Program-made: the position numbers and the translations under genes
Notes under the pieces: model-generated
Database searches by the model: none
Seen by the model: only the letters and a program-made list of their open reading frames with translations
What the model was told of the DNA's origin: nothing
Shown: positions 1-64,000 of the stretch, piece by piece
Position numbering within the stretch: the stretch's first letter is position 1
Layout of the letters: each line of letters starts with the position of its first letter
Source of the DNA: Eubacteriales bacterium
Lineage (GTDB): Bacteria > Bacillota > Clostridia > Lachnospirales > Lachnospiraceae
Assembly: GCA_030524175.1 (NCBI GenBank)
Contig: JAUNHC010000021.1
Location: 22,926-86,925, forward strand
Length of the DNA: 64,000 nucleotides
Reading direction: 5' to 3'

Positions 1-407
1 CTGATCTCTACGTTTTCCTTTTTATCGCGCACCTGGATTTCCATGTATTTCTTCCGCTGCTCCTCACAACCGTAAACAAATGCATTTTCTGTGAGGGGCT
101 GCAGGAAATTAAACGGAACAATTGCATTCTGGGCTTTATCATCAATATCAAAATAAAATTCCAGCGAATTTTTATACCGGATCTTCTGAAGCTGCAGATA
201 GGATTCCACATAATTTAATTCATTTTTCAGGGACACCAGGTTGCCCTGATCATAGCTTGAGTAGTGAATCATTCTTGACAAATAGATAATGGACTGATAC
301 AGATCAAGGCTGCCCCCCTCAAGTGCCATGGAAGCCATTTCATTAAGAGTATTATAAAAAAAGTGATGATCGATCTGCATATCTGTCACTGTATTCTCTA
401 TGTCCAT
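1..407 (-). CDS. Histidine kinase (YesM/LytS type), C-terminus beyond window
   Basis: Partial gene. It starts near 407 and runs off the left edge. The visible reading frame carries a His_kinase (PF06580-type) phosphoacceptor segment, DHHFFYNTLNEMASMAL, beginning about 14 residues in. It then has a helix pair and the start of an ATP-binding N box, PLTENAFVYG. Two in-frame ATGs exist (413 and 407). The GGAGG just upstream is correctly spaced only for 407. No membrane segment or sensor domain precedes the phosphoacceptor histidine, so if 407 is right this is a soluble, sensorless kinase. A partner regulator would lie outside the window. The family call is firm; the signal is unknown. Confidence 0.75.
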   Translation of the reverse strand, partial: MDIENTVTDMQIDHHFFYNTLNEMASMALEGGSLDLYQSIIYLSRMIHYSSYDQGNLVSLKNELNYVESYLQLQKIRYKNSLEFYFDIDDKAQNAIVPFNFLQPLTENAFVYGCEEQRKKYMEIQVRDKKENVEI

Positions 408-421
408 ACGCATTCCTCCGG

Positions 422-478
422 CCCTGGATCCCAGGGAGTGAACAAACGCCGCAACAGGAATCTCATCCTGCTGCGGCG
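422..478 (-). terminator. Hairpins between SHMT-like gene and kinase
   Basis: A strong stem at 447-478 (GCCGCA..CAGGA pairing with TCCTG..TGCGGC) follows the stop of the SHMT-like gene on the minus strand and probably ends its transcript, although the T run after it is poor. A second short perfect palindrome at 422-436 (ccctggatcccaggg) sits directly before the kinase ribosome site and may influence kinase translation. Confidence 0.55.
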
Positions 479-494
479 CTGGTGTCTCTACTGT

Positions 495-1751
495 TTAATC
501 ATCAAATGCTCCCGCCTGATACAGAGGGAATTTTGAAATCAAAGCTTCTGCTCTCTCTTTACATTCTGCCAGATTCTTTTCATCTGTTGGAGCCTGGGCT
601 ACCTGATTCATAATGCTGGCGATTTCTGTGATCTCCGGTTCCTTTAAACCTCTCTGGGTCACAGAGGTCAAACCGATACGTACTCCGCTTGTCACAGAAG
701 GTTTCTCAGGATCAAAAGGAATCATGTTCTTGTTCACTGTGATTCCGACTGCATCCAATGCGTCCTGGAATACTGTGCCTGTGATGCCTTTTCCTCTTAA
801 ATCCACAACCAAAAGATGATTGTCTGTTCCTCCGCTGACAATGCGGAATCCATATTTCGTCAATTCTTCAGCAAGCTTTCTGGCATTTACCACAACCTGC
901 TGCATGATCTGGCGGAACTCCTCAGAAGCCGCATACTTAAAGGACCAGGTCTTGGCTGCCATGGTGTGGAACATCAGAGAGCCAAGGCTTCCGGGAAATG
1001 TACCTTTATCAAGAATCTTGGCATATTTTTCTTTACAGAACACCATACCGCTTCTGGCGCTGCAGAAAGTTTTTGTTGTGGATGAGGTCACAAAATCTGC
1101 ATAAGGGATAGGGCTTGGAATGACTTTGGCTGCCACAAGACCGGCAATATGTGCCATATCCACCATAAAGTATGCTCCCACCTCTTCCGCAATTTTTGCT
1201 ATTCTCTCATAATCAATAAGTCTTGGATATGAGCTGGCTCCTGCAATGATCATCTTGGGTTTCTCTTCTTTTGCCAGTTTATCCAGAGCATCGTAATCTA
1301 TTCTCTCTGTCTCTTTGTCCACTCCGTAGAATACATGGGTGTAAATCTTGCTCACCCAGTTAGCCGGTGAACCATGGGTCAGATGTCCGCCCTGATCAAG
1401 ACGCATGGCAAGAATCTTATCTCCCGGATTTAACACAGAAGCAAACACACTGTAATTAGCTGTAGAGCCTGAATAGGACTGGATATTTACATGCTCTGCC
1501 CCAAAAAGCTCCTTGGCTCTCTCCCATGCCAGCCGTTCCACTTTATCAGCAACCTCTGAACCGGCCTGGAATCTTCTTCCCGGATAGCCCTCCAAAGTCT
1601 TGTTGGTGAATACGCTTCCGCTTAACTCCATAACCTCAAGGGGTGCAGTGCTCTCAGAAGCGATCATTTCAATGTTATGCTCCTGGCGGTGTAATTCCTC
1701 ATCTACCAAAGCTGCAATTTCCGGGTCTGACTGTCTTGTAAATTTTAACAT
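495..1751 (-). CDS. Serine hydroxymethyltransferase-like PLP enzyme (divergent GlyA paralogue)
   Basis: This is a fold-type I PLP enzyme of the SHMT family: 418 residues, colinear with GlyA over its whole length. Retained features include EGYPG (E54), GGHLTHGSP (H123), VDMAHIAGL (D198, H201), the PLP lysine K227 and the substrate-carboxylate arginine R358 in TSGVRIG. Several positions that are near-invariant in true GlyA differ. The tyrosines equivalent to E. coli Y55 and Y65 are T52 and Q62, the TTTHK motif before the lysine is STTK, and the following GPRGG is SARSG. The reaction may therefore be a retro-aldol on another beta-hydroxy or alpha-methyl amino acid rather than folate-dependent serine/glycine exchange (inference). 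GGAGG lies 7 nt before the ATG. The next genes upstream are an alanine/glycine symporter and alanine dehydrogenase. Confidence 0.8.
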   Translation of the reverse strand: MLKFTRQSDPEIAALVDEELHRQEHNIEMIASESTAPLEVMELSGSVFTNKTLEGYPGRRFQAGSEVADKVERLAWERAKELFGAEHVNIQSYSGSTANYSVFASVLNPGDKILAMRLDQGGHLTHGSPANWVSKIYTHVFYGVDKETERIDYDALDKLAKEEKPKMIIAGASSYPRLIDYERIAKIAEEVGAYFMVDMAHIAGLVAAKVIPSPIPYADFVTSSTTKTFCSARSGMVFCKEKYAKILDKGTFPGSLGSLMFHTMAAKTWSFKYAASEEFRQIMQQVVVNARKLAEELTKYGFRIVSGGTDNHLLVVDLRGKGITGTVFQDALDAVGITVNKNMIPFDPEKPSVTSGVRIGLTSVTQRGLKEPEITEIASIMNQVAQAPTDEKNLAECKERAEALISKFPLYQAGAFDD

Positions 1752-1833
1752 AGTATATCCTCCATTTAATTTAATTCTGTATGATCATTGCCGCCTCACT
1801 GGTAGTGTCCGGCAGCTGTCTTTCCGTACTTTT

Positions 1834-3333
1834 CTATTTTTTCCCTGATTCTCTCTTTTTCAAAAGAGCTGCATATTTGTCCCATGCTCCTGTCTCATCC
1901 TTAATGCCGAATTTTGCCGGATCAAACAAGGGGTCCACACCAGCCTTCTTTTGCTTTTCATAATCGCTGAGAATAGCTCTTACCTTCTTGGACAGTATGA
2001 GTATACCGATGATATTCACCCATGCCATCAGTCCAACTCCTAAATCAGCCATGCTCCAGATCGTCTGTCCATCCACAATAACGCCTGAAAAAACTGCAAT
2101 GAGGAAAATCGCACGCATAAGGTAAGTCCCTACAGGTTTTCCCTTGAAAATAAATTTCATATTACTTTCTGCCTGATAGTAATATCCCATGAGACTGGTG
2201 AAAACGAACAATGCGATCATAATAGCAAGAAGCTTGCCGCCCCAGCTTCCAAGAGAATGGTTCACTGCATCCTGGGCCCAGAGAGCACCATATTCACTTG
2301 CCGTATTATTTACTATGTATTCTCCCGTTTTATCCACTACATTGTAGTTTCCTGTCACCATGATGATCATAGTAGATGCGGTACATATAACAATTGTGTC
2401 TATGTATACGGACAATGCCTGGACAAGCCCCTGCTTTGCCGGATGAGAACACTCAGCAGCAGCAGGAACGATAGCCCCTGAGCCCTGTCCTGCCTCATTA
2501 GAATAAACACCGCGCTTTACACCGTGGGAGATTGCAGCACCGATTATTCCGGCAAACATAGAGTTTGCTGCAAAGGCTGAACTCACAATAGAACCAAGCA
2601 CTCCCGGAAGCTCTGTGATATTCATTCCGATGATGACAATTGCCATGACAATATAGATCACACACATAACCGGAGCAAGAAGTTCTGCAACCTGTCCGAT
2701 ACGCTTAATGCCGCCCCATACTACAAATGCGATAGCGATCACACACACTACTCCCACTACCATTTCCGGTGTGTTGAATGCACTCTTAAATGTGGAAGCA
2801 ATCTGATAAATCTGCAGGCCCGGCATCAATGTTCCCGGTCCTAAAACAGCCGCGATCGCAAATAAGAACGCCATCACTTTTGCAACAGGCTTCACTTTCA
2901 GCCCTTTCGTGATAAACAGCTGCGCACCGCCCATGTATTCATTGCCTACCTTATCTTTATATGCCTGTGCCAGAGTACACTCTGCAAAAGAAGACGCTGC
3001 ACCGATAAGGGCAATAAGCCACATCCAGAAAATTGCACCAGGCCCGCCGAAAAAAAGTGCTGTGGCTACACCTGCAATATTTCCCATTCCCACACGGGAA
3101 CCTACCGTAGTAGCAAAAGACTGAAATGCGGAAATTCCTTTTCCGCTTCCCTCACTTTCCTTCTCTGCCTCTGATTTTGCCCGGATGAGCCTGATCATAT
3201 CCTTGAACAGCCGGAATTGTCCTCCTCTTGTCAGAATGGTAAAAAAGATTCCTGCTCCCAGACACAGCACTACCAATGGTGTGCTCCATACATAGTCATT
3301 TATCTGCGTGACAATTTTCACAAAAGTATCCAT
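1834..3333 (-). CDS. Alanine/glycine:sodium symporter (AGCS family)
   Basis: Integral membrane protein of 499 residues with about ten to eleven hydrophobic segments. It belongs to the alanine/glycine:cation symporter family (AlsT/AgcS-like). Typical family stretches are visible: GNIAGVATALFFGGPGAIFWMW, the acidic SNEAGQGSGA motif near the middle, and a C-terminal ADLGVGLMAWVNIIGI segment. It imports small neutral amino acids with Na+. It lies between alanine dehydrogenase and the SHMT-like gene, all on the minus strand with short gaps, so the three probably act together in alanine or glycine use. AAAGGAGG precedes the ATG by 8 nt. The exact substrate cannot be read from sequence. Confidence 0.9.
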   Translation of the reverse strand: MDTFVKIVTQINDYVWSTPLVVLCLGAGIFFTILTRGGQFRLFKDMIRLIRAKSEAEKESEGSGKGISAFQSFATTVGSRVGMGNIAGVATALFFGGPGAIFWMWLIALIGAASSFAECTLAQAYKDKVGNEYMGGAQLFITKGLKVKPVAKVMAFLFAIAAVLGPGTLMPGLQIYQIASTFKSAFNTPEMVVGVVCVIAIAFVVWGGIKRIGQVAELLAPVMCVIYIVMAIVIIGMNITELPGVLGSIVSSAFAANSMFAGIIGAAISHGVKRGVYSNEAGQGSGAIVPAAAECSHPAKQGLVQALSVYIDTIVICTASTMIIMVTGNYNVVDKTGEYIVNNTASEYGALWAQDAVNHSLGSWGGKLLAIMIALFVFTSLMGYYYQAESNMKFIFKGKPVGTYLMRAIFLIAVFSGVIVDGQTIWSMADLGVGLMAWVNIIGILILSKKVRAILSDYEKQKKAGVDPLFDPAKFGIKDETGAWDKYAALLKKRESGKK

Positions 3334-3369
3334 ATATTGCCTCCTTTTCCCTTATATTTTTCTGATTCT

Positions 3370-4485
3370 TTATCCGACCAGTATTTTAGCCTCCGTATAT
3401 GGAAGCCCGAAGCTGTCGGCAAGATTTTTGCACGTAATTTCTCCTGCGTAAGTGTTAATAGAAGAATAGAAAACATCATTCCTGCGGCATGCTTCCTCCA
3501 AACCTGCACGCGCTATCTCAAGGCCATATTTCAGTGTGGCATTGGTAAGGGCAATGGTAGATGTTCTCGGAACAGCTCCCGGCATGTTCCCCACACAATA
3601 ATGCACTACTCCGTCAACCACAAACGTCGGGTCATCGTGATAAGTGACTTTCGTTGTCTCACAGCATCCTCCCTGGTCAACGGCAACATCCACGATCACA
3701 CTTCCCGGACGCATATTTTTCAGATACTCCTTCTTGATTAGCTTCGGCGCCGCTTTGCCCGGTATTAGGACTGCCCCGATCACCAAATCTGCCTTGGAAA
3801 CCGCCGTCTCAATAGCTGCATCCGTACTCATAAGAGTCTGGATCCTTGCCCCGAAAATATCATCAAGATAAGTAAGTCTTGCAAGGTTAATGTCCATCAT
3901 AGTCACATTGGCACCCATTCCAACTGCTATTTTGCAGGCATTTGTCCCTACACTTCCTGCTCCCAGAATCACCACATCCGCCTTGGGTGTGCCTGGAACT
4001 CCAGACAGCAGAACCCCGGAACCCCCGAATGGCTTCTCCAGATATTTTGCGCCTTCCTGGATACTCAGCCTTCCCGCGATCTGACTCATAGGTGCCAGAA
4101 GCGGAATACTTCCGTCTCTCTCGATCAAAGTTTCATAAGCAACTCCCTTTACCCCCGTCTTAAGCATAGCTTCCATGAGAGGCTTATCCGCTGCCAGATG
4201 AAGATAAGTATAAAGAATTAAATCTTTATGGAAATATTGATACTCTTCCTCAAGAGGTTCTTTTACCTTGATGATCATTTCTGCGGTATCCCATACTTCT
4301 TTCGCTGTGTCAAGAATCACAGCGCCTGCCCCATGGTATTCTTCCGTTCGAAATCCTGATCCTGCGCCGGCATCTCTTTGAATATAAACCTGATGACCAG
4401 CGGATACATAACTTTTAACATTGTCAGGGGTCATTCCCACACGGTACTCATTGTTTTTGATTTCCTTGACACATCCTATTTTCAT
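3370..4485 (-). CDS. ald: Alanine dehydrogenase
   Basis: NAD-dependent L-alanine dehydrogenase (L-alanine + NAD+ to pyruvate + ammonia + NADH). At 371 residues it has normal family length. The N-terminal catalytic domain begins MKIGCVKEIKNNEYRVGMTP and contains KVKEPLEEEY and the YLHLAADKPL histidine segment. The Rossmann domain has VILGAGSVGTNACKIA and the acidic DIN that selects NAD. The catalytic DQGG segment (VAVDQGGCCET) and a C-terminal GNMPGAVPRTST are present. It is the first gene of the ald-symporter-SHMT-like group. GGAGG is 10 nt from the ATG. The 239 bp upstream hold only AT-rich promoter sequence and the iolE terminator. Confidence 0.95.
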   Translation of the reverse strand: MKIGCVKEIKNNEYRVGMTPDNVKSYVSAGHQVYIQRDAGAGSGFRTEEYHGAGAVILDTAKEVWDTAEMIIKVKEPLEEEYQYFHKDLILYTYLHLAADKPLMEAMLKTGVKGVAYETLIERDGSIPLLAPMSQIAGRLSIQEGAKYLEKPFGGSGVLLSGVPGTPKADVVILGAGSVGTNACKIAVGMGANVTMMDINLARLTYLDDIFGARIQTLMSTDAAIETAVSKADLVIGAVLIPGKAAPKLIKKEYLKNMRPGSVIVDVAVDQGGCCETTKVTYHDDPTFVVDGVVHYCVGNMPGAVPRTSTIALTNATLKYGLEIARAGLEEACRRNDVFYSSINTYAGEITCKNLADSFGLPYTEAKILVG

Positions 4486-4652
4486 TACTTCTGAGCCTCC
4501 TTTACTTTTAAGATAACATTTACCGTTTTTTTATAAATCTTTTATAATATTTATATTATCTCAAGATTTAATTCTAAAATATATTCCCGATACCGTCATT
4601 TTTTTTACCAATTTTACACTTTTTGCACTAAAGTGCGGCTGCGGAGCAGAAA

Positions 4653-4696
4653 AAAGAGAAGACGCCGCACAAACTTAAGTGCAACGCCTTCTCTTT
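4653..4696 (-). terminator. Rho-independent terminator after iolE
   Basis: A long stem (AAAGAGAAGACGC..GCAC pairing with GTGC..GCCTTCTCTTT) is followed on the minus strand by TTTTTT. It closes the inositol gene group downstream of iolE. Confidence 0.85.
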
Positions 4697-4724
4697 GAAT
4701 ATGTATATCAGAAATAACCATTGA

Positions 4725-5624
4725 TCATAAACCAGTTTTCTCAGCAATAAATTTTCTTGCCTTCACAGCATACTCCAGAGGATTCGCCTTAGCAGGGTCC
4801 TGCTCAGCCTCCACCAGCATGTATCCCTCATATCCCGCCTCATCCAGCACCTGGAATATAGGCTCGAAATCAATGCAGCCGTCTCCCGGAACTGTGAAAG
4901 CCCCCATACGGACACCATCCAGAAAGCTTAAATTATCAGCTTTTACCTTATCTACCACCTCACGGCGGATATCTTTTAAATGAACGTGTTTAATACGGTT
5001 CACATATTTTTTCACCATCTCCAGGAGGTCTGCTCCGCAGTATGCAAAATGTCCTGTGTCAAAAAGAAGGGAGACATATTCCGGATCAGTGCCTGCCATC
5101 ATGCGTTCAACCTCATCCGGGTTCTGGACAACGGTTCCCATATGATGATGGAAGGTAAGTGCAATTCCGTACTCCTCTTTTGCGATTTTCCCAAGCTTGT
5201 TCATGCCCTCACAGAAAACTTTCCATTCTTCCTCATTCATCACATACTTATGTCCAAAAACAGGAGTATCCAGCATTCCCTGTACACTGTGGCTCTGCTC
5301 GGATGCGCCGATCACCTTGGCACCCATAGCTTTCAGGAAAGTAAGCTGTGCACGAAATTCCTTCTCCACCTCTTCAAAAGGCTTTGTGATCAGGAAGGAG
5401 GAAAACCACTGGTTGCAGATTTCAATTCCTCTTAATTCCAGAGCTTTCTTTAATACCTCAGGATCTTTCGGATATTTATTTCCTACTTCGGAACCGGTGA
5501 AACCGGCCAGAGCCATTTCGCTCACACATTGTTCAAAGGTATTTTCTTTTCCCAGATCCGGCAAGTCATCATTGGTCCATGCAATAGGTGCAATTCCTAA
5601 TTTCACTTTTTCTTTGTCAAACAT
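4725..5624 (-). CDS. iolE: Myo-inosose-2 dehydratase
   Basis: IolE converts scyllo-inosose (2-keto-myo-inositol) to 3D-trihydroxycyclohexane-1,2-dione, the second step of inositol breakdown. It is a TIM-barrel sugar isomerase/epimerase fold protein of 299 residues from the chosen start. The N-terminus KLGIAPIAWTNDDLPDLG is characteristic. LTFHHHMGTVVQ, LLFDTGHFAYCG, IKHVHLKDIR and MLVEAEQDP supply the expected metal and substrate ligands. A longer frame reaches 5663, but GAGAGG sits 8 nt before the ATG at 5624 and homology begins there. It lies after the YesN regulator and before a strong terminator, as the last gene of the group. Confidence 0.92.
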   Translation of the reverse strand: MFDKEKVKLGIAPIAWTNDDLPDLGKENTFEQCVSEMALAGFTGSEVGNKYPKDPEVLKKALELRGIEICNQWFSSFLITKPFEEVEKEFRAQLTFLKAMGAKVIGASEQSHSVQGMLDTPVFGHKYVMNEEEWKVFCEGMNKLGKIAKEEYGIALTFHHHMGTVVQNPDEVERMMAGTDPEYVSLLFDTGHFAYCGADLLEMVKKYVNRIKHVHLKDIRREVVDKVKADNLSFLDGVRMGAFTVPGDGCIDFEPIFQVLDEAGYEGYMLVEAEQDPAKANPLEYAVKARKFIAEKTGL

Positions 5625-5810
5625 AATTTTTTCCTCTCTTTTCTGCGGTCTTTTTAAGTTCACCCGGGAGTTTTCAGCCCCCTTGCTTTCTGTAATTACT
5701 ATATCAATTCTTTTGGCCTGCAGATATTAGGAAAATTTTTAGGTTTGTTGTATTCTTTTCCTGGTCTTCCCTGTACTGTGGAATTGTTGTACTATTTTTG
5801 TGTCTTATTT

Positions 5811-7406
5811 TTAGAAAGCGTCCTGAGACTGGTGTTCTTTGCGGTAATCCGCAGGACTGGTACCGTTTAATTTCTTAAATGCCTTTGAAAAATAATGATA
5901 ATCCTGAAAACCAGCTTCTGATGCTACTTCTTTTATTTTATATTTGGAACGCATGAGCAGTTCCTTGGCATATTCCATGCGGTATTCCAACAAATAATTA
6001 GAAAATCCTATTCCCATCTCCTGTTTAAACAAAAAGCTTAAATAAGCAGAATTCACCCCTGCCGCAGCAGCAGCGTCAGAAAGTCCAATGGGATTTTTAA
6101 AATGCTCATGAATATAAATGACTGCAGTTCTCACCACCGTACCCACCCCTTCAGGAATATTGCGGCTGTTCTGTCCAAGCATCTGCACCCCATAGTCCTT
6201 GCAAAGCTCTTTCACCTGTCTCAAGGTCCTGATATGGCGGTAGACCTCCGGTTCCCGTTTGATATGGGCGGCCTGATCCATAGTTTTCAGCCAGTGGATC
6301 ACCTGCCGGCTGTCCGTGTGCTGCTTTTCAAACTCACGGAACACATTTTCCAAGTCTTTATGAAGCTCCTCATTCCTGCGTTTTGCGAAATATTCCTCGA
6401 TGGAATCTGCCAGTGCCCGGGCCTGCACAGGCAGCTCCTGCCCTAATGTCCGTGATGCATCATAATACAGGATCCCGCTTGTGTCATAAAAGCTGTGCTT
6501 CATCATCTCTCTGGCCTGCTGATATGCCTGGCGAATGCCATCCTGTCCCATACAGATGCTGCTCACACAGATCCCAAAGGAACAGGGTTCATCCTTGCAG
6601 CAACGCAGACACGCAGATGCGGCGGCTGTAAGACGCTGCTGCATCACGCTGCTTCTCCTCTCCTGCCCGAAGTCCAAAAAACAGCAGAAAACTCCGCTTC
6701 CCAAATCCACAACCTCTGCCCCTTCCTGTTCCTCTCCCAGGACTTGTTCCAGTTCCTCGTTAATATCTGCCAGAAACCTCTGGGAATACTGTTCTGTTTC
6801 AAGGATTGACCACTGCTCCGTCTGTCCTGTCCACTCCTCCAGGTACATAGTGATAACAGCACTGTTCAGATACCTGCCTGTAATCCCCGCTTTTATCCGC
6901 TCTTCTTCCTTTTCCTCCGGGGTGATCATACCGGAAATAAGCTGATTGAAATAATGATATTTCAGCTTCTGGCTTCCCATTTTCACCAGCTTTTTAACAT
7001 GTTCTTCCTGGCTGCTTTTTTCTTTCAGGCGGTGTATTTGTGCGGAAGCGTTCTGGAGAATATGAGTGAGACTTTCCTCATCCAGAGAATTTTTCAGAAC
7101 ATATTCATTGGCCCCAAGGCGCATAGCTTCCTTTACGTACTCGAAATCATCGTGACAGCTCAGTACAATGATATATATCCCTGGGTCTGTCTGGCGTATC
7201 CTCCGTATCAGCTCAATGCCGTCCATCAAGGGCATGGATACATCCGTTATCACCAGGTCAACAGGCTCCCGGGCAAGAACACGCAAGGCTTCCTCACCGT
7301 CGCGAACATCAGCCGTCAGCTCATAGCCTTCCTTTTCCCATGATGAAAGTGTTTTCAGATAACTTCTGACTAAAAAGTCATCATCTACCAGTAATGTACG
7401 AAACAT
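5811..7406 (-). CDS. Response regulator, YesN/AraC type
   Basis: Response regulator of 531 residues. The N-terminal receiver has acidic D8-D10, phospho-acceptor D55 in DLVITDVSMP and the switch lysine in EYVLKNS. A long central linker follows. The C-terminal AraC-type double helix-turn-helix contains GLSDAAAAAGVNSAYLSFLFKQEMG and IKEVASEAGFQDYHYFSKAFKK. It is encoded 18 bp after its YesM-type kinase partner. It sits inside the inositol locus, between iolG/kinase and iolE, so it probably activates part of that locus (inference). AAGGAG is well spaced from the ATG at 7406. Confidence 0.92.
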   Translation of the reverse strand: MFRTLLVDDDFLVRSYLKTLSSWEKEGYELTADVRDGEEALRVLAREPVDLVITDVSMPLMDGIELIRRIRQTDPGIYIIVLSCHDDFEYVKEAMRLGANEYVLKNSLDEESLTHILQNASAQIHRLKEKSSQEEHVKKLVKMGSQKLKYHYFNQLISGMITPEEKEEERIKAGITGRYLNSAVITMYLEEWTGQTEQWSILETEQYSQRFLADINEELEQVLGEEQEGAEVVDLGSGVFCCFLDFGQERRSSVMQQRLTAAASACLRCCKDEPCSFGICVSSICMGQDGIRQAYQQAREMMKHSFYDTSGILYYDASRTLGQELPVQARALADSIEEYFAKRRNEELHKDLENVFREFEKQHTDSRQVIHWLKTMDQAAHIKREPEVYRHIRTLRQVKELCKDYGVQMLGQNSRNIPEGVGTVVRTAVIYIHEHFKNPIGLSDAAAAAGVNSAYLSFLFKQEMGIGFSNYLLEYRMEYAKELLMRSKYKIKEVASEAGFQDYHYFSKAFKKLNGTSPADYRKEHQSQDAF

Positions 7407-7424
7407 ATCCTACTCCTTTCCTGA

Positions 7425-9131
7425 TCACACATGATTCTCCGGCAGGGATACCGTTGCCGTGGTACCTTCATGGCCGCTTACGTATGCAATCCTTCCCAGC
7501 TCACCATAATACAAGCGAAGCCGATCCCTGATATTGGGAATACCAATAGCACTTAAGCCGCTGGTCTTTTTTGCCTTGCTGTTTAAAAGCCCTTCTATTT
7601 GTTCCTCTGTCATTCCTCTTCCATTGTCAGATACATCAATATACAGCATCCCATCTTTCACAGCAGCCCGGATGGTGATACATCCTTCTTCCTTTTTCAA
7701 GTCAATGCCATGGAGAATAGAATTTTCCACCAGCGGCTGCAGAAGGAGTCTTGGAAGAAGGCAGCTCTCTGCATCCTTCTCCACCTGGTATTTCACCTGA
7801 ATGGTTCCGCCGTAACGGAAACTCTGAAGGTGAAGATAGCATTCCAGGATATGCAGCTCATCGGCCACTGTGATCATGGCCCCCTTTTTGCTGATAGTTG
7901 TCTGAAGCAACTCCACAAAATCTCCGATGAGACCTCCCAGCTCCTTCTCCCCCTTTACCAGTGCCGCAAACTTAATGGAATTCAGTGTATTATACATAAA
8001 GTGGGGTGTGATCTGATATTGAAGAGCCTCAAGTTCTGCATCCTTCTTCTGGTTCTCCTCTGTCAAAAGCCTCTGGATCAGTTCCTCGATCTGGTCCAGC
8101 ATATGGTTAAAGCTATTGGACAGCGTTCCAATTTCATCTTTGCTGATCACCTCTGCACGTACCTCAAGATCCCCGTCAGATACTTTCTCCATAGCTGTTG
8201 TCAGCTTCTTCAAGGGACGGTATACAGTACCGGCTATATACCTTGCCGGAATCAGGGACAGAAGCAAGAAGGAAACTAAAATAAGAATAAGGAATACCTG
8301 CATTTGATTCAGTTCCCGCAGAATTTCCCCTTTGGGAACCGTGAGCAGAACCCCGCATTCCGAAAAAACTCCCTGGCTGAAAATCTGGATATTCCCCGAT
8401 TTTTTCTGTTCAAAGACTCCGCTGCAGGCAGGGATTCCTCCGTCTGTCCCTTCATAAACAGTTCCCGCCCTTGACGAATCAGAAAAGGAGATGATCTCCT
8501 TCTGCTTGTTGACAAGAAGCACCTCTGAAGCCTTATCTCCTTCCAGTCCGTCCAGATAATCGTAATACAGTGTCCGTTCGTTAATATTAGCCAGGAAGTA
8601 AACATTTCTTCCTTCCATCTTCTGAAGAAACGTTACCAGTTTTCCTGAACTATGTACAAAATCCTCCAAAACCACCGGTGTTGCATACTCCCGCTCCAGT
8701 CTCTCCACCTGTTCTGCCACATCCGCCGGAAGTTCTTTCCGGTAAAGCGGATAATCCTCCGATGTCACCGTCACGCCCTCGTCAGCCATGATCATGTAAA
8801 TAGATTCCATTGTATGGTTCCGGCTGCTGTAGGTGTGGAGGATTCCGGCTATCTCTTCCAGGATCGTATCATTTTTCTCCTCTGAATATTTGGCCGCCAA
8901 TTCCCCAAGAGAGGTATCACAGGCAGCATTGGCATTAATAAAATAAATATCTGCCAGTTCCTGATCCATCGACCTCATAAGCTGCTCTGTTCTGCCGTAC
9001 ATATTAGAGGTATAATTATTTTCTATCAAAACAGCCGACCTGAAATAAAATACTAAAGTTATGGCAGAGGCTGTCAGGAGAGTGACGGCGAGGATTGCCA
9101 TAAAAACTTTACTTCGTATACTGCGCAGCAT
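7425..9131 (-). CDS. Sensor histidine kinase, YesM type
   Basis: Membrane sensor kinase of 568 residues. A membrane segment lies at about residues 10-30 and an extracellular sensing region at about 31-275. A second membrane segment follows at about 280-300 (FLILILVSFLLLSLIPA), then a HAMP domain (YRPLKKLTTAMEKVSDGDLEV). The His_kinase domain has H377 in QITPHFMYNTLNSIKFAA. The HATPase domain shows QPLVENSILHG, DNGRGM and GIGIPNIRDRL-like boxes. It pairs with the downstream AraC-type regulator. No ABC permease lies beside it; instead there is a sodium symporter and an orphan sugar-binding lipoprotein, which could pass signals to the extracellular domain (inference). Confidence 0.93.
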   Translation of the reverse strand: MLRSIRSKVFMAILAVTLLTASAITLVFYFRSAVLIENNYTSNMYGRTEQLMRSMDQELADIYFINANAACDTSLGELAAKYSEEKNDTILEEIAGILHTYSSRNHTMESIYMIMADEGVTVTSEDYPLYRKELPADVAEQVERLEREYATPVVLEDFVHSSGKLVTFLQKMEGRNVYFLANINERTLYYDYLDGLEGDKASEVLLVNKQKEIISFSDSSRAGTVYEGTDGGIPACSGVFEQKKSGNIQIFSQGVFSECGVLLTVPKGEILRELNQMQVFLILILVSFLLLSLIPARYIAGTVYRPLKKLTTAMEKVSDGDLEVRAEVISKDEIGTLSNSFNHMLDQIEELIQRLLTEENQKKDAELEALQYQITPHFMYNTLNSIKFAALVKGEKELGGLIGDFVELLQTTISKKGAMITVADELHILECYLHLQSFRYGGTIQVKYQVEKDAESCLLPRLLLQPLVENSILHGIDLKKEEGCITIRAAVKDGMLYIDVSDNGRGMTEEQIEGLLNSKAKKTSGLSAIGIPNIRDRLRLYYGELGRIAYVSGHEGTTATVSLPENHV

Positions 9132-9290
9132 ATTTTTCCCTTTCCGTACTGGTTGACCTGCTGGTCTTTATTATATCATACCAACGCCCGTGTTTGCAAA
9201 AGTTACCAGTGGATTACGGGCTGCAATCGTAAGAATCCGTGTTACTTGTTCACCGGTAATAGCCCACGAAGTGTTTTCATACATAACGAA

Positions 9291-9310
9291 GCAGGGGCTG
9301 CATCCCCTGC
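9291..9310 (-). terminator. Intercistronic hairpin between iolG and kinase
   Basis: A perfect 7-bp G/C-rich stem with a 6-nt loop (GCAGGGG..CCCCTGC) lies in the 235-bp gap after iolG. No T run follows, so it is more likely a transcript-end stabiliser or partial terminator. The rest of the gap shows no gene. Confidence 0.45.
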
Positions 9311-9366
9311 AATCTTTCGATCACTGGCGATGCAGCCTATGATTAATACTCTATTTTTAACTGAGA

Positions 9367-10386
9367 TTAATACTCTATTCTTAAGATTCCCCCGTCTTTC
9401 CATGCTTTTGTGGTTGCAAAGCCAATCTGTGTGGACTTTGTTCCGTCATAAACAGTCACCTCCGGCTTCACTCCATTCTGCACACAGTTGATAAATTCCT
9501 CCATCTCCAGTCTGTAGGACTCGTCAAATCTTTCCGGGAAACCGCTGACGCATTCTTTCACAGCACCATTCTTGTCATAGATCATACAGAGATTCTTTTC
9601 CGGAACAGGGCTGATACGTAATGTACCTTCCGTTCCCACCACTTCCGTTTCCACATGATAGCCATGGGCAGCTGTACGTCCCACATGGACAAAACCAAGG
9701 GCACCGTTTTCACACTTATACATGGCAACACCGGTCTCATCATCTCCAACGGCTTTGAATTCAGGATGCTTAAAGGTTGCCCCAGCCGCATATACCTCAA
9801 CGGGATCAGAACCTAAAAACCAACGCATTAAGTCAATATCATGAATTGCCATGTCAATAAAGATCCCTCCGCTTGTTGCTGCAAATTTAATTGCACCGTC
9901 CACCAATGCTTCCGGGTCGATTCCTGTTGCTTTTACCATGTAAGGTGTACCTATGAGCCCTTCCTGGATTTTCTTCTTGGCATAAGCATAGGATGGATCA
10001 AATCTTCTCATAAATCCCAGGAAAAAGGTAAGCTCCGGATGACGCTCCACTGCTGCTTCCGCCTGCTTGCATTCCTCCACCGTCACCCCTAAAGGCTTGT
10101 CTGAAAATACATGCTTGCCTGCATCAAGGGCCGCTTCGATCTGCCAGCAATGTTCACCGCTTGTTGTGACAATTGCCACAGCATCAATGTCCGCCTTTGC
10201 CAGCATCTCCCTGTAATCTCCGTAAACATCCTTAACTCCCAGCACTTCTTTGGCATATTCCAGCTCTGCCGGCATGATGGAGCAGGCCGCTGTAAGCTCT
10301 GCATTCGGAATTTTAAATGCTATATTATTGGCGTGTACTTTACCTAATCTTCCTAAACCTGCAATTCCTACTTTAACTTTTTTCAT
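9367..10386 (-). CDS. iolG: Inositol 2-dehydrogenase
   Basis: Gfo/Idh/MocA-family oxidoreductase of 339 residues that oxidises myo-inositol to scyllo-inosose with NAD+. The Rossmann N-terminus VKVGIAGLGRLGKVHANNI carries GxGxxG. The family EKPLG-type motif appears as FSDKPLGVT. The C-terminal substrate domain contains GGIFIDMAIHDIDLMRWFLGS, with the Asp and His used in sugar dehydrogenases of this family. It lies 36 bp after the sodium:solute symporter. GGAGG is 9 nt before the ATG. The inositol context (iolBCDE) supports IolG rather than another Gfo/Idh member. The last codons are duplicated just past the stop. Confidence 0.9.
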   Translation of the reverse strand: MKKVKVGIAGLGRLGKVHANNIAFKIPNAELTAACSIMPAELEYAKEVLGVKDVYGDYREMLAKADIDAVAIVTTSGEHCWQIEAALDAGKHVFSDKPLGVTVEECKQAEAAVERHPELTFFLGFMRRFDPSYAYAKKKIQEGLIGTPYMVKATGIDPEALVDGAIKFAATSGGIFIDMAIHDIDLMRWFLGSDPVEVYAAGATFKHPEFKAVGDDETGVAMYKCENGALGFVHVGRTAAHGYHVETEVVGTEGTLRISPVPEKNLCMIYDKNGAVKECVSGFPERFDESYRLEMEEFINCVQNGVKPEVTVYDGTKSTQIGFATTKAWKDGGILRIEY

Positions 10387-10422
10387 TGTCTCATTCCTCC
10401 GATTTTCTATATTATTTATTAT

Positions 10423-12042
10423 TTATTTTGCTAACCCCAGCGGTGAAAATACAATATATTCTACAACCAGGACCAGGATACACAGCACAGATGCAAGTTT
10501 CAGATATTTCCATGGAGTCAGGTCCACTGCATGTACATCCTGGAGTACAAATTCTTCTTTCCTTGGGCGTAATTTTCCCACAAGAAGCATGATACAGGTG
10601 TCAATGACAAAGAGGGCTGACAACACATACAGGTAATGAAGGTCTCTGACCCCCGGTATGACTTTTGAGGCAGAATACAGAATAACATGAGTGATAAGCG
10701 CCACCTTCGGTCCCATGGCAGGTACCCGTTTTGAGAAGATCCCCACGACCACAGCTGCCAAGATCGGCATATTGTAGAAACCGAAGCAGGACTGAAGGAA
10801 ATCATAAAGTCCTGATGGGAAAAAGCTGATCAAGGGCGCCACACATACGGAAACTGCTGCCAGGATGATACCGAAACGCCTTCCAACCTTAACAATATGT
10901 TCATCCGAAGCTTTTGGATTAAATATTGGTTTATGTAGATCCAATGTGTACATTGCAATAGAACCGTTCAGTGCGCCGTTAAAGGAACTCATGATCGCGC
11001 CGAAGAGAACTGCTGCAAAGAATCCAAGGAGTGCTTTGGGAAGCACTGAAGTAACCAGCTGAGGATACGCCAGATCCATATTTGCGGAAATAAGGCTGCC
11101 GATGTCAGTTCCGTTAAACTTACCGTAAGCTATAATTCCGCAGAAGGTGATCACCAACGGTGTAAGGAGTTTGAAGCAGCCTGCAAGAAATGCACCTTTC
11201 TGGGCCTCTTTCAGGTTCTTGGCTGCCAGCGCCCTCTGTATGATAGACTGGTTTGTACACCAGTAAAACAGGTTGTTAAACAACATTCCTGAAAAGAGAA
11301 GCGGCCAGGGGACCATGGGTGATTTGGCATCAGCAGGGTTGATGGCATTGAAATGTCCCGCAGGTACAAGCTGTACTAATTGTTTCAGACCGTCTATGAA
11401 GTTTCCGCCCCCAATACTTGAAATACCGAGGATGGGGATCATAGTCCCGCCTATGATCAGGCCGATTCCAAAGAGTGTATCTGCCGATGCAGACGCTTTC
11501 AGCCCGCCGATAATGGCGTAAGCGGCGCCGATCACACCAAGAGCGGTTGCCACCAGTATCACAGCCTGAAAGTCTGTACATTCCAAAGCCTTGCTCACTC
11601 CGAATATCTGGTTGAATACAAGTGCGCCGGAATACAGTACCGTCGGCAGATAGCAGAATAAGTATCCAAGAAGAAACAATACTGTTATGATACGTTTCGT
11701 AGTCTCATCAAACCTTGTTTTCAGAAACTCCGGGATTGTGGTAATTCCTGCTTTCAGATACCTTGGGAGAAAAATCGCTGCCAGCATCACAGTGGCCAGG
11801 CAGGCGGTAGCCTCCCATGCCATAGGTCCCATGCCTACTTTATAGGCCTGACCACTCTGGCCGATAAGCTGTTCTGTGGATAAGTTTGTGAGGATGATAG
11901 AGCTTGCAATAACGGGAGCTGTCAGTGACCTGCCCGCCAGAAAATATCCATCCTGTGATTTCAGATTTGTCTTTCTTACCTGCCGGACTACATAGAATGC
12001 TACCAGTGCCATGCAGATCAAGAAGCTTAAGATGATAAACAT
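10423..12042 (-). CDS. Sodium:solute symporter (SSS/SLC5 family), probable inositol importer
   Basis: Membrane protein of 539 residues with about 13-14 hydrophobic segments in the LeuT-fold SSS pattern. Family sequence is visible: DGYFLAGRSLTAPVIASSIILTNLSTEQLIGQSGQAYK near the start, then AYAIIGGLKASASADTLFGIGLIIGG, and FWYCTNQSIIQRALAAKNLKEAQKG-like text in the middle. The relatives I recall are Na+-coupled sugar or inositol carriers. It sits directly upstream of iolG and is the only importer inside the iol group. Myo-inositol is therefore the likely substrate (inference from context). AAGGAAAGGAA precedes the ATG. Confidence 0.88.
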   Translation of the reverse strand: MFIILSFLICMALVAFYVVRQVRKTNLKSQDGYFLAGRSLTAPVIASSIILTNLSTEQLIGQSGQAYKVGMGPMAWEATACLATVMLAAIFLPRYLKAGITTIPEFLKTRFDETTKRIITVLFLLGYLFCYLPTVLYSGALVFNQIFGVSKALECTDFQAVILVATALGVIGAAYAIIGGLKASASADTLFGIGLIIGGTMIPILGISSIGGGNFIDGLKQLVQLVPAGHFNAINPADAKSPMVPWPLLFSGMLFNNLFYWCTNQSIIQRALAAKNLKEAQKGAFLAGCFKLLTPLVITFCGIIAYGKFNGTDIGSLISANMDLAYPQLVTSVLPKALLGFFAAVLFGAIMSSFNGALNGSIAMYTLDLHKPIFNPKASDEHIVKVGRRFGIILAAVSVCVAPLISFFPSGLYDFLQSCFGFYNMPILAAVVVGIFSKRVPAMGPKVALITHVILYSASKVIPGVRDLHYLYVLSALFVIDTCIMLLVGKLRPRKEEFVLQDVHAVDLTPWKYLKLASVLCILVLVVEYIVFSPLGLAK

Positions 12043-12184
12043 TTCCTTTCCTTCCTTTCTGTTTCAAATTTCGTTCCTTTTGATAACTATATTTTACCTG
12101 TTTCTGCCAGGAAACCCAGCCATTGAAATTTTGGGTTTTGGTTGTTTTTTTAAGGAATAAAAGGTCTTTTGGATATGAGGATAT

Positions 12185-12222
12185 AAAAAAAAGACGCCTT
12201 CTCAAGGAAGCGTCCTTTTTTT
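12185..12222 (-). terminator. Terminator after sugar-binding lipoprotein gene
   Basis: A GACGC..GCGTC stem with A and T runs on both flanks can work in either direction. On the minus strand it follows the lipoprotein gene and would separate it from the symporter gene. The rest of the 223-bp gap is AT-rich leader. Confidence 0.75.
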
Positions 12223-12265
12223 CCGGAATGGTTTTATTTTTATGTCCTATTTTTCGGTTTTTGTG

Positions 12266-13207
12266 TCATTTTTTTAGGTTCTTGTAATCCTCTATATTTT
12301 CTCCGGTAAGTATGGCCACATCCAGAATTTCATCTTCTCCCTGCAGCCCATCTTCGGCATCAGCCATTATATATTTAACCGTCTCATAGCCAATCTCATA
12401 ACCGTCCTGTGCTGCCAAAACAGCCATATTTCCGTCCAAGACCTCCTTGATGGCATCTTCCTGCACATCAATAGAAGCAATCTGTATCCCCGTCCCTTCC
12501 AGACTCTCCATGAGACCAAGACCGGTGACCGCACTTGTAGCCATAATTCCGGTTAAGTCCTCATTAGCCTCCAGAATTTCCTTTACTCTTTTGTCTGAAA
12601 TTTTCTTATTGCTGTAACCGGTCTCCACAAAGGCTATCTGGATTTGTGAATGCTTTCTTATGTAATCCCGGAATCCCTCCAGTCTTTGATGATGGGAATC
12701 CTGATCCAGCTTCCCGGTGACGATCCCCACCTTGCCCTTACCGCCGATTTTTTCCGCCAGGACCTCTGCCAGCTCATATCCTGCTTTTCTGTTATCGATC
12801 CCGATATAAGGCACATCATAGTCCAGAATCCTGGTGTCATAGGCATACACAGGTATCCCCTTTTTCTCCGCTTCCTCAATATAAGAATTATGATTGGAAT
12901 CAATGGGAGAAACCGCAATGGCATTTACATTTTTCTTTATAAGATCCTGAAGCATTCTCTGCTGAAGAACTGCATTTTCCTCTGTGTCAGGATAGAGAAT
13001 CGTAAGCTGTACCCCCAGCTCCTGTGCCGCCTTCTCCATCCCGGAGCACACAGTGAGCCAGTATTCACTGGAACGTGACTTTGTCACAACTCCAATGGTA
13101 AAGGGAGGATCCTCAGACTGCTCCTCCTTCTCATATCCGCAGCCCCAAAGAACGGCTGAACACAGAAACAATATAAGCCCTATGGCTGTCTTATTTCTTA
13201 TTTTCAT
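12266..13207 (-). CDS. Sugar-binding lipoprotein (periplasmic-binding-protein type I fold), orphan
   Basis: Exported lipoprotein of 313 residues. The signal peptide ends in the lipobox LWGC (C23). A Peripla_BP_4 sugar-binding domain follows: FTIGVVTKSRSSEYWLTVCSGMEKAAQELG, then NAIAVSPIDSN, IPVYAYDTR, GTGIQIASIDVQEDAI and VLAAQDGYEIGYETV. It resembles RbsB/XylF-like receptors. No ABC permease or ATPase of that class is nearby. It stands alone between two terminators in the inositol locus, near a YesM/YesN pair and a sodium symporter. A sensory role, as known for XylFII-LytS systems, is plausible; scavenging for a distant transporter is the alternative. Confidence 0.88.
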   Translation of the reverse strand: MKIRNKTAIGLILFLCSAVLWGCGYEKEEQSEDPPFTIGVVTKSRSSEYWLTVCSGMEKAAQELGVQLTILYPDTEENAVLQQRMLQDLIKKNVNAIAVSPIDSNHNSYIEEAEKKGIPVYAYDTRILDYDVPYIGIDNRKAGYELAEVLAEKIGGKGKVGIVTGKLDQDSHHQRLEGFRDYIRKHSQIQIAFVETGYSNKKISDKRVKEILEANEDLTGIMATSAVTGLGLMESLEGTGIQIASIDVQEDAIKEVLDGNMAVLAAQDGYEIGYETVKYIMADAEDGLQGEDEILDVAILTGENIEDYKNLKK

Positions 13208-13321
13208 TTTTCACACCCTGCTGCCCTTTTTTCATTCATTGTCAGAAGAATTAAGTGGCTGAAACGGCCCTCTGTCATCGGTATTCTTAGATTATACGTT
13301 TTTTCTTCTGTAAAAACAAGA

Positions 13322-13354
13322 ACCCGGATTCGAGTTTTGGCTCAAAACCGGGGT
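13322..13354 (-). terminator. Terminator after iron alcohol dehydrogenase
   Basis: A stem built from ACCCGG..GAG and CTC..CCGGGGT is followed on the minus strand by TTCTTGTTTTT. It probably ends or attenuates the iolC-iolD-iolB-alcohol dehydrogenase transcript. Confidence 0.8.
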
Positions 13355-13423
13355 CGTGTCAGTTTTCTTTCGGACCAGTTCCTGTATGAACAGTCACCCG
13401 GTCTGTCTTATTTTTATATATAT

Positions 13424-14575
13424 TTACCAAAGATTTCTGTAAATCTGCGCTACGTCCGCCTCAGTCACTTCTCTTTGGGTATTCTGGGGACTTCCGCTGT
13501 CCATGGCGTCTTTTGCCATTTTTTCTATTGACTGGAAGAATTGTTCTTTATCAATTCCGTACTCTGCCAGAGTAGGAGTATCTAATTCTGCACACATTTC
13601 TTCCACTGCTTTGAGGAATTTCACGGCAGCTTCTTCATCACTGTCACTGCCGTCTGCTGCCCCTACAGCCCGGCCCAGCTCTCCAAAGCGGGGATATGCC
13701 CCTTCCAGGGCAAAGGTCAGGCACTCCTTCAGGAGCATTGCATTGGAGAGACCATGTGCCACATGGAAAAGAGCTCCGATGGGGCGGCTCATCCCGTGCA
13801 CAAGGGTTACGGAGGCATTGTTAAAAGCGATTCCTGCTTCTAACGCTGCAACAGACATCTGTTCTCTTGCTGTCACATTCTTTCCGTCTTTATAAGCAGC
13901 GGGAAGATATTTAAAAATTCTTTTTACTGCCGATAAGGCAAATGTATCGGACAGGGTCTGTGCTTTTCTGGAGGTAAAGGCTTCAATGGCATGGGTGAGA
14001 GCATCAAGGCCTGTTGCAGCTGTAATTTTAGGAGGTGCAGTCATTGTAAACTGAGGGTCAATAACAGCCAGGGAGGGCATAAGTACCTGACCTTTCAGAA
14101 GCATTTTAATATCCTTCACGGTGTCTGTGATAATGGTAAACTGAGTGGCTTCTGAGCCGGTTCCTGCTGTGGTGGGAATTGCAGCCATAGGCGGAGTTGG
14201 TACGGAGATCACCTTGCCCATGTAATCAGAAATACTTCCTCCGTTTGTCACAAGTGCGCCGATGGCTTTCATAGAGTCCATAGGAGTTCCGCCCCCGAGA
14301 GCAATGAGGAAATCACAGCCTTCATTGCGGTATAATTCCAGCCCGCCCTCGATCATAGTATCGGTAGGTTCACCGTTGATCTCTGAATAGACGGCATATT
14401 CCACTCCCTGATTCTTCAGGGCTGCTTCCAGTACAGAAACATTCCCAAGGTCGATCATAACCTTATCGGTGACGATCAATGCTTTCTTTCCCATTTCTTT
14501 AAAATATGTTTCCGCCATATCAAGTGCGCCGGAACCGCTGATGATCTGTCCTGGTATTATAAATTCTCTTGCCAT
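13424..14575 (-). CDS. Iron-containing alcohol dehydrogenase in the inositol operon
   Basis: Group III (Fe-type) alcohol dehydrogenase of 383 residues. The NAD-binding GGGTPMDSMKAIG motif is present. The metal ligands fall in GLDALTHAIEAF (Asp, His) and in GMSRPIGALFHVAHGLSNAM (two His). It lies 27 bp before iolB and follows iolC-iolD-iolB in the same direction. IolA, which oxidises malonate semialdehyde, is not visible in the window. A likely role is reduction of malonate semialdehyde to 3-hydroxypropionate or another NADH-disposing step (inference). AAAGGAG lies 8 nt before the ATG. The enzyme class is firm; the substrate is not proven. Confidence 0.9.
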   Translation of the reverse strand: MAREFIIPGQIISGSGALDMAETYFKEMGKKALIVTDKVMIDLGNVSVLEAALKNQGVEYAVYSEINGEPTDTMIEGGLELYRNEGCDFLIALGGGTPMDSMKAIGALVTNGGSISDYMGKVISVPTPPMAAIPTTAGTGSEATQFTIITDTVKDIKMLLKGQVLMPSLAVIDPQFTMTAPPKITAATGLDALTHAIEAFTSRKAQTLSDTFALSAVKRIFKYLPAAYKDGKNVTAREQMSVAALEAGIAFNNASVTLVHGMSRPIGALFHVAHGLSNAMLLKECLTFALEGAYPRFGELGRAVGAADGSDSDEEAAVKFLKAVEEMCAELDTPTLAEYGIDKEQFFQSIEKMAKDAMDSGSPQNTQREVTEADVAQIYRNLW

Positions 14576-14602
14576 AATCTTTTCTCCTTTTCTATTTGAA
14601 GG

Positions 14603-15388
14603 CTATTCTGCATCGTGCAGCCAAGTATACCGCTCATCCTCACATCTGTCTGTCTGAAGCCATGGATTCCCATCCAAATGACGGATCATCCAGCAGGTGT
14701 ACATCTGAAACCCCGGAGCTGCTGCCTGGGGATGAAGCTCTCCCCCCGGAATGGCGGAGAAGCTGCCGTCTGTACTCTTAAAAACCTGATCCCCTACAAA
14801 ACTTGCCCCGAATCCTTCAGGACGGTCAAATTTAAAATAGTATGTCTCAGGCTGGGGATGTCTGTGGGGCAGATATCCTGACCAATTTCCCTTGTCATTG
14901 AGGACTTCCCCAAGAACCATGTTAGACCAGGGGGCAATGTCGTGGTCAAAAATTGTATTTACACGTCTTTTTGCAACATTCCCGAATTTACCCACACTTG
15001 AATAATTCCAGGGAGCGTCCTTTGGCGCATAAAGCTTTGCCCCAAAAGTATTCCTGTTCTTTGTGGCCTGAACCAGAACTTCCGTCTCAGCCATTGCCTT
15101 CACCACTACGGAATCCCCTGTGCACACATGTACACACCATGGCCCTTGTGTAAAAACATCTTTCCTGGACACAGTCTTCTCCTGTCCGTCCCACTTAAAA
15201 TTCACTTTTCCGGAGAGAAGAAGCACTGCCACCTCTTCTCCCTCTCTGCCGAAGGTTCTCTCATCACCGTCTCCCATACGGTAAACGCGGATGTCCATCA
15301 TCATGTCTCTGTATTCATTGTGATATGTAGTTAAAATCTGCTCACCTTTTTCGTCAAATCCAGGGTAGCCGAACACTTTTTTCTCCAT
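14603..15388 (-). CDS. iolB: 5-deoxy-glucuronate isomerase
   Basis: IolB converts 5-deoxy-D-glucuronate to 5-dehydro-2-deoxy-D-gluconate. It is a double cupin of 261 residues from the chosen start. Visible family features are VLLLSGKVNFKWDGQ in the first cupin, then NWSGYLPHRHPQPETYYFKFDRPEGFG with the HRH and E metal ligands in the second, and the C-terminal HLDGNPW. A longer open frame extends upstream to 15499 and overlaps iolD. GAGAGG sits 8 nt before the ATG at 15388, 14 nt after the iolD stop, so that start is preferred. Confidence 0.93.
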   Translation of the reverse strand: MEKKVFGYPGFDEKGEQILTTYHNEYRDMMMDIRVYRMGDGDERTFGREGEEVAVLLLSGKVNFKWDGQEKTVSRKDVFTQGPWCVHVCTGDSVVVKAMAETEVLVQATKNRNTFGAKLYAPKDAPWNYSSVGKFGNVAKRRVNTIFDHDIAPWSNMVLGEVLNDKGNWSGYLPHRHPQPETYYFKFDRPEGFGASFVGDQVFKSTDGSFSAIPGGELHPQAAAPGFQMYTCWMIRHLDGNPWLQTDRCEDERYTWLHDAE

Positions 15389-15402
15389 CTTGCACACCTC
15401 TC

Positions 15403-17334
15403 TTAATAATCTCTTGCTTCTCTTCTGCCTTCCAGCACACCTTCGCAGGCTGTCCGCACGCTTTCCTTCTCTGAGGTAGTAGCGATACCTACATTCCACC
15501 AGGATTCATAACCATCCGTCATGGTCTTTGGTATCACCTTCAGGTCAAAGAGGCAGGCAGTGTCCTGTTTTTTGGCATCCTGAAGTGCCTCTTCCAATTC
15601 TTTGATGGTCTTGCAGGTGTAGGTCTTAAGTCCATAGCCCTGACCGATCTTGGCATAATCCACAGGAATAAGATCCCCGCATGGCTTCTTGCCGTCTGTG
15701 TAACGGAATTCTGTAGCCAGGCTTCCGATGCCATGGTTCATTTCCAGGTTGTTGATACATCCGAATCCGCAATTATCAAATACTAAGATATTTACCTTCT
15801 GTCTTTCCTGCATGATAGTCATGATCTCGCTGTGAAGCATCTGGAAGCTGGAATCCCCCACAACACAGTAAACTTCATTGTCAGGCTCCGCAAATTTCAC
15901 CCCCAGGGTGGCTGCCACTTCATATCCCATGCAGGAATAGCCGTATTCTGCATGATAACCGCCCCGCTTATCTGTTGTCCACACGCGCTGCATACAGCTT
16001 GGAAGGCTGCCCCCTGCTGTGATGATAGTTGCATCTGCATCAATATTTCTGCGGATTGCTGCCAGCGCTGCTGTCTGAGTGATTTTTCCGTCTGTAAGCT
16101 TCACAAACTCCGGAATGGTTCTTGGGTCTCTGGCCTTGATCATTGGTTCGAAATCATCGCCTGTGTAGGCAATATTAGCCAGACGGTCCATTTCCTTATC
16201 CCACACAGCCTTGGCTTCCTGAATTTCCCCGGTATAGGCGGACACATAAAGTCTCTCTCTCAGTTTGTCTCCAAGAGCCTGGACTGTAGCCTTTGCATCT
16301 CCCACTGCCTTTACAGCATCCATCTTATATGCATGGTATCTTGAGTTGTTAATGGTAACAAATTTTATATTTTCGTTTAAGAACAATCTTTTAGAGCTGG
16401 TGGTAAAATCAGATAAACGTGACCCAATGGCGATCACCACATCAGCATCCCTTGCAATCACATTGGATGCATAAGTTCCTGTGACGCCCACACCGCCCAG
16501 ACAGTAAGGATGGCCGGAACGGCAGGCACTTTTTCCTCCCTGAGTTTCTCCGAAGGGGATCCTGAACTCTTCGCAGAATTTTTCGATCGCCTCTCCTGCT
16601 TCTGAGAAACGTGCCCCTCCGCCCACTATTACCATAGGCTTCTTTGCACCGGCAATGATCTCTGCCACGTCCTCAAGCTCTTCCTCCACAGCTACAGGGC
16701 GGGTGATCCGGTGTACACGTTTCTGGAAGAAATAGTCAGGATAATCATAAGATTCTCCCTCTACATCCTGGCAAAGCCCAATACAGCAGGCCCCAGTCTC
16801 AGCGGGATCTGTGAGCACTCTCATGGCATTGATCAAAGCCGTCATGATCTGTTCCGGACGAGTGATACGGTCCCAGTATTTACAAACCGGCTTGAAAGCA
16901 TCGTTTGTGGTCACTGCCAGGCTGCTGCTTTGCTCTAACTGCTGCAGCACCGGGTCAGGCTGACGTGAGGCAAAGGTATCTGCGGGGAAAACAAGCAGCG
17001 GTATATTGTTCACCGTAGCAGTTGCACATGCAGTCACCATATTTGCCGCTCCCGGGCCTACGGAAGATGCACAGGGAATGATCCTTCTGCGGTTACTCTG
17101 TTTTGCAAAGGCAGTTGCCACATGGCACATACCCTGTTCATTTCTTCCCTGGAGAACACGGAGCTGTCCCGGATTTGTATCAAGAGCCTCCCCCAGTCCC
17201 ACTGCAATGCCGTGTCCGAAAATAGTAAAAAACCCTTCTACAAACTTTGTTTCTTTTCCGTCAAAGGAAACATATTGATTATCTAAAAATTTTACAATTG
17301 CCTGTGCAACTGTCATTCTTGTTGTCTTTGTCAT
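15403..17334 (-). CDS. iolD: 3D-(3,5/4)-trihydroxycyclohexane-1,2-dione hydrolase
   Basis: ThDP-dependent ring-opening enzyme of the inositol pathway, yielding 5-deoxyglucuronate. It has 643 residues, normal for IolD. The N-terminal PYR domain carries GHGIAVGLGEAL and GRNEQGMCHVATAFAKQ with the catalytic Glu region. A central Rossmann-like domain follows (PMVIVGGGARFSEAG). The C-terminal PP domain has the Mg/ThDP motif GDSSFQMLHSEIMT ending in NCGFGCINN. AGGAAG precedes the ATG. The 128 bp to iolC contain a short duplicated TATAATG-bearing motif. Confidence is high from length, domains and neighbours. Confidence 0.95.
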   Translation of the reverse strand: MTKTTRMTVAQAIVKFLDNQYVSFDGKETKFVEGFFTIFGHGIAVGLGEALDTNPGQLRVLQGRNEQGMCHVATAFAKQSNRRRIIPCASSVGPGAANMVTACATATVNNIPLLVFPADTFASRQPDPVLQQLEQSSSLAVTTNDAFKPVCKYWDRITRPEQIMTALINAMRVLTDPAETGACCIGLCQDVEGESYDYPDYFFQKRVHRITRPVAVEEELEDVAEIIAGAKKPMVIVGGGARFSEAGEAIEKFCEEFRIPFGETQGGKSACRSGHPYCLGGVGVTGTYASNVIARDADVVIAIGSRLSDFTTSSKRLFLNENIKFVTINNSRYHAYKMDAVKAVGDAKATVQALGDKLRERLYVSAYTGEIQEAKAVWDKEMDRLANIAYTGDDFEPMIKARDPRTIPEFVKLTDGKITQTAALAAIRRNIDADATIITAGGSLPSCMQRVWTTDKRGGYHAEYGYSCMGYEVAATLGVKFAEPDNEVYCVVGDSSFQMLHSEIMTIMQERQKVNILVFDNCGFGCINNLEMNHGIGSLATEFRYTDGKKPCGDLIPVDYAKIGQGYGLKTYTCKTIKELEEALQDAKKQDTACLFDLKVIPKTMTDGYESWWNVGIATTSEKESVRTACEGVLEGRREARDY

Positions 17335-17462
17335 GATTCTGACTTCCTTTCTTTTCTGTTATCCCAACTGGCCTAGCGGCATTATATGGGTTTCATCGCA
17401 TGAGGCTCATTATGTTAGATACCCATTAATATTAGGACTCATTATATGGTTTCATCTATGGA

Positions 17463-18497
17463 TTACACTCTGGCGATCATTTCACCGAATTTTTCTTTCT
17501 CTTCTCTTATGAAGGCATGCACCTCGTCCGGTCCCGGAAGGGAATCGGAGCAATTATTGCTTCGCACCATCATGGATGCTTCTGCTGATCCAAACTCCAG
17601 ACAATCGATGACTTCCCAGCCCTGATACAGACCGTACAGAAATCCTGAACCATAACCATCACCGCCTCCAAAGCCTTTTCTTGCCTCTACAGGGAATGGT
17701 TTGATGGAAAATTTCTGACCATCGTTGGTGTAAGCGGTGGAGCCTTTCATGCCATGCTTGATCACCACGATTTTTGCTTGATATCCCTGCCAGTATTCGG
17801 AAGACTGTTCATCTGTCATTCCCGGCTGGATCAGTCTTTCAGTCAGGTCAAATTCTTCTCTGGAACCCATAATAATATCGGCTTCCTTAGCAACAATAGA
17901 ATAATAGATTGAAATTTCATCCTGGTTTTTCCAGTTATATTCCCGGTAATCAATATCAAAAATAACCTTGGTATCGTTCTTCTTTGCCAGCAACACTGCT
18001 TTTATGGCAGCCTCTCTGGAAGGACTTTCTGCCAGGGCTGTGCCTGATATGAGGATTGCTTTTGCCGATTTAATGTAGTCCTCGTCAATATCCTCCACTG
18101 ACAGTTGAAGGTCTGCTATTTTATTACGATACATCAGTATGTTGCTTTCCTTGGGGGACAGCATTTCCGTGAAGGTAAGCCCAAGCTTTTCTCCTCCTGT
18201 GCATTTTGAGATATGGGAAGTGTCAATACCCTGCTCATCGAAATAATCAACTACAAATTCTCCGAATTGGTCATCGGAAACCTTGCCGATAAATCCGGCC
18301 TTCATGCCGTGTCTTGTCACACCCACAGCAATGTTGGCCGGGGAGCCCCCTACAAATTTCTCAAAGGTATGTACCTTTTTCAGAGGCTTGAATTCCTCTT
18401 TTACCTGGTCGTTGTAAGCCGGGTTAAAATCAATTGCCACACGTCCTAATAAAATAATGTCTAATGGTCTTGTTTCATCAAATGTAATATACCTCAT
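17463..18497 (-). CDS. iolC: 5-dehydro-2-deoxygluconokinase
   Basis: PfkB-family sugar kinase that phosphorylates 5-dehydro-2-deoxy-D-gluconate. It has 344 residues from the ATG at 18497; an in-frame extension to 18530 lacks homology. The N-terminal PfkB signature is FVGGSPANIAVGVTRHGMKAGFIGKVSDDQFG. The C-terminal anion-hole/catalytic signature is GGGDGYGSGFLYGLYQG, with catalytic Asp and GGGD in place of the usual GAGD. AGGAGG lies 10 nt upstream. It is the first gene of the iolC-iolD-iolB group, behind the promoter at 18624-18652. Confidence 0.92.
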   Translation of the reverse strand: MRYITFDETRPLDIILLGRVAIDFNPAYNDQVKEEFKPLKKVHTFEKFVGGSPANIAVGVTRHGMKAGFIGKVSDDQFGEFVVDYFDEQGIDTSHISKCTGGEKLGLTFTEMLSPKESNILMYRNKIADLQLSVEDIDEDYIKSAKAILISGTALAESPSREAAIKAVLLAKKNDTKVIFDIDYREYNWKNQDEISIYYSIVAKEADIIMGSREEFDLTERLIQPGMTDEQSSEYWQGYQAKIVVIKHGMKGSTAYTNDGQKFSIKPFPVEARKGFGGGDGYGSGFLYGLYQGWEVIDCLEFGSAEASMMVRSNNCSDSLPGPDEVHAFIREEKEKFGEMIARV

Positions 18498-18593
18498 CCT
18501 TACTTCTCCTCCTGTTTCTGGCCCTGCCACTTCAATCTTCAGCCCTCACATCCTGCTGCCCTGAATTGATCGTGTGCAATATATGTTTTTCGT

Positions 18594-18652
18594 GTGCTAT
18601 TATGTGCTTTTCTTTGTATACACATAATAGCACATATAATTTATGTGTGCAA
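18594..18652 (-). promoter_or_regulatory. iol promoter with palindrome over the -10 box
   Basis: On the minus strand TTGCAC (18652-18647), a 17-nt spacer and TATTAT (18629-18624) form a good sigma-A promoter about 130 bp before iolC. The -10 box lies inside one arm of a perfect 13-bp inverted repeat, GTGCTATTATGTG / CACATAATAGCAC (18594-18606 and 18621-18633). The placement suggests an operator for a repressor such as the LacI-type protein encoded upstream (inference). GTGAAAGCGTG-like half-sites near 18739-18750 could be a degenerate cre site. No gene is seen in 18498-19018. Confidence 0.7.
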
Positions 18653-18790
18653 GCACTTTTCAATTTTCTCTGCACACTTCTATGATGTGCACAAGAATCC
18701 TTGCATTCATTTGTGAGAGTTTCACAATCATTTAGCACGCTTTCACACGCTTTTTTAGTGTAACAGATTTGACTACTCCCTTATTCACAA

Positions 18791-18884
18791 ACTTGAACGC
18801 AGAAAAGAACTATAAGTCTGTTCCTCTTCATTCATAAACTTGGACGTAAAAAAAGGAACTGTAAGTCTGTTCCTCTTTCTGCCA
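18791..18884 (-). terminator. Two tandem copies of a terminator-like hairpin
   Basis: Two 47-bp direct copies (18791-18837 and 18838-18884) each hold a short GGAAC..GTTCC-type stem followed on the minus strand by a T-rich tract. The 18838 copy has the better T run; the 18791 copy is slightly degraded. They follow the LacI-type regulator gene and would stop its transcript before the iol promoter. Confidence 0.65.
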
Positions 18885-19018
18885 TATCCCGGGGGCGGTT
18901 TCTGCCAAGTACCGCCGGAATTAATGGCTGAAAATAAACAGATCTTCAGTTCCTTTTAATTTTACAATGAAAATAATTCACTTATATCCATTAAAACAGT
19001 TCAAGAAAATTGTTATTG

Positions 19019-20053
19019 CTACAAATTATACTTTGTCCTGATAGTAATATCAGTGTATCGGTACTCTTTTTTTATTTCTTTTCCTTTTAGCAGTTTGGAT
19101 GCAAGCAAGAACGGAGGACGGTATCCTTGCTCATAGCCATTTTGATCAATAAGAAAGTCCACTACATCTTCCTCCAATGCTATTCTGTTAACAGGAGTTA
19201 AATCATATATGATCACATAAGGACGTCTCTCCAGCTTCATATTGCTGAAGGCACGCTGCACTCCGGCCTGGCCTCCTGAAACCACAAATATACCATTGAT
19301 TTCCGGAAAGGAGAGCATAGCGTTTGTTATAATTTTCTCCACTTCTTCGCTCTGGTCAAAACTGCTCTGCACTCCCAGAAGTTCCATCTGAGGAAAAGAT
19401 TTTTTCATCTCTTCCACAAAACCGTCCACACGCTGACTGTTCACACTATTGGAAAAGTATCCTGTGATAACAAGAATTTTCCCCTTCTCTTTTGTCATCA
19501 AGGCCATGAGTCCCGCTGCTGTCCGCCCGCTTTTTCTGTTATCCAGACCTACATAGCACGCACGTTTGGTACCGATAATATCTGAGTTAAAAGTAACAAC
19601 AGGAATATTTTTCTCTGCCGCCAACTCATTAAGTCTCTCGCGGACACGGTTGCTCTCCACAGGCATAATGGCAAGACCTTCTATCCCCTGGGATTCCAGC
19701 TCAGCTAACGCTTTCAGCTGTTCTTCCTCGTCAACACCTTCACTTTCCTTTACCAACAGTTCTACTCCTCTGTCCCTAAGCTCCCTCTGTGCATCCTGGA
19801 TCCCATGCTTCACATCCTTCATAAATGAAGTTTCTGATAACAGTGTGATCACGCCTATCTTTCTTATTTCCCCCGGCAATACTTTTTCTGTTCTTAAGCG
19901 CCGGCTTTTAGGAACATAGCCAATCTCATTGGCAATGGCCCAGATTTTTTCTGATACCTCGGGGTTTACACGGCCTCTCTCATTGAGCGCCCGGTCAACG
20001 GTTCCCCGGGAAACCCCCGCAATCTCTGCTATCTGCTGTATTGTCCCAGCCAT
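19019..20053 (-). CDS. LacI-family transcriptional regulator
   Basis: DNA-binding regulator of 344 residues. The N-terminal LacI helix-turn-helix is TIQQIAEIAGVSRGTVDRALNERGRVNPEVSEKI. It is joined to a periplasmic-binding-like sensor domain (IRKIGVITLLSETSFMKDVKHGIQDAQRELR, GLAIMPVESN, IPVVTFNSDI, RACYVGLDNRKSGRTAAGLMA). A substrate such as inositol or a pathway intermediate probably binds the C-terminal domain. It lies directly upstream of the iol promoter and is the best candidate repressor for the palindrome at 18594-18633 (inference). AGGAGG precedes the ATG by 6 nt. Confidence 0.9.
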   Translation of the reverse strand: MAGTIQQIAEIAGVSRGTVDRALNERGRVNPEVSEKIWAIANEIGYVPKSRRLRTEKVLPGEIRKIGVITLLSETSFMKDVKHGIQDAQRELRDRGVELLVKESEGVDEEEQLKALAELESQGIEGLAIMPVESNRVRERLNELAAEKNIPVVTFNSDIIGTKRACYVGLDNRKSGRTAAGLMALMTKEKGKILVITGYFSNSVNSQRVDGFVEEMKKSFPQMELLGVQSSFDQSEEVEKIITNAMLSFPEINGIFVVSGGQAGVQRAFSNMKLERRPYVIIYDLTPVNRIALEEDVVDFLIDQNGYEQGYRPPFLLASKLLKGKEIKKEYRYTDITIRTKYNL

Positions 20054-20322
20054 ATCCTACCTCCTGAACTCACTCTTTACAATATCCATTGTATATCCCG
20101 GCATAACGTAGTTTAGAGCATAAATTGCACACTTTTTCTATAAAAGCACGCATTTTTAACTATTATAAATCCTTTTATATAGCATGTCCACGGCATTTCA
20201 TATATTTTTTGCCGTTATTTTTACCAGTTTTTAAAGCATATTTTTATGAATAATGCACAGTAATCAGTTTGTTGAAATTTGTGCTATTGTTAATTTTCCC
20301 ACTAAAATCATATCTCACTGTG

Positions 20323-20358
20323 AATTTATCCAGATAGGCTTCTGTTTCCGGATAAATT
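20323..20358. repeat. 9-bp inverted repeat upstream of possible small gene
   Basis: AATTTATCC (20323-20331) and GGATAAATT (20350-20358) are perfect inverted arms with an 18-nt loop. They lie just before a possible promoter at 20376 and could be an operator or a weak terminator. Nothing else is seen in 20054-20375, which is AT-rich. Confidence 0.4.
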
Positions 20359-20375
20359 TTTATATCATTTTCCCA

Positions 20376-20404
20376 TAGTCAAATTCTGTTTTTCCTCTTA
20401 GAAT
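20376..20404 (+). promoter_or_regulatory. Possible sigma-A promoter for small ORF
   Basis: TAGTCA, a 17-nt spacer and TAGAAT on the plus strand, about 80 bp before the small ORF at 20483. The -35 box is only a moderate match, so this is tentative. Confidence 0.4.
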
Positions 20405-20482
20405 AAGGGCATACAAAAGACGTGACAATATAAGCCGGTCAATGCTGCTGAAGGCAGTACCGTCCGGGAAAGGGGATTTTTT

Positions 20483-20623
20483 ATGAGTAATTTTTTTCAG
20501 AGCTTAATCGCTGTAAGAATGAATGAATTAAAAACAAGTCCGGTAAAATCAGCATCCGACGCTGGAAAAACAGTGAGACAGAACGCTTCTGCACCACGTA
20601 AGAAGATAGTTCCGTCCTGTTAA
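20483..20623 (+). CDS. Possible small protein, 46 residues, unknown function
   Basis: A 46-codon ORF with AAGGGG 7 nt before its ATG and a strong terminator 14 nt after its stop. The peptide starts MSNFFQSLIAVRMNELK, has a basic, Ser/Ala-rich middle and ends RKKIVPSC. I do not recognise it. The promoter-RBS-ORF-terminator order, in an otherwise empty 735-bp gap between minus-strand genes, is the support. It might instead be a small regulatory RNA that happens to encode a peptide. Conservation in relatives is untested. Confidence 0.4.
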   Translation: MSNFFQSLIAVRMNELKTSPVKSASDAGKTVRQNASAPRKKIVPSC

Positions 20624-20636
20624 TATATACCTCCAT

Positions 20637-20672
20637 AAAAAAAGACCTGCCCTTTAGTGGCCGGTCTTTTTT
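20637..20672 (+). terminator. Bidirectional terminator
   Basis: The stem AAAAGACC..GCC pairs with GGC..GGTCTTTT and has A and T runs on both sides. It can end the small plus-strand unit. On the minus strand it can end the aldolase transcript, whose stop is at 20790. Confidence 0.85.
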
Positions 20673-20789
20673 ACTGCTGTGCTTCTTTTGTTTTAAATTA
20701 CCATTCATCAAAACTTCCGGATTCTTTTGTCACTTCACAGAATATAAACTTCAGACGGCAAACTTCCGGCTGCAGTTCAATGAGGTATA

Positions 20790-21638
20790 TTACTTACAGG
20801 CATATGGAGTGGAAAATACTTCAATATGATGTTTTACATTGTCATAAGTCCCCCGTACCATAGCTTCGTTGAGCGCAAAATAGTTATGTCTGCCCTCTGA
20901 CTTTAAATATTCCTCTGCATACATAGTAAGCTTATTGAAGCTGGCTGTGGCAATATTTACTTTACGGATTCCAAGAGAAACAGCTCTCTGGAAATCCTCA
21001 TCAGTGATGCCGCTGCCGCCGTGAAGCACCAGCGGCTGGGGTACCGCTTTATGGATTTCTTCAAGTACGTCAAAAGCCAGTTTCGGAGCAGCCGAATAAT
21101 TTCCGTGAGCATTTCCTATTGCAACTGCCAGAGCGTCTATTCCTGTTTCCCTGCAGAAAATTTCTGCATCCTTTGGATCTGTACACTGGATTCCATGGTC
21201 AGCGCTTCCGTCTTCACTTCCTCCTACCAGTCCTAATTCCGCTTCAACAGTAGCACCGTACTCAGCGGCAAGCTGTACCACTGCCTTTGTCTTGGCTATA
21301 TTTTCATCAAAAGGAAGAGTGGAGGCATCCAGCATCACAGAAGTAAAACCCAAATCCAAAGCTTTCTGCACTGTTTCAATGGTCAGTCCGTGATCAAGAT
21401 GGACTGCGATATCCACTTTTGCCTCACGGGCAGCCTGAACCATCATAGGCCCCATAAGTGCCAGAGGAGAATGTTTTAAACGCACCTCTGCGATCTGCAG
21501 GATCATAGGTCTGTTCAGCTCCTCTGCCGCCTGAACCGCCCCTTTTACCATTTCCATATTTCCCACACTGAATGCACCGCATCCAATTCCCTGCTCTGCT
21601 GCATGGGTAAGCAATGTTTTCATCTTCACTAATGCCAT
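20790..21638 (-). CDS. Class II ketose-bisphosphate aldolase (IolJ/FbaA family)
   Basis: Zinc-dependent class II aldolase of 282 residues from the ATG at 21638. An in-frame extension overlaps the transporter gene and is not used; GGAGG lies 7 nt before 21638. Metal and substrate motifs are AVHLDHG, VEAELGLVGGSEDG, GNAHGNY, PLVLHGGSGI and KVNIATA. Near the inositol locus it may be IolJ, which cleaves 6-phospho-5-dehydro-2-deoxygluconate into DHAP and malonate semialdehyde. No other aldolase appears in the window. It could equally serve another ketose bisphosphate, since it shares an operon with an OFA transporter. Confidence 0.85.
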   Translation of the reverse strand: MALVKMKTLLTHAAEQGIGCGAFSVGNMEMVKGAVQAAEELNRPMILQIAEVRLKHSPLALMGPMMVQAAREAKVDIAVHLDHGLTIETVQKALDLGFTSVMLDASTLPFDENIAKTKAVVQLAAEYGATVEAELGLVGGSEDGSADHGIQCTDPKDAEIFCRETGIDALAVAIGNAHGNYSAAPKLAFDVLEEIHKAVPQPLVLHGGSGITDEDFQRAVSLGIRKVNIATASFNKLTMYAEEYLKSEGRHNYFALNEAMVRGTYDNVKHHIEVFSTPYACK

Positions 21639-21685
21639 GTTTTTTCCTCCTGTTTTCTGTTTGCCAAATACTTTATTGTTACATA

Positions 21686-22966
21686 TCATTTGTTTACTGC
21701 TTTACAAACACTGTCGCACATTTTTCCAGAAATGCCGCTCTCCTTTGTTCTTTCACAGTTCTGAATTCCACATTCTTTTTTTAATTCCCTTTCAAGAAGT
21801 ATGAGGGAGATGAATGAAAGAACTGCTGAAGCAGCCCCTGCCCCAAATGCCACGTTTATATCCAAACCGCCGGCGCTGACCACACCAGTAACAGCAGGCG
21901 CCGCAAAGGTGGCAATCACAATACCTATCATTACAAATCCATAATTTTCCCCTGAATGCTCCATTCCAAAGATAGAACTTGTAAGAGACGGGAAACTTCC
22001 CATGATCCCCCCGTAACATCCATACATCAACACAACACATAAGGTTGTCAAAGGCGCCGGTCCTGCAATAAGCAGGCACATGGCAGCCACTGATACCAGA
22101 AGCACTGCTTTGATACATCCGATTCTGCCGATTTTGTCTGCCAGGGCAGGAAGCGCCAGTCTTGTCCCCGCATTGCAGATTGATCCCAGCATTACGGCAC
22201 TCACAGCAATGGAGACTGAAATGCCTCTGTCAATCTGTACTGTCTGCGATAAAGGCGACAGGATCAGATAAGAGATCAAACCGAATAGCATTGTACAAAG
22301 GAGATAATAGAATTTTTTAGTACGAACCATTTCTCCTGATGTATACTGGCGGCCCTTCTGCTTTTTGCGTTCTTTTTCATTTTCCTGTGTATTCTCCGGA
22401 TTTTTTATAAATTTCCATCCCAGCCCCCAGGAAACTGCTATCATTGCTCCTACGATCAAAAGCGTATTAGAGATTCCTATTTCAGCCAGAAGCATCCTGC
22501 TCAAAGGTGCCAGGAAAAATCCACAAAGTCCGTTGGCAGTAACCACAATGCCTGATGCCAGCCCCGGACGGCCCGGAAACCATTTTTGTGCTGTCGAAAT
22601 AATTGTGGTGTATATCATCCCCTGCCCAAATCCCTGCATCACACCATAAGTCAGATAAATCATAACCGGTGAAGGCAGCATGGCAAAAGCCGACAAAAGG
22701 ATACCGGCTGTAAAAATCCCGCCTCCAATGGACACAGCAAGTCTCGGGCTGTATTTATCCTGCAGCCGGCCTCCGAAAATATTGCCGAATACAAATGTAG
22801 CCATGGCAAGATAAAAACACATGGACGTCTGTCCCTGACTCCATCCTGTCAGTTCCATGGCATAAGGCTGATAAATGGACCATACATGCGGAAAACCCGT
22901 GAAAAAGATGGCAAATGCTCCGCAGACCATCATCATTGTCCTGACTATACTTCTGTTTTTCTCCAT
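21686..22966 (-). CDS. MFS transporter, OFA (oxalate/formate antiporter) type
   Basis: Major facilitator protein of 426 residues with 12 predicted membrane segments. It resembles the OFA subfamily: FTGFPHVWSIYQPYAMELTGWSQGQTSMCFYLAMATFVFGNIFGGRLQDKYSPR at the start, and QKWFPGRPGLASGIVVTANGLCGFFLAPL in the middle. Members carry small organic anions. Its gene precedes the class II aldolase by 48 bp on the same strand and is divergent from a DeoR-type regulator. GGAGG sits 6 nt before the ATG, inside the first of three 50-bp tandem repeats. The substrate is unknown. Confidence 0.88.
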   Translation of the reverse strand: MEKNRSIVRTMMMVCGAFAIFFTGFPHVWSIYQPYAMELTGWSQGQTSMCFYLAMATFVFGNIFGGRLQDKYSPRLAVSIGGGIFTAGILLSAFAMLPSPVMIYLTYGVMQGFGQGMIYTTIISTAQKWFPGRPGLASGIVVTANGLCGFFLAPLSRMLLAEIGISNTLLIVGAMIAVSWGLGWKFIKNPENTQENEKERKKQKGRQYTSGEMVRTKKFYYLLCTMLFGLISYLILSPLSQTVQIDRGISVSIAVSAVMLGSICNAGTRLALPALADKIGRIGCIKAVLLVSVAAMCLLIAGPAPLTTLCVVLMYGCYGGIMGSFPSLTSSIFGMEHSGENYGFVMIGIVIATFAAPAVTGVVSAGGLDINVAFGAGAASAVLSFISLILLERELKKECGIQNCERTKESGISGKMCDSVCKAVNK

Positions 22967-22970
22967 AATT

Positions 22971-23120
22971 ACCTCCTCTGCCGCAAAACTGCAGCTTCAT
23001 TCTGGTATGCCCTTGGCATTACCTCCCTTGCCGCAGAACTGCAGCTTCATTCTGGTATGCCCTTGGCATTACCTCCCTTGCCGCAGAGCTGCAGCTTCAT
23101 TCTGGTATGCCTTCGGCAAT
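22971..23120. repeat. Three tandem 50-bp repeats forming the transporter leader
   Basis: Three head-to-tail copies of exactly 50 bp (22971-23020, 23021-23070, 23071-23120) differ at few positions. Read on the minus strand each holds GGGAGGTAATGCC-type sequence, a small hairpin (GGTA-TGCC / GGCA-TACC) and GCTGCAG. The last copy on the mRNA carries the working ribosome site of the MFS gene. There are no spacers, so this is not a CRISPR array. Confidence 0.95.
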
Positions 23121-23330
23121 GCCTGCATGTTCCTGGTATTTGTTGGTTTTGTTTTGATTATCTTTTGATAATATTTTTATCATATCTTAGTGTATTTGTC
23201 AACCAAAATATATATTTTATCAATTTATACAAAGAATGCCTTTTCAACTTACTCAAAATATACTATACTTATAACCATTAAGTTTGATATTTTATATCAC
23301 CTAAAGAATCGCTGTATTAAGGAGATTTCC

Positions 23331-24095
23331 ATGAGAACCAAAAGAATTGATTTAATAGAAGAGTTTATCCTATCGGAACACTCTGTGTCACTTGATACAC
23401 TCTGTGAAAAATTCAAAGTTTCAAAAAATACTGTGAGAAGAGACATTGATGAGCTGGTACAAAAGGGTACTATAAAGAAAGTCTATGGAGGTGTAGTAAG
23501 CAATGGGCCTGAGGCCTCCCAAGGCTTGCTTCCCTATGAGCAGCGCAATACCAGTCTGCCGGAAGAAAAAGACGCAATCAGCCGGCTTGCCGCCTCCTTT
23601 GTAAAAGACGGGGATATTATTTTTATTGACACAGGAACTACCTGCCTGCCTATGGTGGATCATCTTCATGACCGCACCTGCACAATCCTCACAAACAGTC
23701 TTCAGGTATGCGTAAAAGCTATTCCCTATGCCACTCTTCAGGTTATCACTCTTCCGGGGACACTTAAAAGAGAAACACTGTCATTTGTAGGTAATGATAT
23801 TGGAGAATACCTGAAGACCTTTAATATCCAAAAAGCTTTCATGGCCTCAACCGGTGTTTCCATAGAAAACGGGCTTACCAATGCGTCTATGGAAGAATAC
23901 TATGTAAAAAAAGCTGTTATCCAAAACAGCAGCACACGTTTTCTTCTGTCTGACCGAACTAAATTCGGACGCTTCTCTCTGATGACTTACTGTAACCTGA
24001 CGGACGTACAGCATATTATCACAGACCAAAGGCCGCCTGCAGAATACGAAGACTTCTGCCAGGAAAACACCATTGCTTTGCATATTGCTAAGTAA
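23331..24095 (+). CDS. DeoR-family transcriptional regulator
   Basis: Repressor of 254 residues. The N-terminal DeoR helix-turn-helix is HSVSLDTLCEKFKVSKNTVRRDIDELVQKGTIKKVYGGVV. The C-terminal DeoRC sugar-phosphate sensor has GDIIFIDTGTTCLPMVDHL, ILTNSLQVC, FMASTGVSIENGLTNASMEE and LLSDRTKFG. AAGGAG lies 6 nt before the ATG at 23331. A longer open frame to 23190 is unlikely to be translated. It is divergent from the MFS-aldolase pair and probably controls it. IolR of Bacillus is also DeoR-type, so a link to inositol is possible but unproven. Confidence 0.9.
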   Translation: MRTKRIDLIEEFILSEHSVSLDTLCEKFKVSKNTVRRDIDELVQKGTIKKVYGGVVSNGPEASQGLLPYEQRNTSLPEEKDAISRLAASFVKDGDIIFIDTGTTCLPMVDHLHDRTCTILTNSLQVCVKAIPYATLQVITLPGTLKRETLSFVGNDIGEYLKTFNIQKAFMASTGVSIENGLTNASMEEYYVKKAVIQNSSTRFLLSDRTKFGRFSLMTYCNLTDVQHIITDQRPPAEYEDFCQENTIALHIAK

Positions 24096-24155
24096 ACTCA
24101 CATGAATGCTGACACAGATAAGGCCGGATGCAGATATATAAAAAGCTTATAGTAA

Positions 24156-24184
24156 GACCCCTGTTTTCATCTAAAACAGGGGTC
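24156..24184 (+). terminator. Terminator after DeoR regulator
   Basis: A perfect 12-bp stem, GACCCCTGTTTT with AAAACAGGGGTC, and a 5-nt loop. The following T run is weak. It may work in both directions. Confidence 0.75.
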
Positions 24185-24267
24185 TGTCCAATTATTGTTA
24201 TGATGTTATATTTCTGTGAAACAAGCTGCACATTATCACACAGTCAAAAGCTCTCTCACTGAATATA

Positions 24268-24627
24268 TCAGAATTTCTCCAGGGAATCCAAATCTACTAC
24301 AAACATAGTGGCACCCCCTACATTTACATGCATAGGGATAGTCATGCCAGCTTCGGCACAGGGAACATTTACATTCATGGATGCCGGAGTCGTATACACG
24401 ATTTCCTCCCGCCTGCCAGCATTAGTCCTGAAGATATCCCTCACTGTCTCAAGCTGGTCTACATCAATGCCCAACATGATCGTATAGTTCTTTTTTCTCA
24501 AAAATCCACCGCTGGAGCTAAGCTTTGTCACAAAGATCTTCTCATCGTTTAGCCTTCTGATGATCTTCTCATAATCCTCCTCGTGCAATACTGCAAATAC
24601 AAGTTTTTTCTTTTTAGCTTCTTCCAT
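24268..24627 (-). CDS. darA: Cyclic-di-AMP receptor (DarA/PstA, PII-like)
   Basis: Small cytosolic PII-like protein of 119 residues (PF06153). It matches the c-di-AMP receptor family, with the binding segment TKLSSSGGFLRKKNYTIMLGI, then YTTPASMNVNVP and a C-terminal GGATMFVVDL strand. It binds cyclic di-AMP and relays second-messenger levels; the downstream partner is unknown. GGGGAG lies 8 nt before the ATG at 24627, which is chosen over a longer frame to 24681. It is flanked by rnpB on one side and the DeoR gene on the other. No operon partners are visible. Confidence 0.88.
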   Translation of the reverse strand: MEEAKKKKLVFAVLHEEDYEKIIRRLNDEKIFVTKLSSSGGFLRKKNYTIMLGIDVDQLETVRDIFRTNAGRREEIVYTTPASMNVNVPCAEAGMTIPMHVNVGGATMFVVDLDSLEKF

Positions 24628-24912
24628 GTTTAACTCCCCTTTCCTTATAACTGGATGCATAGGCCGGACCATGCCGTTCAATTCCCCAAAATAGGATCAT
24701 TGTGTGCACAGTCTTTCTATGTACAAAATTATATCGTATGGGGGCTAAAAGCGCAATACAGCACAGGGGTATTTAATAATTAACTGATTTCCATAGGAAT
24801 CTCCATAAAACAGCCGCTGACTACTGCCGGGCACCGGCAATAAAACCAGGGAGCATAATATGCATGTATTGTCTATATCTGAACAAAATGGAGTACATTA
24901 TAGTATATAAAA

Positions 24913-24938
24913 AGATCTCCCCATAATAGGAGAGACCT
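24913..24938 (-). terminator. Terminator after rnpB
   Basis: A nine-pair stem (GGTCTCTCC with GGGGAGATC, two G-U pairs) is followed on the minus strand by TTTTTATA. It lies about 20 nt past the RNA 3' end. Between here and darA (24628-24912) no gene is seen. Confidence 0.85.
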
Positions 24939-24957
24939 GTTAACATATTCATTTTTT

Positions 24958-25315
24958 ATACGCAACCAGACCGATAAGCCGGGTTATGTCATTGGGTGAT
25001 CATCTATCTAGGCCATCTGTTGCCGGATGGCTCAAGCGACCCACCTGAAAGCACGACGGGCAGCCGTATCGCTTTCTTCTCGGTCTTGCTTCGAATGGAG
25101 TTTACATGTGCCCGTCCTGTTACCAGGACGGCGGTAGTCTCTTACACTGCCTTTCCACCCTTACTGCGTTTAACCGCAGCGGTTTATTTCTGTTGCACTG
25201 GTCTGGGAGTCACCTCCACCGGACGTTATCCGGCATCCTGCCCTGCGAAGCCCGGACTTTCCTCGTCTGGACCCTTTCGTCTGTCCAGCCGCGATCACCT
25301 GGCCTGGTTGCGCAA
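24958..25315 (-). ncRNA. rnpB: RNase P RNA, class A
   Basis: The catalytic RNA of RNase P, which trims tRNA 5' ends. On the minus strand the conserved GAGGAAAGTCCGGGCT element, ACAGAAA, AGTAAGGGTGGAAAGGC, a TAAACTCC segment and the 3' core AGATAGATGATCAC..ACCCGGCTTATCGGTC appear in the right order. The ends pair as P1 (GCGCAACCAG with CTGGTTGCGT), which sets the boundaries to within a few nucleotides. The length of about 358 nt fits class A. Short ORFs over it are not genes. Confidence 0.97.
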
Positions 25316-25398
25316 TTGTTATTCTAACACGTATTTTCTCTGATGTAAAGAAAAAAACTCTTTCTGATTCTGTATAAAACCCATACAGCAAATGTACC

Positions 25399-26637
25399 TT
25401 ACGCTCTGCCGCGTTTAGCTTCTTTCTTCCTTTCCAGAGCATCTATACACATAGTACATGCAGCATCACCTGTAATATTGACACAGGTACGTCCCATGTC
25501 CAGAATACGGTCGATTCCTGCAACCAGAGCAATTCCTTCCAGCGGAAGGCCAACGCTCTCAAGCACCATGGCAAGCATGATCATTCCTGACCCGGGCACT
25601 CCGGCAGTTCCGATGGATGCCAGGGTTGCGGTAAGAATAACTGTCAGCTGCTGAGGAATGGTGAGATTAAAGCCGAAAATCTGTGCGATAAATATAGCAC
25701 AAACACCTTGGTAAATAGCAGTTCCATCCATATTGATGGTTGCTCCCAAAGGAAGCACGAAGCTGGCAACTTCTTTTTTTGCTCCTAATTTCTGAGTACA
25801 TTCCAGGTTAAAAGGAAGAGCACCCACACTGCTGGCACTGGAAAATGCAAACAGCATGGCAGGACTCATACCCTTAAAGAACTTAAGCGGATTCAATCCT
25901 GCAATAGTCTTCACACTGGTAGAGTACACTACTACCATATGTATAATATAAACAAGGTAAGCCACACCGATAACCTTCAAAAGCGGCAAAAGAACAGATG
26001 GTCCGTTACTTGCCACAACCGGCGTTATAAGTGCAAATACACCTATAGGTGACAGCTTGATGATCATTCCCATAACTTTAAAGCTGACTTCTGAGAAACT
26101 GTCTACAACATCCTTGGCAACCTTTCCTTTTTCTCCTGCCACAATAATACCGAAGCCGAAGAACAAAGCAATGACAATTACCTGCAGCATGGTAGCACTT
26201 GCCAGGGGCTGGATAGCATTAGACGGGAAAATATTCACCAGCGTATCCATAAAGCTGGGTGCCTCCGCAGCCTCGTAAACCAATTCCTCAGAGCCTATGT
26301 TAAATCCTGCCCCTACATTTAGAAGATTGGCAAAGATCAGACCCAAGGTTACTGCAAAAGCTGTTGTACAAAGATAGTACACAATCGTCTTGGCACCGAT
26401 GGAGCCTACTTTTCTCACATCCTGCAGAGAAATAATACCCTGCATGATAGAAAGGAGCACCACAGGCACTACCACCATCTTGATCAGATTAAGAAAGATG
26501 GTGCCGAAGGGCTTAATATAATTCTCAGCCACATCAGCATGTGACTGTAGGAGCAGACCTGCGATAACGCCCAATACCAGCGCACCGAAAATCCACATGG
26601 TTAATGATACTTTTTTCTTTCCTGTTGTTTCACTCAT
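25399..26637 (-). CDS. Dicarboxylate/amino acid:cation symporter (DAACS family)
   Basis: Membrane carrier of 412 residues. It is homologous to GltP/DctA-type Na+ or H+-coupled transporters of glutamate, aspartate or C4-dicarboxylates. Visible features are the serine-rich hairpin FAFSSASSVGALPFNLECTQKLG (HP1), the ATINMDGTAIYQGVCAIF helix with NMDGT, and the second hairpin ASIGTAGVPGSGMIMLAMVLESVGLP. It then has AGIDRILDMGRTCVNITGDA, whose D and R contact substrate. It is slightly short but complete. GGGGGA precedes the ATG. It stands alone between rnpB and the nucleoside kinase gene. Confidence 0.92.
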   Translation of the reverse strand: MSETTGKKKVSLTMWIFGALVLGVIAGLLLQSHADVAENYIKPFGTIFLNLIKMVVVPVVLLSIMQGIISLQDVRKVGSIGAKTIVYYLCTTAFAVTLGLIFANLLNVGAGFNIGSEELVYEAAEAPSFMDTLVNIFPSNAIQPLASATMLQVIVIALFFGFGIIVAGEKGKVAKDVVDSFSEVSFKVMGMIIKLSPIGVFALITPVVASNGPSVLLPLLKVIGVAYLVYIIHMVVVYSTSVKTIAGLNPLKFFKGMSPAMLFAFSSASSVGALPFNLECTQKLGAKKEVASFVLPLGATINMDGTAIYQGVCAIFIAQIFGFNLTIPQQLTVILTATLASIGTAGVPGSGMIMLAMVLESVGLPLEGIALVAGIDRILDMGRTCVNITGDAACTMCIDALERKKEAKRGRA

Positions 26638-26734
26638 AAAAATCCCCCTCTCATTTTAGTTTTTGGTTTATATTGAGTGTAAACACCAAACATAGTGATG
26701 GTGACCCTGGCCTGTCACCCCATTTCAGCCAGGA

Positions 26735-28402
26735 TCATACATTGAAGCAGCTTCCGCCGATAAACTCACGCAAAATAGAGTTATTGGGAACCTCTTCACT
26801 TGGCACACCGACAAAATAATCGAAAAATTTCAAAAGCCTCTTTGCCTCGATATATTCCGGGTCATTTTTGTCTATCCCAAACAAGAGCGGCTCTGCGTAG
26901 ACTTTCAGGCAGGCCAGTTCATAAATCAGAGCAGAATTAAACATAACATCTGCTTCTTCCTGGAAAGGAAAGATATTCTGCTCTTCCCCTCTGCGCACAG
27001 ACGGCCACCGGGCTATGGTTTCCTTGGCTGTGGTACCTCTGGTGCGGGCATCTCTTACAATACGGCGGATCAGACGTCCGTCAGTGGTAGGAATACGGTT
27101 ATGCTCGTCAATATTAAGCTGTGTCAGGGCACTGATATAAATCTTAAATTTACTCTCCTTAGGCAGTGCATAGCTCAGCTTATCATTTAAGCCGTGAATC
27201 CCCTCGATCACAAGAATATCCTCTTTACCAAGCTGAAGGAAATCACCGTGATACTCCCTTTCTCCTGTCTTAAAATTAAACACCGGCATTTCTACCCGCT
27301 CTCCTTTTAAAAGAGCAAGCATATCACAGTTAAACTGCTCTACATCAATAGCTTCCAGGCATTCATAATTCTTCTCTCCGAATTCATCCAGAGGTGTCTT
27401 ATCTCTGTTTACAAAATAATTATCCACAGCAATTGGGTGAGGCTTCAGTCCATGAGCGGACAGCTGGATCGAAAGCCTGTGGGAAAATGTAGTTTTTCCG
27501 GAAGAAGAAGGGCCTGCGATCATTACAAATTTCTTGCTGCCTGTCTCTGCGATTTCCTCTGCGATCCTTGAGATTTTTGCTTCCTGCAATGCCTCCTGGA
27601 TAAGGAGAATATTCTGTATGCCCTGCCTGGTGATCCTGTCGTTCAGTTCTCCTACTGTAGAGATATCCAGCTTATCGCCCCATTCCTGGGATTCCTTCTG
27701 TACATTAAAGATTTTCTCCTGAGGTTTAAAAGGCGGAATGACATCAGGCTGAGTACGGTGGGGAAGCTCCAGCACAAATCCCTCATCATACAGCTTCAGG
27801 TCGAAATAACGGATAAATCCTGTATGGTATGCCATAAATCCATAAAAATAATCTTCAAAATTACCGATGCTGTAAAGATTCACCTTGGAAACCCTGCGGT
27901 AACGGAACAACTTCTCCTTGTCATACATATGGTGCTTATGAAACAGTGCAATAGCCTCATCTGTGCTCACGCTCCGCTTCACAATAGGAAGCTCATCCTC
28001 CACGATCTGACGCATCTTTTCCTTCACATCATCGAGAAATGCCTGATTCAGAACTGTACTGCCCTGCATAGTGAAAAAATATCCGTCCCCTATTGAATAA
28101 TGAATGACCACATTGTCAATATTCTCCTGGCCTGCCACCTCGTAGATCGCCTTCAGTAAAATAAGACATGCACTGCGTTTATAAGTCTTATGTCCAATAT
28201 CATCCTTCGTTGTCACAAACTCCAGTGTACAATCTTTATTTACCTGCTTATGAAGCTCACGAAGCTTTCCGTTGGCTGTGACAAGTATAACAGGAGCGTC
28301 AGCCAACTCCTCGAAATCCTTCACAACATCAGCATAACGGATTCCTTTCCTGTACTCTCTTGTCTCCCCTCCTACAGTTACCTTCACCATTTTCTGATCC
28401 AT
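26735..28402 (-). CDS. Nucleoside (uridine-like) kinase with N-terminal TGS domain
   Basis: Cytosolic protein of 555 residues. An N-terminal TGS-like ubiquitin fold (VKVTVGGETREYRKGIRYADVVKDF) leads into a region resembling the editing part of threonyl-tRNA synthetase. The C-terminal P-loop kinase of the uridine kinase/phosphoribulokinase family has IAGPSSSGKTTFSHRLSIQL at about residue 290, VIEGIHGLND, and RIPTTDGRLIRRIVRDARTRGTTA. The fusion is common in Clostridia. The physiological substrate is uncertain. The ATG at 28402 follows GGAGG; an upstream extension lacks homology. The Nif3-like gene lies just upstream. Confidence 0.85.
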   Translation of the reverse strand: MDQKMVKVTVGGETREYRKGIRYADVVKDFEELADAPVILVTANGKLRELHKQVNKDCTLEFVTTKDDIGHKTYKRSACLILLKAIYEVAGQENIDNVVIHYSIGDGYFFTMQGSTVLNQAFLDDVKEKMRQIVEDELPIVKRSVSTDEAIALFHKHHMYDKEKLFRYRRVSKVNLYSIGNFEDYFYGFMAYHTGFIRYFDLKLYDEGFVLELPHRTQPDVIPPFKPQEKIFNVQKESQEWGDKLDISTVGELNDRITRQGIQNILLIQEALQEAKISRIAEEIAETGSKKFVMIAGPSSSGKTTFSHRLSIQLSAHGLKPHPIAVDNYFVNRDKTPLDEFGEKNYECLEAIDVEQFNCDMLALLKGERVEMPVFNFKTGEREYHGDFLQLGKEDILVIEGIHGLNDKLSYALPKESKFKIYISALTQLNIDEHNRIPTTDGRLIRRIVRDARTRGTTAKETIARWPSVRRGEEQNIFPFQEEADVMFNSALIYELACLKVYAEPLLFGIDKNDPEYIEAKRLLKFFDYFVGVPSEEVPNNSILREFIGGSCFNV

Positions 28403-28422
28403 AATGCCCTCCTTAATGTTTG

Positions 28423-29205
28423 CTATAAGATAGTATATGGGCTTTTCACTTTGGCACATGAAACTTTTAATTGCGGAAATGCTGTTTCCAGCTCCTGCTT
28501 CATGGCATCCATAAAAATATATTCTGTACCGTAATGTCCGGCATCGATCAAGTTGAGGCCATCGGCCACTGTATCAATACCCGTGTGATGATCAATATCT
28601 CCTGTCACATAAACATCTGCCCCGGCGCTGATAGCTTCGCTGATCATACTTTTTCCAGAGCCTGTGCACACGGCTGCAATGGCAACCTCCTGCTCTAAAT
28701 TGCCGTAAACCTTAACATCCTTAAGGCCATAAGTGGATTTTACAAATTCTGCACAGGATTTCAAGGTCATCTTCTCAGGAAGCTTTCCAACACGCCCGAA
28801 ACCCTGCACCCCGTCCTGGTCTTCCTGGGTCACTGAAAGGACTTTACAATCCTGAAGCTTCAGATAATCTGCGCTTAACTCAGCCATACCCAGCACATCA
28901 TAATTGGTGTGCATGGCGTAGTAAACAACATCTTCACGAATCAGGGACAGGATCCTTCTTCCCGTAAAACTATGATTATTGATCTTCTTTATGCCGGAAA
29001 ATATCATGGGATGATGGGTGATGATCATATCCGCGCCTGCTTCCAGAGCCTCGTCCAGCACCTCATCTGTCAGGTCCAGGGCCAGGAAAATATTTGAAAT
29101 TATTTTTTCATCGTCTCCCACCAGAAGCCCCACATTATCCCACTCTTCTGCTGCTTTTGCAGGATAATGTTCTTCCAGCCAGGCTGTCAGTTCATATGCT
29201 TTCAT
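28423..29205 (-). CDS. Nif3-like dinuclear metal-centre protein
   Basis: Cytosolic protein of 260 residues in the Nif3/YbgI/YqfO family. Likely dimetal ligands are ADMIITHHPMIFSG, VYVTGDIDHH and LIDAGHYGTEYIF. The biochemical role of the family is unsettled; a hydrolase or cyclohydrolase-like activity has been proposed. It begins inside the end of trmK (14-bp overlap) with only a weak ribosome site, which indicates translational coupling. The rpoD-trmK-nif3 order is typical of Firmicutes. It lacks the inserted PII-like middle domain found in longer Bacillus homologues. Confidence 0.9.
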   Translation of the reverse strand: MKAYELTAWLEEHYPAKAAEEWDNVGLLVGDDEKIISNIFLALDLTDEVLDEALEAGADMIITHHPMIFSGIKKINNHSFTGRRILSLIREDVVYYAMHTNYDVLGMAELSADYLKLQDCKVLSVTQEDQDGVQGFGRVGKLPEKMTLKSCAEFVKSTYGLKDVKVYGNLEQEVAIAAVCTGSGKSMISEAISAGADVYVTGDIDHHTGIDTVADGLNLIDAGHYGTEYIFMDAMKQELETAFPQLKVSCAKVKSPYTIL

Positions 29206-29896
29206 ATCTTTTTAGTGCAGCGTGGATCAACTGCATTTCCTCCTCTATTTCCCTCTTGCGTTTCTCTGCTGCTTCTCCCGGTGCTGTATCTAATCTGCTT
29301 AAAATCTCTTCATGGATCCTTTTTTCTCTCTCCAGGTACATTTTAAGGACAGGATGGCATTTATCCAGAAGAAGCTTTCCAAATGTCTCTTCCTCTGCCG
29401 TCCAGGAAACAAAATCCCCCTCCTGTTTCACAACTTTCATCATAGGATAGAATTTCCCATCCTCAAGTACAATATTCTCATCCGCGATTTCCCATCCCTG
29501 CCTGCGGATAAACCTGCGGAAACGGGGAATATCCGACTGAGGCTGGAGGATCAGTTCACGGAAACTCTCCCTCTGCTTCTTGCCGTCTTTCAGGATCCTT
29601 TCCATCAAAGGCCCTCCCATTCCGGCAATCACAAGGGTGTTTCCTTCTCCCGGCCTTAAAGCAGCAAGGCCGTCAGAAAGGCGGGTTTCTATGTACCCCT
29701 CAAGCCCATACTGCACAATATGCTCCTGTGCCCTGGACAATGGCCCTGTGCGCACATCCATGGCGATAGCTCCCGGGATTTTTTTATTTAATAACAGGTA
29801 CACCGGCAGATATCCATGATCACAGCCCACATCTACCAGCCGGTTCCCTTCTGTCACCATCTCTGCAATGGCAGAGAGACGTAAGGATAGCTGCAT
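29192..29896 (-). CDS. trmK: tRNA (adenine(22)-N(1))-methyltransferase
   Basis: SAM-dependent methyltransferase of 234 residues that makes m1A22 in tRNA. The SAM-binding motif I is LVDVGCDHGYLPVYLLLNKK, followed by AIAMDVRTGPLSRAQEHI and the catalytic-region motif TLVIAGMGGPLMERIL. A C-terminal coiled-coil (residues about 165-230, rich in E/K/R) matches TrmK of Bacillus. It starts 11 bp after the rpoD stop, with AAGGAG well spaced, and overlaps the Nif3-like gene. Confidence 0.92.
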   Translation of the reverse strand: MQLSLRLSAIAEMVTEGNRLVDVGCDHGYLPVYLLLNKKIPGAIAMDVRTGPLSRAQEHIVQYGLEGYIETRLSDGLAALRPGEGNTLVIAGMGGPLMERILKDGKKQRESFRELILQPQSDIPRFRRFIRRQGWEIADENIVLEDGKFYPMMKVVKQEGDFVSWTAEEETFGKLLLDKCHPVLKMYLEREKRIHEEILSRLDTAPGEAAEKRKREIEEEMQLIHAALKRYESI

Positions 29897-29906
29897 AACA
29901 AACTCC

Positions 29907-31034
29907 TTAATCCAGATAGTCCTTCAGCTTACGGCTGCGGCTTGGATGGCGCAGCTTGCGCAGAGCCTTGGCCTCAATCTGACGGATACGCTCTCTGGTG
30001 ACATTAAATTCCTTACCTACCTCTTCCAGAGTTCTGGCACGTCCGTCGTCAAGTCCGAAACGAAGGCGGAGTACCTTCTGCTCTCTCTCTGTAAGCGTGC
30101 CCAGGACCTCAACAAGCTGTTCCTTCAACAGTGTAAAGGCGGCAGCGTCAGCCGGTACCGGCACATTATCATCCTGGATAAAGTCTCCGAGATGGCTGTC
30201 CTCTTCCTCGCCGATGGGCGTTTCCAAAGATACCGGCTCCTGGGAAATTTTAAGGATCTCACGTACCCGGTCCACAGACATGTCCATCTCCTCTGCAATC
30301 TCTTCCGGGGTAGGTTCACGTCCTAACTCCTGAAGCAGCTGGCGGGAAACACGGATCAGCTTGTTGATCGTCTCCACCATATGCACCGGAATACGGATGG
30401 TACGGGCCTGATCCGCAATAGCTCTCGTGATCGCCTGACGGATCCACCAGGTAGCATAGGTACTGAATTTGTAGCCTTTACGATAATCAAATTTCTCAAC
30501 TGCCTTGATAAGACCTAAGTTTCCTTCCTGGATCAAATCAAGAAACAGCATTCCACGGCCTACATAGCGCTTTGCAATACTTACCACAAGACGAAGGTTA
30601 GCCTCAGCCAGGCGCTTCTTAGCCGCCTCGTTACCCTCTTCCATCTTCTTTGCCAGTTCTATTTCTTCCTCCGCAGAAAGGAGGCTTACCTTACCGATTT
30701 CTTTCAGATACATGCGGACAGGATCCTCGATACTGACACCCTCCGGAACGGACAGATCGATTTTGTCCAGCTCAACCTCTTCCTCTTCATCCAGCTTGTC
30801 AATGTCCACATCATCATCCAGGATCAGCTCGTCCACGCCGTTATCTGTGATACGCAGCACATCCACACCGCTGGCCTCCAGAAAATCAAAGACCTTCTCC
30901 ATCTGCTCCACCTCTAAGGGCTGCTCTTTAAAAAAGTCACTGATCTCCTGGTATTCCAATACATTCTTCTTCTTTTTCGCAAGTTCCAGAAGTTCTACCA
31001 GTTTTTCACTGAATTTACCCATATTCATTTCCAT
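29907..31034 (-). CDS. rpoD: RNA polymerase primary sigma factor
   Basis: Housekeeping sigma factor (SigA/RpoD) of 375 residues. A short region 1.1 rich in acidic residues comes first. Region 1.2 follows ([28 protein letters not shown]), then region 2 with [41 protein letters not shown]. Region 3 is [18 protein letters not shown]. Region 4 is LREQ-type [52 protein letters not shown]. It follows dnaG in the classic macromolecular-synthesis order. GGAGG is 12 nt from the ATG at 31034; in-frame ATGs at codons 3 and 5 are possible starts. Confidence 0.97.
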
Positions 31035-31073
31035 AGGTGCTCTATACCTCCATATAGTGTTTATATTTTATCC

Positions 31074-32867
31074 TTATTCAAAAGAAATATGCAATTCCTG
31101 CCGTTTTCTTCCAAGGACTTCCAGTTCCTTCTTATCTTTTACTAATTCCTGAAGTCCTGCCATGTCCGTAGGGTCCCAGTTTCTGTTTCTTTCGGCAAGA
31201 CTTTCCTCCTTAATGCGCAGCAGTGCATCAGAAAAAGCACGGTCCTGCTCTTCCTTGGTCTCCAGATGGATTGTGGCATTGAACAGCGAAGCAACCTCTC
31301 TCTGCTCTTCACTGTCTGTAAAAGCATTCAGCAACCTGGCCGGATTTATTCCGCCTTCAGCCTGCTGGTCAAACAGCATCCCTGCCACCTGCCGGTAAAG
31401 AGGGACCACGAAATCTGACGGTTTGATATATTTCTCCACTGTGGAGAAAATCCCCGGATAATTCACCAGCCAGGTAAGCATAAGCTTTTGTGACTTCTCG
31501 GCTGCCGACTCCTTCTTCTTTGTCTCAGGGCTGCCGCTTTTCGGCTGTACCCTCCGCTCTGCGGGGGTTCCCTTCATCGCCAGTGTATTCACTCGCTTAC
31601 GCAAATCCTCGTTGCTGATTCCATAGCGGCGGTATTGTTTTACAATGGCCTCAATGTAAAGGTTTCTCTCCAGCTCATCTGAAAGTTCCAGCAGCATCTG
31701 GGCACACCGCTCAAAAAAACGGTTCTGGCCCTGAGGCTCCTCCATAGGAAAATCGCCCTCAGCTATATTCACACGGAACATAAAACTGTCCATAGCTTCT
31801 CCAAGGCGTTGCTCAAAAGCCTCTGCCCCCATGTTTTTAATAAATTCATCAGGATCCTTGTAGGGCTTCAGGCTTACCACACGGGAATTCACCCCTGCCT
31901 CCCGAAGGATAGGGATCCCCCGTAGAGCTGCCTTGACTCCTGCCTCATCACTGTCGTAAAGGAGCAGGACCTCCTGAGTGTAGCGCTTCAGCAGGCTGGC
32001 ATGACCCGACGTAAGAGCAGTTCCCAAGGATGCCACTGCATTGGTGAAACCGGCCTGATGCATGGAAATCACATCCATATAGCCCTCACAGAGGATCAAA
32101 TGGTTTTTCCTCGTTGTCCTGGCCACATTCAGGCCGTACAGATTCCGGCTTTTGTCAAAAATCTTCGTCTCAGGGGAATTCAGATATTTGGGCTTCCCGT
32201 CTCCCATGACACGTCCGCCGAATCCGATGACCCGGTTATTTACATCCATGATGGGAAAAATCACCCGGTTCCAGAACTTGTCATACATGCCATGACGCTC
32301 ATCCACACTGAAAAGTCCTGATTCCCGCAGAAGCTCATCGCTGTACTTCTTCCCCTTCAAATATTTGTACAGATCATCACTGTACTTATCAGAATAGCCG
32401 AGACCGAATTTCTTTATTGTCTCCTCACTCAGCCCTCTTCCTGTGAGATATGCATAAGCGGTACGGCCATTCTCCCTGCGAAGCTGATAATAAAAATACT
32501 GGGCTGCCTGCTTATTGATCTCCAGCAGGGTTGCTTTCCGTTCAGCCTTCTCCCGGGCTTCTTTTGAGTATTCAATCTTCGGAAGCTCCACTCCCGACCT
32601 CTCGGCCAGATACTGCAGTGCCTCTCCGAAAGTAAAATTTTCATACTCCATGATAAAGTTGAATACATTCCCCCCTGCGCCGCAGCCGAAGCAATAATAC
32701 ATCTGCTTGGAGGGCGTGACGGAGAATGACGGTGTTTTCTCATTGTGGAAAGGACACAGCCCGAAATAAGAGCTGCCCTTTCTGTTCAGTTTTACATACT
32801 GGGATATCACATCAACAATATCATTTTTCATCCTCACATCTTCAATGATATCGTCCGAATACCGCAT
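31074..32867 (-). CDS. dnaG: DNA primase
   Basis: Replicative primase of 597 residues. The N-terminal CHC2 zinc-binding domain (C-x2-H and C-x2-C around CPFHNEKTPSFSVTPSKQMYYCFGCGAGG) is followed by the RNA polymerase core with RVIFPIMDVNNRVIGFGGR. The Toprim fold has HLILCEGYMDVISMHQAGF and LLLYDSDEAGVKA. A C-terminal helicase-binding region spans about residues 430-597. It lies between the dGTPase-like gene (28 bp away) and rpoD. AGGAGG lies 7 nt before the ATG. Confidence 0.97.
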   Translation of the reverse strand: MRYSDDIIEDVRMKNDIVDVISQYVKLNRKGSSYFGLCPFHNEKTPSFSVTPSKQMYYCFGCGAGGNVFNFIMEYENFTFGEALQYLAERSGVELPKIEYSKEAREKAERKATLLEINKQAAQYFYYQLRRENGRTAYAYLTGRGLSEETIKKFGLGYSDKYSDDLYKYLKGKKYSDELLRESGLFSVDERHGMYDKFWNRVIFPIMDVNNRVIGFGGRVMGDGKPKYLNSPETKIFDKSRNLYGLNVARTTRKNHLILCEGYMDVISMHQAGFTNAVASLGTALTSGHASLLKRYTQEVLLLYDSDEAGVKAALRGIPILREAGVNSRVVSLKPYKDPDEFIKNMGAEAFEQRLGEAMDSFMFRVNIAEGDFPMEEPQGQNRFFERCAQMLLELSDELERNLYIEAIVKQYRRYGISNEDLRKRVNTLAMKGTPAERRVQPKSGSPETKKKESAAEKSQKLMLTWLVNYPGIFSTVEKYIKPSDFVVPLYRQVAGMLFDQQAEGGINPARLLNAFTDSEEQREVASLFNATIHLETKEEQDRAFSDALLRIKEESLAERNRNWDPTDMAGLQELVKDKKELEVLGRKRQELHISFE

Positions 32868-32885
32868 GCTGATCCTCCTTTTCCA

Positions 32886-33896
32886 TCAATAGACCTCCCA
32901 TGCTCTTGGTATGTAGATTTCCCGGAATTTATCCATGGAATACTGGTCTGTCATACCTGAGAGATAATCACAGACTGCCTGTGACTTCTTCTCGCCCTTA
33001 AGCACCACCAATTCACGGTATTCCCTGGACATTGCATCAGGATGCTCTATATAATACTCATATAATTCTGTCAGCATTTTAATTGCTTTCTGTTCCTCTT
33101 TCTTTGCCACCGGATTCTCATAAACATTGCGGAACATAATGGAACGCAGGTCCATCAATGCCTCCTGGATCTCTGATGACATCTGTATGGTATCTCTGTC
33201 CATGCTGTTTTCGATAATGTCATGGACAAAAGTGTTCAGTCTCTCTCGTGTGGTATAACCCAACAGCATTCTCAAGGTGATGGGTATATCATCCTCTGTA
33301 ATGATACCGGCTCTCTGGGCATCATCCATATCGTGGTGGATATAGGCGATCTTGTCTGAAAAGCGTACCACCTGCCCTTCCAGAGTAGACGGCCTTCCGC
33401 TGGTGCGGTGGTTAAGGATTCCGTCACGCACTTCCCATGTGAGGTTAAGTCCCTCTCCGTCTTTCTCCAGAACCTGTACAACCCGGATACTCTGTTTATA
33501 GTGGGCAAACCCATCCGGATGTACTCTGTCCAAAGCCCGCTCTCCGGCGTGGCCAAAAGGTGTATGGCCTAAATCATGCCCCAGCGCAATTGCCTCCACC
33601 AAATCTTCATTCAGACGCAATGCCTTGGCGATCGTGCGGGCAATCTGTGACACTTCCAGGGTGTGGGTCAAACGGTTTCTGTAATGGTCTCCCTGCGGCG
33701 CCAGGAACACCTGTGTCTTATCTTTCAGACGCCTGAACGCTTTACAGTGCAGAATCCTGTCCCTGTCCCTCTGATATGCCGTCCGCACATCGCACTCCTC
33801 CTCCGGCCTGTCCCGGCCTTTAGAATCGCCGCTGTGAGCGGCATAAGGACTCAGAAGCTCCATTTCCCTTAATTCCATGCTCTCCCGTATATTCAT
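32886..33896 (-). CDS. dGTP triphosphohydrolase-like HD-domain protein
   Basis: HD-superfamily phosphohydrolase of 336 residues, deoxyguanosinetriphosphate triphosphohydrolase-like. Metal motifs are RNRLTHTLEVSQIARTIAKAL (first His), AIALGHDLGHTPFGHAGE (HD pair), and VRFSDKIAYIHHDMDDA (last Asp). The N-terminus has the DRDRILHCKAFRRLKDKTQVF block shared by the family. It hydrolyses dNTPs to deoxynucleosides and triphosphate and so affects nucleotide pools. GGAGG fits the ATG at 33896 (8-nt spacing) rather than a GTG at 33911. It is the first gene of the dnaG-rpoD group. Confidence 0.9.
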   Translation of the reverse strand: MNIRESMELREMELLSPYAAHSGDSKGRDRPEEECDVRTAYQRDRDRILHCKAFRRLKDKTQVFLAPQGDHYRNRLTHTLEVSQIARTIAKALRLNEDLVEAIALGHDLGHTPFGHAGERALDRVHPDGFAHYKQSIRVVQVLEKDGEGLNLTWEVRDGILNHRTSGRPSTLEGQVVRFSDKIAYIHHDMDDAQRAGIITEDDIPITLRMLLGYTTRERLNTFVHDIIENSMDRDTIQMSSEIQEALMDLRSIMFRNVYENPVAKKEEQKAIKMLTELYEYYIEHPDAMSREYRELVVLKGEKKSQAVCDYLSGMTDQYSMDKFREIYIPRAWEVY

Positions 33897-34017
33897 AGGC
33901 AATTCCTCCACAGACTGACAAAATACCTCTTATTAATTATATTCTACACAAAATTTCAAATTCCTCTTTTTTTCAAAAAAATGTTGAAAATTTTTTTAAC
34001 TTTTTTTCGAAAAGGTG

Positions 34018-34046
34018 TTGACTTTCTATTTTACATTTGATATACT
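34018..34046 (+). promoter_or_regulatory. Sigma-A promoter of tRNA-Leu
   Basis: TTGACT, a 17-nt spacer and TATACT on the plus strand, about 49 bp before the tRNA. The 100 bp before it are AT-rich with long A and T tracts. Confidence 0.85.
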
Positions 34047-34094
34047 ACCACTTGTCGCGAGGGAGAAACGAAAGAATCCTACGAAATGCGATAT

Positions 34095-34179
34095 GCGGAA
34101 GTGTCGGAACTGGCAGACGAGCAAGACTAAGGATCTTGTGAGCAATGCGCTCGTGTGGGTTCAAGTCCCATCTTCCGCA
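34095..34179 (+). tRNA. tRNA-Leu (anticodon AAG)
   Basis: An 85-nt class II tRNA. The acceptor stem pairs GCGGAAG with CTTCCGC and the discriminator is A. The anticodon stem CAAGA/TCTTG closes the loop CTAAGGA, giving anticodon AAG, read as Leu (codon CUU, or CUN if A34 becomes inosine). A long variable arm (GAGC..GCTC) is typical of leucine tRNAs. The T arm carries GGTTCAAGTCC. CCA is not encoded. It is a single-gene unit with its own promoter and terminator. Confidence 0.95.
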
Positions 34180-34183
34180 TGAT

Positions 34184-34224
34184 AAACCTTGATTTACAGT
34201 AATCCTGTGAATCAAGGTTTTTTT
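34184..34224 (+). terminator. Terminator after tRNA-Leu
   Basis: AAACCTTGATT.ACAG pairs with CTGTGAATCAAGGTTT and is followed by a T run. It begins 5 nt past the tRNA. Confidence 0.92.
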
Positions 34225-34301
34225 AATTCAACAGGAAAATACATCTTCTCTTTCACGCACGTATTGACGAAATCCGCCATCGTGAGGAAAACCATAAAAC
34301 A

Positions 34302-34352
34302 AACACAGCCTGTAGAATCCGGCGCAAATACGTCTGTTCTACAGGCTGTGTT
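34302..34352 (-). terminator. Terminator after SpoIID-like gene
   Basis: A perfect 16-bp stem, AACACAGCCTGTAGAA with TTCTACAGGCTGTGTT, and a 19-nt loop. T-rich sequence lies on both sides, so it can work in both directions. It overlaps nothing but the 3' end zone of the gene at 34357. Confidence 0.88.
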
Positions 34353-34356
34353 CTTT

Positions 34357-35631
34357 TTAATTTAACTCTGCGATCCTGCTGACACCCACATAAATTTCCT
34401 GGATCTTATACCAGGTAGGGTAATCCACAATACCTGTGACAGGCAGACCGAAAATATTCTGAAATGTACGCACGGCCTCTTTCGTACCTTCGCCAAAGAT
34501 ACCGTCAACTGCAATCTGAGGAAGGGCAGGATACGCTCCTGCGATCACATTAAGCTGCTCCTGCATCTGTCTTACCTTATCCCCTGTAGCACCGATATCC
34601 AGGTCATATCCAGGCCAGGATGACGGTACGCCCGATACCTCTTCTGCCACATTGATATACATATCATTGCCGTAATAATACCGTAGAATCTCTATGGGCG
34701 AGTATCCCTGATCCCCCAGGGATTTGCTTCCCCACTGGGTCATCCATCCCCTGTCTCTGCACTGAACCTGACGTCCGTCGCAGTATTGTGTCAGAATAGG
34801 CTGGCGCACATTGGGTCTGGAAAGATAATTCTCAAATAATTCATCAACAACGCGGTCAATGGTGTCGAAAACATTTCTGCCATAAATCCATTTATGGTCA
34901 TAAGCAGTAGAGGATGTGATCGTGAAATCATATCCCTTGTTCCTGTACCATTCTGTATAAACCCTGTTTAATGTAAAAGACATGATAGCCAACACATTCG
35001 CCCTGATGGTATCGTCCGGCCATGTGGCATATATCTCGCTGCTTGCAACATTCTTAATATAGTCCCTGTATCTCACATAATAATTAGAGGCCGAATTATC
35101 CCCCACAGGACCATCGTGGACGATCACATACTCAGGAATGACTACCCTGCTTAAGACGATTTCCCCGCTCTCATCCATGGGTTTGATCTCCGCCTCTTCA
35201 ATCTTCGGCGGATAATTATAAAATAGGGTATGAGGCGGGATAACAACCCTCTGGTAGCTTTCCGGTGACTCCGGCCTGGGACGCAGCAAGGCGGGCTGCC
35301 AGGCAAGCACCTCGGGCAGCACCTCTGTGCCTGCCACTTCTTTAGGCTCATAGCCCTCCGCTGTAACCTGCACTGTATATTCTGAATATGGCTGCTCTTC
35401 CACAGGCTCCATACTGTACTCCAGGGGCGGAGCTTTAAGGTCCAGCACCGGAGTCTGCCCTGAAGAATCTGTTCTTACTTCTTCCAGCACACTGCCCGGA
35501 TCCCCTGTATAAGAAATCTGCACCAGGGCATTTTCCACCGGACGGTTATCATCACTGTTCAGCACTGTGACCTGCAGCCTTCCCCGGTCTACGTTTTCCT
35601 GCTGGGCACGTATCTTTCCATATGGATACAT
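34357..35631 (-). CDS. SpoIID-like protein with C-terminal peptidoglycan-binding domain
   Basis: Protein of 424 residues with no obvious signal peptide. The N-terminal third is a beta-sandwich of the carboxypeptidase-regulatory/PEGA type (GRLQVTVLNSDDNRPVENALVQISY). The middle is SpoIID-like: VVIPEYVIVHDG then IKNVASSEIYATWPDDTIRANVLAIMSFTLNRVYTEW, reminiscent of the VPSEM..ALKAQAVAARTY core. The last 75 residues are a PF01471 peptidoglycan-binding domain (GATGDKVRQMQEQLNVIAG..VDGIFGEGTKEAVRTFQ). A role in spore or wall peptidoglycan is inferred. GAAGGGG fits the ATG at 35631; a TTG at 35646 is less likely. Confidence 0.7.
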   Translation of the reverse strand: MYPYGKIRAQQENVDRGRLQVTVLNSDDNRPVENALVQISYTGDPGSVLEEVRTDSSGQTPVLDLKAPPLEYSMEPVEEQPYSEYTVQVTAEGYEPKEVAGTEVLPEVLAWQPALLRPRPESPESYQRVVIPPHTLFYNYPPKIEEAEIKPMDESGEIVLSRVVIPEYVIVHDGPVGDNSASNYYVRYRDYIKNVASSEIYATWPDDTIRANVLAIMSFTLNRVYTEWYRNKGYDFTITSSTAYDHKWIYGRNVFDTIDRVVDELFENYLSRPNVRQPILTQYCDGRQVQCRDRGWMTQWGSKSLGDQGYSPIEILRYYYGNDMYINVAEEVSGVPSSWPGYDLDIGATGDKVRQMQEQLNVIAGAYPALPQIAVDGIFGEGTKEAVRTFQNIFGLPVTGIVDYPTWYKIQEIYVGVSRIAELN

Positions 35632-35708
35632 ATAATTCCCCTTCAATTGCTCTCATAGGATTCTATGCATCTTATTTATGTCTCATGCGGAATGTTTTAA
35701 CTGTTCCA

Positions 35709-36995
35709 TCAGAAAATTTTTAAAATATCATTGTACATTACAACTACCATTAGGACCATGAGAAGCATCAGACCGGCAAAATGGATCATGCCTTCCAGCT
35801 CACGGTTCACAGGTTTCCTGCGCACAGCCTCCACGATCAAAAAGACCAGACGGCCGCCGTCCAAAGCAGGGAAAGGAAGCAGATTCATCACACCCAGGTT
35901 CGCTGACAGCAGAACCACCATATTCAGCATATTCATCCACACCATCATGGTTCCTTCACTTTTGCTCTGTTCATAAGTCTGGCCAATTGCATCCACCACG
36001 CCCACAGGCCCGCTTAAATCTTTTACTCCCAGACCGCCGGTAATGAGTTCTTTCAGGCTTAAAACAGTAGTGCGTATCATGTATTTCACTTCAACGGCAC
36101 CGTACTTCAGAATGTCCAGACCTTCCGCTTTTACACAGCCCACATTGTAAGCAAACCCCAGCTGAGGCGTGCGATATTCCCTGGGAGTGATCTCAGTCTC
36201 ATATTCTAATCCATCACGCATATAAGTAATCTTCACCGGCACATCTGACAAAGGGTTGGCAGAAATGTATTTCTCATATGCATCTCCATCCTTAATTTGC
36301 ACACCATTTATGGATGTGATCACATCTCCCGCCTTTACCCCTGCATCTGCCAGGGGCATTCCTTCAATAAGGGATTCCACTTCCATGGACTGTGCATCCT
36401 TGCGGTTAAACCCTAAAAGATAACGGACATTAATATCTGGTGTATAGGAAATTTCCTGTTTCTTACCGTCACGCTCTATTGTAAGATGAACCGGCTCCTC
36501 TGTCAGTTCGTTCAGGAATGTATATACATATAAATCTTTTCCCAGATCAATATGATACCCCTGATATTCTGTGATCATATCTCCCGCTTTTAACCCTGCA
36601 GCCTCTGCCTGGGAGCCCTTCTGGACCTCCATGATTTCCGGAGGTTCATAGCCCACAAAGGCAACGATTATCACAGCGATGACAAAAGCAAGAATAAAGT
36701 TGAAAATCGGGCCTGCTGCCACGACTGATATTCTTCCCCATACAGGCGCAGAATTAAAGGTACCGGGTTTTTCATCCTCCCCGGTATCTTCTCCCAGCAT
36801 GGCGCAGGAGCCGCCGATGGGAAATACCTTTATAGAATAGCGGGTACCGTTTTTTTCAGTACTCACCAGTCTTGGTCCCATTCCCAGAGAAAATTCCGTC
36901 ACCACAATACCGTTCTTCTTTGCCAAAAGGAAATGCCCCAGCTCATGAAACAGAATCACCGCACTGAATATCAAAATTGCAATAATTATTTTCAA
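35709..36995 (-). CDS. rseP: RIP metalloprotease (site-2 protease)
   Basis: Membrane zinc protease of about 428 residues that cleaves membrane-embedded regulators or signal-peptide remnants. The HELGH zinc motif lies in the first membrane segment, and the third ligand is in NLLPFPALDGGRLVFLIVEA near the C-terminus. Two PDZ domains lie between (EVQKGSQAEAAGLKAGDMI and EGMPLADAGVKAGDVI). There are four membrane segments. No ATG is available at the start. A TTG at 36995 lies 1 nt after the dxr stop with AGGTGG inside the last dxr codons. The alternative TTG at 37013 overlaps dxr. Translational coupling to dxr is likely. Confidence 0.93.
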   Translation of the reverse strand: MKIIIAILIFSAVILFHELGHFLLAKKNGIVVTEFSLGMGPRLVSTEKNGTRYSIKVFPIGGSCAMLGEDTGEDEKPGTFNSAPVWGRISVVAAGPIFNFILAFVIAVIIVAFVGYEPPEIMEVQKGSQAEAAGLKAGDMITEYQGYHIDLGKDLYVYTFLNELTEEPVHLTIERDGKKQEISYTPDINVRYLLGFNRKDAQSMEVESLIEGMPLADAGVKAGDVITSINGVQIKDGDAYEKYISANPLSDVPVKITYMRDGLEYETEITPREYRTPQLGFAYNVGCVKAEGLDILKYGAVEVKYMIRTTVLSLKELITGGLGVKDLSGPVGVVDAIGQTYEQSKSEGTMMVWMNMLNMVVLLSANLGVMNLLPFPALDGGRLVFLIVEAVRRKPVNRELEGMIHFAGLMLLMVLMVVVMYNDILKIF

Positions 36996-36996
36996 T

Positions 36997-38139
36997 TTAC
37001 CACCTGCTTTCAATCCATTGATAAGTCTCTTTTTCTACTGCCAGGATCTCCTCCAGGCCAGGCTTTTCAATAATAGTATGTCTGCCCATAGACTGCCCGA
37101 TAATTTCATAAATATCCAGAAAACCAATCTTCTCCTGCAAAAATTTTCTTACTGCCAGCTCGTTAGCAGCGTTGAAAACTGTGGGCATACTGCCGCCCCT
37201 TTCAGCCGCATCCATAGCCATAGGCAGTCCCTGAAAGGTTTCCATATCCGGTTCTTCAAATGTTATTTGTCTTAATTTTGCGAAATCAAGGCGCTCTCCG
37301 TCAAGGAATCTTCTGTGGGGATAATACAGAGCATATTGGATCGGAAGACGCATATCCGGCGTGCCAAGCTGTGCCATGATCCCTCCGTCCTTAAATTCCA
37401 CCATGGAATGAATGATACTTTGAGGCTGGACCACCACCTGAATATGATCAAGCTCCATCCCAAAAAGCCATTTGGCTTCCATGACCTCCAGTCCCTTATT
37501 TACAAGGGTAGCTGAATCTACTGTGATCTTCTGTCCCATCACCCAGTTAGGATGCCTGAGAGTGTCTGCCAGGGTAACATTCACAAGCTCTTCCCTCTTT
37601 TTTCCCCGGAAAGGACCGCCGGAGGCTGTGATCAACAGCTTATGTATCTCTTCTTTATACTCTCCGTGGAGAGCCTGAAAAATCGCACTGTGCTCACTGT
37701 CCACCGGAAGGATCCGGACACCGCACTCCTCTGCCAAAGGCATAATAAGGTGTCCTGCTGTGACAAGAGTCTCCTTATTTGCAAGGGCTATATCCTTTCC
37801 TGAGCGAATCGCCTCCATAGTAGGGCGGATACCGATCATGCCGACAATAGCTGTCACAAGGATCTCTGTTTCCTCCATACGGGCGAGCTCTAACAGGCCA
37901 TCCATGCCGCTTACCACCCTGGTCTTCGTATCCTGGATACGCACAGCCAAATCCCTGGCCGCATCTTCCTTCCACACCGCCACGAGTTTTGGCGAGAATT
38001 CTCTCACCTGACTCTCAAGTTTTTCCACATTACTGCCTGCACTGATCCCCAGTACCTGCAGATCCTTGTTTGCCCGTACCACATCCAGAGTCTGCGTTCC
38101 GATAGACCCCGTAGAGCCTAATATTGCTATTTTCTTCAT
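36997..38139 (-). CDS. dxr: 1-deoxy-D-xylulose-5-phosphate reductoisomerase
   Basis: DXR (IspC), the committed step of the MEP isoprenoid pathway (DXP to MEP with NADPH). It has 380 residues, normal length. The NADPH-binding N-terminus is IAILGSTGSIGTQTLDVVRAN. The metal/substrate region includes ANKETLVTAGHL, PVDSEHSAIFQ, ITASGGPFRGK and HPNWVMGQKITVDSATLVNKGLEVMEA. It sits between cdsA and rseP, the usual order in Firmicutes. AAAGGA precedes the ATG by 6 nt. Confidence 0.97.
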   Translation of the reverse strand: MKKIAILGSTGSIGTQTLDVVRANKDLQVLGISAGSNVEKLESQVREFSPKLVAVWKEDAARDLAVRIQDTKTRVVSGMDGLLELARMEETEILVTAIVGMIGIRPTMEAIRSGKDIALANKETLVTAGHLIMPLAEECGVRILPVDSEHSAIFQALHGEYKEEIHKLLITASGGPFRGKKREELVNVTLADTLRHPNWVMGQKITVDSATLVNKGLEVMEAKWLFGMELDHIQVVVQPQSIIHSMVEFKDGGIMAQLGTPDMRLPIQYALYYPHRRFLDGERLDFAKLRQITFEEPDMETFQGLPMAMDAAERGGSMPTVFNAANELAVRKFLQEKIGFLDIYEIIGQSMGRHTIIEKPGLEEILAVEKETYQWIESRW

Positions 38140-38190
38140 GATAAATCCTTTCTTTGATAACTATACGGCAAAATCCCGCCTGCCCGGATC

Positions 38191-38985
38191 TCACACTCCG
38201 AACACCATCTTCGCCAGAAAATAAATTACCGGCGCTGTAAAAATAACACTGTCAAAACGGTCCAATATTCCTCCATGTCCCGGAATCAGTTTTCCATAAT
38301 CTTTAATCCCTTGATTTCTCTTGACTGCAGAGGCCGCCAAATCACCTATCATGGAAATCAACGCACCTACTGCACAGATAATGGCATATTCTGTCATTAT
38401 CCCTCCAGTAGCCGCTGCATAGGCAACACCCAGAAGCGCCGCACCCACAACGCCTCCCACTGCACCTTCCACTGATTTCTTCGGGCTGAGTACAGGCGCC
38501 ATCTTATGTTTTCCTATGAGTACGCCCACACAGTAAGCACAGGTGTCACAGCCCCAGGAACAGAGAAATATGAGCCAAACCAGAAACTTACCCTGGGGAA
38601 GATTTCTGGTAAGATAAATGAAGGACAGCATCACTGCCACATAAGCTACTCCGAAAAAGGAGGCCATTATCTGATTGGCATTGTATTTCGGATAGGAAAA
38701 TACATACACAAACATCAGAATCACAAGCGATGCCAGAATTGCCATAGTTCCGTATTTTTCGAAATCAACCAGTACAGCGGCATAGTACAGTATTGCACCT
38801 GCATAACCTGCAATTTCAAGGGAATTAAAGCCCCCGTCACGCACTTTCATGGCGCTGTTAAGCTCCTGCATTCCGATCAGAGAGATGCACAGCAGTGTAA
38901 AAAACAGTACATAGCCTCCGCTTATGATCGTCAGCAACGCAGCAGCCACCAACAGGATTCCGCTTAAGAGCCTTGTCTTAAACAT
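38191..38985 (-). CDS. cdsA: Phosphatidate cytidylyltransferase
   Basis: Membrane enzyme of 264 residues making CDP-diacylglycerol from phosphatidate and CTP for phospholipid synthesis. About eight hydrophobic segments are present. The C-terminal CDS signature is SMIGDLAASAVKRNQGIKDYGKLIPGHGGILDRFDS, holding the metal-binding aspartates. The start lies 2 nt beyond the uppS stop with AAAGGGGG upstream, so the two are coupled. Confidence 0.96.
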   Translation of the reverse strand: MFKTRLLSGILLVAAALLTIISGGYVLFFTLLCISLIGMQELNSAMKVRDGGFNSLEIAGYAGAILYYAAVLVDFEKYGTMAILASLVILMFVYVFSYPKYNANQIMASFFGVAYVAVMLSFIYLTRNLPQGKFLVWLIFLCSWGCDTCAYCVGVLIGKHKMAPVLSPKKSVEGAVGGVVGAALLGVAYAAATGGIMTEYAIICAVGALISMIGDLAASAVKRNQGIKDYGKLIPGHGGILDRFDSVIFTAPVIYFLAKMVFGV

Positions 38986-38987
38986 CT

Positions 38988-39695
38988 TTATTCCCCCTTT
39001 ACTCCCCCGTATCTTCTGTCTCTTTCATTATATTTCTCTATTGCCTTAATAAGCTCTGATTTATCAAAATCAGGCCAGGCCACATCTGTAAAATAAAATT
39101 CCGTGTACGCCATCTGCCACAAAAGATAGTTGGACAATCTCAGCTCTCCGCTGGTACGTATCATAAAATCCGGGTCCGGTATCCCTGCTGTATCAAGATA
39201 ACTTTCAAAGATCTCCTCATCTATTTCCTCCGGCTTTACTTTACCAGAGGCAGCATCCTGTGCCAGCCGCCGCACTCCCCTGAGAATCTCATCTCTGCTT
39301 CCATAGTTAAGGGCGATCTGAAAATAAAGTTCATCATAGTCTTTGGAAAACTCCTCAAGCTGGGCAATTCTGTCCTGGATATCTTGATCAAAAGCCTTCG
39401 TATCTCCAATCACCCTTACGCGCATTTTATTTCTCTCAGCGATTTTCAGACATTTCTTAAGATAGCTGCGGAAGAGCTTCATGAGGCCTTCTACTTCCTC
39501 CCGTGAACGCTTCCAGTTCTCTGTGGAAAATGCATACACTGTCAAGTATTTCACACCCAGCTCTTTCATGTCGTCACAGATTGTTTCCAGATTGGCACAG
39601 CCCTTCACATGACCATAGCTGCGGGGCATTCCTTTCGCCTTAGCCCATCGCCCGTTTCCATCAAGGATAATGGCTATATGATTGGGTACATTCAT
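38988..39695 (-). CDS. uppS: Undecaprenyl diphosphate synthase (isoprenyl transferase)
   Basis: Cis-prenyltransferase of 235 residues that builds the C55 lipid carrier for wall synthesis. The N-terminal catalytic Asp motif is HIAIILDGNGRWAKAKGMPRSYGH. Later motifs are LTVYAFSTENWKRSREEV, QIALNYGSRDEI and DFMIRTSGELRLSNYLLWQMAYTEFYF. AAGGAG lies 6 nt before the ATG. It is directly coupled to cdsA and follows frr after a 110-bp gap that contains a hairpin. Confidence 0.97.
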   Translation of the reverse strand: MNVPNHIAIILDGNGRWAKAKGMPRSYGHVKGCANLETICDDMKELGVKYLTVYAFSTENWKRSREEVEGLMKLFRSYLKKCLKIAERNKMRVRVIGDTKAFDQDIQDRIAQLEEFSKDYDELYFQIALNYGSRDEILRGVRRLAQDAASGKVKPEEIDEEIFESYLDTAGIPDPDFMIRTSGELRLSNYLLWQMAYTEFYFTDVAWPDFDKSELIKAIEKYNERDRRYGGVKGE

Positions 39696-39763
39696 GTGTT
39701 CTCCTTTCTCGCCTTATGCCTGATATATTTCCGTACCTTGTCAGACATATCCGGCAACGCGGA

Positions 39764-39791
39764 AAGAGAGCTCTTATGCTGGAGCTCTCTT
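39764..39791 (-). terminator. Intercistronic hairpin between frr and uppS
   Basis: A perfect 10-bp stem, AAGAGAGCTC with GAGCTCTCTT, and an 8-nt loop, followed by a weak T run. It is probably a partial terminator that lowers readthrough from pyrH-frr into the lipid genes. Confidence 0.6.
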
Positions 39792-39805
39792 CTATCCGGT
39801 CCTGA

Positions 39806-40357
39806 TCAAACAGTCAGGATTTCTTTTGATTTATTATCTATTGCCGCATCGATTTCTTTTATATATTTGTCTGTTAATTTCTGGACTTTCTCCTCAAGCT
39901 CTTTTACTTCATCCTCGGAGACATCCTGCTTTGTCAATTTCTTAAAGGCATCATTTGCATCACGGCGGATATTACGGACAGCAACCTTGGCACCTTCTCC
40001 TTTTTTCTTTACATCTTTTACCAGCTCCTTACGGCGCTCCTCTGTAAGTTCAGGAAATACCAGGCGGATAACCTTGCCGTCATTGTTTGGGTTCAGGCCA
40101 AGATCAGAGGTAAGGATTGCTTTCTCAATCCCTTTGATCAGACTGGACTCCCATGGCTGGATCTGGATCATCCTTGCCTCCGGCACTGTTACATTTGCCA
40201 CCTGCTGAAGAGGTGTGGGGCTTCCATAATAGTCTACTGTGATTTTATCAAGAATATGCGGATTGGCGCGTCCTGCACGGATAGTTACCAGCTCAGCTTC
40301 GAACCCACTTAAAGTCTTTTTCATTTTCTCTTCATATTTCTGAATTCTTTCATCCAT
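39806..40357 (-). CDS. frr: Ribosome recycling factor
   Basis: RRF, which splits post-termination ribosomes with EF-G. It has 183 residues, normal for the family. The protein shows the long helical domain I and the conserved [48 protein letters not shown] block, then [25 protein letters not shown]. It follows pyrH by 36 bp, as usual. GGGAG lies before the ATG. Confidence 0.98.
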
Positions 40358-40393
40358 TTGTTTAATCTCCCTCTCCTGTTTTTACTCTATTTT

Positions 40394-41095
40394 CTACACG
40401 GTCACTTTGGTGCCGGAGAATTTACCGTGAACAGTATTGACAATACTGTTTTTCTCTTCCAGTCCGAAGACCAGCATAGGCATTTTCTGTTCCAGACACA
40501 TGATTGATGCAGTCAGGTCCATGGCTGCCAGTTTCTTGTCCACCACTTCTTCTATAGATATTTCATCGTATTTCACTGCATTTGGATTTACCTTAGGATC
40601 GCTGTCATAGATACCATCCACTGCCTTGGCCAGAAGGATGGCGTCTGCCTCAATCTCCACAGCACGCAGCACTGTGGCTGTATCCGTAGAAAAATATGGA
40701 TGTCCCGTGCCGCCGGCAAAAAATACAACCTTTCCCTCTGCAAAGCTGTCCTCTGCCCCGTCCTTAGAGTAGAGGCTTGTGAAGGTTCCGCAGGCAAAGG
40801 GGGTGTAAATCTCTGTCTTCAGTCCAAGATATCTGCAGATATCGGACACATAAATACAGTTCATAATAGTAGCCAGCATTCCTATCTGATCTGCCTTATT
40901 ACGGTTGATCGTCTCGCTGGTACGTCCTCTCCAGAAGTTTCCTCCTCCGATGACAATCCCTACCTGCAAGCCTTCATCCACAATCGTACGGATCTGCTTC
41001 GCCACTTCAATGACAGTCGCTTCATCGAAACCTGTCTTCTTCTCACCGGCGAGAGCTTCGCCGCTCAATTTTAATAATACTCGTTTCATAACCAT
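40394..41095 (-). CDS. pyrH: UMP kinase
   Basis: Bacterial-type hexameric UMP kinase of 233 residues in the amino acid kinase superfamily. Typical segments are RVLLKLSGEALAGEKKTGFD, VGIVIGGGNFWRGRT, VVFFAGGTGHPYFSTDTATVLRAVEIEADAILLAKAVDGIYDSDPK and the C-terminal VNTVHGKFSGTKV. It makes UDP for pyrimidine nucleotide synthesis. rpsB and tsf, often upstream, are absent here; a lipoprotein gene lies in their place. Confidence 0.97.
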   Translation of the reverse strand: MVMKRVLLKLSGEALAGEKKTGFDEATVIEVAKQIRTIVDEGLQVGIVIGGGNFWRGRTSETINRNKADQIGMLATIMNCIYVSDICRYLGLKTEIYTPFACGTFTSLYSKDGAEDSFAEGKVVFFAGGTGHPYFSTDTATVLRAVEIEADAILLAKAVDGIYDSDPKVNPNAVKYDEISIEEVVDKKLAAMDLTASIMCLEQKMPMLVFGLEEKNSIVNTVHGKFSGTKVTV

Positions 41096-41120
41096 GTTTC
41101 TCTACCTCAGCTTCTTAATT

Positions 41121-42074
41121 TTACCATACACCGGCCACAACTTCATTTCCATCCTCATCAACTGATGTGGACACGGTGAACGTGTCATAATAATGATATC
41201 CTGTCTGCCCAGTCTCCGGCTCATCCTCATAGGAATTGGAGGTAGGTTCTCCGCAGGCACCTATCAAATCGTTCAAAGACTTGCCTATATAACTCTCCGC
41301 CGTCTTAATAGGATCTTCCGGCTGCTTCTGCAGATCGCCGTAGGGATCATCTCCATCATTATTGCCATCGCCGTCAGCCGGGGCCTGGGTCTGTTCCGGG
41401 GCCTGGGTTGGCTGCGTACTGCTGTCTGTGCTGTCAGTGGATGAACTGCTGCCGTCATCTGTCAGTCCCAGACGCTTCTTCACCTCCTGGAGAGTGGAAA
41501 CTGTTTTCTTATTCTGTGTCACATAAGAAGCATAGGGAATGGCATCCTCATCTTTACCATCCATCAAAAGAGTGATCTGTGTCACAGTAGGAAGAGGGAT
41601 TTTTCTGAAGAAGCATTCACTTCTGTCTTCATCTGTATAGGTAATACGGATATCATATGCTGTAACCGCTTTCCCCTCATCATCCTTTGCATCCTTGTCA
41701 TAATAGTACAGGGCTTTCTCTTTATCCTTCAGGGTAAATGCGCCGTTTACCAGATCATCGCCCCATTCATCATCATCACCGTCCTCTGTATTCGGACGGA
41801 TATAAACAGCAGCCACTTCTGCGCCTGTCCCATTTATGATCACCAGCTGGGATGAAGTCTCTGTCTTGGCTCCCATAACATTCTTAATGTCCGAGTTCTC
41901 CCCTGTGGTTTTCTGCATGTCCACAAGATCTTCTCCGGCACCTTCACCTTTATCCGCCGCCACAGTCACCTGAGCCTGCTTCTCAGTCTTATCTTCTTCG
42001 GCTTTCTTCCCGCATCCTGCTGCCACCAGAGCCGCTGACAAAATACCGGCAAGTATCAAGTATCGTTTTCTCAT
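41121..42074 (-). CDS. Lipoprotein of unknown function
   Basis: Exported lipoprotein of 317 residues. The signal peptide ends with lipobox VAAGC (C21) and is followed by a charged linker. A domain at about residues 65-190 starts with SSQLVIINGTGAEVAAVYIRPN and may be a beta-rich binding module. A low-complexity Ser/Thr/Gln/Asp linker covers about 200-255. The C-terminal 55 residues begin ESYIGKSLNDLIGACGEP. I recognise no enzyme family. It lies 26 bp upstream of pyrH, so it may feed transcription into that operon. Confidence 0.85.
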   Translation of the reverse strand: MRKRYLILAGILSAALVAAGCGKKAEEDKTEKQAQVTVAADKGEGAGEDLVDMQKTTGENSDIKNVMGAKTETSSQLVIINGTGAEVAAVYIRPNTEDGDDDEWGDDLVNGAFTLKDKEKALYYYDKDAKDDEGKAVTAYDIRITYTDEDRSECFFRKIPLPTVTQITLLMDGKDEDAIPYASYVTQNKKTVSTLQEVKKRLGLTDDGSSSSTDSTDSSTQPTQAPEQTQAPADGDGNNDGDDPYGDLQKQPEDPIKTAESYIGKSLNDLIGACGEPTSNSYEDEPETGQTGYHYYDTFTVSTSVDEDGNEVVAGVW

Positions 42075-42217
42075 TTATATTTTCCTCCCATTAAATGGAA
42101 TCCATGTCATTTTTGACTATTACTAGTTCACATTATTGCAGAGTATCCCATTCTTGTCAACCAATCGCCGGAGGATTTCATATAATTTTTAGACTTTCAT
42201 CACTGCCTTTTCATAAT

Positions 42218-42958
42218 TCACAGTCTTGTATTTCTGTATTCATTGGCAGAAATTCCTTCTAATTTTTTAAACACTCTGGAAAAATGAGCCACATCTGTGA
42301 AACCCACCATTTCAGATATATCTGCAATCCGGTAAGACGGCTCCTTCAGCAGCTCCTTGGCATTGTCGATCCGTATCTGGTTCAGGATTTCAGAAAAATT
42401 TTTCCCTTCCTGCTTATTCAGAAGCTTACTCAAATGCCACTGGCTTACATAGGTCTTCTCCGCCACCTTGTTAAGGGACAATTTCTCACTGTAATGCTCT
42501 TCCATATACTGAATTGCATTTTTCACAATGAAGCTCCCGGCAGGGCTCTCCTCATGGTCAATGTCTTCATGGACAATATTTTTCTTTCTTAAATTTTCTG
42601 CCATCACAGCAAGGGCTTCCTCAATCTCCTCAAGCTTGGAGGGCTTCAAGAGAAAACGGGTGACTCCCAGCCGTATTGCCTCCTGACAATAATCAAAATC
42701 CCGGTATCCCGTAAGTATGCTGATCTGCATGTCCGGAAACTCAACCTTAAGGGCTGCTATCATCTTAAGCCCGTCCAATCCCGGCATGGAAATATCCGAC
42801 AGAATAATATCCGGCTGATGAGCCCGGATAACCTCCAGTCCTTCCTTTCCGTTATAAGCACAGGCAGCCACACGGCAGCCGTATTTCTCCCATGGCACCA
42901 GCTTGGAGATACCTTCCACTATTATGGGTTCATCATCAATAATCACTACATCATACAT
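42218..42958 (-). CDS. Response regulator, YesN/AraC type (sugar locus)
   Basis: Compact response regulator of 246 residues. The receiver has D8/D9, phospho-acceptor D55 in DIILSDISMPG and lysine in FLLKPSKLEE. The C-terminal AraC helix-turn-helix pair is SLNKVAEKTYVSQWHLSKLLNKQEGKNFSEIL and IADISEMVGFTDVAHFSRVFKK. It is the last gene of the kinase-binding protein-permease-permease-regulator set and should activate that locus when its YesM partner (46314-48053) senses sugar. Confidence 0.93.
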   Translation of the reverse strand: MYDVVIIDDEPIIVEGISKLVPWEKYGCRVAACAYNGKEGLEVIRAHQPDIILSDISMPGLDGLKMIAALKVEFPDMQISILTGYRDFDYCQEAIRLGVTRFLLKPSKLEEIEEALAVMAENLRKKNIVHEDIDHEESPAGSFIVKNAIQYMEEHYSEKLSLNKVAEKTYVSQWHLSKLLNKQEGKNFSEILNQIRIDNAKELLKEPSYRIADISEMVGFTDVAHFSRVFKKLEGISANEYRNTRL

Positions 42959-43047
42959 TGTATTTTACCCCCTGAATACTTCTTTAGTATACCAGAAAAA
43001 AGGGCATCCGTCCAATAAACGAATGCCCATCTTATGTAAAAATATTC

Positions 43048-43908
43048 TTAGCCTTTGACAGCTCCTGCTGTCATGCCTTTGATTATGTATTTCTGCAGGC
43101 AGATGTAAACAATTAACAGCGGAACAACTACTAAGGTTACTACTGCTGCCATCAATCCATAGTTTGTTCCTTCCTTGGAGGATATCTCCAAAAGAAGTCT
43201 TGTAATAGCCCATTCCTCTTTATTTCTGAGGAAGAACTGCTGAGTGAACAAATCATTGTAACTCCACAGAAAGCTGAAAATACCAACTGTGGCAAAGGAA
43301 GGTTTCGTCAGAGGCATGATAACCTTGAAGAAAATCTGATATGCATTGCAGCCTTCCATAAATGCTGCTTCTTCCAGTTCCACAGGCAGACTCTTTATAT
43401 ATCCGGTCAGCACCACAATGGCAAAAGCAAGATTTCCTGCTATCTGGGGCAATATCACTGACAGCAGCGCCAGGGATACCTTTCCTGAGCCTGCGATCCC
43501 CCACTGGTATTCCATGCGGAATACCGGGATGATAGTTGAAAATACCGGGAACATCATAGCCGCGATAACCAGGTTATATAAGGCACTGTTAAACTTGAAT
43601 TTGTAGCGTACCAGTGCATAAGATGCCATTCCTGCAAACAAAATAACTACAAGGGCAACACATCCGGAAATAATGATACTGTTTTTATATGCACTGAGCA
43701 TATTTACTTTTTCAAAGGCTTCTGTATAGTTGGATGTGGTAAACAGCTTCCCTAAAGGAATACTGAATGAATCGGACATGATCTTTTTCTTGTCCTTAAA
43801 GGAATTCATAATAACCCAGCCAATGGGGTAAATAGTTGTCAATGCCCATACAGCCAAAATCGCATATATAATGCCTGTGTTGACTGATGCTGCTTTCTTT
43901 TTCTTCAT
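43048..43908 (-). CDS. Carbohydrate ABC transporter permease (MalG type)
   Basis: Inner-membrane permease of 286 residues with six membrane segments. The EAA loop that contacts the ATPase is LEEAAFMEGCNAYQIFFKVIMPLTKPSFATVG. It resembles the MalG/CUT1 class for oligosaccharides. It is encoded 15 bp after its MalF-like partner. No ATP-binding subunit is in the locus. In Firmicutes such systems commonly borrow a shared MsmK-type ATPase (established for CUT1 systems; inference here). Confidence 0.94.
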   Translation of the reverse strand: MKKKKAASVNTGIIYAILAVWALTTIYPIGWVIMNSFKDKKKIMSDSFSIPLGKLFTTSNYTEAFEKVNMLSAYKNSIIISGCVALVVILFAGMASYALVRYKFKFNSALYNLVIAAMMFPVFSTIIPVFRMEYQWGIAGSGKVSLALLSVILPQIAGNLAFAIVVLTGYIKSLPVELEEAAFMEGCNAYQIFFKVIMPLTKPSFATVGIFSFLWSYNDLFTQQFFLRNKEEWAITRLLLEISSKEGTNYGLMAAVVTLVVVPLLIVYICLQKYIIKGMTAGAVKG

Positions 43909-43923
43909 TTCTATCTCCCCCTT

Positions 43924-44787
43924 TTAATAGTCTCGCTCTTTGAAGATGGCATTGACCACCTTTGAAAGAAGTACACCAAGGATTACAATAACAAGTGCAA
44001 TTGCTGAACTGTAGTCAATATCCGGAGACTGCATGGTTTTATAATACATGTATGTACCGGTAAGCCATGTCTTGCCCAGGGGTGCTCCGTTGGGGAACAT
44101 TACCCATGGCAGGTCAAATACCTTCAATGCACCTGTAACTGCAAGTACGGAACAGGTACATACCACATTGTGGAGAAGGGGCCAGGATATAAAGCGTACT
44201 CTCTGCCATCTGGTTGCTCCGTCAATAGATGCTGATTCATAAAGTTCATCCGGGATATTATTAAGCCCCGTCACCAGAATGATAAAATAAAAGCCTACAT
44301 ACTGCCACGTAACCGGCGTCATCATAACAGTGAGCGGATGCAGTTCTTTCCAATTCACGTTGTGTCCGACCAGCTGGCTTAACATACCGCCGTCAAACTG
44401 AAAAATAAGATTAAATAAAACACCTAATGCGGTTGCGGAAATTACGATTGGGAAAAAGTATACAATGCGGAAAAATTTAGCGCCTCTTTTAATATTGTCC
44501 ACAAGCATTGCCAGGATAATAGCGATGCCCACCTGACCGATCAGGGTCACGACAATCATGATACATGTGTTTTTTAATGCCATTCTTACATTTTCATCCT
44601 GCAGAAGCATTAAATAATTTTTATAAACGGGATCGTTTAAACCTTTTGCCGCCCCTCCCAGGTTTTTGATTTTCATGAAGCTGTTTAAGATATTCTGGAG
44701 AAATGGATAGTAGAGAAACACGATCATAAAAAGGAAAGCCGGGATGAGAAAGAAAAATGCTGGTTTTTTATTCTTATAAATATTCAT
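43924..44787 (-). CDS. Carbohydrate ABC transporter permease (MalF type)
   Basis: CUT1-class permease of 287 residues with six membrane segments. The EAA loop is YESASIDGATRWQRVRFISWPLLHNVV. It starts LIPAFLFMIVFLYYPFLQNILNSFMKIKN, typical of sugar permease subunits. It pairs with the MalG-type subunit downstream and the binding protein upstream. A hairpin in the 78-bp gap to the binding-protein gene probably lowers permease expression relative to the receptor. Confidence 0.94.
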   Translation of the reverse strand: MNIYKNKKPAFFFLIPAFLFMIVFLYYPFLQNILNSFMKIKNLGGAAKGLNDPVYKNYLMLLQDENVRMALKNTCIMIVVTLIGQVGIAIILAMLVDNIKRGAKFFRIVYFFPIVISATALGVLFNLIFQFDGGMLSQLVGHNVNWKELHPLTVMMTPVTWQYVGFYFIILVTGLNNIPDELYESASIDGATRWQRVRFISWPLLHNVVCTCSVLAVTGALKVFDLPWVMFPNGAPLGKTWLTGTYMYYKTMQSPDIDYSSAIALVIVILGVLLSKVVNAIFKERDY

Positions 44788-44806
44788 GATAACACCCTCT
44801 TTGCCT

Positions 44807-44841
44807 AAAATGGGCCGGAGGAGTTTCCCTCCGGCCGTTTT
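44807..44841 (-). terminator. Attenuator-like hairpin between binding protein and permeases
   Basis: A perfect GGCCGGAGG / CCTCCGGCC stem with flanking A/T pairing and short T runs. Its position after the binding-protein gene is typical of sugar ABC operons where the receptor mRNA is made or kept in excess. Confidence 0.7.
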
Positions 44842-44865
44842 GTTTATTTTGTACAGTGTGCCTGG

Positions 44866-46158
44866 TTATTCTTTATTTTCCTCAACTGCATCCAGAACTC
44901 CCTGAAGTGCATCTTCGGTAGATGTCTGTCCCTCTACGATCTGAGGCATGTTATCAAAGATCGGAGATCTCTCGTCCTGAGTCAGCAGGTCCTGAGCAGC
45001 GCCTGTAACAGCTGTTGAATCTTTCAGCATAGCAAGGGCATCTTTTTCAAGGTTTGTAAGGCTGCTTTCATCAATTGTAACACCGTTTGTCAGAGCTGTT
45101 GTTGCTGTGCCTGCAAATTCGGAAACTCTTTCATCGTTGATAAAGTAGTTGATGAAATCTATTGCCACGTCACGTTTGCTCTCGTCTTCCCAGCATTTTT
45201 TGGAGATGTACCATCCTGAAGATAATCCCGCAATGATATCTGTACTCTTACGGTCACCGTTTCCAGGAACATAAGTTACTGTAAAGTTATCAACGTCATC
45301 AGTGCCTTCTTTGATACCGCCCATTTTCCAGGAGCCGTCTACATAGAATGCGGATTTGTTTTCCAGGAAGCTCTGGAATACTTCGTCTGCTGTTGCACTG
45401 TTTGTATTTTCAGATAAAAAGCCTTTTTCGTACAGTTCTTTGATATCTTCCATACCAGCCAGCCAAGCTTTTCCTGCCTCGTCATCTATAGCAGTCGGAA
45501 GTGTTGTATGTGTTGTGAAAGAGTCATGATTGTAGATAGCATACTCAAACCAGTAATGCGGCTCTTTTGCAAGAGAAGCAGCGATTGGTGTGAAGCCTGC
45601 ATCTTTAATCTTCTGGCAGGTTTCCAGGAACTGATCCCATGTGGTCTCTGCACCCGGGATTTCTACACCGGCTTCTTCCAGGACAGCCTTGTTCACATAA
45701 AGGCCTTCCCAATATCCGTAGAACGGAACTGCATATTTCACACCGTCAACCGGAGATGCAGGAATCTTGTCATCATTCATATTGGAAGCATAATCCGGAT
45801 ATACCTCACGGATCTCATCTATGGACATTACCTTGCCTGCTTCTACAAATGGGTTGGAGTCATTTCCGTTAAAGTAGAATAATACATCCGGTTCTGCACC
45901 TGTCTCAAAGTCAGAGATAACACGAGCTTTAAATGTCTCATCTGCGCTTCCTGAGGAATCTTCTACTTTATTTCCGGTTTCTTCTTCCCATGCTTTCACA
46001 GCGTCCTGATACTCCTGTACGTTGCTCTCTGTTCCGGCAAAGGTAGTTGTTACATTCAAAGATACTCCATCATCTGCCATTACACTTGTTGCTCCCATAG
46101 GAATCATTGTTGCTGCCATTGCGCCGCATAATAATGCGCTTAAAACTTTTTTCTTCAT
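44866..46158 (-). CDS. Extracellular sugar-binding protein of CUT1 ABC transporter
   Basis: Exported solute-binding protein of 430 residues (SBP_bac_1/8 type). The N-terminus KKKVLSALLCGAMAATMIPMGATSVMADD is a signal peptide. An LLCG near residue 10 could be read as a weak lipobox, but a type I cleavage after VMA is also possible. The mature part has the GTESNVQEYQDAVKAWEEETGNKVE start and PDVLFYFNGNDSNPFVEAGKVM typical of the family. The ATG at 46158 follows GGAGGG. Ligand identity is suggested only by the nearby chitobiose-type phosphorylase. Confidence 0.92.
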   Translation of the reverse strand: MKKKVLSALLCGAMAATMIPMGATSVMADDGVSLNVTTTFAGTESNVQEYQDAVKAWEEETGNKVEDSSGSADETFKARVISDFETGAEPDVLFYFNGNDSNPFVEAGKVMSIDEIREVYPDYASNMNDDKIPASPVDGVKYAVPFYGYWEGLYVNKAVLEEAGVEIPGAETTWDQFLETCQKIKDAGFTPIAASLAKEPHYWFEYAIYNHDSFTTHTTLPTAIDDEAGKAWLAGMEDIKELYEKGFLSENTNSATADEVFQSFLENKSAFYVDGSWKMGGIKEGTDDVDNFTVTYVPGNGDRKSTDIIAGLSSGWYISKKCWEDESKRDVAIDFINYFINDERVSEFAGTATTALTNGVTIDESSLTNLEKDALAMLKDSTAVTGAAQDLLTQDERSPIFDNMPQIVEGQTSTEDALQGVLDAVEENKE

Positions 46159-46313
46159 TTCTTTCCCTCCTGAATTCATTTGCTTTTATTGGTTTGTTCC
46201 TTACACCCCGGAACTCATCTTGTAGCTATATAATACCTCCTGGAGTTGGAAATTTGAATAACTAAACCTGCCATTTGTTGTATTTTGTTGTTCCTTTTGC
46301 ACTACAAGATTAA

Positions 46314-48053
46314 TCAATCAGAGACAAGAATTGTCAATGTTGATATCACCTGCATCTCACCCAGCTTACGGATGGACAATCCGCAGGATTCATCATAAAG
46401 GATCCGGAGGCGCTGGTTAACATTGGCAATCCCCATATTTCCAGAAGATTCCTTGCTGGTATCATAATCCGGTGCAAGCAGCCTGGCCACCCGCTCTTCA
46501 TCCTCCTTGGTAAATTCTCCGTCATTAATAATATCCAGATAGAGATACTCCTCTTCTCTTCTTCCCTGGATCCGCACACATCCGCTCCCCATGGGAACAA
46601 CGCCATGCTCAATGGCATTCTCTATAATAGGCTGCATGATCAGCCTTGGAACCTTGATCTTCATGATATCTTCCGGAAGCTCCTTTTGGATGACCAGCCG
46701 CTTTCCAAGGCGCTCCGATGTGATATAAAGATAGGCATTGACATAGATCATCTCCTCTGACAGCGGAACCACCGGCATTTTTTTCCTGTCAATCGCAGCA
46801 TCCATCAGAGTAGACAGAGAACTGATCATCTTTGACACCTTCTCATTTCCGGAAAGACGTGCCTCCCAGTTAATGATCTCCAATGTATTATTCATAAAAT
46901 GAGGATTTATATGAGACTGCAGGGCCATGATCTTAGCATCCCTCAGGGCCAGCTCCTCCTCATAGATATGGTCGAACTGATATTTCAGCCGCTCTGACAT
47001 ATGGTTAAAAGATTCCCTAAGATACTCAAATTCCAGGCTGCCCGTATCACCTGCCAGCTGATAACCCAGATTTCCCCCTTCTATCTCTTTGGCACCAGCC
47101 ATCATCTGGTCTACCGGCCGTGACAGGTACTTTCTGGAAAGCCACAAGAAAAGTAAAAGCATGGGCAGAAGCAGCAGTACCATGAGGAGAACCACGTAAA
47201 TATAACCGTAAAGAGGGGTAAACAGGTCACTCTTTTTAGCATTGAGTACCAGGCTCAGTTGGAAATCACTGTCCTTCACTTTATGATAAGTGTAGGCTCT
47301 GTCCTTATGGAACATATAGGAAGCTTTTCTTTCAAAAACCAGCTCAGGAACATTATTCCATGCGGAATCATCTCCTGTTTCAATGATCGGCACCTGATTC
47401 AGATTGACTCTGACATTAAAATCCTCCTGAAATTTCAATAATGTTTCAAAACAGTAATCTACATTTATGCGGTTTACCAAAATTCCCCATGGTACAAATT
47501 TACTGTCCATCATGTTCCTGACAATATATAATCTGCCGTCCTGCTGAAAGAAGCCAACCGCTGTATCCAGAGTCTCCGCATAAGCAAGAACCTCCTCCGC
47601 ATCCTTATTAAAAAAAGTAGTAATCTGAGCAAAGCTGCCTCCTGTACTGAAATTGTAACTGGTTGTCTTATTTGTCAGCGGCTCATCCGCCAGCATAAAC
47701 ACAGCAATGGAATTATTCTTTTTCTGAGAATATTGGGAGTCCAGATATGTCTGAATTGAATTATCCAGCACACTCTTCCCCACTTCTCCCCGCTTATATT
47801 TTTTGTACTGATCATACAGGATCCTGTCATAATTGGCCTGTCTGGAATCTGCGATGACTCCTTGTATGCGCTCAACACAGATTTTTGTATTCAGCTCTAC
47901 CTGGGATATAAGACGTTCCATCTGGCTGCTTTCCTGGCTTGTAAGCATATAAGTCCCAATCGTTCCGATGATCACAAGAAACGGCAAAACCCAGTACATC
48001 AGCATTATGCTGATAAGCTTCCATTTCAGGGATGTTCTTTTTTTCTTTTTCAT
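46314..48053 (-). CDS. Sensor histidine kinase, YesM type (sugar locus)
   Basis: Membrane kinase of 579 residues. A membrane segment lies at about 13-35 and an extracellular region at about 36-280. A second membrane segment follows (VVLLMVLLLLPMLLLFLWLS), then HAMP (RPVDQMMAGAKEIEGGNLGYQL). The phosphoacceptor is H385 in QSHINPHFMNNTLEIINWEA. The ATPase part has QPIIENAIEHGVVP and GNMGIANVNQRL, with a degenerate DNG box (INDGEF). It is encoded directly upstream of the binding-protein gene and pairs with the regulator at 42218-42958. The binding protein may present ligand to it (inference). Confidence 0.92.
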   Translation of the reverse strand: MKKKKRTSLKWKLISIMLMYWVLPFLVIIGTIGTYMLTSQESSQMERLISQVELNTKICVERIQGVIADSRQANYDRILYDQYKKYKRGEVGKSVLDNSIQTYLDSQYSQKKNNSIAVFMLADEPLTNKTTSYNFSTGGSFAQITTFFNKDAEEVLAYAETLDTAVGFFQQDGRLYIVRNMMDSKFVPWGILVNRINVDYCFETLLKFQEDFNVRVNLNQVPIIETGDDSAWNNVPELVFERKASYMFHKDRAYTYHKVKDSDFQLSLVLNAKKSDLFTPLYGYIYVVLLMVLLLLPMLLLFLWLSRKYLSRPVDQMMAGAKEIEGGNLGYQLAGDTGSLEFEYLRESFNHMSERLKYQFDHIYEEELALRDAKIMALQSHINPHFMNNTLEIINWEARLSGNEKVSKMISSLSTLMDAAIDRKKMPVVPLSEEMIYVNAYLYITSERLGKRLVIQKELPEDIMKIKVPRLIMQPIIENAIEHGVVPMGSGCVRIQGRREEEYLYLDIINDGEFTKEDEERVARLLAPDYDTSKESSGNMGIANVNQRLRILYDESCGLSIRKLGEMQVISTLTILVSD

Positions 48054-48183
48054 AACCCTGCCCTCACTATGTATTTATGTTTTCCAATACCTATTTTAGC
48101 ATGTCTCCCCAAGGAATACACCAGGTTTCCAAAAGAAACACAAAAATGTAAAAAATTGCGTTATTCATAAAAACACGAAAATA

Positions 48184-48226
48184 CCGGAGGGCTGCCCTGC
48201 ATTTATCATGCACGGCAGTCCCCCGG
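48184..48226 (-). terminator. Terminator after acetyltransferase gene
   Basis: A long interrupted stem (CCGG..GGGCTGCC..GCAT with ATGC..GGCAG.CCC..CCGG), with scattered Ts after it. It separates the acetyltransferase gene from the sensor kinase gene. Confidence 0.7.
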
Positions 48227-48252
48227 CGGAAACATCATACAAACTTTATTTT

Positions 48253-48738
48253 TTAATCATCTGCTTCAACCATATTGGCATAAATACCTGGATGAGAATC
48301 CGGTATTTCCATAGCCCCAAAGCTTCGTTCATACATAGGCATAGCTTTTTCTGCAGCCCAGCCTATTATGGCATACCCATATCCTTCCTCCCGCATGGCT
48401 GCCATACATTTACGCATCAGCGCCTGCCCGATTCCCTGGGCTCTCTCTTTCTCATCTACGCCGATGGGCCCTACATAATCCTTATAAGTAGCATCATAGC
48501 AGCAAAAACCTACCACCTTTTTTTCCTTCACTGCAATATAGCAGGTGGAAGGCTGTTTCAACAGGGCCACCCGGCATTCGTCCACCCATCCCTGATGGAA
48601 ATGTTCTGCCACAAAATCAAGGATTTTTGAGGTGTCCATACCAAGAGCACGCTTAATCCGGATTCCTTTTCCCTCAAGCTTCTCATAAAGCTGAGGCATA
48701 TCTTCTATATCATAGAGTTTCACAAGCATATCTGCCAT
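48253..48738 (-). CDS. GNAT-family N-acetyltransferase
   Basis: Acetyltransferase of 161 residues. The acetyl-CoA motif A is VGPIGVDEKERAQGIGQALMRKCMAAMREEGYGYAIIG. The substrate is unknown. It lies between the phosphohexomutase and the sensor kinase, so it may act on an amino sugar from the same locus, or may be unrelated. GAGG lies 7 nt before the ATG at 48738; a second in-frame ATG is at 48729. Confidence 0.88.
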   Translation of the reverse strand: MADMLVKLYDIEDMPQLYEKLEGKGIRIKRALGMDTSKILDFVAEHFHQGWVDECRVALLKQPSTCYIAVKEKKVVGFCCYDATYKDYVGPIGVDEKERAQGIGQALMRKCMAAMREEGYGYAIIGWAAEKAMPMYERSFGAMEIPDSHPGIYANMVEADD

Positions 48739-48833
48739 TTTTCTGCCTCATTTCTGTCATCATACTTCTGCCGTTGCAACAGTTCAGGCAGGCTTGAACG
48801 CTTACCTGCCGTCACATTTTTCTTCGAAACAAA

Positions 48834-50264
48834 TTATTTCAGTTCCAGATACTGTTCAAAAATTTCACATAACTTAATAGCTTCATTCTGGGTGCTCATC
48901 TCGCAGAATATACGGAGCAGCGGCTCTGTTCCTGAGAAACGGGCAATGATCCAGCCTCCGTCTTTAAAATACACCTTACAGCCATCCAGATAGGAAACTT
49001 TCTCAATAGCGTGGGGCATCTCAGGCAGTAATTTATCTTCCATCAATATCTTATGGATCTCCACTTTTCTTTCAGCACTGAACTTGTAATCTCTCTCCTC
49101 CATAAAAATAGAACCATATTCCTGTTCAATGTCCCTGGCGATCTCAGAAAGGCGCTTTCCGGTAACTGCAATCATCTCAACAAGAAGAGCTGCTGCATAA
49201 ATACCGTCCTTTCCGTTGATATGCCCCTTCACTGTCAGACCGCCTGATGACTCTCCGCCGATAATGGCATCTGTCTCCTGCATCTTGGAGGAAATATATT
49301 TGAATCCCACCGGAACCTCATAGCACACCTGTCCGAAGCTTTCCGCCACGCGGTCCAACATATGGGTGGTAGCCACATTTCTTACAGCAGGACCTGACCA
49401 TCCCTTATATTTCACAAGATAGTAATAGAGAAGCACCAGAATATCATTGGGATGGAGGAATCTTCCGGTGTCGTCGATCACACCGATACGGTCCGCATCA
49501 CCGTCAGTTGCAATACCGATATCACAATAACGGTCCAGTACGTAATTCTGGAGGGAACGCAAAGTGGCTGCATTTGGAGCAGGAAGCTTTCCTCCGAATA
49601 AAGTGTCATGACGCTCATGGATAGTCTCCACCTCACATCTTGCAATGGACAAGATAGTCTTAAGAGATGTCTGGCTTACACCATACATAGGATCAAGGGC
49701 AACCCGCAGTCCCTTTTCACGAATAGCATCCATATTTGTCTGGGAAATTATATTGTCAATATATTCGTTAAGAGGGTTGAATTCCACAACCAAACCGGCC
49801 ATACGGGCCTTCTCATAAGGCATGGCTGTAAGGGGATTTCCTTTTTCAATACTTTCTTCTGCCAGCGCGAAATATCGTTCAATCTCCTTAGTCTGGGTTT
49901 CGTCCGCATCTCTTCCGCCCTTTGTAAATACTTTAATTCCATTATAGATAGCGGGATTATGACTGGCAGTTACCATCATACCGTAAGGAAGATCATGAGC
50001 CATCACATAATACATGATCAGCGGAGTGGGGGAGGAACGGTCTACAAACCAGCAGCGTATACCTTCTGCCGCAAAAACCTCACAGGCCCACATTACAGCC
50101 TCCTTTGCCAGAAAACGTCTGTCATAACCAATACAGATTCCCTTCTCTGTTGCACCTTCGTCTTCCATCTTCATTGCCATTGCCTTAGCAAGCTTCTGTA
50201 TATTTACTTTTGTAAATTCATCACCTATAATGGCCCTCCAGCCTCCGGTACCAAATTTTATCAT
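48834..50264 (-). CDS. Alpha-D-phosphohexomutase (phosphoglucomutase/phosphomannomutase family)
   Basis: Phosphohexomutase of 476 residues. The catalytic phosphoserine loop is VTASHNPAIYNGIKVF, the Mg loop is ATDGDADRIGVID, the sugar loop is GGESSGG, and the C-terminal phosphate-binding loop is RFSGTEPLLRIFCE. It follows the GH94 phosphorylase by 15 bp with GGAGGG before its ATG. It most likely converts the sugar-1-phosphate released by phosphorolysis to the 6-phosphate. If the phosphorylase acts on chitobiose, the substrate would be GlcNAc-1-phosphate (inference). Confidence 0.93.
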   Translation of the reverse strand: MIKFGTGGWRAIIGDEFTKVNIQKLAKAMAMKMEDEGATEKGICIGYDRRFLAKEAVMWACEVFAAEGIRCWFVDRSSPTPLIMYYVMAHDLPYGMMVTASHNPAIYNGIKVFTKGGRDADETQTKEIERYFALAEESIEKGNPLTAMPYEKARMAGLVVEFNPLNEYIDNIISQTNMDAIREKGLRVALDPMYGVSQTSLKTILSIARCEVETIHERHDTLFGGKLPAPNAATLRSLQNYVLDRYCDIGIATDGDADRIGVIDDTGRFLHPNDILVLLYYYLVKYKGWSGPAVRNVATTHMLDRVAESFGQVCYEVPVGFKYISSKMQETDAIIGGESSGGLTVKGHINGKDGIYAAALLVEMIAVTGKRLSEIARDIEQEYGSIFMEERDYKFSAERKVEIHKILMEDKLLPEMPHAIEKVSYLDGCKVYFKDGGWIIARFSGTEPLLRIFCEMSTQNEAIKLCEIFEQYLELK

Positions 50265-50279
50265 AGCATTTCCCTCCTG

Positions 50280-52670
50280 TTATCCCATCACAACTCTTAC
50301 CACGTGGGTGCTTCCGCATTCCTGTGCAGATATACTGTGCACCTGGTTTCCATCTAAATATAATTCCTTGACACCTTTGGAAACATGTCCCGGATTCTCC
50401 ACCTGTATCTCATACTCGGCTCCCCGCCATTGTCTTGTGAGCCTGAATCCATCCCATCCCTCAGGAATACAAGGATCGATCTCCAAGCTGTCCAGCTGCG
50501 GTCTGACTCCCAGCATATAATGTGTGGCAGAAAAATATGCCCAGCCGCCGGTACCCGTCATAAATGGATGACGTGCCCTGCCGTATGCGCTGTGATCCTT
50601 GCCCATGATAAACTGGCAGTAAGAATAGGGTTCTGCCTCACGGATTTCAATCTTGTCATTCTGGTAGTACGGACAGAGAGCATTGTAAAGTTCCATCGCC
50701 CTGTCTCCTCTGCCAAGCTTGCATTCTGCTGCCCATGCCCAGGGATTTGGATGGCTGAAAATAGATGCATTCTCCTTAAGTCCCGGATAAACTCTGGTGA
50801 CAAAGCCGATATCATCATCCGGCTTTGTATAAGCAGGACCGTTCAGCATAATTCCGTAAGGAGTAAACAGTTGTTCATAGACACTGTCCATGGCCTTAAT
50901 TCCCTTGTCGTAGGGCGCTGCTCCGGAAAGCACAGCCCACGCATTTGACTCCAGGTGGATCCGGCCTTCCTCGTCTTCGGCTGTTCCGATTTTTCTGCCG
51001 TTTTTGGTAATACCTCTGATATACCAGTCCTGATCCCAAAGTTCTCTGTCACATACTTCTTTCACATGTTCAGCCATAGCTGTGTATTTCTCCACATCAG
51101 CCTCATCACGCCTGTATTCTGCCAGTTCCAGGAAATTCTGCAAAGCCCAGTAATGGAGGAAGGAAACCATGGCGCTCTCACCGCCCCCAAGATTGAGGCA
51201 GTCATTCCAGTCAGCCCTAAGTCCCTTGCACACACCGTCAGCACCAACCTGCTCTGCTGAAAAGTCCAGAATACGCTTCATGTGCTCATATACGCTTCCT
51301 TCTCCGCCGTCCGCATAAGTATAAACCTCATCCAGAAAATCAAAATCACCTGTTTCCTTGATATACTCTGTGATAGAAGCGATCAGCCACAGTGCATCGT
51401 CAGAACATGTGTCCTCAAGCCCGTGAATCATATCAGACAGCTTAGGCGTCGGCACAACAGTCGGTGATTTAAACGGTTTGACTTCCTCGTCAGGATTAAA
51501 CCATTCCGGCTGGAAGAGATGAAGTCCATATCCCTGTTTTACAAGTCCGCGGAGAAGTTCCACGATCCTCTGTCTGCATTTCTCCGGATTGGAATGAGGA
51601 ACCGTCATAGCGTCCTGGGATGTATCACGGTAGCCAAGTCCTGTACGGCCTCCCACCTCAATAAAGGAGGCAAATCTGGAAAACATGACATTGATCTCCG
51701 CCTGGTACAAGGTCCACACATTGATCAAGGTATTCATTCCTTCATTTGGAGTATCAATCTGCAGCTTTGCCTGCTTCTGATTCCAGAAGTCAGCAAGCTG
51801 TGCATAAACCTCATCCACCTTCTGAGGATTTCCGTATTTGGCACGCATTTTGGCACCGTTCTCTCTTCTTCCTTCTCCCAGAAGAAAAATAACACGTACC
51901 TCTTCTCCCGGTTCTATGGTCAGCCGCTTATGTAAAGCTCCGCAATGATTATTGCCAAGCTCACTGCTGCCGCTGAGAACTCCCCGTTCCACGCCCACCG
52001 GATTATCTTCTGTATGATAAAGGCCAATGAAACTGTCTCTCAGGCAGTCATAGCTGTCCGGCTGAAAGTTTGAGGTAAAGAACTGAAACCCGAACTCCTC
52101 GTAAAACAAATCCTCTTCAATAATCCCGTCCTCATAGGAGGAACCTGTTGCATACATACTCATCTGAAAATTCTTATTATCCATCTCAATATGGTGGAAT
52201 GAAAATTCCAGATAAGAGAAAACACTTAAATTCCGCGGATGGTCATCTTCATTCTTGATACGGACATCCCAAATCTCCACCGGATCATCCATGGCAACAG
52301 ACATCTTCTGGGAAGCATGGATTTTGCTGTAATCACATTCATATACAGAATACGACATACCGTGACGGCAGGTATACTTTGCCTGGTCTAAGGGCTTACC
52401 CACAGGCTGCCATGATACGCTCCAGTAATCACCGCTGTCATCATCTCTCAGATACACATAATGCCCCGGCCGGTCCATGGGAACAGCATTTGCCCTGAAT
52501 CTGGTAATACGGTGATATTCCGGCGATTTATAAAAAATGTATCCACCAGCTGTGTGGTTCATTACCGCGCACATGTCCTTCACACCCAGATAATTAGTCC
52601 ACGATGTGGGCAGGTCTACACGGTCAATGACATATTCTTTTTTTTCATTATCAAAATGCCCGTACTGCAT
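50280..52670 (-). CDS. GH94 disaccharide phosphorylase, N,N'-diacetylchitobiose phosphorylase-like
   Basis: Glycoside hydrolase family 94 phosphorylase of 796 residues. It is cytosolic (no signal peptide) and cleaves a beta-linked disaccharide with phosphate. The whole length follows the Vibrio chitobiose phosphorylase pattern as I remember it. Shared segments are YVYLRDDDSGDYWSVSWQPV, FASFIEVGGRTGLGYRDTSQDA, the catalytic-acid motif RADWNDCLNLGGGES, EGRIHLESNAWAVLSG, ENASIFSHPNPWAWAAE and the C-terminal RQWRGAEYEIQVENP. Cellobiose phosphorylases differ at several of these. It pairs with the phosphohexomutase gene downstream and a CUT1 importer. A perfect inverted repeat covers its ribosome site. 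Confidence 0.88.
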   Translation of the reverse strand: MQYGHFDNEKKEYVIDRVDLPTSWTNYLGVKDMCAVMNHTAGGYIFYKSPEYHRITRFRANAVPMDRPGHYVYLRDDDSGDYWSVSWQPVGKPLDQAKYTCRHGMSYSVYECDYSKIHASQKMSVAMDDPVEIWDVRIKNEDDHPRNLSVFSYLEFSFHHIEMDNKNFQMSMYATGSSYEDGIIEEDLFYEEFGFQFFTSNFQPDSYDCLRDSFIGLYHTEDNPVGVERGVLSGSSELGNNHCGALHKRLTIEPGEEVRVIFLLGEGRRENGAKMRAKYGNPQKVDEVYAQLADFWNQKQAKLQIDTPNEGMNTLINVWTLYQAEINVMFSRFASFIEVGGRTGLGYRDTSQDAMTVPHSNPEKCRQRIVELLRGLVKQGYGLHLFQPEWFNPDEEVKPFKSPTVVPTPKLSDMIHGLEDTCSDDALWLIASITEYIKETGDFDFLDEVYTYADGGEGSVYEHMKRILDFSAEQVGADGVCKGLRADWNDCLNLGGGESAMVSFLHYWALQNFLELAEYRRDEADVEKYTAMAEHVKEVCDRELWDQDWYIRGITKNGRKIGTAEDEEGRIHLESNAWAVLSGAAPYDKGIKAMDSVYEQLFTPYGIMLNGPAYTKPDDDIGFVTRVYPGLKENASIFSHPNPWAWAAECKLGRGDRAMELYNALCPYYQNDKIEIREAEPYSYCQFIMGKDHSAYGRARHPFMTGTGGWAYFSATHYMLGVRPQLDSLEIDPCIPEGWDGFRLTRQWRGAEYEIQVENPGHVSKGVKELYLDGNQVHSISAQECGSTHVVRVVMG

Positions 52671-52672
52671 AA

Positions 52673-52721
52673 GAAAACCTCCTATAATTCCTATCTTATG
52701 GATTTATTATAGGAGGTTTTC
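52673..52721 (-). promoter_or_regulatory. 16-bp inverted repeat enclosing the GH94 gene ribosome site
   Basis: GAAAACCTCCTATAAT and ATTATAGGAGGTTTTC (52721-52706 and 52688-52673 on the minus strand) are a perfect 16-bp pair with a 17-nt loop. The second arm contains the GGAGG that lies 7 nt before the ATG, so in RNA the first arm would mask it. The first arm also holds TATAAT, which could be a -10 box. If so, the transcript would start inside the loop and the repeat would act as a DNA operator. Confidence 0.85.
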
Positions 52722-52774
52722 TTCCCTTAAGGAATGCTTCCTTGTGGGAAAAATTGTCTAAAATTGTGCAGTCA

Positions 52775-53377
52775 TTACTGCTGTTCTTTTACAATACGTT
52801 CAATGATATCCACACACCCTTCGTAGCCCAGCGTAGAGGTATTCAGGCATAAGTCATAATTTTCCTTTTTTCCCCATTCCTGTCCTGTGTGAAAGTAATA
52901 GTAATCCTTCCGCTGACGGTCCTTCTGGGCAATGCGGCCCGGAGCTTCCTTCTGGGAAATCTGATCCACCTTCATGATGCGGCTGATCCGTTCCTCCATA
53001 TCGGAAGCATAAATAAATACACGGAGCAGTTCACATTCATCCTTCAGGATCTGGTCGGCACATCTTCCCACAAAGACACACGGTCCCTCCTGGCTGAGCC
53101 GCTTCATGGAATCGCACTGAGCCTGATAAAGCTTATAGGGAAGCATGACTCTGTCCTGATTTGTATAACCATCTGCAAGCATGGCAATCCCAAAAAGAAA
53201 ACTGCTGTTCTTTTTCTCATCATACTCTTTCAACAGCCCCGGGCTGATCCCGTATTTCTCGGCGGCGATCAATAAAAGATTGCTGTCATAATACGGAATT
53301 CCGAGCTTCTCTGCCAACATAGAAGCCACCTGGCGTCCTCCGCTGCCGTATTGTCTGCTGATTGTAATTGTCTTCAT
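52775..53377 (-). CDS. Cytidylate kinase-like P-loop protein
   Basis: Protein of 200 residues in the cytidylate kinase-like family (PF13189). The N-terminus ITISRQYGSGGRQVASMLAEKLGIPYYDSNLL carries a GSGG P-loop variant. CVFVGRCADQILKD follows, then DMEERISRIMKVDQISQKEAPGRIAQKDRQRKDYYYFHTGQEWG with arginines resembling a kinase lid, and NYDLCLNTSTLG. The substrate is unknown. AAGGAG suits the ATG at 53377 (8 nt) better than the GTG two codons earlier. It is a single gene. Confidence 0.85.
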   Translation of the reverse strand: MKTITISRQYGSGGRQVASMLAEKLGIPYYDSNLLLIAAEKYGISPGLLKEYDEKKNSSFLFGIAMLADGYTNQDRVMLPYKLYQAQCDSMKRLSQEGPCVFVGRCADQILKDECELLRVFIYASDMEERISRIMKVDQISQKEAPGRIAQKDRQRKDYYYFHTGQEWGKKENYDLCLNTSTLGYEGCVDIIERIVKEQQ

Positions 53378-53383
53378 ATGCAC

Positions 53384-54179
53384 TGCTCCTTTCTACTTCC
53401 TATCTGTGTTTATATTTGTATTATACGATTTTTCTGACAGTTTCGCAAGGGGGTTGTGAATTTGGGGAAATTCAGAAAACCGCAAAGGGTCCGGGCGCCG
53501 GACCCTCTGCACTCCCTTCGCGCTTTTTTTGAGCCGCCTGGGATATTGAGTTAATGGAGGATGTGACAGGGGGTACTATGCCTTGGGTTGTGGAAGGGGG
53601 GGGAGGGGAGTAGCGGCGGGGTCCGCCGGGGAAAAAGATGAGTCGGAGATGGGATATGGGGGATGATGTAGGGGGAATGGGGGTTGACTTGGGGGTGGGG
53701 ATTTGGTAGAGTGGGTGTAGGTTGGATAGGAGTATGGGATTTATGAATAAAATTGTTATAGATGAGCTGAAGAGGCGAGGCGGCTCTGTGCATTTGTGTC
53801 CGATGAAGCATTGTGCGGAGCTTAAACTAATGTCTTGGTTTGTGTGTGGATAAGTTGGACAGTGGGATACTGAAACATTGATCGTGAGATGTAATGGACT
53901 GTTTGACGGGGTTTGGACGCGGCAGGATAGATAGAGCGTGACTGCTTTTATTCATCGGGAAATATGGGATTGGCAATTGGAGTGTGTACTTTGGTATATG
54001 CTTTTAGTTGTTGTGCCTGTTTCCTGATGGATTTTGAGACGGGGCGTTTTGGTTGAGGGGCTATGGGCAATGTTTTGTCATAGCTTCTTTTTTGTGCTTT
54101 TTTAAGGCTTCTGTGGAGAGAAGGGGCGGGGATACAGGATTGATTGCTTTTATACTTATTTTTGAAAGGAATGTATATT
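53384..54179. other. G-rich, gene-poor block before efflux gene
   Basis: About 800 bp without a convincing gene. From about 53440 to 53740 the plus strand is strikingly rich in G runs, including eight consecutive Gs at 53596-53603 and four spaced G4-5 runs at 53671-53700 that could form a G-quadruplex. A palindrome at 53482-53510 resembles the terminator at 55409-55435. The only long ORF here (minus strand, proline-rich) is an artefact of the G-rich sequence. A 36-codon ORF at 53743 is possible. Confidence 0.7.
53743..53853 (+). CDS. Possible 36-residue peptide, unknown function
   Basis: Plus-strand ORF beginning MNKIVIDELKRRGGSVHLC, with CPMKHC and a C-terminal WFVCG. AGGAG lies 10 nt before the ATG. 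It has a balanced amino-acid make-up, unlike the surrounding G-rich noise. I recognise no family. It could be a degraded gene fragment. Confidence 0.2.
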   Translation: MNKIVIDELKRRGGSVHLCPMKHCAELKLMSWFVCG

Positions 54180-55382
54180 ATGAAGGAATATAATTGGAAA
54201 AGTTCTGTCGGGCGGTTTTTGTCTGCTCAGACAATTTCGTTATTTGGTTCGTCTATTGTGCAATATGCTATTGTATGGTATATCACGTTGAGCACTTCTT
54301 CCGGAAGGATGCTCACATTTTCAACATTGTGCGGGTTTTTGCCTCAGATTGTTATTTCCCTTTTTGGGGGTGTGTGGATTGACCGCTATGACCGTAAAAA
54401 AATGGTCATGCTGTCTGATTCTGTGATTGCTTTATCAACTTTTTTGCTGGCCTTATCTTTTCTTTCGGGACGCAGGAGTATGTGGCTGCTCATGGCTGTA
54501 CTCATTATCCGTTCAGCCGGGACAGGGATTCAAACACCTGCTGTCAATGCCATTATTCCCCAGATTGTTCCGACAGAGCAGCTTATGAAAGTCAATGGGA
54601 TCAACAGCACTCTCTCTTCCGTGATCATGTTTATTTCACCTGCTGTCAGCGGTGCGGTATTGTCCGCAGCTTCGCTGGAGGCAACCTTGTTTATTGATGT
54701 CATCACCGCGGTTATTGGAGTTGGAATTACAGCTACTATTTATATCAAACCATTTACAAAAAAAATCCAAGACAGAAATTCCTGCCTTGAAGAAGTTAAG
54801 AATGGTTTTATGTATTTGAAGGAAAATTCTTTTATCAAAAGACTGTTGGTTTTTCAGTTGGTCATACTGTTTCTGATCAGTCCGTCTGCATTCCTGACTC
54901 CTCTTATGGTCAGCCGTACCTTCGGAAATGAAGTCTGGCGATTAACAGCCAGCGAAATGACCTACAGCCTGGGAATGATAACGGGAGGTCTTATTATAGC
55001 TTCCTGGGGCGGGTTTAAGAAAAAATTGAACACCACTATACTGTCCGGAGCCTTTTACGGCGTATTGATGCTGGGCCTGGGAGCCGCACCCGTATTTCCC
55101 ATCTATCTGATCTGCAACACTTTGATCGGGATAACCTCTCCCTGCTATAACGCCCCGATCACCGTAACACTCCAGGAAAAGGTACCGTCTGAAATGCAGG
55201 GAAGGATCTTCAGTCTGATGCAGATTGCCACCTCCTGCGCACTTCCCGCCGGAATGGTGCTGTTCGGGCCCCTGTCCGATTTTGTGACAGTCCAGGCACT
55301 GCTGCTTATCTCAGGAACCATAGTCCTGCTCCTCATAACCGGAATATACCTGACAAACTTTTTACACTCTTCTTCTCATTGA
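54180..55382 (+). CDS. MFS efflux transporter (MefA/MFS_3-like)
   Basis: Major facilitator protein of 400 residues with 12 membrane segments, similar to macrolide/drug efflux proteins of the MFS_3 type. Visible features are SAQTISLFGSSIVQYAIVWYITL at the start, the motif A-like GVWIDRYDRKKMVMLSDS, and IIRSAGTGIQTPAVNAIIPQIVPTEQLMKVNG. AAAGGA lies 9 nt before the ATG at 54180. It is the only full-length plus-strand gene between 34 and 62 kb. It sits in an odd G-rich block and its transcript ends in a hairpin whose relative lies at 53482, all of which hint at acquisition. The export substrate is unknown. Confidence 0.85.
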   Translation: MKEYNWKSSVGRFLSAQTISLFGSSIVQYAIVWYITLSTSSGRMLTFSTLCGFLPQIVISLFGGVWIDRYDRKKMVMLSDSVIALSTFLLALSFLSGRRSMWLLMAVLIIRSAGTGIQTPAVNAIIPQIVPTEQLMKVNGINSTLSSVIMFISPAVSGAVLSAASLEATLFIDVITAVIGVGITATIYIKPFTKKIQDRNSCLEEVKNGFMYLKENSFIKRLLVFQLVILFLISPSAFLTPLMVSRTFGNEVWRLTASEMTYSLGMITGGLIIASWGGFKKKLNTTILSGAFYGVLMLGLGAAPVFPIYLICNTLIGITSPCYNAPITVTLQEKVPSEMQGRIFSLMQIATSCALPAGMVLFGPLSDFVTVQALLLISGTIVLLLITGIYLTNFLHSSSH

Positions 55383-55408
55383 AACACACAGAACTCCCGA
55401 TAAAATCA

Positions 55409-55435
55409 CAGAGGGTCCGGCACACGGACCCTCTG
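55409..55435 (+). terminator. Terminator after MFS efflux gene
   Basis: A perfect CAGAGGGTCCG / CGGACCCTCTG stem with a 5-nt loop, followed by CTCTTTT. It also ends close to the convergent thioesterase gene, whose stop is at 55441. Confidence 0.9.
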
Positions 55436-55440
55436 CTCTT

Positions 55441-55935
55441 TTAAAACCCAGTCTTAGACCGGTTCAATCTCATAGATTTCCTCAGCTTACCCGCCTGGCA
55501 GCGTGCCTTTTCTGACTCTGAGGTGACTGCCAGATCCGGAACCTGCATAGGATTCTCCTGTTCATCCATGGCAACCATTACAAAGAATGCACGGTTTACA
55601 GAATACCTCATTCCGTCTGAGCGTTCTACATAAGTGTCAATTTCTACTTCCATGGAGGATTTGCCCACGCAGGTGATATAACCGATAAGCACCAGGAGTT
55701 CCCCTTCATAGGTGGGCTCCTTAAACTGCAGATTGTCAATAGCGGCGGTTGTCACCCTGCTTGTGCCGGCATGACGCATAGCTACTACTCCGGCCACCTC
55801 GTCGATCCACTGCATTAGTATTCCTCCGAACAGGCGCCCGCTGGAATTAAGATGCTGACGCATGATCAGGTGTACCTGCTCTGTCCTGGAATCCTCTACT
55901 TTCTTTATTAAGCGTTCGTTATTATCATTCTGCAT
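55441..55935 (-). CDS. Acyl-CoA thioesterase (hotdog fold)
   Basis: Hotdog-fold thioesterase of 164 residues, of the YkhA/BACH-like acyl-CoA hydrolase type. The family block is HLIMRQHLNSSGRLFGGILMQWIDEVAGVVAMRHAG, with the catalytic Asp. It continues with NLQFKEPTYEGELLVLIGYITCVGKSSMEVEI. It hydrolyses acyl-CoAs; chain preference is unknown. The ATG at 55935 follows GGGAGG by 6 nt. It follows malic enzyme after a 62-bp gap that contains a hairpin. Confidence 0.9.
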   Translation of the reverse strand: MQNDNNERLIKKVEDSRTEQVHLIMRQHLNSSGRLFGGILMQWIDEVAGVVAMRHAGTSRVTTAAIDNLQFKEPTYEGELLVLIGYITCVGKSSMEVEIDTYVERSDGMRYSVNRAFFVMVAMDEQENPMQVPDLAVTSESEKARCQAGKLRKSMRLNRSKTGF

Positions 55936-55960
55936 ATTTCCTCCCATTTGATGTCCTGTG

Positions 55961-55988
55961 GTAACTGTTCATGGTTCTGAACAGTTAC
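55961..55988 (-). repeat. Intercistronic perfect hairpin
   Basis: GTAACTGTTC and GAACAGTTAC with an 8-nt loop lie between malic enzyme and thioesterase. There is no T run, so it is more likely a processing or stability element than a full terminator. Confidence 0.6.
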
Positions 55989-55997
55989 GTCCTGTGA

Positions 55998-57170
55998 TTA
56001 AATTCGGGCAACACCTGTGTCTCTTGCTGCTTTTGCTACAGCTTTTGCTACCTCCTGAACTACTCTCTTGTCAAAAGGATTGGGGATAATATAGTCAGGA
56101 TTTAAGTCCTTTTCCTCTATCAGGCCTGCAATTGCATAGGCAGCGGCAACTTTCATTTCATCGTTGATATCCTTTGCACGTACGTCCAAAGCTCCACGGA
56201 ATATTCCCGGGAAAGCCAGTACATTATTGATCTGGTTAGGGAAGTCGCTGCGTCCTGTTCCCACCACGGCTGCTCCTGCTTCCTTTGCCTCCTGGGGCAT
56301 AATCTCCGGAACCGGATTTGCCATTGGGAAAAGGATGGGATCTTTGGCCATGGAGCGTACCATATCCTGGGTGATCGTTCCCGGTGCGGATACACCCACA
56401 AATACATCGGCTCCCTTCAGCATATCGGCAATGCTTCCTTGTCTCTTGTCACGGTTAGTGATCTTTGCCATCTCCTGCTTTTCTGCATTCATGCCTTCTC
56501 TGCCTTCATAGATAGCCCCTGTACGGTCACACATGATCACATTCTTAAGGCCAAGGCTTACCAGAAGTTTAATGATTGCTATACCAGCAGCACCTGCCCC
56601 TGAGGTTACAACTGTCACCTCATCCAGCTTCTTTCCTGTAAGCTTCAGGGCGTTGATCAAAGCTGCACATACCACAACTGCGGTACCGTGCTGGTCATCA
56701 TGGAAAATAGGAATATCACAGCATTCCTTTAACTTTCTCTCAATTTCAAAGCAGCGGGGAGCAGAAATATCTTCAAGATTCACACCGCCGAAGCTTCCTG
56801 CCAGAAGGCTTACTGTCTTCACGATATCATCCACATCTTTACTGCGGACACAAAGGGGAAATGCATCCACATCCCCGAAGCATTTAAACAAGGCACATTT
56901 GCCCTCCATTACCGGCATTCCTGCTTCCGGTCCGATATCTCCAAGGCCCAAAACTGCTGTACCGTCTGTAACCACTGCCACCATATTATGACGGCGTGTA
57001 TATTTGTAAGAGAGGTCCACATCTTCTGAAATCTTTAAGCACGGCTCTGCAACTCCAGGTGTGTAGGCCACGGAAAGTTCCTCCGGCGTCCCTACTTCTG
57101 CACGGCTGATCACTTCAATCTTACCGCCCCATTTCTCATGCTGCTGTAATGCAAATTCCTTTTTATCCAT
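55998..57170 (-). CDS. NAD(P)-dependent malic enzyme
   Basis: Short bacterial malic enzyme of 390 residues converting malate to pyruvate and CO2. The N-terminal catalytic part has LSVAYTPGVAEPCLKI, VTDGTAVLGLGDIGPEAGMPVMEGKCALFK, with the lysine, and FGGVNLEDISAPRCFEIE. The NAD-binding part has TVVTSGAGAAGIAIIKLLVSLG and FPNQINNVLAFPGIFRGALD. The ATG at 57170 follows AAGGAG by 8 nt; an upstream extension is not supported. Confidence 0.94.
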   Translation of the reverse strand: MDKKEFALQQHEKWGGKIEVISRAEVGTPEELSVAYTPGVAEPCLKISEDVDLSYKYTRRHNMVAVVTDGTAVLGLGDIGPEAGMPVMEGKCALFKCFGDVDAFPLCVRSKDVDDIVKTVSLLAGSFGGVNLEDISAPRCFEIERKLKECCDIPIFHDDQHGTAVVVCAALINALKLTGKKLDEVTVVTSGAGAAGIAIIKLLVSLGLKNVIMCDRTGAIYEGREGMNAEKQEMAKITNRDKRQGSIADMLKGADVFVGVSAPGTITQDMVRSMAKDPILFPMANPVPEIMPQEAKEAGAAVVGTGRSDFPNQINNVLAFPGIFRGALDVRAKDINDEMKVAAAYAIAGLIEEKDLNPDYIIPNPFDKRVVQEVAKAVAKAARDTGVARI

Positions 57171-57318
57171 GGTTCTGCTCCTTTTCTCATATTTATTCAT
57201 CCTGCCCGCGGCAGGCCGGCATTTATGCACTTATGTACAACGCGGCCGGACGTACATTGAACCGCCTCAGGAGCGGTACTTCTGCATACTCACAGTATAA
57301 TCGCAACGGAAGTTTTGG

Positions 57319-57789
57319 TCAATACAGATTCTTGACTTTGAAATCACGCTCAGCCTCCCGCCGCTGATCCTTCTTCGCAATATCCTGACGTTTATCGTAC
57401 AGTTTCTTACCTCTTGCCATCCCGATTTCCACCTTTACAAGGCTGTCTTTGAAATAAACCTTCAAAGGTACCAGGGTAAGCCCCTTTTCCTTCAGTTTTC
57501 CTTCAATTTTATTAATCTCATACCGATGCAGCAGAAGCTTTCTCACACGAAGGGGATCCTTGTTAAAAATATTCCCCTTTTCATATGGGCTGATATGCAT
57601 CCCATAAATATACACCTCACCGTGCTGTACCTGTACAAAAGATTCCTTAATACTGCATTTCCCTGTCCGCAGGGACTTAACCTCAGTCCCTGCCAGAGAA
57701 ATCCCTGCCTCATAGGTATCTTCTATGAAATAATCATGAAAGGCTTTCTTATTATTTGCGATCAGCTTGATCCCGGATTTTTTAGCCAT
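57319..57789 (-). CDS. smpB: SsrA-binding protein
   Basis: SmpB of 156 residues, the tmRNA partner in ribosome rescue. Typical features are [46 protein letters not shown] and the basic C-terminal tail [25 protein letters not shown]. It starts 5 bp after the rnr stop, and rnr-smpB is the normal order. The tmRNA gene itself is not visible downstream. Confidence 0.97.
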
Positions 57790-57794
57790 TTATA

Positions 57795-60047
57795 CTACCT
57801 CTCTTCCACCAACACAAAATCCACTGTTTTCAGCATGGTGTCCGCATCTTCCACACGGATGCGCACCTTCTGTCCCAGACCATAAGTCTTCTTGGTCAAA
57901 TCTCCCCTAAGTTCATATGATTCCTGGTCAAAAACATAAAAGTCATCTCTCAGAGTATTTACATGTACCAGTCCCTCCACCGTGTTGGGAAGTTCCACAT
58001 AAAGACCCCAGCCTGTGACACCTGAGATGATCCCTTCAAATTCTTCCCCCAGATGATATGACATATATTCTGCTTTTTTCAGTTTGTCTGATTCCCGCTC
58101 AGCTTCCTCTGACCTGCGCTCACACACGCTGGACTGCCTTGCCACCTCATCCAGGATTTCCTGGTAATGCTCTGTTCTCCCGGAGCGTGCAAGCCTTCCG
58201 CGCAGATTATCCTTGATGATCCTGTGGATCTGTAAATCCGGATAACGGCGGATAGGCGAAGTGAAATGGCAGTAATATTTGGCCGCCAGTCCAAAATGCC
58301 CGCTGCACTCTGTTGTATATTTTGCCTGCTTCATAGTCCTTAAGGTAAGCCGGCTTATCAATGGTTCATTTGGCATTCCCTCAATACTTGCCAGGATTTC
58401 CTGAATCTCTTTTGGAGAAATCTCTTCCTTTGCCTTTTGGACTTTGACTCCCTGATTCCGGAGAAGGGTGAGAAGACTCTCCACCTTTTCAGGATCGGGG
58501 TTCTCATGGGTCCTGTACACAAAGGGAATGTCATCCTTACAGTATTCTTTTGCCACTGTCTCATTGGCCAAAAGCATAAAATCTTCAATAATCCTTGTGG
58601 CTACGTTGGCCTCATAGGGCTGAATATCCACAGCACGTCCGGCATCATTAAGAATGATCTTACTCTCCGGAAAATCAAAATCAATGGAACCTCTGTGATG
58701 GCGGCTGCTTCTTATTGCCGCAGATAAATCTTTCATACGGAAAAACATAGGAATCAGATCTCCGTACCGGCTTTTCAGTTCAGCATCAGTACCTTCCAGA
58801 ATTCCTTTCACCGCAGTATAACTCATTCTCTCGTCAACACAGATGATCGTCTCTGCGATACGGTGAGACACCACCCTGCCTGATTCATCCACATCCATCA
58901 GACAGCTTAAAGCCAGTCTGTCCTGCCCCTGGTTAAGAGAACAGATTCCATTGGAAAGCCGTTCAGGCAGCATAGGTATAACACGGTCAGCCAGATAAAC
59001 ACTTGTCCCACGTTTCAAGGCCTCTCTGTCAAGAGCACTGCCCTCCTGCACGTAATTGCTCACATCTGCAATATGGACACCCAGATGATAAATTCCCCCT
59101 TCTTTTGTCAAAGAAATAGCATCATCAAGATCCTTGGCATCTTCTCCGTCAATGGTGACCGTCTCAAGGCGGCGCAGATCCATTCGTCCCGCCATATCTG
59201 CCTCCAGTACATGATCCGGCACCCGCTCGGCCTGGGCGGTCACACGCTGGGGAAACTCACTTGGAATACCAAAGCTCTTCACAATGGCAAGTATGTCTGT
59301 TCCCGGCGCTTTGCAGTTCCCCAGGATCTCTGTGACACGTCCTTCCGGACTTTTGTTCTTTGTGCCGTAGTCTGTGATCTCCACTACCACTTTATCTCCG
59401 TTTTTCACCCCCTTGGAATCTCTCTTGGGGATAAACACGTCTTTGGAAAACTTAGGGTTGTCACTGATCACAAAACCATAATCCCGGTTGCACTGAAAGG
59501 TTCCCACTATATTGGGCATCCCCCGTTCCAGCACTTTTACGACTGTACCTTCCCTACGTTTTCCATCCTTCTGTCCTTCTTTGATAACAATCCTCACACG
59601 GTCCTGATGCATGGCTGTTCCTGTATCATCCTCCGGGATAAAGACATCTTCTTCCTCACCTTCAATGACCACGAAACCAAACCCTTTGTGATGGCCGATG
59701 AAAGTCCCTTCCACCACATTTTTCCCATGAAGCTCTTCTTCATTTTTGTCAATAGAAACTTCATGTCCGTCTCTCTTCCCTTTATTGGCAGAACGGCGTT
59801 CCTGCCTGCTCTCGTTCTTTTTCTTTTGTTTCCACTTACCGGAGGCCTTCACATATCTGCCTTTATCGTCCATGGCTACTTTTCCCTCCAGTGACAATTC
59901 GTCAAGGACTTCATATAAATCCTTTCTCTGTCCCTTGTCAAGTCTGAGGAGAACTGCCAGTTCCCGCAGTCTCATGGGCTTATATATGGGGTCTCCAAGA
60001 AGTTCCAGCATAAATTTTTTTCTTTTATCTAATTCTTTTTTCTTCAC
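57795..60047 (-). CDS. rnr: Ribonuclease R
   Basis: 3'-5' exoribonuclease of 750 residues. An N-terminal winged-helix is followed by two cold-shock-like domains (GFGFVVIEGEEEDVFIPEDD, YGFVISDNPKFSKDVFIPKRD). The RNB catalytic domain has TIDGEDAKDLDDAISLTKEGGIYHLGVHIADVS, with its clustered aspartates. A C-terminal S1 domain begins EFEGIISGVTGWGLYVELPN. The basic patch ESRQERRSANKGKR follows the N-terminal domain. Translation probably starts at GTG 60047, with AAGGAG 5 nt upstream. Confidence 0.97.
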   Translation of the reverse strand: MKKKELDKRKKFMLELLGDPIYKPMRLRELAVLLRLDKGQRKDLYEVLDELSLEGKVAMDDKGRYVKASGKWKQKKKNESRQERRSANKGKRDGHEVSIDKNEEELHGKNVVEGTFIGHHKGFGFVVIEGEEEDVFIPEDDTGTAMHQDRVRIVIKEGQKDGKRREGTVVKVLERGMPNIVGTFQCNRDYGFVISDNPKFSKDVFIPKRDSKGVKNGDKVVVEITDYGTKNKSPEGRVTEILGNCKAPGTDILAIVKSFGIPSEFPQRVTAQAERVPDHVLEADMAGRMDLRRLETVTIDGEDAKDLDDAISLTKEGGIYHLGVHIADVSNYVQEGSALDREALKRGTSVYLADRVIPMLPERLSNGICSLNQGQDRLALSCLMDVDESGRVVSHRIAETIICVDERMSYTAVKGILEGTDAELKSRYGDLIPMFFRMKDLSAAIRSSRHHRGSIDFDFPESKIILNDAGRAVDIQPYEANVATRIIEDFMLLANETVAKEYCKDDIPFVYRTHENPDPEKVESLLTLLRNQGVKVQKAKEEISPKEIQEILASIEGMPNEPLISRLTLRTMKQAKYTTECSGHFGLAAKYYCHFTSPIRRYPDLQIHRIIKDNLRGRLARSGRTEHYQEILDEVARQSSVCERRSEEAERESDKLKKAEYMSYHLGEEFEGIISGVTGWGLYVELPNTVEGLVHVNTLRDDFYVFDQESYELRGDLTKKTYGLGQKVRIRVEDADTMLKTVDFVLVEER

Positions 60048-60174
60048 ATTTTCTCCTTGTATTCAGCATACCGGCAGATTCAAATGATGATCATACCAGA
60101 TATCTCTCTTTAAAATGAGGTGTTTTTAATTTCATATCATAGAACAAAGTGGAGTACTTTTCTAGTATACAAAA

Positions 60175-60204
60175 AAACACTCTTGCTTATAAACAAGAGT
60201 GTTT
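60175..60204 (-). terminator. Terminator after secG
   Basis: A perfect 11-bp stem, AAACACTCTTG with CAAGAGTGTTT, followed on the minus strand by a T run. It separates eno-secG from rnr-smpB. Confidence 0.9.
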
Positions 60205-60224
60205 CCAATTTCTAAAGAAATTTA

Positions 60225-60461
60225 CTAGAAATTCATGTTTAAAACTGCTGCCAGTACAAAGAACAGAACTGCCATCGCAGTGGTTGCCTTCACCAGGCCG
60301 CCTTCCATGGAACGTCCCTTGTTCTTTCCCCAGTAGGTATCTGCTACACCGGCAATGGCACCAAGTCCCTGCTGCTTGCCTTCCTGCATTAATACCACAA
60401 CTGTGAGGGCAATGCAATCTATCGCAAATATAACTGTCAATATTACTCTTAAAATCTCCAC
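60225..60461 (-). CDS. secG: Preprotein translocase subunit SecG
   Basis: Small membrane protein of 78 residues, part of the SecYEG channel. It has two hydrophobic helices (VILTVIFAIDCIALTVVVLMQ and AMAVLFFVLAAVLNM). Between them lies the conserved QEGKQQGLGAIAG..DTYWGKNKGRSMEGGLVKAT loop. A GTG at 60461 with GGAGG 8 nt upstream gives the family's normal length; a longer frame to 60482 does not. Confidence 0.95.
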   Translation of the reverse strand: MEILRVILTVIFAIDCIALTVVVLMQEGKQQGLGAIAGVADTYWGKNKGRSMEGGLVKATTAMAVLFFVLAAVLNMNF

Positions 60462-60571
60462 GTAGTTACACCTCCTAATCAACTAGAGGTTATTGTACCA
60501 TAGCCCGGCCTGGATTTCAACTGTTTTTCCATGAAATTCCCTTAGATTTAGAGGGGAGATTTTAAGGACTG

Positions 60572-61903
60572 CTAGTCATCGAGCCGGGTAAACGGGTCTT
60601 CATATACAGAAAGAGGCCCCAGGTACTCGTGGATACGAAGAAGCTGGTTGTATTTTGCATTTCTGTCAGAACGGCAGGGTGCACCGGTCTTTATCTGGCC
60701 GGCACCGGTTGCCACAGCAAGATCTGCGATAAACGGGTCCTCCGTCTCGCCGGAGCGATGGGAAATAATAGATTTATATCCGGCCCGGTGTGCCATATCC
60801 ACTGCGTCCAGAGCTTCTGTAAGCGTTCCGATCTGGTTTACCTTGACAAGTATGGCATTTGCCACCTCAAGTTTGATTCCGCAGCGTAATCTTTTGATGT
60901 TTGTCACAAACAGATCATCTCCCACAAGCTGAACTTTCTTTCCCAGCCGCTCAGTCAGGACCTTCCAGCCATCCCAGTCGTCCTCATGCAGCCCGTCCTC
61001 AATGGACACAATGGGAAACTCGTCCATAAGCTTCTCATAATAATCGACCATTTCCTTGCCGTCCCGCAGCACCTCTTCTCCCTTCATCCTGCTCTCCCCG
61101 GGGAAATAATATACACCCCGTTCCTCATCATAAAGCTCGCTGGCTGCAGCATCAATTGCAATCTTAATATCCTTGCCCGGCTCATATCCGGCCTTATTTA
61201 CAGCGTCCATGATCAATTCCAGCACATCTCTGGCCTCTGCCAAATCCGGGGCAAAACCGCCTTCGTCTCCTACTCCGGTGGAAAGACCTCTCTGTTTTAA
61301 AATAATCTTTAAAAACTGATAAATCTCCGCACACATTCGGATGCCGTCTGCAAAACACTCAGCCCCTACAGGCATGATCATAAACTCCTGCAGATCCACC
61401 GTATTATCGGCATGCTTTCCCCCATTAAGAATATTCATCATAGGTACGGGCATTCTATTCGTATGACATCCGCCCAGATATTGGTACAAAGGAATCCTCA
61501 GTGCCTGAGCTGCTGCCCGGGCCACTGCAATAGACACGCCTAAGGTAGCATTTGCCCCAAGATTACTTTTATTATCTGTCCCGTCTGTCTCTATCAGAAG
61601 TGCATCAATGTAAGACTGATTCAAGGCGTTCTCTCCCAGAACCACTTCAGCCAATTTTGTATTTACATTATTGACTGCTTTCTCCACACTTAATCCTACG
61701 TAATTACCCTTTTCCCTATCCCGAAGCTCCACAGCCTCAAATTTGCCTGTAGATGCTCCGGAGGGTACCATGGCTCTTCCTGTATATCCATTGACTCCAA
61801 TGACTCCTTCTCCCACGGTTACTTCCACTTCCACCGTAGGATTGCCCCTGGAATCCAGCACTTGTCTTGCGTGAACTTTTCGAATGGGCAGATAGCGTAA
61901 CAT
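60572..61903 (-). CDS. eno: Enolase
   Basis: Glycolytic enolase of 443 residues (2-phosphoglycerate to phosphoenolpyruvate). Typical segments are [111 protein letters not shown] and SHRSGETED. These carry the metal ligands and catalytic Glu/Lys. The ATG at 61903 follows AGGAGG by 8 nt. It precedes secG by about 110 bp. A plus-strand noncoding unit is divergent from it. Confidence 0.97.
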
Positions 61904-62121
61904 GTTCTTACCTCCTAAAGTTTTATGCAAGTAGTTTTACCCAAAGAAATGTTTTCTATGCAGTTCCTTCTAAGTCCGAAAACGAATAATGAAGTGTACT
62001 TGTCCTCTTTGTTTCTATATTTGGTAATGTTTCAAAAGTTTTTAATTTATCAGAATATTCTTCTTGTATTTTTTACTTATTAGTTATCTTTTAATATTTA
62101 AAATATTTTTCAATTTTATTA

Positions 62122-62150
62122 TTGACATATTCAATATTATCTGTTATAGT
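62122..62150 (+). promoter_or_regulatory. Strong sigma-A promoter driving repeat-rich RNA
   Basis: TTGACA, a 17-nt spacer and TATAGT on the plus strand, in a very AT-rich setting. No protein-coding gene begins within 600 bp, so the product appears to be an untranslated RNA starting near 62157. Confidence 0.85.
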
Positions 62151-62156
62151 AAGTTC

Positions 62157-62687
62157 ATAAAACAAACGGAATTACAAATCTAACAGCAAGGGAGTGAGAC
62201 CACCGAAATATTAAGTGTTTTCTCATAAACTAAGAAAGAGAGGTACAGACCACCAGAAGAATAAGTTTTTAAACAAGAGATTGTTTTATAAATTAAGATA
62301 AGGAGGTACGGACCGCCAAGAACTTAAAGTTCTAATTCCATCATTGTTTTATAAGTTTTAGATAAGCTCTAAGTAAGTAGTATTTTTTAAAATTTTAGTT
62401 TTATTGGTTTTTAAGTTTCATTAAGTTTTTAACTATAGTTTCATAAAATTTTATTTACAAAGTATTATCCAAAACACAAAGCAATATACAAAAATAAGGA
62501 AGGTACAGTCCAATGAGAACTTAAGCTGAAATCCAAATCTTTTATTACAAAACTGAATAAGGAAGGTAAGGACCAATGAAAACTTAAGTTTTTAACCGTA
62601 CTTTAAGAAAGGAAGGTAAAGACCATTGGACACTGAACATTAGAAAGAGCCACCAGTAGAAAATTATATCTGATGGCTCTTTCTTAA
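62157..62687 (+). ncRNA. Candidate noncoding RNA built from six imperfect repeats
   Basis: Between a strong promoter and a hairpin terminator lie six related units. Their purine-rich cores start near 62190, 62239, 62301, 62498, 62561 and 62611. Each has an SD-like run (GGAG, GAGG, AGGAGG or GGAAGG) joined to GGTAMRGACC-like sequence (GTGAGACC in the first), then usually an AACTTAAG- or ATAAG-type tail. Spacing is about 50-63 bp, except for a longer AT-rich gap (62350-62490) between units 3 and 4 that may hold decayed copies. No ORF of normal length exists. I recognise no known RNA family. Multiple GGA and anti-16S motifs suggest a sponge for an RNA-binding protein or for ribosomes (inference). 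Confidence 0.6.
62643..62683 (+). terminator. Terminator of repeat-rich RNA
   Basis: GAAAGAGCCACCAG pairs with CTGATGGCTCTTTC (one mismatch) around a 13-nt loop. The T run that follows is weak (TTAAT). Confidence 0.75.
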
Positions 62688-62770
62688 TGCCCTGATACTT
62701 CCCCTTCCTCTTATGCATGAACCTGGGCTTTTCCCCATATAATAAAGAGAGGAAACTTTATGAGGTCATT

Positions 62771-63592
62771 ATGAAACTTAATCTTAAGTACATAGGCTAT
62801 GCAAAACTCCCTCTTTTATTTGTGGGTGCTTTTTTTCTGGGTGCCTTTGCAGGAAAAGCTGCTACGTATTTCAGCAACCAGACAATAGAAACATCTGCGG
62901 AAAGCACCAGCTGGGGTTTAAGCTTCCAGGAGGAAGGAAAAAGGCCGGTGGGCAATGCCACCATTGAAGAATTAAAAGAATATGACGCTTACTATGCCAA
63001 AAATACGGAAGAAAAAATTATCTATCTTACTTTTGATGCCGGCTATGAAAACGGTAATATGCCTGCCATTCTGGATGCCCTGAAAAAACATAATGTGCCG
63101 GCTACTTTTTTTGTGGTAGGAAACTTTATCTCAGATAATCCGGACTTGATCAAGCGCATGGTGGCAGAAGGCCACACAGTAGGCAACCACACCATGACTC
63201 ATCCAAACATGTCAAAAATTTCTACTCAGGAGGACTTTGCCAAAGAGCTGGGAGGTGTGGAAGAGCTTTACAAAGAAATAACCGGTACAGAAATGACAAA
63301 ATTTTACCGCCCGCCTCAGGGTATTTACAGTAAGACCAATCTTTCAATGGCAAAAGAGAGAGGGTATCACACCTTCTTTTGGAGTCTGGCCTATGTGGAC
63401 TGGTATCAGGATAAACAGCCCAGCAAAGAAGAGGCCTTCGAAAAGCTGCTAAAACGCATTCATCCCGGCGCTGTTGTACTGCTCCACAGTACCTCCTCCA
63501 CAAATGCCCAGATACTTGATGAATTGCTGGGTAAATGGGAGGAAATGGGGTATCAGTTCCAATCTCTCAGCCAGCTTGTATCGGAGGCTTAA
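62771..63592 (+). CDS. Polysaccharide deacetylase, PdaA-like
   Basis: NodB-fold carbohydrate esterase 4 protein of 273 residues. An N-terminal membrane anchor or signal (AKLPLLFVGAFFLGAFAGKAA) comes first. Catalytic motifs are LTFDAGYENG (Asp kept, second Asp replaced as in PdaA), GHTVGNHTMTHP (metal His pair), FYRPPQGIYS and AVVLLHSTSST. The relation to PdaA suggests de-N-acetylation of muramic acid in spore cortex (inference). GAGGT lies 4 nt before the ATG at 62771. A five-codon ORF (62760-62774) overlaps the start as ATGA. Confidence 0.88.
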   Translation: MKLNLKYIGYAKLPLLFVGAFFLGAFAGKAATYFSNQTIETSAESTSWGLSFQEEGKRPVGNATIEELKEYDAYYAKNTEEKIIYLTFDAGYENGNMPAILDALKKHNVPATFFVVGNFISDNPDLIKRMVAEGHTVGNHTMTHPNMSKISTQEDFAKELGGVEELYKEITGTEMTKFYRPPQGIYSKTNLSMAKERGYHTFFWSLAYVDWYQDKQPSKEEAFEKLLKRIHPGAVVLLHSTSSTNAQILDELLGKWEEMGYQFQSLSQLVSEA

Positions 63593-63630
63593 ACTGATAA
63601 ATATCCGAACAGAAATATCTATATTAATTT

Positions 63631-63653
63631 AAGGGGCTGTCTGACAGCCCCTT
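63631..63653 (+). terminator. Terminator after PdaA-like gene
   Basis: AAGGGGCTG pairs with CAGCCCCTT and is followed by TCC/T-rich sequence. It is shared with the convergent gene at 63689. Confidence 0.85.
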
Positions 63654-63688
63654 TCCTCATCAAGCTCCTTTCACATATCTGTCTTCCT

Positions 63689-64000
63689 TCATGATTCAAA
63701 TTTTATCTCTTTCCACATTATAGCTTCTTCCTCAAGCAACTGTTTAAATGTCTTTGTGTCTTTATTCTTCTCATAATCATCCGACCAATAATAGACCTTT
63801 AACTCATCCATATATTCCACATAATCACAGAGAAATACTGTAATACTGGACACATCTCTATCCTGGATTGCTATCATATTCCCTGATCCGCCGAACTTTC
63901 CTCCAGAAGACATCAGTTCCCCGTCTGCATCCATAACAACCGGAACATAATCGAGTGGGTCGGCGGTATTACTACCGCTTTCCCCTCTAAGAACCGTACG
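63689..64000 (-). CDS. Unrecognised protein, C-terminal part (N-terminus beyond window)
   Basis: The frame is open to the right edge, so the gene is cut off. The visible 103 residues include DYVPVVMDADGELM, a Gly-rich GGKFGGSGNMIAI segment, a beta-strand region VSSITVFLCDYVEYMDELKVYYWSDDY and a charged helical end. I recognise no family. An internal Met at 63934 is unlikely to be the real start because coding-like sequence continues upstream of it. Confidence 0.6.
   Translation of the reverse strand, partial: RTVLRGESGSNTADPLDYVPVVMDADGELMSSGGKFGGSGNMIAIQDRDVSSITVFLCDYVEYMDELKVYYWSDDYEKNKDTKTFKQLLEEEAIMWKEIKFES

Follow-up and report, generated by a model that had tools for sequence, protein, structure and literature searches.

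A candidate family of clostridial RNAs built from repeated ribosome-binding-site-like units, with a micro-ORF that ends at the terminator

The locus between eno and a polysaccharide deacetylase gene

The window that we analyzed is a stretch of 64,000 nucleotides from a Lachnospiraceae bacterium (assembly GCA_030524175.1, contig JAUNHC010000021.1, positions 22,926 to 86,925); we infer that the genus of the source is Blautia. Towards the end of the window, a long intergenic region lies between a divergent enolase gene and a codirectional gene for a polysaccharide deacetylase (Table 1). A preliminary description of this region, made from the sequence alone, had placed it between eno and a PdaA-like gene and had noted a near-consensus promoter on the plus strand, six imperfect units, and a hairpin after them. 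The Pfam matches of the two neighbors agree with this setting, and both the promoter and the hairpin hold up. Six promoter-like sites were found in the 1.1 kb that we scanned, versus 3.9 expected, and the promoter in Table 1 ranks best; its CTGTTATAGT is invariant or nearly so across 20 aligned sequences. A simple scan of the region for terminators, which was limited to loops of 3–8 nt, did not report any; the hairpin has 13 nt between its arms.

Table 1. Features of the array and its neighbors (positions within the window)
Feature	Position	Strand	Basis or remarks
Enolase (eno), divergent upstream neighbor	60572..61930	-	Pfam PF00113, PF03952
Promoter TTGACA-17 nt-TATAGT with extended -10 (TCTGTTATAGT)	62122..62150	+	11/12 consensus bases, TG before the -10
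Predicted RNA	62157..62690	+	start inferred from the promoter and end from the hairpin; kept in relatives
Unit 1, startless, divergent core (AAGGGAGTGAGACCACCG..TTAAG)	62188..62215	+	partial model match; conserved in alignment
Unit 2, startless (AAGAAAGAGAGGTACAGACCACCAGAAGAATAAG)	62230..62265	+	R1, 28.8 bits; core conserved in alignment
Unit 3, startless (AAGGAGGTACGGACCGCCAAGAACTTAAA)	62293..62328	+	R1, 24.8 bits; alignment of relatives
Unit 4, with minigene AUG AGA ACU UAA (62513-62524, M-R-T-stop)	62492..62525	+	R1 match
Unit 5, with minigene AUG AAA ACU UAA (62576-62587, M-K-T-stop)	62555..62588	+	R1 match
Unit 6, with terminal micro-ORF UUG GAC ACU GAA CAU UAG (62626-62643)	62604..62643	+	R1 match
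Terminator hairpin	62642..62684	+	arms 62642-62656 and 62670-62684, 15 nt each, 93% complementary, 13 nt between
Polysaccharide deacetylase, codirectional downstream neighbor	62717..63592	+	Polysacc_deac_1, PF01522; longest ORF, a later ATG may be the true start

Each of the six units had been described as a Shine-Dalgarno (SD)-like purine run joined to a GGTAnRGACC-like core. R1, a sequence model of the unit that was built from 66 units of relatives, finds all six: units 2–6 match on the plus strand with E values from 5.5e-8 to 4.6e-6, and unit 1 matches weakly (62197-62215, E = 0.038). The core is absent from unit 1, which reads GGAGTGAGACC there. Up to E = 1, R1 finds nothing in the window beyond the six units. 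A degenerate pattern for the unit, with up to 3 mismatches allowed, has 38 matches in the window versus 23.5 (sd 4.9) expected, and none of 100 shuffles reached 38; with at most one mismatch, there are five matches, all inside the array. The spacing of the units is irregular. The stop codon of the micro-ORF in unit 6 shares 2 nt with the terminator hairpin.

Across the whole genome, R1 matched units 2–6 and gave three weak matches; it also matched the start region of a small gene that is present three times in tandem (E = 0.0026). These copies (MDKEPSTKSNKALGYLAKRIAVR...; L158–L160) are outside the window, at ~76290-78940 of G000:C9. Their start region (AAAGGGAGGTATAAACCAATGGAC) resembles the units of the RNA, and the product may be an AgrD-type propeptide.

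The predicted RNA does not seem to be a structured RNA. The whole RNA with its terminator folds better than shuffled sequences (z = -2.76, with 0 of 100 shuffles as good), and without the terminator it barely does so (z = -0.88, with 17 of 100 as good). For the 5' part of the RNA in 20 Blautia-like sequences, RNAalifold predicted three helices of 3 bp each, and none of the nine pairs is compensatory. This also counts against the proposal that the GGTAnRGACC core folds as a 3-bp mini-hairpin: in 77% of AUG units (see below), the base that should pair with a U is itself a U. We therefore rejected a structured RNA as an explanation. Outside the terminator, the 5' part of those 20 sequences shows no covarying fold, so structure-based screens for RNAs could miss this class.

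Distribution of related arrays

The region has matches in 20 of 36 other genomes of the same genus (E < 1e-11; in G030, over the first 57 bases only) and none at E < 1e-5 in 24 genomes from other families of the order. The preliminary description had staked itself on the conservation of the units in related genomes. We read 19 of the 20 matching genomes, and all 19 have at least two core units.

A two-unit pattern gave 114 stretches in named genomes. Based on the titles of the records, we left out 25 of these (from Actinobacteria, Bacteroidota, Planctomycetes, Chloroflexota, one archaeon, and one deltaproteobacterium); the other 89 and the window make up a set of 90 loci. The pattern is found in Blautia, Roseburia, Anaerobutyricum, Eubacterium ramulus, Pseudobutyrivibrio, Anaerostipes, Diplocloster, and others. 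Two genomes from unrelated phyla, both among those left out by title, have several matches each, namely Filimonas zeae (L057 and L118) and an Anaerolineales bin (L049, L109, and L136); we took these to be chance matches or coding repeats.

With R1 and a threshold of E = 0.001, 136 of 296 Lachnospiraceae genomes, from 114 of 243 genera, have a match, and the other 160 genomes do not. Across the order, 166 of 393 genomes have a match at E = 0.05. Nineteen of these are from other families (best E = 2.6e-4); we read two of them (L201 and L207), and one is an ordinary gene start and the other is unit-like. In a sample of the class, 19 of 393 genomes match, and 10 of these are outside the Lachnospiraceae. 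When we read those ten, six genomes from five families (f28, f32, f39, f68 twice, and f106) share the plan of the RNA, its 5' end here carrying one to three minigenes, and two have ordinary gene starts. The remaining loci (L257 and L258, from f60) have unit-like sites followed by short ORFs (MGN-stop, a 15-codon ORF, and MNP-stop), and their overall plan is ambiguous. A search with the conserved terminal ORF (described below) found five of the 393 genomes of the class sample, one of them new (f86). In total, RNAs with the same plan are found outside the Lachnospiraceae in 7 genomes from 6 families of the class. Several genomes have more than one such RNA. We did not find relatives in phages or plasmids at E = 0.01.

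The preliminary description had recognized no described RNA family, and neither do we: at the gathering score, Rfam 15 has no match to the array, and its sole match across 15 related loci is to a tRNA. (Elsewhere in the window, Rfam identifies a class A RNase P RNA at 24959-25310 on the minus strand, with 305.7 bits, and a uup RNA at 53774-53821 on the plus strand, with 40.2 bits.) Searches of the open-licence full-text literature did not turn up this RNA; strings from the units appear there only in a paper about RNF141 and colorectal cancer. The earlier observation is real, and it was an underestimate.

Startless units, minigenes, and the terminal micro-ORF

In 89 of the 90 loci, we identified 376 units, with 2 to 11 per locus (in L074, none scored above the threshold of the matrix). 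Their consensus is AAGRAAGRAGGUACRGWCC-A-(CCR or AUG)-RRAAACNNUAAG, which is sharpened by picking the units with a matrix that was trained on seeds; also, related loci are not independent. The CC of the core is conserved at 98 and 100%. At the start position, 239 units have CC, 73 have AUG, 37 have UUG, and 27 have something else. Of the 239 startless (CC) units, 149 retain a stop codon, usually UAA, at the register of a fourth codon, although no translation is expected there. Of the 90 startless units without the consensus stop, 61, 60, and 41 have a stop in frames 0, 1, and 2, respectively; this lack of a strong frame preference is expected if these units are not translated.

The AUG units have an SD, a start codon, and a stop codon a few codons on, which is the makeup of a minigene. 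Of the 73 AUG units, 72 have an in-frame stop within 8 codons, as do 33 of the 37 UUG units. Among those that lack the consensus stop, a stop within 8 codons is found in frames 0, 1, and 2 in 37, 31, and 13 of 38 AUG units and in 31, 9, and 26 of 35 UUG units. The early stops owe something to composition.

The clearest coding signal comes from the end of the array. We took the 53 of 90 loci that have ATG, TTG, or GTG at the start position of the last unit and a terminator no more than 60 nt away, and we asked if the first in-frame stop is at the edge of the terminator, that is, if it ends between 3 nt before the stem and 9 nt inside it. This was so in 51 of the 53 arrays, versus 14 and 4 for the other two frames. 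We consider this the strongest test because neither the start nor the stem was chosen by the stop. In a separate scan of 153 loci, no terminator was found in 15, 19 had a terminator and no candidate terminal ORF, and 119 had a candidate terminal ORF, which is a biased rate: the scan demanded a stop near the stem, and some of the picks, such as one-codon ORFs, are doubtful. Most of the 110 distinct terminal ORFs (96) are 5–7 codons long. Their stop codons are UAA (61), UGA (25), or UAG (24), and the second residue is aspartate or glutamate in 86 (GAC in 48, GAT in 26, GAA in 10, and GAG in 2).

In the other families, the terminal ORF encodes MLDIKSEQK or something close to it, and its stop codon lies inside the stem. 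In 7 aligned sequences, the 11 pairs of this stem are intact in every one of the 77 cells, and 4 of the pairs change on both sides. As a control, sliding the partner by 1–3 columns left 42–55% paired. One of the 4 changing pairs includes the middle base of the stop codon; it is G-C in 5 of the 7 sequences and A-U in 2, so that UGA changes to UAA and the stem is kept.

The preliminary description had concluded that the RNA has no protein product. Because the arrays contain AUG and UUG micro-ORFs and usually end with an ORF of 5–7 codons whose stop is at or in the stem of the terminator, this is probably wrong.

The 5' block of the unit is complementary to the tail of the 16S rRNA, GGCUGGAUCACCUCCUUUCU, which we found in 7 of the 10 relatives that we searched; a pattern search for the tail did not find it in the source MAG. 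The startless units thus have an SD that is complementary to the 3' end of 16S rRNA and, in 239 of 376 units, CC as the first two bases of the start position. Across the 376 units, the mean predicted energy of the duplex with the 16S tail is -18.1 kcal/mol (-19.5 for CC units, -16.6 for UUG units, and -14.7 for AUG units). The controls are weaker: shuffled units average -8.8 kcal/mol, 26-mers from the spacers (398 in all) average -7.5, and 66 long ORFs in the window, each represented by its best start, average -12.5. For AUG units, the difference from the ORF starts is modest (-14.7 versus -12.5, with sd of 2.2 and 2.9). A ribosome decoy had been suggested from the repeated anti-16S motifs; pairing that is predicted to be stronger than in all three controls is consistent with that suggestion, and we keep it as a working hypothesis.

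We also considered if GACCACC, the second block of the unit, pairs with the 16S rRNA upstream of the anti-SD, in a bipartite interaction. This looks good in single duplexes, and shuffling the unit's own second block does weaken the duplexes of CC units on average, from -19.5 to -17.9 kcal/mol. However, when we shuffled the upstream 9 nt of the 16S tail, 49 of 200 shuffled tails equaled the real tail for CC units (using every fourth unit), as did 80 of 200 for AUG units, so we dropped this idea. The GGUACRGWCC core is conserved beyond what SD pairing needs and the decoy model leaves it unexplained, which leaves room for another binder.

Possible roles of the RNA

The genomic setting favors a free-standing RNA that acts in trans rather than in cis. 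Of 81 loci, 47 are followed by a gene on the plus strand (that of the RNA), 29 by one on the minus strand, and 5 by none. The setting between eno and the deacetylase is that of Blautia and of MAGs close to it; one locus (L134) adjoins eno, at 68% identity, and lacks the deacetylase. In other genera, the flanking genes encode carboxypeptidase, L,D-transpeptidase, DegV, NUDIX, SecA, dipicolinate synthase, and other proteins. (These identifications cover 20 proteins out of a list of 52 flanking ORFs; the 20 come from 13 loci, and 2 of them match no family.) We rejected a fixed target in cis, or a leader or riboswitch, because the downstream gene varies in both strand and product. That the neighbors differ by genus, that both strands occur, and that some genomes have more than one of these RNAs all argue for a role in trans. 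A related proposal is that a ribosome translating the terminal ORF opens up the hairpin, so that RNA polymerase reads on into the next gene. The placement of the stop codon at or in the stem would suit such an attenuator, as would the codirectional deacetylase gene that comes next in the window and in most Blautia-like loci; since the next gene is elsewhere often convergent (29 of 81) and unrelated, we consider cis attenuation improbable.

The RNA might instead be a sponge. Sponge RNAs of the CsrB/RsmY type have repeated units with GGA within one transcript, in variable copy number, and the array resembles them in all of these ways; the preliminary description had raised CsrA because of the repeated GGA motifs. 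In CsrB and RsmY, however, the GGA is in hairpin loops; here, the SD block and GGUACRGWCC are what is conserved, and in the 5' part of the RNA from 20 sequences, GGA is not found in conserved hairpin loops. The source genome, which is 90.7% complete, has no match to CsrA (PF02599), and among 60 genomes of the genus, including the source, two have a match and just one of these is above the cut-off. The lack of a CsrA match in the source and the near-lack of one in these genomes of the genus exclude a CsrA sponge as a general explanation in Blautia. The sole match above the cut-off (G008:C1:25635-25784) is in a genome that is 86% complete and could be real or contamination. Another protein, or a small RNA, could recognize GGUACRGWCC at the start regions of mRNAs and be titrated by the array. 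This would account for the conservation of the core beyond SD needs, and a few mRNAs do have similar start regions, such as the three tandem small genes in the source genome. On the other hand, in 6 genomes of the genus, the exact 13-nt complement GGTGGWCYGTACC occurs only in the arrays, in long open frames, and just upstream of one gene, the last in two near-identical genomes; with exact matches as the standard, we rejected an antisense partner RNA. Given this and the lack of a CsrA match in the source genome, we think that a sponge for GGUACRGWCC-binding partners is unlikely.

ToxI and other type III antitoxin RNAs, which are mentioned in PMC8040213, also combine a promoter, repeats, and a terminator. 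The repeats of our RNA are instead similar to ribosome binding sites and irregularly spaced, and no adjacent toxin gene was found: neither the 20 flanking proteins from 13 loci nor the window's two neighbors belong to a ToxN-like family. An antitoxin role is therefore extremely improbable.

Alternatively, the RNA could be a messenger for its last micro-ORF, with the terminal peptide or its translation being what matters and the startless units stabilizing the RNA by binding 30S subunits. There is a precedent in the STAB-SD of the cry3A mRNA of Bacillus thuringiensis, a startless SD that is bound by the 30S subunit and blocks RNase J1 (PMC4113751). The position of the terminal stop in 51 of 53 arrays fits with this, as do the acidic second residue (86 of 110 ORFs) and the MLDIKSEQK-type peptides of other families. 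But the terminal peptides vary by lineage (MDEIV, LDNEQ, MIEPAM, or MLDIKSEQK), arrays have up to 11 units, which is more than one stabilizer needs, and the stem may account for part of the conservation of the peptide. We regard a micro-ORF messenger as a less likely alternative.

Our preferred explanation, to which we give a probability of roughly 0.5 as a whole, is that the RNA belongs to an undescribed family in the Clostridia and works in trans, either as a decoy loaded with ribosomes or as a sensor of free 30S subunits. In this model, which we built from sequence comparisons, 30S subunits would dock on the units; the startless units would hold them without initiating, and the minigenes would release ribosomes after a few codons. 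A ribosome that completes the terminal ORF would have to open the terminator hairpin, so the production or the stability of the RNA would follow the availability of ribosomes. We speculate, with less confidence, that the RNA traps or counts free ribosomes and that its own termination or decay depends on their passage, which would make it a gauge of translation capacity.

The building blocks of the RNA are known singly. Like the STAB-SD, the startless units have an SD that should be able to pair with the 16S rRNA yet does not start translation (PMC4113751); the STAB-SD is a single site within the leader of a large gene, while here startless sites are combined with minigenes and a terminal micro-ORF in a free-standing RNA. 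Similarly, the axe-txe operon contains a two-codon minigene that acts in cis (PMC8708949), and our minigenes resemble it in having a start codon and then a stop after one or two codons. That minigene is inside an operon, whereas ours recur within a free-standing RNA, interspersed with startless units. The novelty would lie in the architecture, as we do not know of another such assembly, and the function that we propose for it is unproven.

If these RNAs are transcribed and bound by ribosomes as predicted, they would form a widespread class of RNAs in gut bacteria whose units catch ribosomes rather than make protein. This would make it possible to test if bacteria use a decoy or sensor RNA to tune their translation capacity, and if ORFs of just 3 to 7 codons are functional.
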